NCBI RefSeq assembly: GCF_026210795.1
Contig: NC_089448.1
Location: 2,604,001-2,668,000, forward strand
From: Rhizophagus irregularis
Lineage: Eukaryota; Glomeromycota; Glomeromycetes; Glomerales; Glomeraceae
DNA: 64,000 bases
Direction: 5' to 3'
Part shown: positions 1 to 64,000 of the stretch, piece by piece
How the letters are laid out: each line of letters opens with the position of its first letter
Position numbering within the stretch: the first letter of the stretch is position 1
Notes under the pieces: model-generated
Told to the model about the DNA's origin: nothing
Seen by the model: the letters and a program-made list of their open reading frames with translations, nothing else
Database searches by the model: none
Made by a program: the position numbers and the translations under genes

Positions 1-1530
1 TTTTTCTTAAAATTCCTTTTTTTTAAAAAATTATTTCTTATTCTTCTAATTCAATTTTTGACTATTTACTTTTCTTCTTTTCCTTTACTTTTTTTTATTT
101 TATGTATTTAAATATAATGTATAAATCATATATTAAATATCTTTTTATATAATTATCTTTCTTATTCTAAAATGAATAAGAAATTTCAAATTTATTTTCA
201 ACAAATTCTAATTAAAAAGTAATTCATTGTGAAATCTGACAAATAGCCAAATACACAATATAAACCATTATTTACAAAAATAAAAATATTATTTTTTAGC
301 TATTTATTATTTTTTCTTAAAATTTTTTACATTTATAATGTTTTCACAATTTTAGTATTTACTAAACATATAAAAATTTGAAATAAAGTCAAATCTGTAA
401 CTGACTCAATATAAACTTTTTATTTACTATAATAAATATACAGCTTTTTTATTTTATTCTTTTTCCCAAATTTTTTTGCATATATATAATACAACTTATA
501 AATAGATTTTTATAATTTAGTATTTATTTATTGCCAATAATTTGTATAACTATTATATAGAACATCATTTTTACAATTATAAATATATGATTTTTTAATT
601 TATAAATATATAATTTTTTTAGTTTATTCTTTTTCTTGAATTTTACAAAATTTTATAATTATTGTATTTATATATTATAGCCAATTGGATGTAAAATATT
701 CTTCTGGTTTTTTATATGAAAATTCTGCTATTCTTTAATAGATTAGCTCTTAAATAATTAAATAAATTATTATTTGAAAAACCTAATTGTTTATTATTAA
801 CAATAATAATAGTTTGATTTGAATATATAATTGGTTATAGTAATTAATCCAATCTAAAATTTAATAAATAAAAAATCAAAACAAAGTAAATTACCATAAC
901 CTGTAGAAGTATCCATTATTATATTATACATTTTAAATGCAAAACATCTTATTTTTCAACATAAAACTGATAAAAGTTTATTAAACAATCAAATAAATAA
1001 TAATAAATAATAATAACAATAACTGATAATAATAGTAATATTATATTAACTAATATATAATATATAAATATATAAATATTTATTCCATTGTTTTGATAAA
1101 TCAATACTATATAAATTTAATAATACCTTTATTATATTCGTAAAATTTGTATATATATACAAATATAAAATTAAACTATTAAATATACAAACTACAGTAT
1201 ATTGACGGTAAAAAACGAATATTTTAGCGTACATAAAATATAGTTTTTTCGTTTCTGTTTCATGTGATATACGTAATCTATTGTGATATCATGTCTAGGA
1301 TGATTATATTTTTTTTGTTCCATAATATGTTTCATGTGAGAAGGCATTCTTTGCCGTAAAATACTCTTGCTTTTTTGGCAGAAATTGATTAGCAAAAAAA
1401 CCCGTTAGTAACGATCGACGTTATACAACCATATCATGTGACAAACTTTAAATTGTTATAGATTCTGCACTGATTCTGCACTGTACAATTTACGATTTTA
1501 CTTTTGGTTTTGGTCGTAAAGAAAAAGATA
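1..1530. other. AT-rich intergenic region
   Basis: Very AT-rich DNA with homopolymer runs and TA-rich stretches. I see no conserved reading frame, RNA gene or clear repeat. It ends at the start codon of the DUF2408 gene, so the last few hundred bases probably hold that promoter, but I cannot point to a site. Confidence 0.6.
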
Positions 1531-3371
1531 ATGCCGAACCGAGTATCCGAAGAAGAACTTCCTATACTTGAATCAATTATTAATATTAGGAATCGTCTCC
1601 AGGCATTGAAAAAGGATCGTGACCATTATATTAAATCTTCGGCAGTTACTGAGATCTACGATGAGGTAATTATCGAATTTTAAGTGTACTTCAAAATTAG
1701 TAACAATAGGTAGAGTTAAAGCAGAGCTAGAGTGGTTTTTTATTTAGCATTAATATAAATTTATAATAACGTATTTTTTTGCTAGGTTACGGAACTAGTT
1801 AAAAAGTTAATTGAAATTCGTGACCAGTCTGCAGAAAGCCCAACATCAGATAATCGTGTTAACGCCGTTTTCGATGATGTATTTCAATTACTTTCGTTGT
1901 TCTTTATGGCAGTAGGTAAAAATAAAGAAAGTCCTGCTACCTATGCTCATCTTGCTACTCTTAAGGTATTTTAACATTTTTGATCGGTTATGAGATTTAT
2001 AAGAACAATCATCAATAAACCTATTTTCCACAGCAATGTTTAGATCATTTAAACGAGTCGGGTGTTTATACAATAGGTAAGTCACCTTGTTATATCTTTT
2101 ATTTTATATGACAAAATTTTTATTTTATTGATATACGTCAATTTTAGACGAGCTTACACCACATAAAAATCGATTAATGGATATGAAAAGGATCATAAAT
2201 AATGACGAAGAAAACAAGGCAATAGCGGAACCACATTTGAAATTACTGAATAAAAAATTAATATCTTGCGGTATTTTATATTCTAACATTACTCTTTAAT
2301 CTCTTATTCACTATCCTAACATGTTCAATAAACTTCTAGAGAAAGTTTTGAATCAACTATTGGACTCCGGTTTAAACCTTAGTGATGATTTAGCACCAAT
2401 ACATCATCGCTTAGTACAAATAAAAAGAGAATTAGGTGCGATAGGAGCGCGTACTGATCCAGACAAAATTTCAGATATTCGACCTTATCAGGATGAATTG
2501 CGCAGTATTGATAGTAAAAGAGTCGATGGAAAATTTATGGCACCAGATGGTTCTATACCACCAGGTCAAGCTCAAGTTATTGGATTATTAGAAGAATGTT
2601 ATGAAGATGCTCATGAAATAATTGCTAGTCAAAATAATGTTTCAGAAACTTTAAAACCTATTTATGATAGATTGATTGAGCTAAAGGCATCACTTGAACG
2701 GTTGGCATTAACGCATCGATGGACTTCACGTGAAACTGATTTATGGACTTATCAACTTCAATTAAGTGAAATTGATAATATGAGGAAAGATGGTAAATTC
2801 TATGATGATGAAGGAAATGTCCCCGAAGGGCAGACAGTACGTTTCTTGAAATCGTTTGATTTGTTTGATCGATTCATTTTTAGTATTATAAAGCTAAATA
2901 AACATTTTTTATTAAATTATTTAGGTTCTCCTTTATTTATTACACAAGTGTTATCGATTAGTATACAAGATTTTAAGTTCTAGTGAACCTATTGCCGAGC
3001 CATTAATACCTATTCACAACCAACTTCATACTGTTAGAAGGTTTTTGAATGAAATCAAAAAATTTGGCGGACCTTTTACATGTATGTTATACTTAATTAT
3101 TGAAAGATGATAAGATAAAATAGGGAAAATTAAACAGTACTATATTTTGCTCTCTTTTAATTGCTTGATTAATTTTTATTTATACCTGCTAGCGAGAGAA
3201 TTATATCCGTATCAAATGAAACTTGCGTCTATCGACAATATGCGTGTAGATGGAAAATTTTTGGATGAAGATGGATCAATACCTGAAGGTCAGGGTATTG
3301 TCATGGCTTTATTAAATGAATGCTATGATATCTTATTTGAATTGAAAGCTGATATTGTTGATGAAAATTAA
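1531..3371 (+). CDS. DUF2408 / UPF0662 family protein, 7 exons
   Basis: Exons that keep one frame: 1531-1665, 1786-1965, 2034-2076, 2148-2270, 2340-2836, 2925-3081 and 3193-3371, giving 437 codons plus stop. All junctions are GT..AG. The start is the ATG that opens MPNRVSEEELPILE. The middle and C-terminal parts carry three copies of one motif: SIDSKRVDGKFMAPDGSIPPG, EIDNMRKDGKFYDDEGNVPE and SIDNMRVDGKFLDEDGSIPE, each ending in EGQ/PGQ and (copies one and three) followed by a LL-ECY helix. This is the signature I associate with fungal DUF2408 proteins (UPF0662 in fission yeast), whose biochemical function is not established; they are soluble and helical. No signal peptide or membrane segment is visible. 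It is head-on to the Prp22 gene with about 440 bp between the two 3' ends. The family call is by resemblance; the exon structure is well supported. Confidence 0.85.
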
Positions 3372-3807
3372 AACCTTTTTATCTATTTATTAATTATAAT
3401 AAGAAAATTTATATTTATTTAAAATTATTTACTTTTCGATTAAATATTTTTTGAAAAGTGATGATGTGTATGTATATAATTTATGTATTATATAATAAAC
3501 TATAAATTACAAAGCTACAAATCACTAAAGAATCCCACGGGTCTAGGTTCCCTAATCTCATCCATGTTTGAAAGTCAATCAAAACATTATATATGTCCTT
3601 AAAAGCGAAACTACTTATATTGGAATAACTTGAATAATTTGTACATAACTAATGATTGTAATATTTTTTATCATGGCTAAAGGTTTTGTACAGTTACATC
3701 AGTTACGTATTGTGACATATTCCATAATTTTAATCAGCAAACAACGCCGAAAAAGAAGTACATGATGATTATTAACCTATAAAAACATTTAACGTTAATA
3801 ATGATGT
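3372..3807. other. Intergenic spacer between convergent genes
   Basis: The 3' ends of the DUF2408 gene (+) and the Prp22 gene (-) meet here. There is AT-rich sequence but no further gene. On the minus strand a possible last tiny exon of Prp22 could begin at 3776. Confidence 0.5.
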
Positions 3808-8060
<4,253 letters not shown>

Positions 8061-8557
8061 TTTACAAGATCAAATAGGCAACATAAGCTTAAAATATTTA
8101 TAACGCTAAACAGGTGACATTTGGGGGGATGACAAATATGACAAATATATTAAAAGTCCAAACCCCGGTGTGACACGAACGGAAAATATTTTTCAAAAAT
8201 TTCTTCCAATATTTAGATATATAACTAACATTTATTTTAATATAGCTTAACAAATGTTCATCAAAATTAATGCCAAGAAAATCATATAACTCTAATATTT
8301 AAAAAAAAAATATTTTTTCTTACCTATTAATTTAATATATAAAAATGATGTTATACTAATTATTTGCCAATTATTTTTTTTTTTAAAAAATAAAACTTAA
8401 TATAAGTTTTGTATAGCCTTTAAAATTATAATTTATAAATTTACTTAATACCTTAAAAAAGGTTATAAATACCATTTTTGACATTTTTAACAATTTATAT
8501 CAAATCTCATTTAAAGTGAAAAATAAATTTACCTTTTTAAAAAATGTATTAATTTGC
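8061..8557. other. Intergenic, 5' of Prp22 gene
   Basis: AT-rich sequence upstream of the Prp22 start. No gene, RNA or repeat recognised. The promoter of Prp22 should lie in its left part. Confidence 0.5.
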
Positions 8558-8817
8558 TAAAAATGTAACTCATCTGGTTTGCATAGTTGCATTTACTATA
8601 ATTGAAATATACTGCAAGGAACAATTTAGGAAGTGTTAGTATTTATGCTTTAATTTTATTATTGTATTTACTGTAATATCTTTTTAGAAGACTATATAAC
8701 TTTATTTTTAATTAGTATTTCTTTTTATATATCTTTGATTTTTTTTATTATAAACTAAATTGATGTATATTAATGAAAATAAAAATGCTATACCTTGTTT
8801 ACCTTAAAAATGTAACT
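8558..8817 (+). mobile_element. 5'-truncated LINE tail with 13-bp target duplication
   Basis: The body 8571-8804 aligns by eye with the last ~250 bp of the full LINE (26370-26617): shared strings include GCATAGTTGC near the start, TAGGAAGTGTTAGTATT and AGACTATATA in the middle, and an AATAAAAATGCTAT / AATAAAGATAAAGGCTACTAT end. It is flanked by the 13-bp direct repeat TAAAAATGTAACT at 8558-8570 and 8805-8817. This is what a 5'-truncated target-primed reverse-transcription product looks like. It has no coding capacity. Confidence 0.75.
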
Positions 8818-9742
8818 TATAACTTTTTTTAAAGATATCTAAAGTTTATTGTTATAGAAAATTATAGAAAGATTGTTTAATTAAATATTAGAATTCAAAT
8901 ATTATTAGTTGGAATTATACTTATTATATAAAAAAATAATATAATATAAATAAATTTTAATATAAAAAAATGCTAATATATAAATATATATCTTTATTAA
9001 ATAATATCAAATAATAATAGTTTACTTCTAATAATTTATATATAAATTATATTATATTTTAAATTTTATTTATTATTGTTTATTTTAAATTTAATAATAT
9101 TATTAAAATATAATATAAAATAATTTTAGTAAAAATATTTAAAATCTTATATATATTTTATATTTTAATATATAGTTTACCCAAATTCTATAGGTTGGAA
9201 ATTAGGGATCCTGAACATTACTAAAAAAACTCAGATCTGAATTTGTACAAACCTTATAATTAATTTTTATTTCAAATATATAAAGTTATATGTAAATTTT
9301 AGCCTCAAATTTTGTTATTTCAGGATCTTTAGCTTGTTAGATTCATCTCAACAAGACAAATATTTTGATATATAATTCATCTTTTTAGGTGTAATATTGA
9401 TTGAGATATCCCATTTTGAAATTTTAGTTACACAGGATCTGAATTGTTTTAGTAATTTCAGGGTCCTGATAAACTGTATATAGTTAGACTTACATATAAT
9501 TATTTAATCAATTTTGCCAAAATTAGTGATTATATAGAAAAGTAATTATATAGAGAGATTTTTAAATTTATTTAAAGTTAAATTTTAACCAAAATTATAG
9601 ATATATTAAAATTCTAGTCAAATATAGTGCTGTTTGGAATTACAAAATTTTCTAATAAAAAAAAAAAACTTCTTTCCCAATTTATTAAAAACATAACAAT
9701 TCTGCAGTAAAATAAAATAATTTTTACTCAGTTTTTTTTAAT
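8818..9742. other. AT-rich spacer
   Basis: Nearly pure A/T sequence with a few phrases such as AGGATCTTTAGC and CAGGATCTGAATTG. No open frame or repeat family recognised. Confidence 0.5.
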
Positions 9743-10934
9743 ATGGAAGATAGTAGAAATATAAAAATAACCGAAGATAAGTTACTTACAGGAACTGGTG
9801 ACAAACATAATTTTTTAGTTAAAACATATCACAATTACATACAGTTTTATAAAAGTCTTTGTACTCTTTCTTTACTGGCTAAGATACAAAAGTTCAACAT
9901 AATATAATACGCGCAAATTTTGGTTTTATAAATGGAGATATAGCTACTTGGGAAGAAAGGGCTTTATGCTACAATATGACTCCTAAAAGTTTCACTTTTT
10001 TTCTACATATATCTATGTCTGCAGCTATGGATGGTTTCAAGGCTCGAAGACAAGAACTAGAAGATATAGTATGTCATGTGTCAAAACATAAGGAGAAATT
10101 TAGCAAAAAACCCAAAAAAAATAAAAAAAAGAAAAAGTTAAAAAAATTCTAATACCATTCCAATATTATTTCTGACGTAGATTCAGATGAAATTGATAAG
10201 ATGATAAAAGATGACTCAGAGATCGATTATTCTTCTGATGATCAAGATTTATATAGAAATTGGCCAATTGCGACAACTTCTAGATCAAAAATGGATGTCA
10301 ATCATTTGATTAATAAGGTCATATCATCTAATACAGTTACACAATTGGTATCTGATAAGTCAAAGTCGCAATTAAAACAGATACTGGAGAAAAGTTTAAC
10401 AGATTTGACAAAGTCCTCAAATAAAAATAATAAGTTGAATAAAAATCTCATTGAAAAAGTTATTACAGGTCATAAGTCAACTGATGATGATACATCGAAA
10501 GTAAGAGATATTTTAGTTTATGATGTCCCAGTATCCTGAACGGCAGAAAATATTTTGCAACAGTTAACACTGTGGGAAAGCCTATTGATATTCAGATGAA
10601 ACACCAAAGAAAATATTAAACCGTTCGTTTAAAGATAGAGTTAAGTACCTTTTGTCTAGCCCAATTTGAAGTTAATGAAATGTGAAAAATTCCAAGTTAT
10701 GATTAAAAAAATTACAGATTCTATGACGTTAGCAGTCTTATGGGTCGACTGTCTCCCACATACCTTCCTTTCTTTAATTAGAGGATTGAAAAGTTTTAAA
10801 ATTGTACAAACAGCTCAGGGTGAACATAAACTAATTGGTTATTTTGAAAAGTGGGTTGATATGTGGAATGCATTAGATAATCAATTTGTTTGGAATCAAC
10901 AGAACCTATCTTAGAATCGATACGAACCTTTGAC
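9743..10934 (+). pseudogene. Relic of a LINE ORF1 (RRM-like gag), 5' part
   Basis: A decayed frame starting MEDSRNIKITEDKLLTGTGD with several stops and frame changes. Readable blocks are NGDIATWEERALCYNM, MDGFKARRQELEDIV, a long Ser/Asp/Lys-rich part (10201-10539) ending VRDILVYDVPVS, then FQVMIKKITDSMTLAVLWVD and FKIVQTAQGEHKLIGYFE and finally WNQQNLS-stop-NRYEPLT. The arrangement (acidic/basic linker, a beta-alpha-beta unit, a second domain with a GYFE strand) resembles ORF1 proteins of fungal non-LTR elements; this is a resemblance call. The frame continues after the 6.1-kb insertion at 17086 with QQTRSYGNNANK. The TAG before NRYEP could be a one-base change from TGG. Confidence 0.6.
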
Positions 10935-11040
10935 TAAGGATGGGTCCGCAAATGATTTTTAAATTCCGCATTATTGCAGATTTTGGAGTTGAATTGCGGT
11001 TAGTAGCCCACAATTCCGCAATTCTAATTGACTTATATAC

Positions 11041-12058
11041 AAAAAATATCAGAACTAATAGTTCTGAAGTTTTTTTATATAATAATGCCGGAACTATTGC
11101 TTCTGGCATATTTTTTTATAGAAACACTGGAACTATAGGTTCCAACATTTTCTTTTAATTTTTTTATATAAAAATACCAAAACTACGGCTCCTACAGTGT
11201 CGTTTAGTTAAAACCTCTCCAAAATCCTGCGATAAATTTCGGCAAGATTTTACTATATGTTTACTATAGTTTCGGCAGGGTTTCAGCAGTTTCGGCAAAT
11301 GGGGGTTTCGGCATTTCGGCAAAGTTTCGGCAGGATTTTTAATATGATTTAATATAGTTTCGGCATTTTCTGTATAGGTTTCGGCAGTTATTAAGAAGGT
11401 TTCGGCAAGCAACCTTAGTTCCGGCATTTTCTTTTAATTTTTTTTATATAAAAACGTTAAAACTATAATTCTGGCATTTTCTTTTAATTTTTTTTATATA
11501 AAAAATTCCGAAACTATGGTTCTGGCGTTTTCTTTTGATTTTTTTTAATATAAAAAATGCCAGAACTATAGTTCTGGTATTTTCTTTTAATTTTTTTTAT
11601 ATAAAAACGCCAGAACTATAGTTCTGACGTTTTCTTTTGATTTTTTTTTATATAAAAATGCTGGAACTATGGATTCCGGCATTTTTTTAATTTTTTTTAT
11701 GTAAAAATGCCAGAACTATGGGTTCTGGCATTTTTTTTAATTTTTTTTAATATAAAAATGCTGGAATTATGGGTTCTGGCATTTTTTTTTAAAAAGTTTA
11801 TTTTTTTAAAAAACACTGGGACAATAGGTTCCAGTATTTTTTTAAATTATTTTTTTAAAAAACGCTGAGACAATAGATTCTAGCATTTTTTTTTAAATTT
11901 TTTTTTATATGAAAACGCCAGAACTATGAGTTTTGACGTTTTTTTAAATTTTTTATATAAAAATGCCAGAACTATAGGTTCTGGCATTTTTTATTATTTT
12001 TTTTTTATTAAAAATGCCAGAACTATTGGTTCTGGTGTTTTAATTTTTATTTTTTTTT
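11041..12058. repeat. Tandem array of short hairpins, left block
   Basis: About 15 units spaced 50-65 bp. Each is an inverted repeat of the type TGCCAGAACTAT plus GGTTCTGGCA with A-runs before and T-runs after, followed by TTTTAATTTTTTTTATATA. Stems vary between units but often change on both sides (ATGCCAGAA/TTCTGGCAT, ACGCCAGAA/TTCTGACGT, ACACTGGGA/TCCAGTATT). One unit at 11172 is cut by a MITE. The array continues at 16499-16640 after the 4.4-kb transposon. Confidence 0.85.
11196..11417. mobile_element. hAT MITE copy (left end lost)
   Basis: Same family as the copies at 28026, 45290 and 46693: internal AACCTCTCCAAAATCCTGCG, many TTTCGGCA words, and the right end GGTTTCGGCAAGCAACCTTA. The left terminal repeat is not recognisable (GTCGTTTAGTTAAAACC), so no target duplication can be checked. 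It sits inside a hairpin unit of the array. Confidence 0.75.
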
Positions 12059-12382
12059 CATATGGGCCGATTTGGCTCAATTCATTAATTAAATTTTAGT
12101 GATAATTATGAATTTTGATCGTCATACCGCTCATAATAGTGATGATATCGTATGATGCACATGACGTTTTTGTATTTAAACCAATAATCGAAGGCTTAGC
12201 ATTCGTTTGAAACTTGAAATCGCAAGTACGAAACAAGTTGCGAATTGGTTTTGAATTGGTTTTTTTAGGAAGGAACTGGTTTTTTTTAGAATTGGTAAGT
12301 GTTATTTTAAAAGAACAAAATATTGATAATTAGCAAAGCTTTTGGTTTTAAAATACGAAAAAATAGCAGAAATAATTCAATT

Positions 12383-12835
12383 ATGTTAGAACAAAGTGAA
12401 AGTAATATACTTTCTTGTATATTTTTTTTTAACATTATAGAAATATTCTAATGAAATTTTTTCATTAATAGATACTTTCTCTAGTCGCGTTTTTGTACAT
12501 GACTACCCAAACAGTTCAAAAATAGAAGCACATTATCAGTCAAATGGAAAATTATATAATTCGTATTATAATATTATTTCGTTAGGAATATATCCTCCAT
12601 CACCAAAATTCACTCAAAAACCCAGAAATAATGCGTCCCAATATCCGATTCCTAACAACTATATAGTTGAAACAGAAGTTTCTGGATGGACTCTTAGATG
12701 TGAAACTAAATATACTTCAAATTTAAAAGTATGCTATACAATTAGTTGGAAAGAAGGACGCGCAGAATGGAGTGTTAATAGTACAAAATCTTCCACAGCA
12801 GTTGCTAATACATTTTTACAGATATGTACTAATTA
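12383..12835 (+). CDS. N-terminal segment of transposon protein, unknown domain
   Basis: ATG at 12383 opens a 19-nt exon (MLEQSE) that can splice GT..AG to 12472, giving ENTFSSRVFVHDYPNSSK and a ~120-residue domain with ETEVSGWTLRCETKYTSNLK, ISWKEGRAEWSVNS and a stop at 12833-12835. I do not recognise the domain. It may be the first part of the transposase gene whose next exon begins at 12901 (KIGQKHSTKLSGPRLFGLD), but I found no canonical junction joining the frames, so it could also be a separate small protein or a decayed join. Confidence 0.4.
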
Positions 12836-12900
12836 ATATTTATATTAACAAATGTAATAATTTATAAACACTACAATTGATTTTAATTTTGTTTAATTAG

Positions 12901-15020
12901 AAAATTGGCCAGAAACACTCAACTAAACTTTCTGGACCGCGATTATTTGGATTGGATATTGAGCCATTATATAATTTTCATTTACAAATTGGATCTCTCC
13001 CTATTATTACTACTGCAACAAAAGTTAATGAACGAAAAAGACCACTTGAAGATATCACTTCATGATCACAGCAAAATAAACGAATCAATAGTTTTGGATG
13101 TGATGTTCAGAAAGCAGTTGATGAACTAATTATCAAACATAAATTAACAAATTCATCTGGACAACCAATTATGCATATGCATTATATAGAATTTGATTAC
13201 AAAGAAAATCAAACTTATATTAAATTTGGAGATTCAAATTCCACAACTACACAAACAAGACTTGATTCTATTGTACGTGTATGTGATGAAGCATTTTTGG
13301 GTCATGATGGATATCGACATTTGGCAGCAGTTGTGCCAATTCTTTTTCGTGAATATTTAGTTGCTAATCGTCGAAATAAGATTAATGAACTTATAAATAT
13401 TCAAATTCACATAGGGAATTTTAATATAGATAAGGAAATTAATAACCAATCCAGTATTGATGATGATGTTAATGAATATACTGGTGATATTTTAGTAGAT
13501 GATCATGAAGTAGGAAATGGAGCTTTTCGTTCTCTTTTAACTTTACTTAAAGCATTAATACCTATTTGGAAAGCAGGAGAAAATCCTGTAATAATTCCAG
13601 GAAATACTCTTTATATTAAACTTGGTGGTGATGGTCGTAATGTTGGAAGAAAGCAAAATCATGTAATGATAACATTTTGCTTATTAAATGAAGGTAAAGA
13701 AGTTTTAAAACCCGATCATCAATATTGGTAATTATTATATCTTTTGTTAATGTTTGATAAATAATAATTATTTTAAATTATTTTAATTATTTTACATATA
13801 ATTATTAGCATTTGCCTTTATGTAGGACGTGAAAAATATGAAGATTTAGCAAAAGTTGGACAATTATTTCAAAATCAATTATTTGATTTAAAAAATAATG
13901 GAATTATCGATCAAGATGGTATTCATTGGCCAACTGAATTATTTTTCTGTGGAGATTGGAAATTCATGTACATAATTATGGGTCAAAGTGCACCTAATTC
14001 CAAATATTTTTGTTTATACTGTGATTGTGAAGCAACATCACGATGGGATATGAATAGAACATGGAATAATACAGTAAACACAAAATGTATGTTTATTTAA
14101 GATTGTTATACTATTATTATATTAATTTTATTAATTTTTATATAATATTAATTATTAGGTGAAAGAAAATCTCCATTATTTCCAGCAATTAACCAAGAGA
14201 ATTATATACCAGATGAATTACATTTGCTTTTACATATATCAGATGTCTTAATGGAGTGTTTATTTGCTGATTTAATTAAAAACAAAGATTTTTCAAAACA
14301 AATCAAATCAGCAATTGAATTGGCATTTAAAAACATTAAAGTTCATTTTGAATTTTTTCAATCCAAATCAACTGGAAAACAATGGAATTGGACTTCTCTA
14401 ATGGGGCCATATAAAAAGATAATGCTAGAAAAATTTCCAGTATCACAGTTTATTCCAGGTACTTGTGAAGATGATATAGAAAAATTGTGGCGAGAATTTT
14501 ATCGTTTATATATGTTTTTACATAAAGCACATCTTTCAGATCAAGAGATTGATCAATTTGAAATTGATGCTCAAAATTGGATCCACATATTTTGCCATCC
14601 AACTCAAGGTTGTATAAATAGTTCTATTCAAATTCCTGGTTTATACAAAAAAGAAGATGTCACACCTTATATGCATGTTTTTGCAAAACATGTACCTCAA
14701 TTCTTGCGTCAATTAAAAGAAAAAAGTCTCTCTTTGCAAATTCTTTCTACTTCAAGTATAGAAAAAAAAATCACAATCAGGTATAAGAGAATTAATTTGT
14801 TTTTTTTTTATTTGAAAATGTTAAAAATTTGTTTTTATTTTATTGCTACTTAATTTAGGTTTGTTTATTTTTTGGAGGTACTACTATGGATGGAGGAACT
14901 GATGGAAAATCAGTTGTATATAATATAATGTCTTTTGAGAACCGCCAATTATTTTATTTAATTAACAATACTCCTAAAAAAATTGTTGCTAGAAACATTA
15001 ATGTCAATAAAGAAAATTAA
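12901..15020 (+). CDS. Transposase-like protein, RAG1/Transib-like motif order, one frameshift
   Basis: Exons 12901-13727, 13809-14086, 14159-14780 and 14859-15020 join at GT..AG sites. Landmarks in order: a helical N-terminal part (VRVCDEAFLGHDGYRHLAAV); LGGDGRNVGRKQNHVMITF with a candidate catalytic Asp at 13630; CICLYVGREKYEDLAK; FFCGDWKFMYIIMG with a second Asp at 13954; a Cys-x2-Cys pair (YFCLYCDCEA); a His-rich helix (DELHLLLHISD); and TPYMHVFAKHVPQFLRQ. It ends at SIEKK with a third acidic residue, Glu, at 14761, and an NHNQ string one frame away. Spacings are 81 and 245 residues. That order (D, D, CxxC, H..H, E..N) is like RAG1/Transib-type RNase-H-fold transposases with an insertion domain; inference only. 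Defects: an in-frame TGA at 13063, removable by a possible 48-nt intron 13024-13071, and a one-base shortfall in a 9-A run at 14762-14770 before the last exon. Confidence 0.6.
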
Positions 15021-15129
15021 ATTTGTTAAAAATTAAAAAATTCTTAAGGATTCATTTGTTTCAGGTTTGTTTCTAAAAATAAATGTAAAAATTGTAAATT
15101 ATAAACAAATAAATTTATTAAAATAATAT

Positions 15130-15400
15130 ACTCATCAACAAATTCTTCAGAATTAGTAATAAATGTACAAGTTGCAGTTCCATACTGAAAATTTTGCACG
15201 TTTTCATTTAATTCTAATAGTAAGGCAAAAGAAGGGAGGTATGGTGGGGTATAACTTTGTTATTGCAGCATTTATTTCTTTACATGTTAAAAGTTTGTTT
15301 TTAGAAGAAAATTTTAATGGCAAAGTGGACATTCGTTATATTCATGAACAAAAATGTTCGCATTCAGCATTATTACAAAATTCTATTAAACATGTTGAAT
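15130..15400 (-). pseudogene. Decayed partial copy of the zinc-finger gene
   Basis: Two blocks match the neighbouring minus-strand gene: 15140-15215 resembles 15790-15870 (the end coding for the IFQCGTVICTFT region) and 15225-15345 resembles 16205-16330 (the zinc-finger part; CPLC here against CYLC there). The middle is missing and there are stops in all frames. It looks like an internal duplication followed by deletion and mutation. Confidence 0.6.
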
Positions 15401-15599
15401 AATATTCCTAATGAAATAACATGTAGAAACATTAATATTTATAATGGTGAAAATACAATCTAAATTATGTTTTATGTACAAAACTTCTAATTTATAAATT
15501 ATTTATTTCTGGAATTCTGGTTGAAATCCAAAAAAAAAATTCTATTACAATATCTATAAATTATTTATTGATATTTTTGATTTAATTCTTGAAGGGGGG

Positions 15600-16325
15600 A
15601 GCGTGGTAAAATAAATCTAAATTGCGATTGATTATTTGTTTTAGTAATAGTAGGTATTGCAGAGTGAGCAGAAGTGTAATTTTCATTTGTTACTTCATTT
15701 CTAAAAAAAAAAAAAATCAAAATATTAATTCTTCAAAATTATAAGAGATTTGTATGCAGAATTCTGAACCTTACCCATTAATAAACTTTCCTGAATCCGT
15801 TGTAAATGTGCAGATAACTGTCCCACACTGAAAGATTCGGTTGTTTTCAACCAATTCATTCTGTGCCCAACTGAAAGAAACTTCATAAATTTCTTCACTA
15901 TTCACAAATAGTACATATCCCGTTGTTTTTGTTTTGGGATCTTGTCGGCAATTCCAGTATTCATAGTTTAAAATTTGCTTTAATCTACCTTCTCCTGCCT
16001 CACCTTTAAATGTACAACGATATTTTCGTAGTGCCGAATTATACCTAAAAGAAGGTTCATTTTGAAATAAATAAACAAATACATTCTCAGGAAAGACACT
16101 TATTGAGAGTCGTTTGGATCCTACGGAATGTCTATTGAAACCAAGACGTTTTTTAATTAAGACTATAAACGCATCTTATTAAGATACAAGCTGCTCAAAA
16201 GTAGGCTGGTGGAGTAAATGGAAATGAGGTATAGTTTTATTGTTTTTATGCTTAGTTCTTTCATGAGTTAAAAGTTGTTTTCGTGAAGAAAAGGTTTTTT
16301 GGCAAAGGTAACATTTAAATGACAT
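15600..16325 (-). CDS. C2H2 zinc-finger protein carried by the transposon
   Basis: Starts MSFKCYLCQKTFSSRKQLLT at 16325: a Cys-x2-Cys-x12-His-x4-His finger (CYLC ... HERTKH). A second open block (16151-15778) reads RLGFNRHSVGSKRLSISVFP, EGRLKQILNYEYWNCRQDP, VLFVNSEEIYEVSFSWAQNE and IFQCGTVICTFTTDSGKFI; a third after an intron-like gap reads RNEVTNENYTSAHSAIPTIT and FRFILPRSPLQELNQ. Between blocks one and two the frame changes, so an intron or a lesion lies at about 16150-16185. A single DNA-binding finger encoded convergently to a transposase suggests an accessory DNA-binding factor; that is inference. I do not recognise the second domain. Confidence 0.5.
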
Positions 16326-16498
16326 GTCGGATACAGTAACGCGTGATTGTGCCGCAGCGTGAATTTAGTTATTTAGTTGTAATTGGGTAAACAATAATTA
16401 TATGACAATGTGACATGTATAATAGTTAAACTGGTAATGATCGACCGTCAATCATTTCGTAGGTGATATAACTGATGTGAGCCAAATCGGCCCATATG

Positions 16499-16640
16499 TT
16501 TATAAAAAAACGCTGGAACTATTGTTTTCAGCATTTCTTTTTTAATTTTTTATAAAAATGCCAGAACTATTATTTCTGGCATTTTTATTATTTTTTTTAT
16601 TAAAATTGCTGGAACTATTAGTTCTGGCATTTTTTTTTGC
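16499..16640. repeat. Tandem hairpin array, right block
   Basis: Three further hairpin units (AACGCTGGAACTATTG..., ATGCCAGAACTATTATTTCT..., TTGCTGGAACTATTAGTTCT...), continuing the array that the 4.4-kb transposon interrupts. Confidence 0.85.
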
Positions 16641-17085
16641 AGTTATAATAAGAGAAAACGCCGTTTCTGTCAGTTTTTTCCAATTACCAATCCATCTTTT
16701 TCTAAAAAATAAAATCATTTTTTTTTTAAATTTTGTTAATGAAAAATAATTTTTTTTTACGATTAATAATAAGAAGAAATATATTTTTTAGTAGTTAAAT
16801 TAAAAATTATATTTCATTTAAAAAAAATTAGTTTTTTTTGCGGATATTTCGCAAATCTGCAAATATTCCGCAATCCTGCAAATATTCCGCAATCCTGCAA
16901 ATATTCCGCAATTGAATTGCGGTACTTTGGATATTTGCAGATTTGCAGAATATTTGCAGGATTGCGGATAATTGCAGATCTGCAGATCTGCAGATTTTTA
17001 GATTTAAAATCTGCAATGTTCCGCAATACTGTAAATCGCAATTATTCCGTAATTACATATTTGCAGCACTATCCTTATCTCTGAC

Positions 17086-17305
17086 GCAACAAACAAGATC
17101 ATATGGTAATAATGCCAATAAGAATCAACGAACTTCAGGAAGTCAATCGACTAATAAAAATCAGAAGAATTCTAAGAATTCAAAGAAGAAACCAGAAGAG
17201 ACGAAGTCTAAAAAGCAAAAGAAGCAAAAGAAAAATAAGTCCTGTAAAGCATTGAGATCGAAGATCTTAGCAAAAATTATAGATGTTTTGCGTAAATTAA
17301 TCTAA
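17086..17305 (+). pseudogene. 3' part of the split LINE ORF1 relic
   Basis: Continues in frame from 10934: QQTRSYGNNANKNQRTSGSQ, then a Lys/Gln/Ser-rich basic tail (KKKPEETKSKKQKKQKKNKS) and a stop after DVLRKLI. Basic low-complexity tails are common in nucleic-acid-binding ORF1 proteins. Separated from its 5' half by the 6.1-kb insertion. Confidence 0.6.
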
Positions 17306-17940
17306 TTTTAGTTAATTTAGGTTTTAGAAATGGATAAGAATAGTGGTCAAAAGGCCTAAATTTTATATAAAATTTCTATTCCTCATTTTTTTTATCCTTA
17401 TATTTTCTTATTTGTTCGTTATTCAGGATGAGTTTTAGTTTAGTTTTTTTTTTCCTACCCCTTTTTACTAACCATTTTCTTTTATACCTTAGTATTTGAG
17501 CTGGCAGGTCTTTAAGTATTTATATTTTTAGATTAGCTGTTGTAATTTAGTACTCACATTTTCCTTTTTAGATGTAATATTATAGAAAAAAAAAAAACAA
17601 ATTTTGTAATTTTAACAAAAATTATAATATGGCTAAAATTATAATTTATAGATAATTGTAAGAAATTTTTTTATTAATATAAATAATATGTAGAAATGTG
17701 GCGCAATAATTTTATATAGATCATTTTATAGATCAATTTATAGATCTCTTGATTTTTTTGATTTTTTGATTTTTTTGATTTATTTAATAAATCTGATAAA
17801 CTTAATATATTTTATTTATTTATTATATTTATTTTATTTTTTTTCGCAGCGTATTTGCAATTTTATTAAAGTAAAAAAACAAATTAAAAGAAACTATATA
17901 TAAAATAAAGTTTTAATAATATCTATTCTAATATAATTAA
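17306..17940. other. AT-rich spacer
   Basis: Probably 3' non-coding sequence of the ORF1 relic, then a GATTTTTT microsatellite-like stretch at 17750-17790. No gene seen. Confidence 0.45.
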
Positions 17941-18090
17941 ATTACAAACCACTCGTCATACATATAGTACTTCATGTTCGTATACTGTCATCATTTCATT
18001 TGATTCAGTAAGACTTTATTTATTTAAACAGTTATCTTAGCCATAAAGCTCTATTTTTAATATCTGGTGATCACAGGACCTACTATTTAT
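17941..18090. repeat. Dispersed direct repeat, copy 1
   Basis: Similar by eye to 27555-27722: CACTCGTCATAC, TACTGTCA, TATCTTAGC, and GATCACAGGACCTACTA against GATCACAGGACCCACTA. The two copies lie in the same orientation on either side of the LINE region. Family unknown. Confidence 0.5.
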
Positions 18091-18112
18091 TTTATTTAAT
18101 ATTCTTATTTTT

Positions 18113-18168
18113 TTTATTTTATTAGGACCCCAGAAAACTAATATAAAGGTTATAAGTGACTTTTGGCC
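18113..18168. repeat. Left arm of an inverted repeat flanking the LINE
   Basis: AGGACCCCAGAAAACTAATA and GGTTATAAGTGACTTTTGG match the reverse complement of 26919-26975 (CCAAAAGTGTGACTTATGAC and GAATTCCGGGGTCCT). The arms look like the ends of an older foldback/TIR element into which the LINE copies inserted. Confidence 0.5.
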
Positions 18169-18186
18169 AAAAACACCACTTTTTGC

Positions 18187-18353
18187 CAAAACTCAAAAAA
18201 TCATTTTTTGTAAATATCTCAGCATCCAGTGATTCAATTTTAATGAACATTTTTTTATTTTGTAGCCCTCATTCAGATCTACAATTTTAAAAAAAAAGTT
18301 TATCAAAATTGGACCACTGGGTGCCGAGATATTTACAAAAAACGATTTTTTGA
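18187..18353. repeat. Foldback (palindromic) element
   Basis: The left arm TTGTAAATATCTCAGCATCC... and the right arm ...GGGTGCCGAGATATTTACAA form an imperfect ~70-bp stem around a centre that reads TTTGTAGCCCTCATTCAGAT. Three related elements lie at 48656-49114. Confidence 0.65.
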
Positions 18354-18496
18354 GCTGTTAAAAAATGGGTCAATTCGCTGAAAGTATGACTTAAAAATCC
18401 TGATCTGCCAACTCTTTCTTGTAGATCCTTGGTCAAAAATTTCGCAAAAGAAATTTTTATTCTTCGTATTAACACACCTCTTATTTTACTACTAAA

Positions 18497-20647
18497 ATGC
18501 CTCCCAAAGGTAACAAAAAAGCTGGCAATAACCCTAACGGGGGACCTGCCAAGCGTCAAGACAAACGAAACAAAAATAAAGACTCTGGCTCTGACGTTTC
18601 GAACTCTGATAATGAACAAATAAACAATAAAAACAACCCTTCCAAACGTACCTGTACGCTCCCAGAAAATCCTATGGAAGAAGACTACGTCGCCGACTCG
18701 GCATAACGCCTGGAGGTAGTCATACTACTCCTCCTCAACAAAATAATGCTGACAACTTTTCGTCTCCTCCTCCCAAAGATACTACTGCGCCTTCTGCGCC
18801 TAGTACTGTCACGTCTGGTACTGATGCGTCTATGCATGCCCCAAAAGACAAAGAAACTTCCCCCTTAGATGCGTCTCCTAATAAAGATATTATGGATACC
18901 AATGATACTTCTTCTCTTACACAGCCCACTATTTCCATTCTTAGGCGTGATTATCAGGCTGCTGCGGCTCCTAATACTTCTCCTGAATTTATCAAAAAGT
19001 ATCCTACCAATCGGGCTATGATTGACGCTGTCAATAACCTCCTTTTGGAAACTTATCACTCTTACACTGGCCGCGCTCGCATGTCTGGTTCTGGTGACCT
19101 CAAACGATTAGTCATTCATTTTAATTCAACTACTGAACGTGATGCCTACCTTTCTCTCCAACATGATGATCTTGCCGATCTCCGATTTTTTCTACATGAC
19201 CCTCAGCAACTCCGAACTGATGAAGATCTCTGGGCTATCCAAGTCACTGACATTTTATTCTTCATCAAGAAAGATGACATTACTGCTCTTTTTAAAAAAT
19301 ATGGTAACATACAATCCTGTCGCATTCATACACGTGCCAATGCTAAAGTTCAGCAAGCTCGTATTGTTTATGATGATGCTTCTTCTATCCAACATTTCAT
19401 GGATAAACAGTGGGCAATCTATTGTTATTCCACTTGTTTATGTATTACACCATGCTCCCTCACCCTTGATCAAAAGAAACACGACGTGAATTCGTCGCCA
19501 TTTTATCTCAGCTCCCTCCTAACACAAAAGATGTGCATTTAGCACCCTTGGTACGAGCAATTGGCGCTATGGCCGTTAATATTCCACTATCTCTTAATTC
19601 CTATAAACCTAAACGATGGGCTTACATCACTTTTAAATCACAACAAATGATGGACACCGCAATGGAACAATCAGTCGCCCTGCAAGGCCACAGACTCCAA
19701 TGGGAATTCCCGGAGAATACAAACAAGCTTTGCCACAGATGCGGCAAACTTAGCTGCGCCCTACTGCATGCCCATTGAACAATTCTTGTGGTCGCTCACG
19801 TACCCGTAATCCTGTTGCACACTTAAAAGAACATTTTAATATTGGACGATCAAATAACCATGACTCTTCTGTTAATCGCAATAGACATCGTTCCCGTTCT
19901 CAATCCAAAGATCATTCTAATTCCCGATAACGTAACCATTCAGCCAATAACACTGGACGGAGCAATAATAATACCAATAACACTTCTTCGCCCAATCCTT
20001 CTAATTCCAATAAATCTATCCAATCTGCACAACGACCTCGCTCTAATGAGCGTAAAGGCAAAGACCGTTTAGTTTCCTTTTCCACTTTCCAACGTAATAA
20101 TACCTCCATTCCCAACTCATCTGGTCATAAACAACCTCCTTTGGTGGATCCTAATTGCTCCCAAATTCAAGAGATCCTTTCGGTGCTTAAAAGCCTTCAA
20201 GAAGATATAGCTAGTGTACATGCTAGAATTCATGCTCTTGAATTAGCTGATCAGAGGATGTCTCGGTTGGAACTTCGTGTTTTTGGACATAAGCAAGACG
20301 ATGTTCTCCCACCTGACCCTAATAATTCTTCATACATGCTAGTTGACAATCACCAAAGCACCCCCCCTTATATAACACAATCTAACCCGCCCACTTCGAA
20401 CAGGTTTAATTCTGGCCCAGTTCTCCCTCCCCCAACGGTTTCTGTTCCCCATTCCACCATTTCTTCTTCCCCCATCCCCGAAACTGCTGATGAAGTAACT
20501 ATTAATAAAGAACGTGCTGAAATTTATTCATTTCAACGATCCTTAGATAACAAATTCGACCACTTATCCGGCTCTATTGAAAGATTTATTAACTCCATTT
20601 CTGATGGCTCTTTCTCAGACTTAGTCAATAAGACTTCGTCTGATTGA
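18497..20647 (+). pseudogene. LINE ORF1 (RNA-binding, two RRM-like units and zinc knuckle), broken
   Basis: Starts MPPKGNKKAGNNPNGG with a basic low-complexity leader (stop at 18706). The frame resumes with STVTSGTDASMHAPKDKET; an RRM-like unit at about 19210-19420 (DILFFIKKDDITALFKKYGN, QQARIVYDDASSIQHFMDKQ); a second RRM-like unit at 19533-19710 (RWAYITFKSQQMMDTAMEQS); a zinc-knuckle start (LCHRCGKLSC) at about 19729; and a C-terminal coiled-coil-like stretch (IQEILSVLKSLQEDIASVHA) at 20160-20290. At least three frame changes or stops separate the blocks. ORF1 proteins of this kind coat element RNA. Confidence 0.75.
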
Positions 20648-20696
20648 TTTGTTATCCCTTTCTTTCACCCCGCAGTTTTTATCATTGTGTTATAAT

Positions 20697-23600
20697 GATG
20701 AACGATAATATAGATTATGATACCTTTGTGCGAAATCTCCCCAACCCCGTTAATTTTAGTGATATTTTTAATGATCCTTTATCCGATACTTTATTTTCTT
20801 CTTCTTCCTCTACTTTTCCCATTACCAATTCTTTTAACATTTCTTCTTTTAATGTTAATAGTCTTAAAACTCCTGGCCAAGGTTCCTTTAAAATGGACCA
20901 AATCTCTTCTTTCTTTTTACAAAATCACATTTCCTTTGGTGGTATCGTTGATACACACCTATCGCCTAAACGAAATTTTTGTCTAAACGAGTTTGTGATT
21001 ATACTTCTTTTCATTCTGATTTGGACTCCACCAAACATGGTCACTCTTCTGGTGGTGTTTCTTTATTCATACACAACTCTTTAGCTACTCATGTTCAATT
21101 TTATCAATCCCATTCTTCCCGTATTCTTTCTGTAGACTTGTTTTTTAAAGGCAATGTTAAATTGCGTATATTTGTCGTCTACATTCCACCCACAAATGAT
21201 CTTGTTCTTCGTTACGAAGTCATTGATCAATTAATTTCTTTAATTTTCCAAACTTCTTCACAAAATTTTCACCATGCTATTTGCGGTGATTTTAACATGA
21301 ATCTGAAGAAATATTACCCTATATTTTTGCATCAACCTCAGGTTGCTGCTAAACGAATTCACAAATTATTTCATTATTTGCTTTCTCATAATTATGAGGA
21401 CTGCACCCCCTTAATTTATCTGGTACCTTAGGTACCTATCACCATTTGGATACTATTACTCGTATTGACTTTATTTGGTCTTGTCCACTTCTTCGCCAAT
21501 ATATGTTAACAACTTCTATTTTTGATGCTCATGATTTACACATTTCAGATCATAACCCTATTATTACATATTTTGATGCTTCATTATTATCAGATGCTAT
21601 TAAATCTGCACGAGCTCGTCAACTTGGTCGTAATACTCGACGTGTTTTCAAATATGACTCCATTTCTGCTGATCAATGGACTGCTTTTGCTGATAATTTG
21701 GATAAATTATGTCCAATTGATCCACTTGTTTTTGACGCTTGGCCTCTCAATCAGAAATGTGAATATCTTCATTCTAGGATTATCAAAGCTGCTAATTCCA
21801 CATTGCCTTCAGTTACTGTGGGCAATACTTATATTCCAAAGAAGCCTAAAGACTTGGAAAGTTTATGCCAGTCTTATAGATTTTTGTCTAAAGTGGCTAA
21901 AACTATCTGTTCTCTTCATAAGACCCCTATCTCATACTCTATGCATCATGAAACTAAGTGGTCTTTATATTATATACGTCTTAATAATATTTTATCCCTT
22001 TATAAACAAACCTTTGTTACACCTATTACTTTTCCTCCTTTTCTTCGAGATGCAAGAATTGATGATTTTGCCAATTTACTTCAAACCCTAGAAAATATGA
22101 CTTTGCTTTTACGAAGTCTTCTTTTGCTTAAAGAAAAAGAATTTCAAGCCTCTTCTATTCAGGCTAAAATTGATGCTCGGAATGATAACTTTACCAATGA
22201 TATTTCCACTTTTATTGAATCTGCTTTGTCACGAACCAGACGACGAATTGTTCTTGATCGTGTCTTTATTGATCATCCAACACACCCTACTTTATTAACT
22301 TCTCCAGATGCTATTGATCAAGAAGTTATTGAACATTTTCAAAATTTTGTTCCAATTACTTCTACTTTTCCCTCTTCTATACAGGATTTGCCTGAACGAT
22401 AGTCTAACGCTTATGCACCACTTGCTGATGTTTCTCCAGCTATTTTTGATTCACTAATGGATCCTCCTACCCTTGATGAATGGTCCTCAACAATTTCCTC
22501 TATGCCTAATGACAAAGCCTCAGGTCCTTCTATGATCTCGTATGAGATGTTGAAACACCTAGATCCTTCTGCTTCTATTTTGCTTTTCAATTTAATTTGT
22601 GCCTGTTTATCAGAAGCAAATATCCCCGATTTATGGAGACAAGCTACTGTTTTTCCTATTCCTAAACCGCATGAATGGAAATGCCAACTTAAAAATACAC
22701 GTCCTATCACTTTATTAGAGGTGATTCATAAGGCTTTGGTTAAACTTTTTTATAATCGTTTGGCTCCTTTGCTTGCCTCCCACCATGTTCTCCAAGGTGG
22801 TAATTTTGCAGGTTTACCTGGAGGTTCCTGCCATGATCCTATTATTACTCTGGAATCTATTATCCATGATTCGGTAGTCACTAAACAACCCTTGTGGATT
22901 CTTTCTCAAGACATTTCAAAAGCATTTGATTCTGTAGATTTATCTATGTTGCGTTTTGCTCTTCAACGTTTACGTTTGCCTCAAAATGCAATTCAATTCT
23001 TACTTTCTTTATTTATGTCACGTTCTAACCGTGTCATTACTGCACATGGCCCTACTCCACCATATAGAGTTAAAATTGGAATAGATCAAGGTGAAATTAT
23101 CTCTCCGCTTTTATGGGTTATTTATTTAGACCCTCTGCTTACAACTCTCAGAAATGAGAAGAAAGACTCTTATTGTTTGGTTTCTCCATTGGCTCCCTAC
23201 ACTGCTCCATCAATTTCTTGCTCTCTGGATGTTTTAGAAATTAATAATTTGGTGTTCATGGATGATTCTACTTTGATCTCTTCTTCTAAAGAAGGAATGG
23301 AACATATGTTGTTTATTACTGAAGAATTTTATTGTTTAAACAATACCTCAGCCAACCATAACAAATATGTTTTAGCCACCAATGCAGTTGCTGCTTCTCG
23401 AGATTTGTCTCCTATAGCCTTTAATTTGTCGATTTCATCGCTCAACTCCACGTCCAATATTATTGTTACTCCTATCCCTATGTCCTCATCTTTCCGGTTT
23501 TTAGGAGTTTGGTTTAATATTAACGGCTCTAGGAACTTTATCCGACAACAACTTAAACGAGAATGTAATTCTTTTTCTGCTACTCTTCGCCTGCGAAACT

Positions 23601-26355
23601 GACTGTCCAACAAGTGGTATATCTCTATAATACTGTTTTGATCCCGAAATTGGATTATCGGATGCAAGTTACGCATCTATCTGAGGCTGAATGTTCCACT
23701 ATTACCTCTTCAGTTCGTGCCTTAGTTAAACACAAGGCCAAATTATCACGCTCTGTTCCTAATGTGGTGTTATATTTAACACATGCTTTGGGTTTGATCA
23801 ATTTATTTTCATTCCAACAACAAAGTCATTTTACTAATTTATTTTTGTTAGCAAATTCTTCCTCTGTTTTTATGAAATTATTATTTAATTATAGGTTGCG
23901 ATTTATTCAATTTTATTGTTTAATTCCTATTTCTCCTTTGATGGTTTTGGATTGGACTTGTTGGTCTTCTCTTATAATTTTTAAACAAGATTATATCGCT
24001 AATACTCTAGCTTCATTACTCTCAACTCCCTTTCATTTATCACACACTAATTTATCGTCTGTGCCTGATATAACTTACCCCAATGGTCATACTCCTATTT
24101 ATCATTGTCTTTCTTTGGATGTATTTAAACTTTAAAGCCAACTTAACAAGACTTCGAAAACGTGGCCTCTTTTACCTTTCGCAACTCTTGACACCTCAAT
24201 GAACACATTTGCTCTCTTGGTCCGTCATATATGCTAATTCTGTTCAAAAGTGAGGTAACGCCCATCTTCCCAATTGGTACAAAAATCTCTCTGCTAATGT
24301 CACGATTCCAGACAAACCTGGTTTGTTAAAAGACCGATTTATGATTGAACAATGACCTGTGAGCCTGATTGCAAAAGAACTTGCTCCTTGCATTCCTCCT
24401 TCTGGTTATAAAAAGAATTGGATTGTCACGATAAATGATGATGGCCTTCCCTCATTTGGTAAACAGATCCAGATCCAACCCAAACGCTCCACTTGTACTA
24501 TTGTACATTGGACTTCAGACTGCTTATCTCGTCTGAGCGATTTTATTACTCTACGACCTTGTCCTGGCTGCGATTTAAATATAAATAAATCTTCCTATTC
24601 AAAGAAATCAGTTGCTACTGATTCTGTTTCTTGCTCCTATTCGGCCTATTTTCGACAATCATGGATCTTACCTATGAAGAAATCATCCATTTTGAATCAC
24701 ACATCCAGCTTGACTGCTACGGTGTCGTGGGCGGAAATCATGGACTTTGTTACTTCGTCTTGTAATTCTTCAGTTCGCTCGATGCTCGCTGCTGATATTC
24801 CCCCTGCTTCCTTTGTTACTGTTGACCAGGTTTTGCTTACTCCACATTTACTTACGGCTGGTGATGTTGCTGCATCATCATCGGTCGTGCTTTCTCCAGA
24901 CTCACAATATACCTTTTACACTGATGGTTCTCTTATCAATTTAGGAACTAGTGATGTTTCTATGGGATGGGGCTGGGTTCAAATTGTCAAAGATTCTGGC
25001 TTTCTTAATTCCATTGCCACTTATAAGCGGGGTATTATTCACGATTGGCCTTCTTCTTCTCGTGCTGAAGCTGCTGCTATTTATGCTGCCTTATCAGCCT
25101 CTCCTGTCAATTCTGTTGTTCATATTTATACAGATTCACAATCTTCCATCGAGGGTTTGAAACATTGTCTCTTATCTGATTATTCAGATTCTCGTCTTTA
25201 TTATAAGACTACCAATTTTGAACTTTGGGCCATCATTCAACAACTGATTGTGGATAAACAACTTTCAGTCTTACCCTTTAAGGTTAAAGCTCACTCTAAT
25301 TTTTATTGGAATGACTTCGCTGACTCTCTTGCCAATACTGCCCATACATCTGACGATGCTATTCTTATCTCCCGTCTCGATCTTGCCGCAGTTCATGATT
25401 ATATTATGTCTTATGATGACATGGTCTGTGAATCCAACCCAAGACATCTGTTTAAACAATATCATCAGATGTTGTATATGAAAGACCTTTTAGCTCTTTC
25501 TCGCTTCTTTTATTTTCTCTTTTAACAGATCCATCCCAATACGTGGTTGACTGGGCTCTTACCTGGCATACGTTAATGTTCCAACCCAAATTTGATAATT
25601 CCTTCACTAAGGAAAATGTCTCTAGACATCACACGTTGAAATTTCAACTTTTTCTGGAAGACTTACCTACTTTGGAATCGTTGAAAAGAACACAACCTGA
25701 TTTATACGTAGAGATTCTAACCTGTCGTTCTTGTGAAGACCACTTAGAAGATTTTATGCACTTATTTTTATGCAAAAAGCGCCACGTTAAATTACACCAA
25801 ATTTTAACGTCATATCTCCATTACCTTATCCAAAAAATTAAAGAAGCGGGTGATAATGCCAATTGTGATTACTCTTCTTCAATTAATAGAGTTACTTCCC
25901 TCCCTTGCTGGACTTTTTCATCAAACAACTGGTCTTCCTATAGTCTTGTCCGTGGCTGTTTGCCTACCGCCTTTTTGGAAGTTTTTGAATCCTTAGGTAT
26001 TCCTCGCCTCTCTGCTATGAATGTGGTTGCTGCCATACATAACAATTTTGTCAACAAATTCCGTAAACGAATTTGGAATCCGCGTTCGTATGATAAAGGA
26101 TTATGGGAACATACGATGAACATTTCTCCAAAACTTAAACAATCCTCAAGGCCTAAAGGTTTGCCCAAATCTTCTTATTTACCTTACTCGTCTTTACCAC
26201 CTCCAACCCATGTTGATTCACGTGACTTCAGAACCGATTGGTTAAAAAACTCGATGCAATATGGATTATCTTGGTTTAATCACATTTCGGGTTTTATGGG
26301 TCGTCTAACGGTGCTACTTAATAACCGCTTTTGCAGGATGGAGCGTCGATTTTAA
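20697..26355 (+). pseudogene. LINE ORF2: EEP endonuclease, reverse transcriptase, RNase H; broken
   Basis: Starts MMNDNIDYDTFVRNLPNPVN. Endonuclease (about 20850-21580): SFNVNSL, GIVDTHLS, CGDFNMNL and SDHNPI. Reverse transcriptase (about 22457-23500): NTRPITLLEVIHKALVKLF, SQDISKAFDSVD, GIDQGEIISPLLW and the catalytic FMDD box at about 23255 (FMDD in place of YADD). RNase H (about 24915-25340): FYTDGS, SRAEAAAIYAAL, IYTDSQSS and NDFADSLAN, so the D-E-D-D set is present. The C-terminus has a C-x2-C-x8-H-x4-C motif (CRSCEDHLEDFMHLFLC). Breaks: frameshifts near 20985 and 21435, a TAG at 22400, frameshifts near 23590, 24135-24360 and 25530. Each domain keeps its catalytic residues, so the copy is fairly young. 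Confidence 0.88.
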
Positions 26356-26630
26356 TAGTAAGCACGTCATCCGTTATTTTGTTAGCATAGTTGCTTCTAC
26401 TTTGGTTGGAATATATCAAGGAGGGAGATCTAGGAAGTGTTAGTATTAGCGAATTTTCTTTTGAACTTTCTTTTAATTTTAATTTCTTTCTAGGAGACTA
26501 TATAGCTTTGTTTTTAGTTAGTTTTTATTCTATTTTCTTTTCTTTTTCTTATATGTAAATTTGTAAAAGTTTGATAAATAATTAATAAAGATAAAGGCTA
26601 CTATGCCATGTTTGCCCGAAAGTATGACTT

Positions 26631-26933
26631 GGGATTTTTCGATCTTTAAATGTAGCGGGAGGTCTCACTGTGTACGTATAGCATAGTCAATTCTACCGGG
26701 TTTGAGATATAATACGGAGGATAGCTGTAGTAATTTATATAGAAAGGGTGTTGGGTTTATAATCTTGCATTTCTTTTTATATATTTTTTTTTCAGAAGAT
26801 TATTTGTTCTTGTATTAGTTAGTTCTGCACTTTGTTGTGCTTCTTTCTTGAATACCTGGTATTCTCTAAAGTTACTTACGGCAAAAATTAATAAAATTCA
26901 AGCACAAGCTTTGTTAAACCAAAAGTGTGACTT
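26631..26933 (+). mobile_element. Second truncated LINE tail adjacent to the full copy
   Basis: The body, 26631-26920, again matches the LINE 3' tail: AGCATAGTCAATTCTAC against AGCATAGTTGCTTCTAC, ATTAGTTAGTT, AAAAATTAATAAAATTCAAG and an ending ...TTTGTTAAACC against ...TGTTTGCCC. It is bounded on the left by GAAAGTATGACTT (26618-26630) and on the right by AAAAGTGTGACTT (26921-26933). Confidence 0.6.
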
Positions 26934-26975
26934 ATGACCTGTATTAGAGAATTCCGGGGTCCTATTTTATTATAA
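26919..26975. repeat. Right arm of the inverted repeat flanking the LINE
   Basis: Reverse complement of the 18113-18168 arm, with mismatches. See that entry. Confidence 0.5.
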
Positions 26976-27554
26976 ATAGTATTAGGATTTTATCAAATTA
27001 AAGTTTACAGATAATTTAAGAATTGTATTGTAATTTTCAAGTTATATGAAAAGAGTATTATTTCCAGTAATATAATTCAAGATAGTTAATTTTGCAATCA
27101 AGAGATTATCTATATTTTTTGTCATATCTAAAATCTTACATTATTTTAATAAAAACCTATTTTCTTTAATAGAACATCTAATGTCATTTCATGTAATCAA
27201 CTTAAGACTCTCCTATTAAATTAAACTCCAGTTAACCTGTTAAAGTGTTAAAGTTTTTCAGTTAGTTTTAATCATTGACAGGATAACAGTATATTAAGAT
27301 TAATAATGTAATAGTAATTATAATTAATTTGTAATTATAAAAAAGTAAATTTATATTATATAAATCCATTTTGAAAAAATAAATACTTATTAAGAATTAT
27401 TTGTGATTATATAAAAAGTAAACATATGAAGGTTTGATTGTAATATATTTTTGCTAATTATTATTATTTTTTTTTTTTAATTGCAATGCACTTGATAGTT
27501 TATTAAAATAATTGTTAAAGTATGATACAAAAGTAAAACTCTAAACTATAATCT
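26976..27554. other. AT-rich spacer
   Basis: No gene or recognisable repeat; a long A/T tract with short runs of T. Confidence 0.45.
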
Positions 27555-27722
27555 AATATTATGAACTACCAAACTACTCGTCATACTGAAAAGCACCCAC
27601 ATGTACACTGTCAAATGATACGTTCTGCTCAGAAAGTAAGAAATATTTGTAATATCCTATCTTAGCAAAAATGCCTCTCTTTCTTCACAAGGGTGCGATC
27701 ACAGGACCCACTACATTACAAG
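27555..27722. repeat. Dispersed direct repeat, copy 2
   Basis: Counterpart of 17941-18090, followed by a long A tract (27723-27745). Confidence 0.5.
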
Positions 27723-28017
27723 TAAAAAAAAAAAAAAAGAAAAAAATAACAATTTTTAAGAATTCTGCAAAGTCAAAGAAATTAACAAATCCAGATCGTT
27801 CCTTTTCCCATAAATCAACTAGCTACGGGGTTGAGCAATTCCATCTAACTAAGTCATAGGATCCTGCGACCACAAAGTAATAATCAAGGACCAACTTGCT
27901 GTAAATAGTAGAATCTGTATACTTATTGGATATTGCTAGTTGAGAATGGATGAGACCCCATTTGCAGAAGGAAGTTTGAAAATCGTAATGAGATAAGGTA
28001 TCTACTATCAGATGTCC

Positions 28018-28277
28018 AGACACACTAAGGTTGCTTGTCTAAACCTCTTCAAAATCCTACGATTAGTTTCGTCAAAATTTTACTATAGATTTATTATAGT
28101 TTCGGCAGAGTTTCGGCAGTTTCAGCATTTATAATAAATTTCGGCAGTTTCACCTTTCTCCAAAGTTTCGCCAGTTTTTTAATATAATTTTAATATAGTT
28201 TCGGCAAAATTTTGCTTTTCGGCGAAACGCCATCTTGCCTAAACCCCTAGGTTTCGGCAAGCAACCTTAAGACACAC
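28018..28277. mobile_element. hAT MITE copy with perfect 8-bp target duplication
   Basis: The element 28026-28269 (244 bp) starts TAAGGTTGCTTGTC and ends GGCAAGCAACCTTA, so the ends are inverted repeats. Target duplication AGACACAC at 28018-28025 and 28270-28277. It has no coding capacity; the interior is built from TTTCGGCA-type words. Confidence 0.9.
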
Positions 28278-29003
28278 AGTTAAAAAATCCAAATACTAGT
28301 AGCTTCCTCCATATCATAATAATATGTAGTCACCGTCTGAAAACTCTATCCAAAAAAATATATAAGTAATAAAAAAAATAAAAATAAAAAAACTAACTAA
28401 AATAAGAAATTAAAAAAATCTATATTAAAAATAAAAGAAACACAAAAATCCTGAGATAGAATGAGTCTACTGGTATGTTTATCGTGGTTTTTCTTCTTTC
28501 TTGGAGTAAAGAAAGATGAGGCTTAAGCGTGTACACGATAGATGTTTAAAGATAAATCCATGATTTGTTCTACAGTATCGGGTAAATGTTGAGCCGAAAG
28601 TGACACTATTGAAATCATTAAGGAAATCGTGATTGGTCAACTGTTCTGGATATAAATAAAAGAAAAAGGGTAAGTCATATTTGATAATTGTTTATTGTAC
28701 CATCAGAAGATTCAGGAATGTAATTAAAAATGCATCCAGTAGAGCACGTGATCTAATCCAAAAATCTCCAGAGAGCTTTTTGATTGGTAATTTATGTTGT
28801 TGCTTAATCAGAAAGTATAGCTATATATATTGTTTTTGTGATGGTTGGTGAAGGATATTGTTGAAGGTCGTTTGCTAATTATTATAAATATAAGGATCTG
28901 CTATTATATCAATTAGTTGTTATTGTAAAGGAAGTATATTATTTTAATTTTCGTTATGTTCAATATTTTCTACTTTCATATTATTTTCTAAATCAACTGC
29001 ATT
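28278..29003. other. Spacer without recognised gene
   Basis: Mixed sequence, less AT-rich at 28440-28860 (for example GTGTACACGATAGATG), which may be old coding or transposon DNA, but no frame or family is recognisable. Confidence 0.4.
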
Positions 29004-29620
29004 TCAACTTTTTTGTTTAGTTAAAATAAATTTTCTTAACAATTTTACTAATTCGTTATCACATCCAGTTTTTAATGCAATATTAATTGCAGTTTTTGCA
29101 GTTAAAAATGCTATTCCAAATTTATTTCTTTTAGAAATAATTTGTTGAATAATTTCGTTATTATAAAATTCTTGAAAATGCTTTTTTAAATTTTGAAAAG
29201 TGAAATTTACTGTATGTAGCATTGCTATATCAGATGATTCTACTACTGTAAGAACAGGTGAATTTTCAAGTATACTACTATTCAATTTCATTAAAATATC
29301 ATCTTTGTACCATCTAATGGGAATAATACTAATATGAAATTTTGCTATATTAGAATAAAACATAACTCTCTAAAAATGGTGGCAAATTATTCCTTTTGTA
29401 ATTGTTTCCAAATAAGTACAAATATATGATCTATCATTAAAAAGGCCTACTAGATTTTCTTTTTAAGAAATACCTTCTACTAGACAAATTTTTCAAGTTT
29501 CAACAATATTTGATATATCTATGTCATTTAATATAGCTTTTAACATTACTTGTAGTTTATCTACTATATCTTCTTTAAAATTATCATCTGGAGTATTAGA
29601 AAGTGAGTTCTATAATGAAA
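29004..29620 (-). pseudogene. MULE/FAR1-like transposase fragment with SWIM-type motif
   Basis: Minus-strand blocks NTPDDNFKEDIVDKLQVMLK, ENLVGLFNDRSYICTYLE, TKGIICHHF, then from 29363 MFYSNIAKFHISIIPIRWYK and KRNKFGIAFLTAKTAINIAL with a stop after LTKQKS. The Cys-x-(Tyr)...Cys-x-His spacing fits a degenerate SWIM zinc motif, and the following PIRWYK / HFQEFYNNEI region is what follows it in fungal FAR1-like transposases. One stop and at least one frame change separate the parts. Only the C-terminal part of such a protein is present. Confidence 0.55.
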
Positions 29621-30004
29621 AACAATGTTTTTTGTTTATAAATGTTAATCAATACCAATAGTTTTATTTTTTAAAAAATAATACATACATCAAATGAACA
29701 AAATATTAGTTGCCCTTCATAAGTAAATGATTGTGAAATTTGAAATCGTTGTGAAGATAATATAAAAGGAGTTAAAAATTAAACAATAACTGTATTAACA
29801 TCTGAAAAAAAATTGAGAAGAAAGATGTGAAAGTCCAACTGTTGTATATTTTGCTTTAAGATCTGTTAATTAACAATATTTAATTTTTTCTTTATGTCTC
29901 TTATTTATAGTTTCTTTTATCTCACAAAGTGTACTTGTACTATTTAAAGATTTTTTAATAATTGCATTAAAACTTCTTTACAGAAACCTTGAATTTTTAA
30001 ACAA

Positions 30005-30960
30005 TACCGAATTGATATAATAATGATGTTAAATAAATATCGTGGTGATATCGATTTGCAAATGATATCATTATGATATCGCAATGATATCATTTCAATA
30101 TTAATTCAATATATCGAAATGATATCGTAAAGATATTTGTTTGAAAAAATATCAGATCGATATCATTTCGATATTGTTATAACAACAATGAATTTTTTGA
30201 AAAATGGGAAGTAAATACGATATTAATATGATATCGTTCCAACATTAATTCAATATCAATATGATATCGTAAAGATATCACTTTATAATTATCTAATCGA
30301 CATCATAACGATATTGACGAAACATCAAATCGATATCATATCGATATTTCGATATTGTTATAACAATAATGAAAAATAGAAAGTAAATACGATATTAATA
30401 TGATATCGTTCCAACATTAATTCAATATCAATATGATATCGTAAAGATATCACTTTATAATTATCTAATCGACATCATAACGATATTGACGAAACATCAA
30501 ATCGATATCATTTCGATATTGTTATAACAATAATGAAAAATAGAAAGTAAATACGATATTAATATGATATCGTTCCAACATTAATTCAATATCAATATGA
30601 TATCGTAAAGATATCACTTTATAATTATCTAATCGACATCATAACGATATTGACGAAACATCAAATCGATATCATTTTGATATTGTTATAACAATAATGA
30701 AAAATAGAAAGTAAATACGATATTAATATGATATCGTTCTAACATTAATTCAATATCAATATGATATCGTAAAGATATCACTTTATAATTATCTAATCGA
30801 TATTGACAAATAACGAAACGATATCATTTTGATATTGTTATAACAATAATGATTTTTTTTAATAAATGCAATATCAATATAATATTATTTTAATATTAAT
30901 TCAGTATCAAAATAATATCAAAATGATATTATCTATAAAAATATCAAATCAATCAAATAT
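30005..30960. repeat. GATATC-rich tandem array 1
   Basis: Four units begin at 30211, 30383, 30547 and 30711 (periods 172, 164 and 164 bp) with GTAAATACGATATTAATATG; the flanks hold looser copies. GATATC and CGATATCG-like palindromes recur every 10-30 bp. Neighbouring units are nearly identical, so the amplification is recent. Confidence 0.9.
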
Positions 30961-32868
30961 CGTTAAATTCAATTTTATAATATTTTAATAATTTGTAATC
31001 TAATTTAAAAGTTAATTTCAATAGATTTAAGTTACCGGTTATTTATTACAATAACAATTTTAATTACAGATAAAGTATACATTAGTTTAAATATTATATA
31101 ACAGATAAAAAAATATATAATAAACTAATTCAATAAATTAGAATTATGAGTTAAATTGGTGATGTAAGTCAAAACATTATGCCTTAATACTCCAGAATCA
31201 TAACTCATCAACCCAAAGTTGAGGATTAACCGGGTACCTTGCTTTAGATTCAGCGACACTGCCCAAGTTGGATGGGGTGTCACAGGTACGCTTTAAGAAG
31301 ACTCGCTACGACTCTATTGCAAAAAGGATAAGTATATTCGAAAACACCAGACATAAATTCACCTCAGAAGTTTGGCGGGAAACCCCTGTAAACAACTGCA
31401 GTTTCATCATTACCAAAATCATTGAACTTAGGGATACAATGAAAAAGTTCATGAGAATGACGGCTTTAAAAAAAAAATACAAATATATTCTCAACTTTGA
31501 CAATTCACCCTTATTCTTTGGCCTGGAATTCTCATATGACTGCATTATTGTTGTTTGTAATTTGATCCATTGAATCCACCATAAATTGCCTGGCAAAGCG
31601 AACTTTTATTAGACAACCATAGCTTCATCAACAAACGTTGCAATGTGTTTGGACGAATGACATCCTGTTTAATAAATTTTAAATGGGCAAACGTGGACCT
31701 AAAACCCATTAAAGATAGGCTGCAAGAAGTGCAAAGCAACCTACCAACCCACGAGTGGGTCTAAGGGTTAGGGAATAAAATATACGCCAAACACACACAA
31801 GTTGGTATGGAGTTAAAGTCTTACAAACTAAAAATTATTTTTGCCACTTAATTCTCCAATAATCAATGTTATAAAAAAGTTACTTACGACTTAAGCCTAC
31901 TTAATTATATATAAAATGACACTTCGAACAGACAGAGCTCATGATATATGAGAATATCCCATCATGCCTATTTTAACCCTTGATTAAAGGATTTTCGTTG
32001 CGTTAATTATATAAGCTTTACGCCTATATAACATAAGCTTACACCTATATAATTCAAGTCCGCCTTTTCCTATAACACACTATGCACGACGGCAGACGGT
32101 ATAGGAGGCAGACTCTACTTTCAGAAAGAAAGTTTTTTTTTAAAAAAAAAAATGTACAAAATAAATAGTCTTAAATAAAATAGTGGTTAATTGACTTTTT
32201 AGGAATTAATAGCCTTATAATATACGCGATCATTTAATATACGCGATTATTTAATCAGACAATTTATTAAATTTGGTATTACACGAACTTGATCAACCTG
32301 ATAATTGTTTAGTCTTTTATAGGTGGATATTTCTTGAATTATCACCTGAACTTTTCAATTTTTTGCAGAATCGATGAAAACCGGAAAAGTATTCTGATTC
32401 AGAAATTTTTTTAAGAAATGTGTTTGTTATTTTGTAAATTACCAGTCAGAATTGGCTTAAACTTTAAAGTTCTTACTTTACGCAAATGTTACGTAAATGT
32501 ATTCTTTTTGATCTGTATAATAACGTCAAATATATAGAGATATTTAGGCCGTATACATTAAAGAAGAAACGTCACATAATAACCATTCCATTTTTAACAA
32601 AACAACAATTACTTTTTAAACTTGAAAGTGTTATATCTTAGACAAACATTTTATAGTTTTATACATCCATTTTATTTTATATTATTATCACTCGACATTA
32701 TGGTATAATGTTTAGAATAATGATGTTTCATATTATCATTTACTTGTAAAATTTACTAAATTTATTCAATGTAATATCGTTATAAAATGCATAATTTTAT
32801 AAAAAAATTAGAGCGTTTGCTAAGATTTATAACTATGTATAATTTAATATTATTATTAATAACTATGA
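30961..32868. other. Intergenic, no confirmed gene
   Basis: 31185-31740 is less AT-rich and has short open frames on both strands, but no family is recognisable; it may be an old gene relic. An imperfect inverted repeat AGTCCGCC...TATAGGAGGCAGACT lies at 32058-32115, and ATATACGCGAT is repeated at 32221 and 32239. Confidence 0.4.
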
Positions 32869-33733
32869 TTAAAGAATATGAAGTATCAGTACAGTATAAA
32901 TAAAATAACTTACCGATAAAGAATCAACGATCTTATTTCCGCTCCTAGAAGGGATCGTTAATTTTTTGGTCATATTATCTAATTCTTTAACGGCGGACAA
33001 ATTTTTTCCGTTCCACGAAACCTTAAAGGTTTCTCTTACGAAATCAACCAAGGTATTGAATCCTCCATTTCTTGTTAATTCTGAAATATTAACAGCTACA
33101 AGCTGTCGGCTTAAAATCTTTTGGACAAATTCTTCATCAACGTAATCTATAAGTTCCTTTTGAGATAAACTTCCAGTAGATGCTCTATAATTAAATTAAT
33201 AATTAATACAAACAGCACTATTTGGTTAGCTACGAAACAATTAAATAAATACCTGTTTTTTCTTATTTCTTTAAATTCTTCTACAGAAGTTAAAATAATT
33301 TGGTTAAACTTATTTCTGAAATCGATAAAAAATTTTCGGGTTTTTTCGAGGTAGCTTTTAGCTTCGTTCGAATGTATTTTTATTTTGAAAATTTTTGTTA
33401 TCAACTCATCAAAAACTTCACCACGCGGACTTCTTGCACGTAAAAAAAGACACTTGACACTTTCGTCCCATAGACGAATTTTATCCTAAAATATTAAAAA
33501 TACATTATTTAAAAGATTTAGACATAATAAAATCATGTTAATTTAATACTTACGTCCGTAATTTTACTGGATGATGAGATAGCAACATCCGTATTGTTCA
33601 TTTCTAGTGCCAATCTTAAAATTTCCGGATAATTCGGACGAAGCTGCCAAACAACTATTTCTAAATTTGACTTTGATTGAAATACTTCGGGTTTTTTATG
33701 ATCTTCCGTCTTACTCTCATCATCATCATCATT

Positions 33734-33789
<56 letters not shown>

Positions 33790-34099
33790 TACTTCTTTTT
33801 TCATTTACTACTATAACTTCTTTATCAGGCAGATTCGGCAGCTTCATTACTATTTTACTTTTTTTAAATCACTGGATTGGCTTTCTCAATGTCAATATCT
33901 CTTCTTTTTTCGTAATTTGTTTTCTTTTCGATCCTATTATACATATTTTTGGTATTTATTAATTATTCTTCTTACATATAACTATATAAGCAAAACTTAC
34001 TATAAATTTACAAAAGAGTTATATCTACATACCTCCTTCAACTTCCATTTCTTGATTATCATCAGACGATTTATTAGGTAATTTACGTTTAGTCGTCAT
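32869..34099 (-). CDS. Polyaspartate-containing protein of unknown function, 4 exons
   Basis: Exons (minus) 34099-34033, 33849-33554, 33485-33253 and 33184-32914 keep one frame (289 codons). A strong GTAAGT donor at 32913 either splices to an exon that stops at once or is read through to a stop at 32869. The protein begins MTTKRKLPNKSSDDNQEMEV, then has an uninterrupted run of about 18 Asp plus further Asp encoded by an ATC/GAT trinucleotide repeat (33717-33789), then a helical region (LWDESVKCLFLRARSPRGEV, FDELITKIFKIKIHSNEAKS, FRNKFNQIILTSVEEFKEIR, VDFVRETFKVSWNGKNLSAV). The Asp tract is too long to be structured and probably varies in length between strains. I do not recognise the C-terminal domain. 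No signal peptide. Confidence 0.7.
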
Positions 34100-34588
34100 A
34101 ATATAAAAAAAAAATATGAGCGAAAAAAAAAGTGGAACAACCTTTTTGTTTAAAAGTAGGTGATATTTATCGAGAAAATATGAATGAATAAAAAATGTAA
34201 GCAACTTTCTTTGCTCAAAAAAGTAGATGATAAATATTGAATGAACAAAAAAAAGGGCGAGGTTATCGTGATATAATTTTGAGATTTTAGCTATTGTAAT
34301 TATGATTGTAGTATTTAATTGGAAAATATACATGATCTTAATATCATTGTGTATCGTGTAGAATGCAGGATCAGTTAAAAATATCAGGAGATGGGAAAAC
34401 TAAAAATTATGATTTCTAGAAGATCGAAAATTAAATTTAATTAATATAAATAAATTATTACAATATCGAATTTCATTCAGTGAAATTTTTTTTTTACATG
34501 GAAGATTACCTCAAATCGATTTTACGGTTTCAAATTTATTATATTTTTCAGGCTATACGTGGAATGAGAAGAAAAATAATGGAAAGGT
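34100..34588. other. Intergenic
   Basis: AT-rich, with several runs of A. Upstream of the polyaspartate gene; nothing else recognised. Confidence 0.45.
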
Positions 34589-34698
34589 GAGAAGAAAAAT
34601 GATCGGTAGAAGAAAAGGAGTGAGAAGAAAAATGATCGGTAGAAGAAAAGGAGTGAGAAGAAAAATGATCGGTAGAAGAAAAGGAGTGAGAAGAAATT
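34589..34698. repeat. 33-bp tandem repeat, 3.3 copies
   Basis: A unit starting GAGAAGAAAAATGATCGGTA begins at 34589, 34622, 34655 and (partial) 34688. Copies are identical by eye. Confidence 0.9.
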
Positions 34699-35368
34699 AA
34701 TGGAATATTACGTTTTGAATTTCCATTTTTATGTGTGATACGATGACGTACGAAAAAAAAATTTATAAGATCGCAAGATCTTTCTTGACGGAAAAATAAC
34801 TGAGCCAATGAACCATGTGATGATCCTATCTAACTAAGCCATATCTATTTAGTGTAAGCCTCTTGGATTGATTACATAAAAAATAGATGGGATCTACAGT
34901 AGTAGACTTACAACGATATTTGAAAAATACCGATATATTGATTGAAATTGTGAAATTACTGATAGGAAAGAGTTTTAATACATATTGGTGTAATCAAATA
35001 TCGGTATATAAAGTATCAACTATTCAAATAATACAAGTCATGTGCAACTAATCATTTGTTTAATTGTTCGATAATATTCCTAAAACGGAGTAAATTAAGA
35101 TCGAATTAAGTTCGTTACGGTGTAAATTAAGGTTAGCTTAAAATTCAGTATAATTGTAATATATCATCGCAGTGTAATATGAAATATAATCAAGGAAGGA
35201 CATGCGTGATTTAAAATATTATATTTTATAATTATAAAGTATAAAGATAACATTTTAACTCATTTTTTATTAATAGAATTTGTTTATTTATTTTTATTTA
35301 TATATATTAATTAATGCAGTATTACTATAATTATATTTTTAAAATAAATTGATAAATCAAAAAATTGA
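34699..35368. other. Intergenic
   Basis: AT-rich. A phrase CCATGTGATGATCCTATCTA followed by ACTAAGCCATATC (34811-34843) is like CCATCTAACTAAGTCATAGG at 27840-27859 in part; both may be short repeat relics. No gene seen. Confidence 0.35.
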
Positions 35369-35775
35369 GTGTATTCAATGTTAAATAAATTAATTAAAGA
35401 TGATTGCATTAGAACTAAAAAATTTAGGCAAGATCGTAAAAATAAACTCAAAGAAATCAAAAAAAAATATGTGTGTATTCAATGTTAAATAAATTAATTA
35501 AAGATGATTGCATTAGAACTAGACAAGATCGTAAAAATAAACTCAAAGAAATCAAAAAAAAATTATGTGTGTATTCATTGTTAAATAAATTAATTAAGGA
35601 TGATTGCATTAGAACTAAAAAATTTAGACAAGATCGTAAAAATAAACTCAAAGAAATCAAAAAAAAATTATGTGTGTATTCAATGTTAAATAAATTAATT
35701 AAGGATGATTGCATTAGAACTAAAAAATTTAGACAAGATCGTAAAAATAAACTCAAAGAAATCATAATAAATTTA
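35369..35775. repeat. ~100-bp tandem repeat, 4 copies, open in one frame
   Basis: Units start GTGTATTCAATGTTAAATAA at 35369, 35473, 35569 and 35674 (periods 104, 96 and 105). One frame reads MLNKLIKDDCIRT followed by RQDRKNKLKEIKKK repeatedly, but the period is not a constant multiple of three, so this is better taken as a DNA repeat than as a gene. Confidence 0.85.
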
Positions 35776-35832
35776 TTATAAATATAGAGCCTTTTCTTGA
35801 CATTTTCCCCATCAAACTAATAATATTTAATA

Positions 35833-36528
35833 ATGGCAGCATTAAACTTAAACGCAAATCTTCCAGTATACATTCAATGGCCCGATGACGCTGCTTTGAC
35901 CTTAATTCAGCGTCGTCGGGCCTATCATCCCTTATTGCATACAACGAGGTTACATGACCAAAACCAATTATGGCGTGGAATTGCTCGTGATATACGAAAC
36001 AACCACATATTCAGGCCAACTAGAAAACAATGTAGAGAGAAATGGAATGCGCTAAAGTCGGGGTACGAGAATTTAGAGAGATTAATAAACAGAAATCCTG
36101 AAGGATATCCCACTCGTACCCCGACTTTGCATGACGAGAGATTCCACCAGGAACTCTCTGACGAGTTTTGGAGAGTGGAGCGTAAGTATTTATTATTTAA
36201 CTGATTTTTTCATTAATTCATTGCATTTATATTAATACTTGCTTTGTTTTAAGCATTAGTCCGGGCCGCCCGGAGAAATAGGATGGATCGTAGGACATAC
36301 GAGTATAGAGAGCGCAGGCGCTCTCGCTCCCGATCCCCCGACTACCGCCGAGCGCAGGCGCTCTCGTTCTCGATCTCCTCGCCACCGAGAGCGCAGGCGC
36401 TCTCGTTCTCGATCTCCCTACCACCGAGAGCGCGGGCGCTCTCACCGACGTCATTGATTTTTTATTTTTTATTTTATTATTTTAATATATTTTATTTTAT
36501 TTTATTATTATGTTTTATTTTATTTTAA
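35833..36528 (+). CDS. Trihelix/SANT-like DNA-binding protein with RS-type C-terminus, likely frameshifted
   Basis: Exon 1 (35833-36181) opens MAALNLNANLPVYIQWPDDA and contains a three-helix Myb/SANT-like unit: LWRGIARDIRNNH, FRPTRKQCREKWNALKSGYE and NLERLINRN. Such domains bind DNA and occur in PIF/Harbinger accessory proteins and in host factors. A GTAAGT donor splices to 36254. Exon 2 starts PLVRAARRNRMDRRTYEYRE then RRRSRSRSPDYRR. After that, two bases are missing at 36350/36351 compared with the other copies of the repeated GAGAGCGCAGGCGCTCTC word, so the frame leaves the Arg/Ser pattern (RAQALSFSI...) and runs to a stop at 36528. In the other frame the RS pattern would continue and stop at about 36454. 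The region is GC-rich, unlike its surroundings. Confidence 0.65.
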
Positions 36529-36884
36529 TATTATGTTTTATTTTATTTTATTATTATATGTTTTATTTTATTTAATTATTATTATGTTTATATTATTATA
36601 TGTTTTATTTTATTTTATTATTATGTTTTATATTATTATATATTTTATTTTATTTTCATTCAATAAATGACTATTTTCGATAATATACCAATTGTCATTA
36701 ACCATATACAGCCGGTTTAATTGACCCTAAATTTTGTGTAGCCAAATCGGCAGTAATTTAACCGAATTGATTACTTAATTGCATTTTTTTTTTTGCCGAC
36801 ACACTAATAGTATTTAATAAATTTAGTTCTAATTGAATTTATAAAATTCTAATTAAATTTGAATTATTTTAAATTGTTATAAAG
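36529..36884. other. Intergenic with TTTTATTTTA repeats
   Basis: 36455-36660 is a TTTTATT/ATTATTATG low-complexity run. AGCCAAATCGGC at 36743-36754 is also found in the 4.4-kb transposon's terminal repeat. ACACTAATAG at 36801 might be a CACTA-like terminus for the transposase downstream, but I found no partner. Confidence 0.4.
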
Positions 36885-39800
36885 ATGAGAAGACGATATA
36901 GTCACAACAAGCCAATAGAGCCAATTCGAATTCGAAATCGGTTTTCTTACAGCAAACCTAATGAGACAACAGATTCTGACGAGAGAGTGGCAATTCGTTC
37001 GCCTGTACGTTCACCTGATAATGATAACGATGACATGGACTTTCAGTATGATCATAAAGATGATTTAAGTTTTCAAGACATTAATGATGACGATAATGCA
37101 TATGGATCAATTAATCCTCAAGACTACAATGATGAGATGATATTTTCGCAAGATAATGTCAATTCATCTGATACTGAAGAGGAAGAAGAAAGTGATAACG
37201 AATACAATTATGAAGAGGAGGAAGAGGAGGAAGATAATAATGAAAACAATGACGAAGAGGAGGAGGATGAAGGTAATAATGATGATAATAATAATCAAGT
37301 GGAAGAGGAACGTAATAACGATGAAGAGGAACGTAATTACGATGAAGAGGAACGTAATAACGAAGAGGAAGAAATACATCAAATCGTTGAAGCGTTAGAT
37401 GAAGACAAGATACCGTTCTGCAATGGTCAATTTGCACCGTACTTTGATAATTATACAACTACGGCATTATTTTGCTGGCTTCAGAAACATAATGTTTCTA
37501 CGAAAGCATATGAAGATCTTGTCGATATCATTCACAATTCTCAATTTGAACCTACCCATGTGGTAAAAAATATCCGAAGATTCCAATCATGGAGAAAACG
37601 TCTTCCTCTCCTACCAATAATAACAAAGTCTATTAAAATTTCACCAAAAAAAACTCCATCAACCTCACGAGGATCAAAACTTTCGTATCAACTCTCAATT
37701 AGTGAAATTATATGGCGTGTTCTTAATAATCCGATGCTAATGAAGCATATGTATTTTGGACCCGGCATTAATTCTGAAGAAAAATCAGAATTTTGGCATG
37801 GAAATTTATGGGGGGAATCCCCACTTTTTGGACAACACGAAATATTAATATCAGAAGGTTATAAATTAATACACTTTGATACAATTATAATTTATTATCA
37901 TTGATAATATTTATTAAAGTTATTTATTTTTAATAAATAGTATTGTACCGATCTGGTGATTTTGTTTACTATCATGATGATAATGGTCAAAAAAAACTTG
38001 GAAGATTAAGATCAATTTTAAAAAATCATGATGGATATTATCAGTTACGAATTCAAAAAATTTTGGAATATAGTGATTTACCCGGAAATTTAAAAGGGTT
38101 ACCAAGACAACGTCGTTCTATTACCGCAAGATTGGCTTACAAGACGAACCATTTTTAATTATAATGACTTCTCAAATTTTAGAAAAAGTAACTATATTGA
38201 TGATGTTTCAACATCAAAATATTCCTGATGGTTCATTGCGGATTAGTGAAATAATTTATAAATGTAATGACCGTTGGCACGTTCGTAATGTAAAGCTTTC
38301 ATACCTACATCCATCCGATTACATTTCTATTAGAAATCCACCATCATCATCTATGCCAATCTATAAGCTGTTTTTAGATCTTTATTATGATGATTTTGGT
38401 ACATTTAGAAATGTATACCATTCTCTAGGTGGTGTTTATGTACAGTTTGGAAATATGCCAGCACATCAAAGAAAGCTAATAAAGAACCATTTTGTTATTG
38501 GGTTTATCCCATTTGGAGGAAAATTTGACGAATTTATGATACCATTCATTTCAGAAATGAAGGAATTAGAGAAAGGAAAGGTGATGACTGTCCAAGGACA
38601 AGATGCATGGATAATTGCTGGTTTAGGCGTTGTTACGGCAGATTTACCTCAAGGTAACGATATGACAGGAGTACTAAGGTATTTTTTCAACTTAGTTAAT
38701 AATATAATAATATAATTTTATGACAACTATTAAAATTTTTTAAAAAATAAATTTAGACATAATGCAAATAAGGGTTGTCGTACTTGTAAAACTACTAAAG
38801 AATCATTGAGTGCTCACAATCAGGATATCGTAACAACATTACGTTATCATCATATTACAGACGAAGAAATCTTAAAAATTTCTCACGAGACTATAATGTC
38901 AAGAAGAGATCAACTTTGTACGAATATGGTTTACGATCATTACCTAGTATTTTAGATAAATTAAAAGGAAAGACATTTACAGACGCCGCAGGATGTTTAT
39001 CATGCGACTGCAGGAAAGATTGGGCGGCTACTAAAATTAACTTGTGAATTATTTTCACGAGAAGGAGAAGATAATTTTATCGAAATTTGGAAAAATTTTA
39101 AAATCCCAAAAAGATGGTCTCGCTTACCAAATCCGATTACTCACTACAATAGTTTTATGATGTCGGATTTACTTAGATTAGCTATGATTATGCCATTTTT
39201 GTTAAACCAGTTTTTAAAAGAATCAAGTATCAAACGTAATGAAACAGCCATGATTCAACAAAGAATTGATGCATTTCGAGTTAGTTCAGTTCCAAAAATT
39301 ATTATATCTTGTTGGATACATGTTGCAAAAACTATGAAAGCGGTTTTTAACAAGAAATTTACATCAGATAGCTATGAGGAATTGCAACAATGTCTTGAAG
39401 AAGAGTTTTCAATCCTTCCAAAGGTATAGTTACAAATTTGATATTGAAATGTGGAATAATTTCAAATAATTAACAATATTTTACTTTTTATAGGTTTTTG
39501 TAAATTTTGTTAATTTACCAAACATACACGTTAATATGCATCTTTTGATGCATGCTAAAACCTTTGGAACACTTATTAATACCCAAGTTGGTATAAAAGA
39601 AATGGTCCATCGTATTTTTAAGGGATGGTACCAAAAACTAATTGCAAAAACATAGATTTAGATTTATTAAAGCGTTACAATACTTTATTTGCAATTCGAC
39701 ATTTAGCAGATGGTGGTATTGATCCAAGATTTAATAGATCTTGTACTGGATTTACAAATTCAAATTTTGGACAATTATTTTTAAATTGGTATGTTACAGA

Positions 39801-40496
39801 AGATAAATATTCAACTGAAGCAACTGAACAAGTTCAAGACGATGATGATGATACAAAAAGTAAGTATTTTATTGCATATAATAGTACATGTTTGATATTT
39901 ATATTTACTAATCTTTTAATTTAGTTATATCTCCAGTAAACTTTATTTCCAATATTTCATTAAAAAAAAGAATGCCAAAGCAGGAACGTGATAAACTTCT
40001 TTTAACTTTACATAATTTTAAAACTGAATTGTTTTTATCTTATGTGGATATGAAGTTTGAGGCGGCACTTATAAACTCTTCAATTAGTTGGTACAAATTT
40101 GCATCATATATGATTGAAGAAGAAAATGGTATCCTTTCAAAAGTTCACCTACATCTCGATGATTTTATCACAATTTATGAAGAAGATCATGAAGAATCTT
40201 ATGCAATAATCAAAGGTATCTTTCAACATAAGGGTAACAATAACAAATATTATGCATTTATTGTTGTAGATTGGTTTGAAGATACTATGGTTGAACATTC
40301 AGTATTAAAATGTCCACTTTACCGTCTCCAAGCAACAGGAGATAAATGGAGACGTATTTTTCCAATTACTGTAATAGATAATGTTCAAAAAGTACATTTT
40401 ATTCATAATTGTAATTCAGAAAGGTGCCAACTACCAAATCATGATACTACAAATAGAATTTGGATAAAAAATAATTTTTATTTTACAGCCATATAA
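36885..40496 (+). pseudogene. Plavaka/CACTA-like transposase, multi-exon, several frameshifts
   Basis: Opens MRRRYSHNKPIEPIRIRNRF, then a long Asp/Glu/Asn tract (37020-37380). Exon 1 runs to 37857 with LCxxL-like FCWLQKHNVSTKAYEDL, RVLNNPMLMKHMYFGPGINS and FWHGNLWGESPLFG; exon 2 from 37941 has LYRSGDFVYYHDDNG. The core follows: LFLDLYYDDFGTFRNVYHSL, GGVYVQFGNMPAHQRKLIKN and GCRTCKTTKESLSAHNQD. Later blocks are FMMSDLLRLAMIMPFLL, VHRIFKG, LFAIRHLADGGID and a C-terminal RLQATGDKWRRIFPITVID ending in YFTAI. The order (Asp-rich lead, GNMP, GCRTC, MMSD) resembles Plavaka-type transposases of fungi; the assignment is by resemblance. Introns at 37858, 38679, 39426 and 39860 are GT..AG. Frameshifts near 38140, 38915, 38970 and 39620 make it a pseudogene. 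Confidence 0.65.
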
Positions 40497-41085
40497 TTAT
40501 ATTAATTATATAAATATAATAAAATAATTATTTTAATTTGTATCGTATAAAATTTTAACCAATAAAATCATATGCATGATGTAATAATAAATTAAAATTA
40601 ACCAATTAAAATCACTTTAATTACATGCATGTATGCGATATCTAAAAATAGCTAAAATTCGCGTTTATTAATGAGATTTTTTTTGTTTATTTTCAAAAAT
40701 ACGCTTTTCTCTTGTCTTTTATATTAATACTTTACGGTATTTTAGTTCGTCTCTTCTTTTTTCTTTTTAAAGTATACTTTAATTATCTTTTTACAATATT
40801 AACAATACTTTGGGACACTTTAGTTTATATATTCAACATAGTAAGACACCCACATACGAAAAGCAAGAATAAAAGCAAGAATAAAGAAAAGAAAATGTAC
40901 CCGCCACTCACATACGAAAGAAAAGAATAAAAGAAAGGAAAAATGTACCCACCTACCCACATACAAAAGAGAAAAAAGTCGTTTTTTAAATAAATAGTGG
41001 AGCTGTTAAGCAAGGTATGAAAATAGGATATACGCGTATTTTTCATATTTTTTTTACAATATGTTGTGGTTTGAGTATTTTTTGT
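40497..41085. other. Intergenic, AT-rich, with short direct repeats
   Basis: At 40850-40970 the words CCCACATACGAAAAGCAAGA, CCGCCACTCACATACGAAAG and CCTACCCACATACAAAAGAG form degenerate direct repeats. No gene. Confidence 0.45.
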
Positions 41086-41252
41086 TAGACTGTGGTATAA
41101 ATGTGAATATATTTTTCAACGGCCATGTATCTATTGCTTGTTAAATATATTTGCAATTTCTTTGTTAGACTGTGGTATTACAATATGAAGTGTGAATATA
41201 TTTTTCAACGGCCATGTATCTATTGCTTGTTAAATATATTTGCAATTTCTTT
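41086..41252. repeat. Two-copy direct repeat, ~85 bp
   Basis: GTTAGACTGTGGTAT begins at 41086 and 41164, each followed by GTGAATATATTTTTCAACGG and CCATGTATCTATTGCTTGTT. The copies are almost identical. Confidence 0.85.
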
Positions 41253-41799
41253 TGTAATATTTGCTTTAGCCTGGAAGAAAATGTTGTAAAATAGGGCTGG
41301 ATATTTATGGCATTTTCCGCCTTCCAATTACTTTGTCCGGGGGTAGCCTGACAATTTGTCGTTGTCCGTCAGTCGTAGCAACCAGCATTTTTTTACAATA
41401 TTATGATTTTAAGAAACAAAACACTTTCAAAAAAATTTAAAGAAAGAACTAACTTAAAAATATTATCATTTTTATTATTCTTTACAAAATCCCGGAATTA
41501 CCTGCTCTAACTATTATCCCAAGGTTATGTATTAAATTTTAAATATATTTTACAAAGAGTACATTTTATTAATCATGATTGTTTTTTTTATTTTTTATAT
41601 ATATATATATATATATTTTAAAATTGAAAATGACGTATCCATCCACTCACATATGAGAAGAAAAGAATAAAAAAGAGAAGAAAAGAATAAAAAAAAAGGA
41701 AGAAAAGAAACGTACTCCACTCACCCATAATAATCCACTAATAAAAAATTATTATTATTAATGTATAATAAATAATAAACATATATTACAATAAAAATA
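41253..41799. other. Intergenic
   Basis: AT-rich with a (TA)n run at 41598-41615 and another AGAAAAGAATAAAAA repeat near 41660. No gene. Confidence 0.45.
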
Positions 41800-42540
41800 T
41801 TTTTGTGATGTTAATTCGGTGTTAATATAATATCATTACGATGTAGTTACGATATTAAATAAATGTAAAACATTTTTTGTAATATTAATTCGATATTAAT
41901 ATGATATTATTATGATGTAGTTACGATATCAAATAAAATTGTAATATTAATTCAATGTTAATACGACATCACTACGATGTGGCTACGATATCAAATAGAT
42001 TTAATATTTTTGCAATATTAATTCGATGTTAATATGATATCACTACGATATGGCTACGATGTGGTTACGATATCAAATAAAATGTCAAATATTTTGTAAT
42101 ATTAATTCAATGTTAATACGACATCACTACGATGTGGTTACGATATCAAATAAAATGTCAAATATTTTTGCAATATTAATTCGATGTTAATATGATATCA
42201 CTACGATGTGGTTACGATATCAAATAAAATGTCAAATATTTTGTCAATGTTAATACAATATCACTACGACATGGTTACGATATCAAATAAATGTCAAATA
42301 TTTTTGTAATATTAATTCAATGTTAATACGACATCACTACGATGTGGTTACGTGATAATATTTACATCGCATAATGATCGCAGCGATATCGCAGAGATAT
42401 CGATCTAATCAATGTCGATTAAATACAGTTACGACTAACTTAACGACGTCGAATCTATTTTTTATCAAAATATCGTAATGATATCGTAATGATATCATTG
42501 CGATATCTAATCAATATCGATTGTAAACTCCAAGTTTCAG
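41800..42540. repeat. GATATC-rich tandem array 2
   Basis: About eight units of roughly 65-85 bp containing ATATTAATTCGATGTTAATA, CATCACTACGATGTGGTTAC and GATATCAAATAAA. The wording is like array 1 (30005-30960) but the period is about half. It ends with AATCAATATCGATT. Confidence 0.85.
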
Positions 42541-42795
42541 CAAAGTTTCTACACTTTGTAAACTTTGTATTCCAGTATTAAATTGGGATGGCATATATGC
42601 TTTAGCCTAACTAATCTGATTAACATATAATGTTCTAGTCATATAACATTTACAGTTTAAAAATGATTTTATTATAAATTCCTAACATTACTCAAAAATC
42701 TCTATATATAATGCATTTCTACATACATAGAAAGCTTTACTAAAATTACTAAAGTTTTCATCTAATTTAGATTTAAGAGATTTTATAATATTTTG

Positions 42796-43225
42796 CCATA
42801 TATGGGGGTCGTCTAAAGCCGTGTTTGATCACGTGATTTGTAAAAATTTATTTTTTACAAATAAAACTTTTTCGCCAATACATAAAACTTTCAAGTTACA
42901 CATAATATGTGTATTTTAGCCTGCTGTGCAAGTTTACTTAGTGCGCAACATGGGGTTTTGAACACCGTTTTTGACTTATTTGAATTTTTTCATTTTCGTC
43001 ATCCATTTTTAGATATGATCGGCAAAGATTATTCATTCATATGTAAAGTCAAAAACAGTGTTTAAAACCAGCTTTTTTTCACTAAGTAAACTTGTAAAGC
43101 AGGCTAAAATACACTTATTCTATAACTTTCATACTTACATTAATCTTAGTTCATAAAAAAATGGCTTATTCATAAAATGTCAAGTCACATGATCGAACAC
43201 GGCTTTAGACGACCCCCATATATGG
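42796..43225. mobile_element. 430-bp foldback MITE
   Basis: The left end CCATATATGGGGGTCGTCTA and the right end TAGACGACCCCCATATATGG are exact inverted repeats. The inversion continues inward (AAAGCCGTGTTTGATC / GATCGAACACGGCTTT; TATTTTAGCCTGCTGTGCAA / TTGTAAAGCAGGCTAAAATA), so almost the whole element can fold. Nothing is encoded. The target duplication is unclear because the ends are themselves palindromic (CCATATATGG). Confidence 0.85.
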
Positions 43226-43254
43226 AACATACAATAAAAATGTGGTGTATTTGA

Positions 43255-43480
43255 AAAAACTTAAGCAACAGCATTAATTAGTAATCCAGGTTCAGAATCA
43301 GTCCAAAATGATTTTGGAATTATATTTTCAGTTGCTTTCACCAAACATTGTAAAATCCAAGTGTATATTAAAGAAAATTCATCTTTTACTAATGCATTTG
43401 CCATATTGCAAAATCTTCCATAATTATCTTTATCATAAATACACTTAAGTACATATACTTGTTAGTTTTACAAGTATTGT
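43255..43480 (-). pseudogene. MULE transposase core fragment
   Basis: The minus strand reads VYVLKCIYDKDNYGRFCNMA, SLIYTWILQCLVKATENI and FWTDSEPGLLINAV. The W...FL...K / TDSEPG pattern is the MULE-type transposase motif around the second catalytic Asp. Short relic, probably from the same element as 44680-45045. Confidence 0.5.
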
Positions 43481-43489
43481 CATTTAATA

Positions 43490-44679
43490 CTATATCAGAA
43501 AATCGCCTATACAATTCTTGTTAACTGGAAGACATCTAAAATATGCCTAATAGGTGATTTTCATTACCAGTATGATAAACAAAAACTTTTCAACGTTGAG
43601 ATCCCCCTATTCCCTCTGTCATCAATTTACAGAGTTGCCACATCGAATGGGCATTCCCATGGTCGAACGAACGAATAAACGAACAAACGAACAATTAAAC
43701 AAACAATCAAATAATCAACAACATAATTAACAAACAACATAATCAACGAACAACATACAACAACATATAACAACAACATTCTTGGTTCACGACATAAATA
43801 GCGTTAGTAATATAAAACGTTGAACGATATAAAATAAAATTTTACTTCTCTAAATTTTCCCCAAATTATATCCACTTTTACCTTTAATTTCAAACTTCGA
43901 TAGCTCTCGCTACGAATTATTACTTTTCAAAAACGTATATTTAATTCATCTTAAAATTTCCATTTTATTCAATTAAAATTAATTAAGCGAACATTAATTA
44001 AAGTTTAGGGCGAACCTATTACCTTTAATTAATATTAAACTTCACTAACAAGTAATTAAATGAAACTTATATTTTTATTGAGTTCTGTGGATGAGAACTA
44101 AGGAATTACCTTGAATTCCGCTCTCTATATATACAATTTTTATGCTACTTTCTATTCTATCTATATACTATCTTTTATGTTCTTTTTACATATTATCTTT
44201 GAACTATCTTTCTAATATACTATCTATATTTTAAATACGCTATCTTTTAATATGCTATCTTTTAATATGCTATCTTTTAATATGCTATCTTTTTATATAT
44301 GTTCTTTTTAATATATTATCTTTTACGTTCCATCTTTATACTATCTTTTTATATTATCTTTTACATTATTTTGTGTTCTTTAATTTTTCTGACATTATTT
44401 TATATGTTCTTTTAATTCGCTTTATGTGTTTTGCTTATAATCTATCTTCTGTGGCTTATAATTATTCTTTCTTATCATTCTTATTGTTAAAGATTGCTAA
44501 GCCGCAATTGATCAACTCTATTTATCCTATTGGTTCCTTGTCAATCATTCAATAAATATTACATCATGTAGATCATTACTCTTCCTAAATGTTTATCCTT
44601 TTCGGCTAATTATTTATCCATCTACGCCAATCCACGATTAATTTGTTCGTTCTTAATATTTAATAATTACATTTGGTGG
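43490..44679. other. Spacer with simple repeats
   Basis: AACGAACGAATAAACGAACA-type repeats at 43665-43760 and a 17-bp tandem repeat TATGCTATCTTTTAA at 44222-44300 with looser ACTATCTTT copies around it. No gene confirmed. Confidence 0.5.
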
Positions 44680-45045
44680 TTGAATTTTATCATCTTTTCG
44701 TGCTTGATATTCGACCGTTTACAACGTGGATCTTGAATTATTTTTTCAAATAAGATATCAAGAAATAATAAAGAGTCAGGTCTTTCATTTTTATTATTCT
44801 GGTATAAATTATAAATAGCATTATAAATGTTTTGTTTATGAAATACATGTTCTAGATACTTTTTTTTTAAGAATTTCTAGTTGTATAATAGGTGCAACTT
44901 TGCAATTCAAAAAAAATTTCAAGTCTTTTATCATTTCATTATTAAAACATCTATATCTAGCAATAATATGAGGTAATTGGGTAAGGTTTACTACTTCATA
45001 ATTATGTATATCTTTTAATGATGTACATTTTACTTGATTTGCCAT
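44680..45045 (-). pseudogene. MULE/FAR1-like N-terminal fragment
   Basis: From 45045: MANQVKCTSLKDIHNYEVVN, then NCKVAPIIQLEILKKK, where a 9-T (minus-strand A) run at about 44862 shifts the frame. The continuation YLEHVFHKQNIYNAIYNLYQ and DSLLFLDILFEKIIQDPR is in another frame. The NCKVxPIxQLEILKKK + YNAIYxL pattern is the helix-turn-helix-like part found before the MULE core in fungal elements. Decayed. Confidence 0.5.
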
Positions 45046-45281
45046 TTTTAAAAATGAGAAATTGCAGTGTTACTCACAATTTATCTTTATAGTACTATGT
45101 AAAATAATGCAATTTCTGATTTATTACTTTTCTGGATTCATATTTTCCATTTAGGAACGTGCCAGAAATCAGCTGATTTGAAAGAGGGTGGGGGAGTCAA
45201 GCTTTAGATCAGGTCTATATATATCACATGACATTTATATATCTAAATATAAATATAAGTAATTTAATTATTTTTATATAT

Positions 45282-45542
45282 ATGGTTACTAAGGTTGCTG
45301 GAGAAACTAGGGAGTTTTGGCAAGTTGGCAAAATGCTGAAATAGTGAAACTTTGCCAAAACTATATGAAAGTCTTATTAAAAAGTTGGCAAAACTCTGGA
45401 GAAAAGCGAAACCTGATGAAACTTATTATAAATGCCAAAACTGCTGAAACCTTACTGAAACTATAATAAAACTATAGTAAAATCTTGGAGAAACTAATCG
45501 TAGAATTTTGGAGAGGTTTAGGTAGGCAACCTTAATGGTTAC
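45282..45542. mobile_element. hAT MITE copy with perfect 8-bp target duplication
   Basis: The element 45290-45534 (245 bp) has ends TAAGGTTGCTGG and GTAGGCAACCTTA. Target duplication ATGGTTAC at 45282-45289 and 45535-45542. It is the most diverged copy: many TTTCGGCA words have become TTTTGGCA. Confidence 0.9.
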
Positions 45543-45639
45543 TGATATCAGCTCCAAATCCCATAATTAGCTTGCCACTAATTCAGTATATATAGATTCA
45601 CAGATGGATAGATGATAATAACTTGAAAGCATGATTAAT

Positions 45640-47390
45640 AGATATTAGAAATATAATAGCAGAGAAAATAGTGGTAGAATATTACACAGATGGTTCGCTC
45701 ATACCAAGCATTCTTATATCAATGGATAAATAAGATCTCAATTTAGTGTACATAAATATGGGTGTAGCATTTTGTGTTAATAATGAATCTGCTTTATCGG
45801 TTCAAGCAAATTTATCATTATGGCCTTTATCTACACATGCAGAATTAGTGGCTATTTTTCTGGTATTACTCACAAATCCTTTGAATGCAAAAATTAAAAT
45901 CTATATAGACAGTTAAAGTGCTATCTACATGATTAATAATTAATATAATAAATCAGGTAGGAAATTATTGAAGCAGTCTAATTCTTTAATCTTACTCAAA
46001 ATAGATATTTTTTTACAAGAAAAAGAGATAGATCTAACATTAGTGAAAGTTAAAGAATATATATAGTGGAGATAATATGAATGAAATAGTAGACAAATTA
46101 GCTAAGAATACAAGTAACATTAGTTGTTATTTTAACAACAGATTTAATTATAGTAATAGGACAGTTAAATTTTTTCCAATTTTTAAACAGATTCCAATTG
46201 AATACAATTTAAGGAAATTTATCAAAACTTTAATGAATACTAGAGTGGCAGCAGAATGGTCAATGCTAAAAACCAATGATTATGAAATCCCAATTGCATG
46301 GAATATAACTTGGAACTTAATTAATAAATATAAAGGGTTTAATTATATTTCAGTTAAAAAACATTGGCATTTAATATTTATCATTAAACTATTTGCTAAA
46401 CTTCTTCCTATAGGTATATTCTATTATAGCGAAAACCAAGTATTTACAAAGATTTTGTTTGCTCCAGATGCAATGCTGATAAAGAAGAAAACAGATATTA
46501 TTTTATAGAATGTAAAGCCAATAAGAATCTATAGCCTATAATTAAAAGCAGAATTCAAGATGATGTGATTTTCATAATTCAAAAATGGAGTAATACACCA
46601 GAAGATACACCCAAGATCCTAAATGAGAAATTAAACCAAATACTAGGGTTACAACATGATAACAGAGAATTTATTGACTTTTGCTCACTGGCTAAGGTTG
46701 CTTGCCGAAACCTTCTTAATAACTGCCGAAACCTATACGGAAAATGCCAAAACTATATTAAATCATATTAAAAATCCTGCCAAAACTTTGCCGAAATGCC
46801 GAAACCCCTATTTGCCGAAACTGCCAAAACCCTGCCGAAACTATAGTAAATATATAGTAAAATCTTGCCGAAATTTATCGCAGGATTTTGGAGAGGTTTT
46901 GGTAAGCAACCTTATCACTGGCCTTAAAAGCTAAGATTAACACTAATTTTTTCAAACTATCAAAACAAACATTTGGATTTTTCAGTAGCAAAAAATGTCT
47001 TGTTTTTGGCTTCACTTCTGAATTCTTTTATTATTTACTTCAAGAAGCTAATTTGGTTGCCAAGATGTAATGCTACTGTTACATGAGAAAAAGCTAAAAA
47101 TATTGAAAGAAAAGACAAATTAAATAAATCTAAAAATATAGACCGTTATTTCAAATCCTTTCACCAACAGGTTAAACACTCAAAACAGAATAAACAACAA
47201 TCAAAAAAGAATAATTTACCAGATTTACAGGAAGATCATATTGTAGCATTTGATGATATTTCATTTGAGTTAATTCCAATGCAGTCTGAAAACTTATTAA
47301 ATAAAAATCTCATTTTATCAAAATGCTATAGAGTGGAAAAGAAAGAAAGTTCAAGATCAAATGTGTTTACTAATTAGTAACAACTGTTGG
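45640..47390 (+). pseudogene. LINE ORF2 3' relic (RNase H and C-terminus)
   Basis: Blocks: EYYTDGSL (45697), MGVAFCVNNESALSVQ, THAELVAIFLVLL, IYIDS-stop-SAIYMIN and SGDNMNEIVDKLAKNTS, which keep the RNase H D-E-D-D order, then RKFIKTLMNTRVAAEWSMLK and FAKLLPIGIFYY. The MITE at 46693-46914 interrupts it after DFCSLA; the frame resumes with LKAKINTNFFKLSKQTFG. Many stops. It may belong to the same LINE type as the ORF1 relic at 9743, not to the 18.4-kb LINE, whose RNase H wording is different. Confidence 0.6.
46685..46922. mobile_element. hAT MITE copy with perfect 8-bp target duplication
   Basis: The element 46693-46914 (222 bp) has ends TAAGGTTGCTTGCCGAAACC and GGTTTTGGTAAGCAACCTTA. Target duplication TCACTGGC at 46685-46692 and 46915-46922. 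Best-preserved ends in the window. Confidence 0.93.
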
Positions 47391-48655
47391 TATAGTTAGG
47401 CTTATAAAAAGACAAAAAATATTATTAATAATGTTATAACAGATTTAGTAATAATATAATTAATATTATTTTTGGTTTAAATGTATCAATTCTAAAAGAA
47501 AAAGGGGGATGGATAAAGAAAGAAGAAAGAGAGAAGGAGAAGGAGAAGGAAAAGGAGAGGAGCAGGATTAGGAAATATATATATATATATATATATATAG
47601 TATATAGATTAACATTACTTATTTTTATTTTACCTTTATTTTTAGCTGTATTTTGATGATTGCATCCTTTTGGGTGATATAGCTTATGATAATTTGTTTA
47701 TATGGTATATAAACTTAATTGGTGATCCACGAGTTAAGTAGCGAAAATAATAATGAAATTTAACGGAAATTTATTAATTAAAAGCCGCATTTTTGAATGT
47801 GAGGTTATTCATGAATTTCTCTAGCCAAATGTTTAAATAATGCCATTTTGCTTTAATGAAATAGTTTTCCACAATTTTCCCACCAATCTCATGCAAAAAA
47901 AACCATAATGTAACATTAGAAAAAAGTCTAATTTCTAAGAGATCTGAAATTCGAAAGACAAAAACTAGTTTTATCATACCATATTACTTGTATAATGAGT
48001 GTGAAAAAGTCTTGAATTTGTTGGATTAGAAGTTATTACAGTATAGTTTACTAATAAAATATATCAAAAATAAAGTAATATGCATAAAAGTTTAGTAAAA
48101 TATAAAAAAATTTCCATAATTTGTACTTTTAAAACCTTAGTTTACCTAATAACATAGTAAATGCCACATGCTTCCAAGGTAAACTTCGTCAAAAAAAAGT
48201 TTTACATTTTGTAGCTTTGAAAAATAAAAGTGTGACATTTACTTTATTGTTTGTGTTATTTTTAGTAAACTATGCTTTATAGTTTTTGTTACATCCACAC
48301 GCCAAATGACCAAAAATAGGCAAAAAAAATGGCACGAATTGCATAAACTATTCGCAAATTTGTATAAACTATTTACAAATAGTATAGGTTAATTCGCAAA
48401 TAGCTAAAAACAGCCAAGAATAGCCAAGAATAGCCACTGCTTTTCGCGCCATTTTTTTTACTGATTTTTAGCATTTCGACCTGTGATCAAAAATCATTAA
48501 AGTCAGCATATTACGACAAATTAGTATATGATTTGTGTCAAATTTTATATGTAATTTCTCTAGTTGACTCGTGGATCGTCAATTAATATCAATAAAAGTA
48601 TATATAAATCATTAAAAAAAAAAAAAAATTATTTTTATATATAATTACTATAATT
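47391..48655. other. AT-rich spacer
   Basis: A purine run GGAGAAGGAGAAGGAAAAGG at 47535-47560 and a (TA)n run at 47575-47600. Around 48300-48470 there are repeated CGCAAATAG / AGCCAAGAATAGCC words. No gene confirmed. Confidence 0.45.
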
Positions 48656-49114
48656 CAATTATCTTGACTTCTAGTGATTTAATTTTAATAAATTTTTTTT
48701 TAATTTATAGCTCTCATTTAGCTCTACAAATCTAGCTTACCAAAACAAAAAAAAGTTTGTTTAAATTGAATCACTAGAAGCCAATTTACATTTATATAAT
48801 AATTATTATAATGCAATTATCTTGACTTCTAGTGATCCAATATTAATAAACTTTTTTTTAATTTATAGCTCTCATTTAATTCTACAAATATAGTTTTACA
48901 AAACAAAAAAAAGTTTGTTCAAATTTAATCACTAGAAGTCAAGATAATTGTATTTATAATTTATATTATAATAGTAATTATTATAATGCAATTATTTTAA
49001 CTTCTAGTGATCCAATTTTAATAAACTTTTTTTTAATTTATAGCACTTATTTAGCTTTAAAAGTCTAACTTTACAAAACAAAAAAAAGTTTGTTCAAATT
49101 GAATTACTAGAAGC
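48656..49114. repeat. Three tandem foldback elements
   Basis: Three ~125-137-bp copies (48656-48784, 48814-48950 and 48989-49114). Each begins like CAATTATCTTGACTTCTAGT, has TTTATAGCTCTCATTTAGCT in the loop and ends like AATCACTAGAAGTCAAGATA, the inverse of the start. Related to the palindrome at 18187-18353. Confidence 0.8.
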
Positions 49115-52005
49115 TATAATACTAATTATTATATATAATATTTAATATTTAATAGTAATAATTTTTTTAGCCAATCAGATTTCAATCAGGTGGGGTGGGA
49201 GTTAAGGCTACTAATTGAGAGAAATCAGCTGATTTCTGGCATGCCTCTTATGGCACTTTTTTTGAATTATGGCTAACATCTTTAATTATAATATTTGCAA
49301 AAGTATTATATATAGTAATTTAAAATTTTTTATATTTTTTGCATATTTGTAAATTTCAATTTACTGAATACCATTTTATTGGCAAATTTTTAAATAGATA
49401 GAATTATTATGATTATAAAGTTCTATTAAATTTATATTTATATTCATTAAATATATTAATTATTCCAATTTTAAAAGTATAAAAAATTTTAAATATAGTC
49501 TTTTTAATTTAATTTCAATTTTTTGGATTAGTATAAGAATTTTTATATATTTAAGTATTATTATCTTATTACTAATATACTAATAAGAGTAGAAAAATTA
49601 GGTCAGCTTTTATTATTCTATATTGATACAATTATTTAGGTATAATTAACTTTCTTCTTATCCTTTTTTAGTATTATAAACCTAAAATTTTATATAAGTT
49701 ATTTGAGATTTTTTAAAGTTTTGTTATAAAAATTTAAAAATTTATATAGTAAGTAGTTTATATTTTAATAAATATGAAGTATAAAAACTATTATTATAAT
49801 TATAAATAATAAAAATCATATAATATTTGTATTATATTAATATATGATGATTTAAATAATTTAGTAAAATAAATTATCTGGATAATTTTATTTACCATTT
49901 ATATATTCTTTAGGATTCTTTTTTACCTTTTAAAATATTATATAATAAATATTATAATTCTATTAATATTATATTTATATTTATATATTTTGATAATTAC
50001 ATTCTACTGGATGGGTAAACTCATAATAATTTATTTGTATAATATATAAATTTAATATCAATAAAGCATATATAAATCATTAAAATATATATATATATAT
50101 ATTTATATTTATAAAATTTATAAAAATTAAAATACAAATAATTTTGATTTTTTTAAATAGTTTTATTTAAGTATAAAGTCAAAAATCATATAATATTTGT
50201 ATTACATTAACATATGTTAATTAGCAAAACAAACTATCTGGATAATTTTGGCCATCATCTGTATATTCTTTATGATTCTTTTCTACCTTTAAATATTATA
50301 TAATAAATATTATAACCTTATTAATCTTATATTTATATTTATAAAAATTAAAATACAAATAATTTTGATTTTTTTGAATAATTTTATTTGAGTAAAAAGT
50401 GATTTATTTAACCAAAATAGTGAAATTATATAGTAAATAAAAAAAATTTTTTTGGGAGTTAATATTATTATAAAAAAAAGTATGCTTTTTTATATGAATA
50501 TTATATTTAGCTTTATAAAGTTGAGATACAACTCATACAAGTAGTTTCATCTTATTTAATAACTTTACTTAGGTTTAAAAGATAATTTTATTTAATTAAA
50601 GTAGTAAAAACTAAAGTTATACATATTTTTATTTAACAAAATAAGTAATTTTATATTAAAACAGTATTAAAAATTAATAAAAGATACTATTAAAAGATAT
50701 TCATTTGTATATTTAAAAAAGAAGGTTTAGTTTAAAAATTCATATAAATGTTTCTGTTTAAAATTTAAAATGTAATGCAAATAAAAATTAAGATGAAAAT
50801 TAAAATTACTGGTAGTAAAAATAAAATTAAAATGATTTATTATAATATTTTCAATACAAGTTAAAGTATATTAAAATTATAATAATTATTACTATTAAAA
50901 AAAAAATAAATGATTACTCTTATTTATAGAATAATAAAGTAACTTAGAGTAATGGTACTGTAGTTTATTAAACCCATCTAAATAATTTTAAATTATACTT
51001 TGTTCTTCATGATGCATATAAATATTAAATAACAATAAAGAGATTTATGTAAACAATAAATTTCAAATCTGTAAAATCTATTCCTCGAATTTCCGATTCA
51101 TGTTTATTTATGGGCAAAGATATTACACTTCGTGAAATGAAAATCAATCTCACCCAATAAATAACAAGGGTAAATGGAAAAAAAAAAAATTATAACATTC
51201 TTTATTTCTTTATTAAAAAAACGACCTGTTTTTTCCCGCTTTCTTTCTGACAATCCTTTCTACATATTCTTTGTGGTTAAATTAAATTGTTTCACTAATG
51301 CATGATATGCAGTCTGTACTATAAAGGAGTAAGGAGTAAGGAGCAAGGACTATTCCTGAAATAAATGGAAGGAGTTTATGCATTAAAACGTAATATAATA
51401 TAATATATCTTACTTAATGTACAATCGCTAAACAACTCCGAATTGCAGATTTACGGTGATTTCTTTTCTGAAGAGTTTGTCGACAACATGTTTGCATAAA
51501 ATATATTTATAAAAAGCTTAGATTGAAAAATGCAGAAAATGAAGCTAATGCAGTGTTGACAAAGATTTTCTCCTGTAAATTTCTTTACATAAAAAACAAC
51601 ATATAAGGAAATAATATTAAGAGAATAATTATTAAAAATCTTACATTACAAATTGCAGTATGATTGTCTTCAATGCCTAACAAGACTAAGAAGAGAGATC
51701 TTTGCGAAGAAATAATTGTTCTTATTTGAAATATTCGTTTAGCCGATAAATATAGATATGATTAACATGGTGTTAGTATTTACGAGCTCGACGATCTTGA
51801 TCGACGTTTACACAATCTATTTTCCCGATTTTTCCATTGTGCATGTGAATCAACTTTGAAAACTTTTGAGAATGTTCTTATTATACGGTTCTCTCGAAGG
51901 AATATTCATTCACTTTCTACCTATCTTCCAATTTCATGATAGCACTTAGTCAAATATTTTTTTTGATCATCTGTTGGAATGGAATAACTTTCGTATTATT
52001 GAATT
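49115..52005. other. Long AT-rich gene desert
   Basis: No gene. A diverged direct duplication: 49813-50120 and 50183-50400 share AATCATATAATATTTGTATT, AAACTATCTGGATAATTTT-like and TATATTCTTTATGATTCTTT wording, about 370 bp apart. 51040-51950 is slightly less AT-rich and may hold old coding DNA, but I recognise nothing. Confidence 0.5.
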
Positions 52006-52011
52006 TTCTTT

Positions 52012-52159
52012 AACCAAGATTCGTAAGTACGAGTACGAATCTTGGTTTTATTTTTGGTTTTTTTTTTATTATTTTGGAACGGTTTACTAACCGTTCCTTT
52101 CTTTTTTTTATAGGTTCGGGTGGACTTCCGACGAATGGAAAAGATTCGTATTGAATCTT
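52012..52159. other. Cluster of perfect hairpins
   Basis: AACCAAGATTCGTA (52012-52025) pairs with TACGAATCTTGGTT (52034-52047); GGAACGGTT (52076-52084) pairs with AACCGTTCC (52089-52097), followed by a T-run; AAGATTC (52141) pairs with GAATCTT (52153). Function unknown; these could be parts of a structured RNA or of a repeat. Confidence 0.7.
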
Positions 52160-53802
52160 AATATTCTTATTGTGAAAGACCTTATTAAATTTTAACGTGT
52201 CTCTAAGATCCTTAATTAAGGATAATTGAGAATTTTCATCATTCTCATGAAGAGAACGTTGATTTTGAGATTCTTATTACGATGAATATCTATGCCAAGA
52301 ATGGTAAAAGATATATATAGATATATATATATAGAATGGAAGCAATAAGTGCTAATAAGTGAAAAAATTTCATTCTTATTTACTTTGCTATAAATCGTAG
52401 AATCACGTGTTGCAACATTTTTATTGAGTCGGGCCCAAGAAGATTAAGAAGTTAAAAGATTATCATATCGAACTACTATAATAGTACTTGCTTGATTTTT
52501 AACAGCTAAAAATATAGCTTTAGCCATGAAACAACATGATCTTTTTTAATCAATATAAATAACAACTGATGAAAAACTAATGTCAAAGATGATTGGCTTA
52601 TTGAACAAAAGCCAAAAAAAGAACCAAAAAAAAGATGCAACCCCCAAAATTTTATTAATAGAAAGTGCTCTGTCATTTGGTGATGCGTGCTGATCATGAC
52701 AGGATTGGGCATTTACAAAGAGAGTTTTTTAAAAAAAATATATATATTTGTATAAATTATTTAAATTATAACATTTATTCTTGATCGGGAATATATAATA
52801 AAATAAAATAAAAAAAAAAGATTCTGGAATCTGGACATTTGCTTTTTTTTAATATTAATATTTAAATATTATATATTTAAATATTATATGGTAAATTCTT
52901 TATAAATTTAGAAATTTATGCGCCCTTCGACCTTATCGAAGACATATCAGATATCATCTTTTGAAATGACGTATTTGTTTTCTTTAAAATAATGCATGTT
53001 TTAATGCATATAATATCATCCAATATGAAACGATAATCAATACCCTTATCTTTATAAAAAGAAAATAGATTGAATAAGATTGAATAAAGTATAATTCAAT
53101 GAATTTTAAAGTTTACGCTAACCAAGTTTATTTTAACAAAAATGCATGGCGGATACGCACGATATAAAAATCCGTTCGAGTAAAAATTTCTTAAATCACT
53201 TGTGTGCTAAATCCTTACAGATAACGCACAGATTTCGCATTAAAAGAAATCAACTTACGTAAAAGGTGAATTAAAATTTTCGGACTCTTGATAAACGATT
53301 GACATATCCTTTTTAAGTAAATCAATCAACCTTATGTTAGAAGTCAAGTAACCATGCTTAAATCATTTTTAGTAAAACTTTCAAATTTTACTAAATTTAT
53401 TTATATGTTGTACTATGAAAAAATTTAGAAATTATTTACATTTTTCCATTTTATACAGCGAAAATTTACTTTTTATAATAATAAATCTAGGTTAACTTTT
53501 ATTAATTGTTCTATTAAACATTACAAAAATAGACATCAAAAAAGAACTTCCAAACATTCTCCCTCGCTCGTCTTAATATTATTTATATTAATATTATTTG
53601 ATTTTAAATATTATATATAAATAAATCAGGATTTTGATCAGGAAGTATGTGGCTTCAAAACTGTTATAAATAGGATACTATCCCCCTTTTTGTTACCGCT
53701 TCTTTTTTAAAAAAAATTTTGAAAAAAAAAACTAAATTTTTTTTTTTGTTTCTATTTTAAATTATTCAAACATTTTCGGCCTTACTTTATTATTTAACAA
53801 AT
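52160..53802. other. AT-rich intergenic region
   Basis: No gene recognised. The last few hundred bases are upstream of the 53803 gene and include a T-rich tract (53700-53760). Confidence 0.5.
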
Positions 53803-55208
53803 ATGATTTCTTCTGAAGGCTCTTCAAGACGCTCTTCTATTCCTTGTGTCCCTGTTAATTACAAAGGTTCTAAACGTCAAAAGGCTGGAAATTCTCTTAT
53901 TCCACGTTTTATGTTTAAACAGGCCAAACCTGCTATTGACTATTTTAGTTTAAAGAAAGATAGCGCCAAAACTAAAAAGTCAGTTTCATATTCTCCAACA
54001 GTCTATTGTGAACCATTAAAAATTAAAGGGTCTTATATCTCACGCAAAGCAGCAAAAAAAGTTGAATCTCTACTTTCTAACTTTCAAGACAAACCACGAC
54101 AAAAGAATGTTACTTTACCTGGAAAATCAAAAATTCCGGTACCTAAAAAAACGAATGTTTCAACCCCTTTAACTACTACTACGACGCGTACTTCTCATAG
54201 AAATTGTACTACCTGTTCTCATAGAGCTAGTAGTCTTAAAAATACAGTTAATACGGTTAAAAAAAAGAATTCACGTGTACGTTTTAATTTAACTAAAGAT
54301 AATCAAGATAATCAAGATAATCAAGTAGACTATTCGACTTCTACTTCAATCAAAAAACCACTTCAGAACTTATTTAAAAAAAGGGTTTCTCCATTACCTT
54401 TAATTAAAAGCGATGATTTATCGCCTAATTCTAATTCACATAAGGAAAATACGGTTTCTCCGTTACAAAAACCATCTACTCCTACTTTAATTAAGAACGA
54501 TGATTTATCACCTACTTCTGATTTATATAAGGAAAACACGGTTTCTCCATTACAAAAACCATCTACCCCTACTTTAATTAAGAACGATGATTTATCACCT
54601 ACTTTTAATTCACATAATGTTTCTCCATTACAATCATATACTCCTACTTCACCTGAAACAAATGACCTAGTATTTGTTTGCACTCCTACTTTAATTAAAA
54701 GCGATGATTTATCACCACCTACTTCTAATTCACATAAAGAAACAAATGATTTAGTATTTATATGCACCCCTACTTTAATTAAAAGCGATGATTTATCACC
54801 ACCTACTTCTAATTCACATGAAAAAAATGATCTAGTGTTAGTATGCTCTTCTTTAAAAATTAAATATACTTCCTTGAAAATTAAACCTGAAGCATCAATT
54901 TCAATTACTCATAGTAATGTTGAAGTTTCAACAACTTCTATTATTAAACCGGAACTTGCATCCATCTTACTTTATAAAGCAGAAAAAGATTTATCAAGTA
55001 CTAAGCAACAAGCTGATGAGAATGTTGAAAATGGTAAGTAAAAAAATTTATCGATCTCAAAGTCTATTAATATTAATACTTATAAATGTGAATATTAATA
55101 ATGCATTTTATATTTTTCTTTTCTTTAGCTCCAACTTTAGTTGGCAATGTTTGTAAAAATATCGTGCGATTTAGTAATTTTATTTCCAAAATTAAGACAT
55201 TAGTTTAG
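53803..55208 (+). CDS. Ser/Thr/Lys-rich disordered protein with internal repeats, 2 exons
   Basis: Exon 1, 53803-55033, and exon 2, 55129-55208, join at GTAAGT..TTTAG in frame (436 aa). Begins MISSEGSSRRSSIPCVPVNY; a basic first third (KKTNVSTPLTTTTTRTSHRN) with a CTTCSH stretch; then, from about 54390 to 54830, five or so repeats of the phrase TPTLIKNDDLSPTSN, some preceded by ENTVSPLQKPS and others by NDLVFVC. Exon 2 adds APTLVGNVCKNIVRFSNFIS and ends KIKTLV. No signal peptide, membrane segment or known domain. The many SP/TP sites and DDLSP repeats suggest a phosphorylated nuclear or cytoskeletal protein, but that is a guess. Downstream, 510 bp away, is the Dap1-like gene on the same strand. 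Confidence 0.75.
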
Positions 55209-55717
55209 TTATATTTTAATCTTCATTTTATAATGTAAATAATTTGATAAATTAATTTCAAATGACGTTCAATGTAAATAATAATTTAGTATGAAAAGAT
55301 AACTTTTTCATTATTAATATATATTTTTAGTTTATTTTAATCACAAAAAAAAAGACATTATAGTAATAGTGTTTACTTCAAAAAAAAAAGACATTTTTTA
55401 TAGTAAAAGTTGGATTACACAAAAAAAGAGACATTTTTTTTATAAAATGGTTTATTTGGAATTAATAAAAGGGTTTTATTGTTTCTAATTCTGTTTATGT
55501 TTAGCTTACATTTTGAAATTTCTATAAAGCGTTATATTAAAGAATCACCAATTTAGTTTTAATATCACCCATGTGATGAACAAATCAAGAATTTTTCCGT
55601 ATTTAGTGCCTCCGTGACAACAAGGGCTAGAAAATCATCGGATTTATAAAAAACCGCGGGTTAAGAGACTAATTTTTTTGGTTTTTTTTTAGAACAAACT
55701 TTTTAAATTCAGCGAAA
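55209..55717. other. Intergenic between two plus-strand genes
   Basis: AT-rich; three short repeats of AAAAAAAAGACATT at about 55347, 55382 and 55422. The promoter of the Dap1-like gene should be here. Confidence 0.45.
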
Positions 55718-56419
55718 ATGAAGTAAATATTTAAATATGATAGTAATCGAAAACTAATTTTATATTAATATTTATTGTTTATAATTTTTATTTCTTAAAA
55801 AAAGTTTTAACCCATCATCGGTTAGCCCTCCTAATAAAAAATTAGATCCTCCAAAAGATACTCCAATTACTTCAGAAGAGCTCGCAAAGGTATTTTGTTC
55901 ATTTCACTTCATTTAAAATAATAAAATAATTTCTTCATTTATATTGTATCAATTTTTTAAAAATCATTATTATAAAATTATTAATAGTACGACGGTTCAG
56001 ACACAAATCTTCCAATTTATCTTGCTGTTAAAGGAACGGTATTTGATGTTAGCGATAAACGTGATATGTATGGACCAAGTGGTAGTTACCATCTCTTTGC
56101 AGGGAAAGATGCTTCTAAAGTATGTATATTTCCAAAATTTTTTAATTAAGCATTATATTTAAGCGATATAAATCAAAATTTTTTTTTTTTTTTTTTTTAG
56201 GGATTGGGTATGAGTTCTTTGAATTTAGAAGATGCTATTGCAGATTATAGTAAATTAGACGAATCTCAAGTAAGTTTATATAAACCAGAATTTTAATTTT
56301 ACTACTTGGTATTTTAAATTCTTTTTTTAAAAAAAAATTTTCTACTACAGTTGAAGGTTTTGAACGATTGGTATGATTTCTTTAAAGCCCGATATAATAT
56401 TGTAGGCAAAGTTGTGTGA
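55718..56419 (+). CDS. DAP1: Dap1/MAPR cytochrome-b5-like heme-binding protein, 5 exons
   Basis: Exons 55718-55722 (tentative), 55805-55889, 55988-56119, 56201-56269 and 56351-56419 keep one frame (119 aa). The protein reads PPKDTPITSEELAK, YDGSDTNLPIYLAVKGTVFD, VSDKRDMYGPSGSYHLFAGK, DASKGLGMSSLN and a final WYDFFKARYNIVGKVV. The FDVS..RDMYGPSGSYHLFAGKDAS motif with its two Tyr is the heme-binding part of membrane-associated progesterone receptor (MAPR) proteins; in yeast Dap1 binds heme and supports the P450 Erg11 in sterol synthesis. Unlike animal PGRMC1 no membrane segment is seen, but the very short first exon (ATG at 55718) is only one choice: a different 5' exon could add one. Confidence 0.88.
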
Positions 56420-56767
56420 TTATCATTTGTGATCTTAATCGGTTAAACATCTATTTTATTTTTGTATAAATACTGCTATATGTAGTTTCCCTTTTTTTTA
56501 CGAAATAAATTATCAACTTGTTTAAATTTTATAATTTTAAGTTATTTTATTATTTATAAAATTAAAAAGTAGGTTTGACGGATTACCAAATTATTGTCAA
56601 ACATAATGTCTTGGCGTTGTAAATATTTTAAAATTAAAAGTAAAAAGAAAAAAAGTAAAAATAACTCTATGAAATTTTGACAATGAATGTCTAATTCTAA
56701 CAAATATAACAAATTCAATCTCATCAATACTGAAAAAGTTCATTAATCAGTCGAAAGAATCCTTTAT
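56420..56767. other. Spacer between convergent genes
   Basis: AT-rich 3' flanks of the Dap1-like (+) and SERRATE (-) genes. Nothing else. Confidence 0.5.
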
Positions 56768-59700
56768 TTAATACTTGATTTCAATATCACCTTCAGCGGG
56801 AGCATCCAAATCAACATAAGATTTTACTTGACGTGGATCGGAGCTTTCGCTGTAAAAATAAATAAATAAATAAATTAATAAATAAATTTTATGTAAGGAA
56901 TGATATAAAGTAAATCATAAATTTAACAGTAAAGTTATTTTCATTTACTTTGGTCGTGTTCGAGATAATTGTTTACGACTATTTTTTTGTCCTCGTTCAC
57001 GTCCATCTTCTCTTGCATCAAAACCAATTCTTGGGATCTGATCATGAGGTGTTCCAGCGGCAGCACCAACAATCGGAAAGTTAAATCCCATAAATGGTGG
57101 TGGTGGGGCGTTGGTCATAACTGAGAACGGATTTGTTGGAATAGGAGTTACATTTTGAGGAACATTCAATGCCGCTGTCGGATTAGGTGGCGTGGTTGGA
57201 AGTAGATGATTTGGATCAAGTACATAGTTATTAAAGAATTTTGTCTATAACAAAAATATTTTTTAGTATTTATTTAGTATTTATTACAAAATGATGCAGA
57301 TGACAAATTAAAAAAAACCTCACATCATTCGAAGTGATTTCAACAGTTTCGTGATGCTTATAATCAATATGTTTCTTAACAAAATCGGATCCTTTGAATA
57401 ATTTGCCGCAAAGTTTACATTTAAACTTGCGTTGAGGATCTACTTCGACGACGTGTTCTTGATAAAATTTTTCTAAAACTCTTAATGACAATAAAAAAAA
57501 TATTATTATAACTCTGCGTATGCTCTGCATAAATACCAATTATAAAAAAAACATACTTTTGGAGGCTAATTCCTCCATGTTTCTCAATTTCATTCTCAAA
57601 TTTCCAGGGCTCGGTCTTATAGGCTATTTTATGGTCTAAAGTCTTTAACCACTGAGTAGCTTTTTTGAAAAAATGCAAAGAAGAAAAATCCTTAATGTAG
57701 TTTAAATGTTGTTACTGATATAAAAAATTAACAACTTACAATTAACTTGTTTTTCTTTGTTTTTGTTAACAGAAGTCTTTCCTTCGCCACCTAGCACGCC
57801 TCTAAGGTGACGACCTGGACATTTTCTTGCAAGTTCTTCAACAGAATCAGATTCACTGCCACAATAATAGCAGAACATATGTGTACGACGCAAATATTCA
57901 ATGTGAAAATCCAATAATCTCTTAACCTAAATTTGAATAAAATTTTCATGTTAAAAACAATTTCCATTTCGATCAAAAATAAAAAAACAACTAACATCAT
58001 CTGCTTCGTCACGATCTTGACTATTATCAAATTGAGCAAGCCTTGTTCTAATTTCTGTGCTTCCTTCAAATCCACCATCAATATCATTATCCAATTTATC
58101 ACAAAGTTTCTGAATTTGATTCAAATCTTTTTTCAATCGTTCAATGCTACTAGCAACATCGGGAGTAATTCTATTACGAACAGGACCGGTTTGATTCTTA
58201 TGACGAGCAAGATAAAAAACAAATTCATCAATCTATTGAGAACAATAAGAAGAAAAAATTTAGTGAAAATGTATTAATTGATAATTGCACATGTATTAAA
58301 TATACCTTTTGTTCATTTAGTTTATCATATGCACTGTCCATGTCGGTTCCTTCTTTAAAAACGATCCAACCCAAACGATGAAACTTCTTCTGAGGATTAG
58401 GTTCAGATAATGCGAGATACTGAAAACCTTCAATCGTCTTGCACATCTTTTATATAAAAGTATTGTATAATTCGTGTTAAAAATTTACAATTGATATTTT
58501 ATTTTAAAAATACATACTTCTTCTATTTTTTGTCTTGAAATATTCGGTGAAACACTCTTTATGAAAAGCCTGTTTGAATCTTCATCCGGATCTTTAGTTT
58601 CAACTTTCACGCCATCTGTCAATATTATAATAATTAATAATGGAAAGAATCCTTTTTTTTAAAAAAAAAAAAGAAAAAAAAATTTGACAAACCCTCTTGC
58701 TTGACACTATCCTCAGATGCATCATTGTTAATTTTATCAAGTAAACCTTCTTTCAAATCTGAAATAAATTGTTTATATAAATCTTTCTTCAGTTCTTTTG
58801 TCACAATAGCTCTCTCTTGTATATATTTTGGATGATATTTTTCAAGGAACCATTCTTCCTTTTTATGTGATTCAAAGAAAGTTTTTAATTGCTTAAGAGC
58901 AAAAGCTTCCTTATATTCATTATATTTTTTGTGCAATTCTTCATCGGAAAGGCGATTTTTTGGATTTGAATGTTGCATAAATTCAGAATAATATTTGAAT
59001 GTTACCAAAAAATCCAATTGATCTGGGTCCTTTGGTGTTTCTTGCCTATAAATTTAAATATTATAAATAAAAAAAAAAAATCATATTTAAAATGAAACAG
59101 CTAATTCGCCACTATATTATCTTGCCTTGGACCTGACCAATCCATTGGCATCATAGGCGCACCAGGGGGTAAAATCTGAGGATTTGGACCAACGCTGAAA
59201 CCTATAATTTTAAATATAAAAATTTCAAAAAAGAAAAAAAAAATCATTATTAATTATTACTTTATACATTGATAGAAAACTGGGCAAAACACTTACCGAT
59301 TGGCATTACTGGAAATCCAGGTGGAGGGAAACGAATATCCCCTGGCCTTCCAACATACCTAGGAGCAGGTGTATATCCATCCTTATCGTAATTGGGAATA
59401 TAATGATCACCACCATCTGACGGTTGTCTTCTTGGGTCAGGGGAAATCGAACGCCTTCTTTTTGAGCGGCGATCTAAATAGGAAAAAAAATCATTGTCAG
59501 TGAGTTAACTAGTACTTTTTTTTTTTAAAAAAAAATATTTTTATGATTAGACAAGTTACCATTATTTCGATCTTCGGGAGAAGAATTACTATCTCTTTTG
59601 CGTCTATCAACATAATTACCACGATCCCTATTTCGATCTCGGTCTCGATCTCGATCACGGAAGTCACGAACCTCGCGATCTCTTTCACGGTCTCTTTCAC

Positions 59701-59821
59701 GAAGGTCACGGTCACGAATATCTCTGCGATCAACACTGTTTCTACGTTCGCTTGTGAATTTATCACGAGAATGATGAGGCCCTTCGTCATCGGACTGATC
59801 CATTCGACGTTTAGAATTCAT
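56768..59821 (-). CDS. ARS2: SERRATE/ARS2 RNA effector protein, multi-exon
   Basis: Nuclear adaptor that links the cap-binding complex to RNA processing and decay. ATG at 59821 (MNSKRRMDQSDDEG); N-terminal Arg/Asp/Glu-rich tract (DRDLRERDRERDREVRDFRD); a Pro-rich block (YVGRPGDIRFPPPGFPVMPI); the SERRATE/ARS2 N-terminal domain (LDFLVTFKYYSEFMQHSNPK, HKKEEWFLEKYHPKYIQERA); an RRM-like part (SNRLFIKSVSPNISRQKIEE, FHRLGWIVFKEG); a helical part (LLDFHIEYLRRTHMFCYYCG); the C2H2 finger (FKCKLCGKLFKGSDFVKKHI then DYKHHE); a Pro/Asn-rich tail (MTNAPPPPFMGFNFPIVGAA); and the conserved end SYVDLDAPAEGD with stop at 56768-56770. At least nine introns with GT..AG ends. The order and the YVDLDAP end are specific to this family. 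Confidence 0.95.
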
Positions 59822-60666
59822 CTTTGACTAACGTTGTTTATGATAAGAGCTCTAAATTCGATAAAAGGGCGTAAGGATTTGTTGTAGAACAAAGGTAATC
59901 TGTTCTACATCAAAAAATAATAAAGAACGATCCCAAAGGTCAAAAAAAGAGCGAAAATTTGGTGAGATTCATGCTTTGTGTGTTTCTTCAAGAAAATTTT
60001 TTTTTTAACTTGAAGGTAGATGGTTTTTCAATAATTGGTTTATGCATCATGTGAGAAAAATGGAAGGAAAGTTTATAAAAAGAATGGGAAACAAAAAGAA
60101 AATAATACAAAACTATATACAAGTTTATAAACAATTAGTTTTTTAGTTATATCAGTTTTTTAACTAGAAAGATTATAAGAGAAAGTAAAAAGTTTCTCAA
60201 ACAAGAAAATGAAGCAAAATTCCAAGTATTTTGTATATTTTCGATAATGTAGTTTTTTAAAAAGTACCGAGATATGTGTCCTTGATTAGTTTAGTTTATT
60301 ATTTAAAAGAGTTTCAAACAAGCAAATAATGCGTTTAATAGTTAACTGCTTTTTATTTTACACTACTTAAAGGTTCTCAGCGAAGATAAGCTTTTACGCT
60401 GCTGAGAACGTAGATGGACTCACTCACCAGATCTGTGTCGAAGTCAAACTAGTCGACTCTTTTCTTAATGTAATTTCCCCATTATAATATTTTATATATG
60501 ATTACTAATAACATGTGACTATGAAGTTTCCACGTGACTATTACTCATGTGGTTCCAAATTTAAGGTACCTGACAAATATGACGAAGTTTTTTACCTTAA
60601 CTCTTTCCTTTTAGCAAATATTAAGAATAAAAATATATAAATATAAAAATATATAAATATATAAAT
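59822..60666. promoter_or_regulatory. Divergent intergenic region (SERRATE / SKP1)
   Basis: 845 bp between two divergent start codons, so both promoters lie here. A near-perfect hairpin (GTTCTCAGC at 60373-60381 with GCTGAGAAC at 60401-60409) stands out. AATATATAAATATAAAAATA repeats precede the SKP1 ATG. No factor sites assigned. Confidence 0.45.
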
Positions 60667-61334
60667 ATGTCAACAATTGAACAAAAAAAAGTTAAATTAA
60701 CTTCTTCCGAGGGAACGGAATTTCAAGTTGAAAGAAGTGTAGCAGAGAGATCAGTATTATTGAAAAATATGTTGGAAGATGTTGGAGAAAATGATATGGG
60801 TAAGCATTTAAAAATTCTTTCTAGTTGTAGACTGATAGTAAAAAAATGCTAACATTACAATTTATGTTTAACTTGTTTGTTACTAACGTAATAATAGCAA
60901 TACCTCTTCCAAATGTGACTGGTCCCATTCTTACCAAAGTAATTGATTATTGTACACATCACCGTAATGATCCAATACAAAATCATGATGATGACCTCAA
61001 AAAAACTTCTGAAGATATTGACGATTGGGATGCAGAGTTCTGTAAAGTGGATCAAGGAACACTATTTGAATTAATTTTGGTAAATAAAATAATTTACATA
61101 TATAAAAAATATATTTATTCAAGAATTATTAACGAATAAAATTATTATTGATAAAAGGCTGCCAATTATCTCGATATCAAACCTCTTCTTGATCTTACTT
61201 GTAAAACGGTTGCTAATATGATTAAAAACAAATCTCCTGAGGAAATCCGTGCAACATTCAATATTACAAATGACTTTACTCCTGAAGAAGAAGAACAAGT
61301 TAGAAAAGAAAATGAATGGTGTGAAGAACGATAA
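60667..61334 (+). CDS. SKP1: SKP1, SCF ubiquitin ligase adaptor, 3 exons
   Basis: Exons 60667-60799, 60898-61079 and 61158-61334 make 163 aa, the usual SKP1 length. [20 protein letters not shown] and the BTB/POZ-like fold ([20 protein letters not shown]) bind cullin 1; after a short acidic linker ([20 protein letters not shown]) come [58 protein letters not shown] and a C-terminus ENEWCEER, the F-box-binding helices. SKP1 bridges cullin to F-box proteins in SCF complexes in the nucleus and cytoplasm. It is divergent to SERRATE. Confidence 0.97.
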
Positions 61335-61750
61335 TTAACTTGTCATTAATACATTTCTTCTTTTTATATTTCTTTTCTTTTCTATTTGCAGAATCTTTTG
61401 ATTGTAAATGATGCTATTAGAGAAGTCAATTTTATTATTTATCTTATTTTTTTTTTATCTTTATTATAGTAGTAATATAAACAATATCTTCCATAGTATC
61501 ATAATCATTAACATTGTAATTTGTAAAAAAAAACCCTCAATAATATTATAATATCATTTTCAAATGAATGAAATTATTGTTATATTATTTGAATAATTAT
61601 GGAAACCAAAAAATTACATCATAAAATAAATTCTGATTTATTTATTATCTATAAAATACAGCAAATTATCAACATCTTATGTTACTCTTCAAAGCTTTCA
61701 CACCACTCGTGATTAAATTCAAATCATACGTACTATATTATACTATTAAT
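61335..61750. other. 3' flank of SKP1
   Basis: AT-rich; no gene recognised. Confidence 0.45.
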
Positions 61751-62037
61751 CTATTCCGTTAACTTTCTTTTTTCTTTTTTCTTTTCCATAATTTTATTAT
61801 CATCAGCAATTTCAACAAGTAATTGATTTCTAATCAGTAATGTTAAATGTATGTCCGATAATTTTTTCATTCCTTCATTTAATCTCTGAAGTATATTTGT
61901 CAACAAAAAGATACAATATTTGGGTAAATTATAAACTTAACAAGAATGGATTTAAAAAGACAGAAAAGATACTTATGATGTTTTAACAAGGGCGCGTAAG
62001 GATCCACTGTTGGTTTAATGTCTTTCAAATGAGTCAT
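61751..62037 (-). CDS. Small hypothetical protein, 2 exons
   Basis: From ATG at 62037: MTHLKDIKPTVDPYAPLLKH, GTATCT donor at about 61975, then a splice to KLNEGMKKLSDIHLTLLIRN, QLLVEIADDNKIMEKKKEK and a stop at 61751-61753, about 66 residues. The sequence is open and helix-forming with a Lys-rich end, and it lies between SKP1 and the MFS gene in the gap where a gene would fit. I recognise no family; it may be a subunit of a small coiled-coil complex or a chance frame. The exact acceptor (CAGAG at about 61890) is a choice made to keep the frame. Confidence 0.4.
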
Positions 62038-62145
62038 CTCTTTATTCAAATTTAAATTTTCAATTTAATTAAAAAAATAAAAAACACATTTTTTTTCATA
62101 TACTCGCGTTTTTACTAATTTATAAATTGCAGCCGTGCTCACTAA

Positions 62146-63959
62146 CTAAATTTGTATCCGATCTGCGTGATCTCGTAATCTTCCAGCGAAAATCAAAGGA
62201 GTAATAGCTAGAACAGCGGCACCGAATATAATAAGAGTATTTCTAAACTCAAATAATTCAAATAATAATCCAGCAATAACAGGTCCAACAAACATTCCAA
62301 TTGAATAAGCCATATTCCATAAAGCATAAATTTGACCGTAAGCACCCCCACCCTTTTGCGTAACATAATGTCCAAGTAACGGTAACGTTGGAGTTGTTAC
62401 TATTGAATAAGTGGCACCAAAAAATAATAAAGGCAATACCACTAGCCAAAATTTACTTGGTAGAGAAATTAATGGAGTTGCTATACCCATTAATATCATA
62501 CCTATACCGCATGTTCTTCTTTGTCCTATATAAAACGAAATATATCCCACTGCTGGCGATAAAAATGTTGGTATTGCTATTGCAATAAATATTAATCCAA
62601 TCAGGGATGCATCTGCATCAAATTCTTTACGAAGGTAGATTGGAAGAATGGGTTCAAGTCCTAATATAAGAAAGAGATGAAGAAATTTTACACATCTTAA
62701 AAAAAATCACCGAAAATGTCGACTTTTTGATAATTACCAGCCAGTATACTAGCAACAACAATAATAGCTAAGCAGATATTAATAATGTTCCAATCAAAAA
62801 TTAAATTCCAAATGGAGGGAGATTGTGTGTGAAATTCTTGATTCGCATCTTCTATATCATCATTAATAATAGAATTTTCATCAACACTTTGATATGTTGA
62901 TAAATCTGAAGGTTCAACTATCATTGATATAACCAGGAAACCAAAAAATGCCAATATGGCACAAAAGAAAAACGGTGCTACATATCCCCAATATTGATAA
63001 AGTAATCCTCCAATTAAAGGCCCGATAATGGCCCCTAATGTATTTGCTGATAATACTGTTCCCATAACTACACCAAGTTTTGGACCTGATCCAAATCTGT
63101 CTGCCAACATAGCTAAACTTAGTGTCCTATAATCATCAAACGCGCGCATTAGATATAATACTTTAACGGAAGTCTAAACGTAAGGAATGCGCATACCATG
63201 ATGCACCGCCAGCAGCACCTTGAGCGATACGAGCAACAACAAGTTGCCAGTATGAATTAGCAATTCCAAATAAGATTGAACAAATCGCGAGACTGAGCAT
63301 ACCAAACATCATCGGAATCTATTAAAAGGATATAAAATTAACTTTATTTTGTGATTGCCTGAGAGGAAAAAAGACTTTTCTTGTTTAACATTTACTTTTC
63401 TAGTATGATATTTATCACTTAGCACGGCAAATATAGGAGTAGAGCTTAACAATCCAATAGCTAATAAATTAAAAAAAATAAATATACAAACTCATTTAAA
63501 TACATATACAAAAAACCTAAATTTAATTTAATTACCATAACAGCCGAAAAGAAATCCAATAGACTTAGAATCACGACCAAGTCTTTCATGAACGATAAGT
63601 GGTAAGATAGGTACCACGATACCATAAACGATCATATCCCTAATGTGTAAATATAAAGCTTATGAAGTAACCGCATATTTATATATTATAGACTCCGTTA
63701 TAGAATAGGATAATATTACAAATGATTTTGATTACATGTCAACTTACGTGAAAAGAGCTATTGAGGTTACAATAATAACAGCAGTAGTTGACCTACGAAA
63801 CCTACCGAACCATCCATATAGTGGATATTCAGCATTTATAGGATTATCTTCATGTCCGTTTAATATATTCACCTCCGTAGAGTCAATATTAGATGTATTG
63901 AAAGGCGCATCTGTATCTGATAATAAAGCTTCTCTTTCATCTCTATATGGTGATGTCAT
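62146..63959 (-). CDS. MFS transporter, DHA1-type antiporter, multi-exon
   Basis: Starts MTSPYRDEREALLSDTDAPF with a ~55-residue cytoplasmic lead, then 12 predicted membrane helices. Motif A lies after helix 2 (GFLFGCYAIGLLSSTPIFAV, LSDKYHTRK). Motif C, the mark of antiporters (G-x8-G-x3-GP-x2-GG), is exact in GTVLSANTLGAIIGPLIGG. A 45-residue acidic loop (PSDLSTYQSVDENSIINDD) separates the two six-helix halves. The C-terminal half has EPILPIYLRKEFDADASLIG, GQRRTCGIGMILMGIATPLI, GGGAYGQIYALWNMAYSIGM and ends RDHADRIQI. It resembles DHA1 drug/polyamine:H+ antiporters and vesicular amine transporters; the substrate cannot be told. At least five introns (for example at 63175-63140 and 62705-62660). 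The gene is complete in the window. Confidence 0.92.
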
Positions 63960-64000
63960 TTTTTAATGTAAAAATATGTTTCAGATCAGAAAAAATCATC
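63960..64000. other. 5' flank of the MFS gene
   Basis: 41 bp upstream of the start codon; no feature seen. Confidence 0.4.

Follow-up and report, generated by a model that had tools for sequence, protein, structure and literature searches.

The window, by which we mean the whole 64,000-nucleotide stretch of Rhizophagus irregularis DNA analysed here (G+C of 28.7%; the source genome is 146.7 Mb in 32 contigs), carries at positions 12059-16498 an element bounded by perfect 21-bp terminal inverted repeats (TIRs). Between these lie two convergent genes, a transposase gene and a zinc-finger gene, with the following parts.

12058..12058, no strand: left T of the 1-bp target duplication (inside a T run; not decisive for the window copy alone)
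12059..12079, plus strand: left TIR, CATATGGGCCGATTTGGCTCA (sequence match)
12441..12836, plus strand: first coding stretch of the transposase, N-terminal domain (exact exon ends approximate)
12904..13727, plus strand: transposase exon with the first acidic residue, D1 (GGDGRN, codon 13630); 5' end approximate, in-frame TGA at 13063-13065
13728..13808, plus strand: intron, GT..AG (from sequence)
13809..14086, plus strand: transposase exon with the second acidic residue, D2 (GDWKF, codon 13954), and C-x2-C (codons 14011 and 14020)
14087..14158, plus strand: intron, GT..AG, 72 bases (from sequence)
14159..14780, plus strand: transposase exon with DELH (14212), H-x4-H (14674) and the putative catalytic E (SIEKK, codon 14761); frame change in an A-run after SIEKK
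14781..14858, plus strand: third transposase intron, before the C-terminal tail
14859..15020, plus strand: last transposase exon, C-terminal tail (FFGGTTMDGG...FENRQLFYL) up to the stop
15090..15395, minus strand: degenerate, incomplete repeat of the zinc-finger gene's 3' part (approximate limits; by eye, translation only)
15771..16325, minus strand: convergent second gene, C2H2 zinc finger (MSFKCYLC...THERTKH) plus a domain of ~130 aa; two in-frame stops at 16176-16181
16478..16498, minus strand: right TIR, exact reverse complement of the left TIR (sequence match)
16499..16499, no strand: right T of the 1-bp target duplication (flank comparison)

An earlier sequence-only reading of this DNA had described a nearly intact transposon, with perfect 21-bp TIRs around an intron-containing gene on the plus strand, and most of that anatomy stands. 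The TIRs are exact at both ends, the motifs LGGDGR, FFCGDWKF, CLYC and DELHLLLHISD are all present, and the three acidic residues, whose codons start at 13630, 13954 and 14761, are 81 and 245 residues apart after intron removal, just as had been counted (the first transposase exons are less certain than the core exons in this copy). 'Nearly intact' is apt for the anatomy but not for the genes, since the TGA at 13063-13065 breaks the transposase frame, an A-run just after SIEKK shifts it, and the zinc-finger gene has two in-frame stops. Likewise, the SIEKK and NHNQ motifs that were read as one protein end both exist but lie in different frames. Among the eight loci caught by the search pattern used to compare the length of this A-run, it is one base shorter in the window copy, L001 and L003 than in L002, L006, L030, L050 and L051. 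L001, which is 95% identical to the window copy over nearly its full length, has no stop at the position of the TGA, but it has other stops as well as deletions of 59 bases and 2 bases. Judged from these lesions, the window copy is decayed and no longer encodes uninterrupted proteins. A single-sequence AlphaFold2 model of positions 13066-14787, read through the introns, had a mean pLDDT of 34.7, was uninformative and was left unused.

This element is a worn member of a fungal DNA transposon family that is large and has been active recently. Genome-wide, the TIR has 15 exact matches and 125 at up to three mismatches (0 and 1, respectively, for a reversed-TIR control), while a DNA search of the genome gives at least 66 matches and a protein search with exon 4 at least 152. 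The family includes an intron-poor subfamily with frames up to 605-812 aa (~28-30% identity over 535-649 aligned core residues) and non-autonomous forms as short as 52-62 bp. Three copies with open frames of 787, 787 and 812 aa (L021, L022 and L023, respectively) are 98.6-99.3% identical across ~3.65 kb, and this near-identity at different sites points to recent transposition; an N-terminal domain like the product of 12441-12836 also heads the long frames of L021 and L022 (judged by eye). The ends vary between subfamilies, being CATATCGGC..GCGCATATG in L021-L024 and CATATGTGC..GATATG in L025 and L034, and the outer bases CA..TG are found at both ends in 31 of 33 elements, the exceptions departing at one end each (L001 at the right, L013 at the left). 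Searches of IMG/VR viral contigs and of prokaryotic genomes, from which records close to the source genome may have been left out, confirmed no relatives.

The sequence-only reading had proposed that copies be gathered and their termini and target duplications aligned, and doing so reveals a 1-bp duplication. In 32 of the 33 elements with both ends found, L011 being the sole exception, the base outside CATAT is the same as the base outside ATATG; loci with unpaired ends had been excluded beforehand (L010, L016, L017, L020, L026, L027, L031 and L035, and the small loci L055, L057-L062, L065 and L066). A flank match is expected by chance at 0.31 per pair, which gives a binomial tail of 1.1e-15 for 32/33, and re-paired flanks yield a mean of 12.0 and a maximum of 22 matches out of 33 in 20000 shuffles. 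Longer agreement is scarce (two bases in 4/33, three bases in 1/33, four to eight bases in 0/33), the duplicated base is A in 16 elements, T in 11, G in three and C in two, and the subfamilies with other ends (L021-L024; L025 and L034) behave alike. The window copy, set in its T-run, agrees with this.

Empty sites provide a second line of evidence. When the genome was queried with joined flanks minus one base, 14 junction-spanning matches out of 77 were examined, representing paralogous empty sites for seven insertions (one site for L003, four for L004, two for L006, one for L007, two for L025, one for L033 and three for L034). All 14 are best fitted by the left plus the right flank minus one base, a model that outscores no duplication, two duplicated bases and a duplicated CATATG in every case. 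The target duplication is thus 1 bp long and can be any base. The equal flank bases might instead reflect insertion without duplication into a dinucleotide NN, or a base that is part of the TIR, and the AT-rich flanks, which make matches common by chance, lend this some colour. However, the empty sites of all seven insertions carry one base and not two, and the flank base varies among elements with A, T, G and C all seen, which makes either version exceedingly improbable. CATATG was also considered as a 6-bp duplicated target, and fits the empty sites worse. Target duplications in CMCT transposases are described as 2-5 bp (PMC12730594), and a literature search on 1-bp duplications, whose coverage leaves out most subscription papers, found no DNA transposon family by title.

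The two-gene layout is a family trait as well. A transposase gene and a convergent C2H2 zinc-finger gene are found together in 19 of 23 elements examined, that is, in 19/19 coding elements, and the other four (L018 and the short L007-L009) have neither. The zinc-finger protein of the window copy can be aligned with those of the distant subfamily, being 22% identical to that of L022. In a PDB profile search its best match is the zinc finger 7txc (E 9e-8), and the 60 of 178 matches listed all cluster around the finger (profile positions 6-78), with none in the remainder of the protein; Pfam detects the finger below its cut-off. RAG-like transposons also have convergent genes (PMC7204232), although the partner there is RAG2-like. 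Neither this minus-strand gene nor the 1-bp target duplication was mentioned in the sequence-only reading.

What kind of transposase is this? The CMCT transposases, which comprise CACTA, Mirage, Chapaev, Transib/RAG1 and Plavaka, have eight named landmark residues (PMC12730594), and all eight are conserved in the family, each in 19 or 20 of the 20 members aligned (these were drawn from 44 loci that have a transposase core, near-duplicates and most broken loci being left out). D1, both C and the H of DxLH are found in 20/20, D2 in 19/20 (L051 has a Y), and both residues of H(4)H as well as E in 19/20, with one gap each. In these 20 members, Pfam and NCBIfam give weak hits (below Pfam cut-offs; NCBIfam E >=0.028) and no transposase family. 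More is learnt from profile comparisons. Against 177,635 PDB sequences, a 20-sequence family profile places RAG1 or RAG1-like chains at ranks 1-5 of six, with E-values (0.024-0.32) that are not significant alone, and a 5-sequence profile places such chains at ranks 1-4 of six (E 0.23-0.55). These chains count as one event because they are homologous to one another, and the Transib structure 6pqn is absent from the hits of the 20-sequence profile. To our knowledge, the PDB holds no CACTA structure, which would bias this list.

Direct alignment by hhalign of the family profile with mouse RAG1 scores 37.2 (E 0.001 for a single comparison; probability 21%), compared to 18.8 for reversed RAG1 and at most 27.9 for 150 shuffles. 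D2, C-x2-C, D-x-L-H and H-x4-H are collinear in this alignment, with D1 and E outside the aligned stretch, which bears out the RAG1-like motif order and insertion-domain layout proposed earlier. However, the same procedure gives 40.1 (E 0.0007; probability 27%) against L081, a PF02992-matching CACTA-type protein of the same genome, in an alignment that spans D1 and D2 under a permissive setting, and 35.3 (E 0.005; probability 7%) against a 10-sequence CACTA-type profile, in one that spans D2 to E. A second CACTA-type protein of this genome, L083, scores 22.9, and RAG1 itself scores 23.1 against the 10-sequence CACTA-type profile. Since L081 and the CACTA-type profile score about as well as RAG1, RAG1/Transib is not singled out, and the hhalign probabilities are low for all three. 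By these alignments the family appears related to both RAG1, the enzyme that rearranges human antibody genes, and CACTA-type transposases, membership in either being not established.

The placement that we favour, and consider very probable, is that these cut-and-paste DDE transposons form a new CMCT-related lineage of their own, distinct from Transib, EnSpm, Plavaka and ESTA, because they agree with CMCT in the landmark residues and in the CA..TG outer bases of their ends but have a target duplication outside the range described for CMCT. The main competing views are that the family is either a true RAG1/Transib member, whose ends and stagger have changed in a fungus, or an offshoot of CACTA/EnSpm-Plavaka with a one-base instead of a 2-3-bp duplication. 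With RAG1, Transib and RAG-like (RAGL) transposons the family shares D, D and E, C(2)C after D2, DxLH and H(4)H before E, a similar D2-E distance (245 residues vs 254 in RAG1, the latter figure being that of the sequence-only reading) and, as in RAGL, two convergent genes (PMC7204232). RAG1 chains also top the PDB list and the alignment with mouse RAG1 is collinear. In addition, Transib-like proteins have been reported in fungi (PMC9435367), and an HMM-based study reports Transib as a superfamily new to R. irregularis (PMC11075540); what it counted may be these very elements, of which the passages available from that study describe neither the ends nor the duplication length. Against this, the 5-bp duplications and CAC-type heptamer ends of Transib and RAG-like elements are both absent (a 5-bp flank match is found in 0/33, and the ends are of the CATATG type, unlike CACAGTG, as noted earlier), a CACTA-type protein aligns equally well, and the partner is a C2H2 protein rather than the kelch/PHD RAG2-like partner of RAGL. 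PF12940, the Pfam RAG1 model, finds nothing in the genome or the 20 aligned members, although the control of the genome scan is silent too. A divergent Transib is, all told, quite improbable. The idea of a CACTA offshoot, which we regard as unlikely although less strained, draws on the landmark residues and their order, which EnSpm/CACTA and Plavaka share, on the scores of L081 and of the 10-sequence profile (the latter aligning the final E), and on the CA..TG outer bases, also seen in EnSpm and PlavakaB. Yet no aligned member matches PF02992 (Transposase_21), the domain of EnSpm/CACTA and Plavaka, at E 0.5, and of the 150 listed among 155 genome matches to it none starts within 6 kb of the 134 family places. 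The low score of L083, ends that are neither CAC..GTG nor those of Plavaka, and a duplication of 1 bp where EnSpm and Plavaka have 2-3 bp (PMC12730594) also speak against it.

Other known systems are set apart by their duplications. ESTA, a TA-duplicating CMCT lineage of rust fungi with reported HHpred similarity to RAG1, resembles the family in being fungal and in its CMCT motifs and RAG1 similarity, but by its description, the sole basis of this comparison, it duplicates TA rather than any single base; Zisupton (KDZ) makes an 8-bp duplication (PMC12730594), whereas 8-bp flank matches are found in 0/33 elements here. The shortest-duplication end of the known range is represented by Spy, which belongs to the PIF/Harbinger-related elements. 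By a title in the reference list of PMC4455052, Spy leaves no target duplication, as opposed to 1 bp in the family.

The sequence-only reading had suggested the RAG1/Transib group or a sister group sharing its layout, possibly an undescribed superfamily, and it is the latter half that is better supported. Whether the new lineage deserves superfamily rank is a finely balanced matter: we give about even weight to its being a superfamily-level lineage of RAG1-fold transposons, seen only in the source genome, with palindromic CATATG ends, a convergent C2H2 partner and a duplication that has no sequence requirement and is the shortest of any DDE transposase. A literature search on Rhizophagus with RAG1 and transposon, again with most subscription papers outside its coverage, found nothing.

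We envisage a transposase with an RNase H fold that would bind inverted ends of the CATATG type, probably with the aid of the convergent zinc-finger protein of the element. D1, D2 and E would then cleave the DNA at the outer C of each CATATG end, the freed ends would be joined to target DNA with a one-base stagger, and gap repair would leave a 1-bp duplication of any base. The family matters for three reasons: (i) the geometry of the strand-transfer complex dictates how long the stagger is, and a RAG1/CACTA-like enzyme that staggers by one base would solve that geometry in a new way, (ii) the family is another convergent two-gene transposon outside animals, useful for understanding the origin of RAG1-RAG2-type pairs, and (iii) it puts a name to a substantial group of elements, apparently active in recent times, in a fungus that is described as having two-thirds of its transposable elements unclassified (PMC11075540).

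An array of AT-rich hairpin repeats encloses the window element, both flanks of which (window 11900-12045 and 16500-16640) are made up of these short units around TGCCAGAACTAT. Within the element, the A-rich run that lies 3′ of the predicted catalytic glutamate (window 14762-14770) was compared at the equivalent site in the window copy and in family members from other loci of the same genome (L001, L003, L002, L006, L030, L050 and L051). Its length differs by one base among family members, which may equally reflect decay, an assembly error or slippage.

Family-type ends and a 1-bp flank match also delimit a 5.8-kb element, L018:156-5959, in which neither a transposase nor a zinc-finger match was found. 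Non-autonomous copies of just 52-62 bp each (L014, L015, L053 and L054) have both ends present and matching flank bases; three of these four smallest copies have the core TTGATGATCGACATTC in common, L054 being the one without it. The sole element lacking a flank-base match is L011:95-202, whose left flank terminates in CATATGG, and which perhaps inserted adjoining another end.
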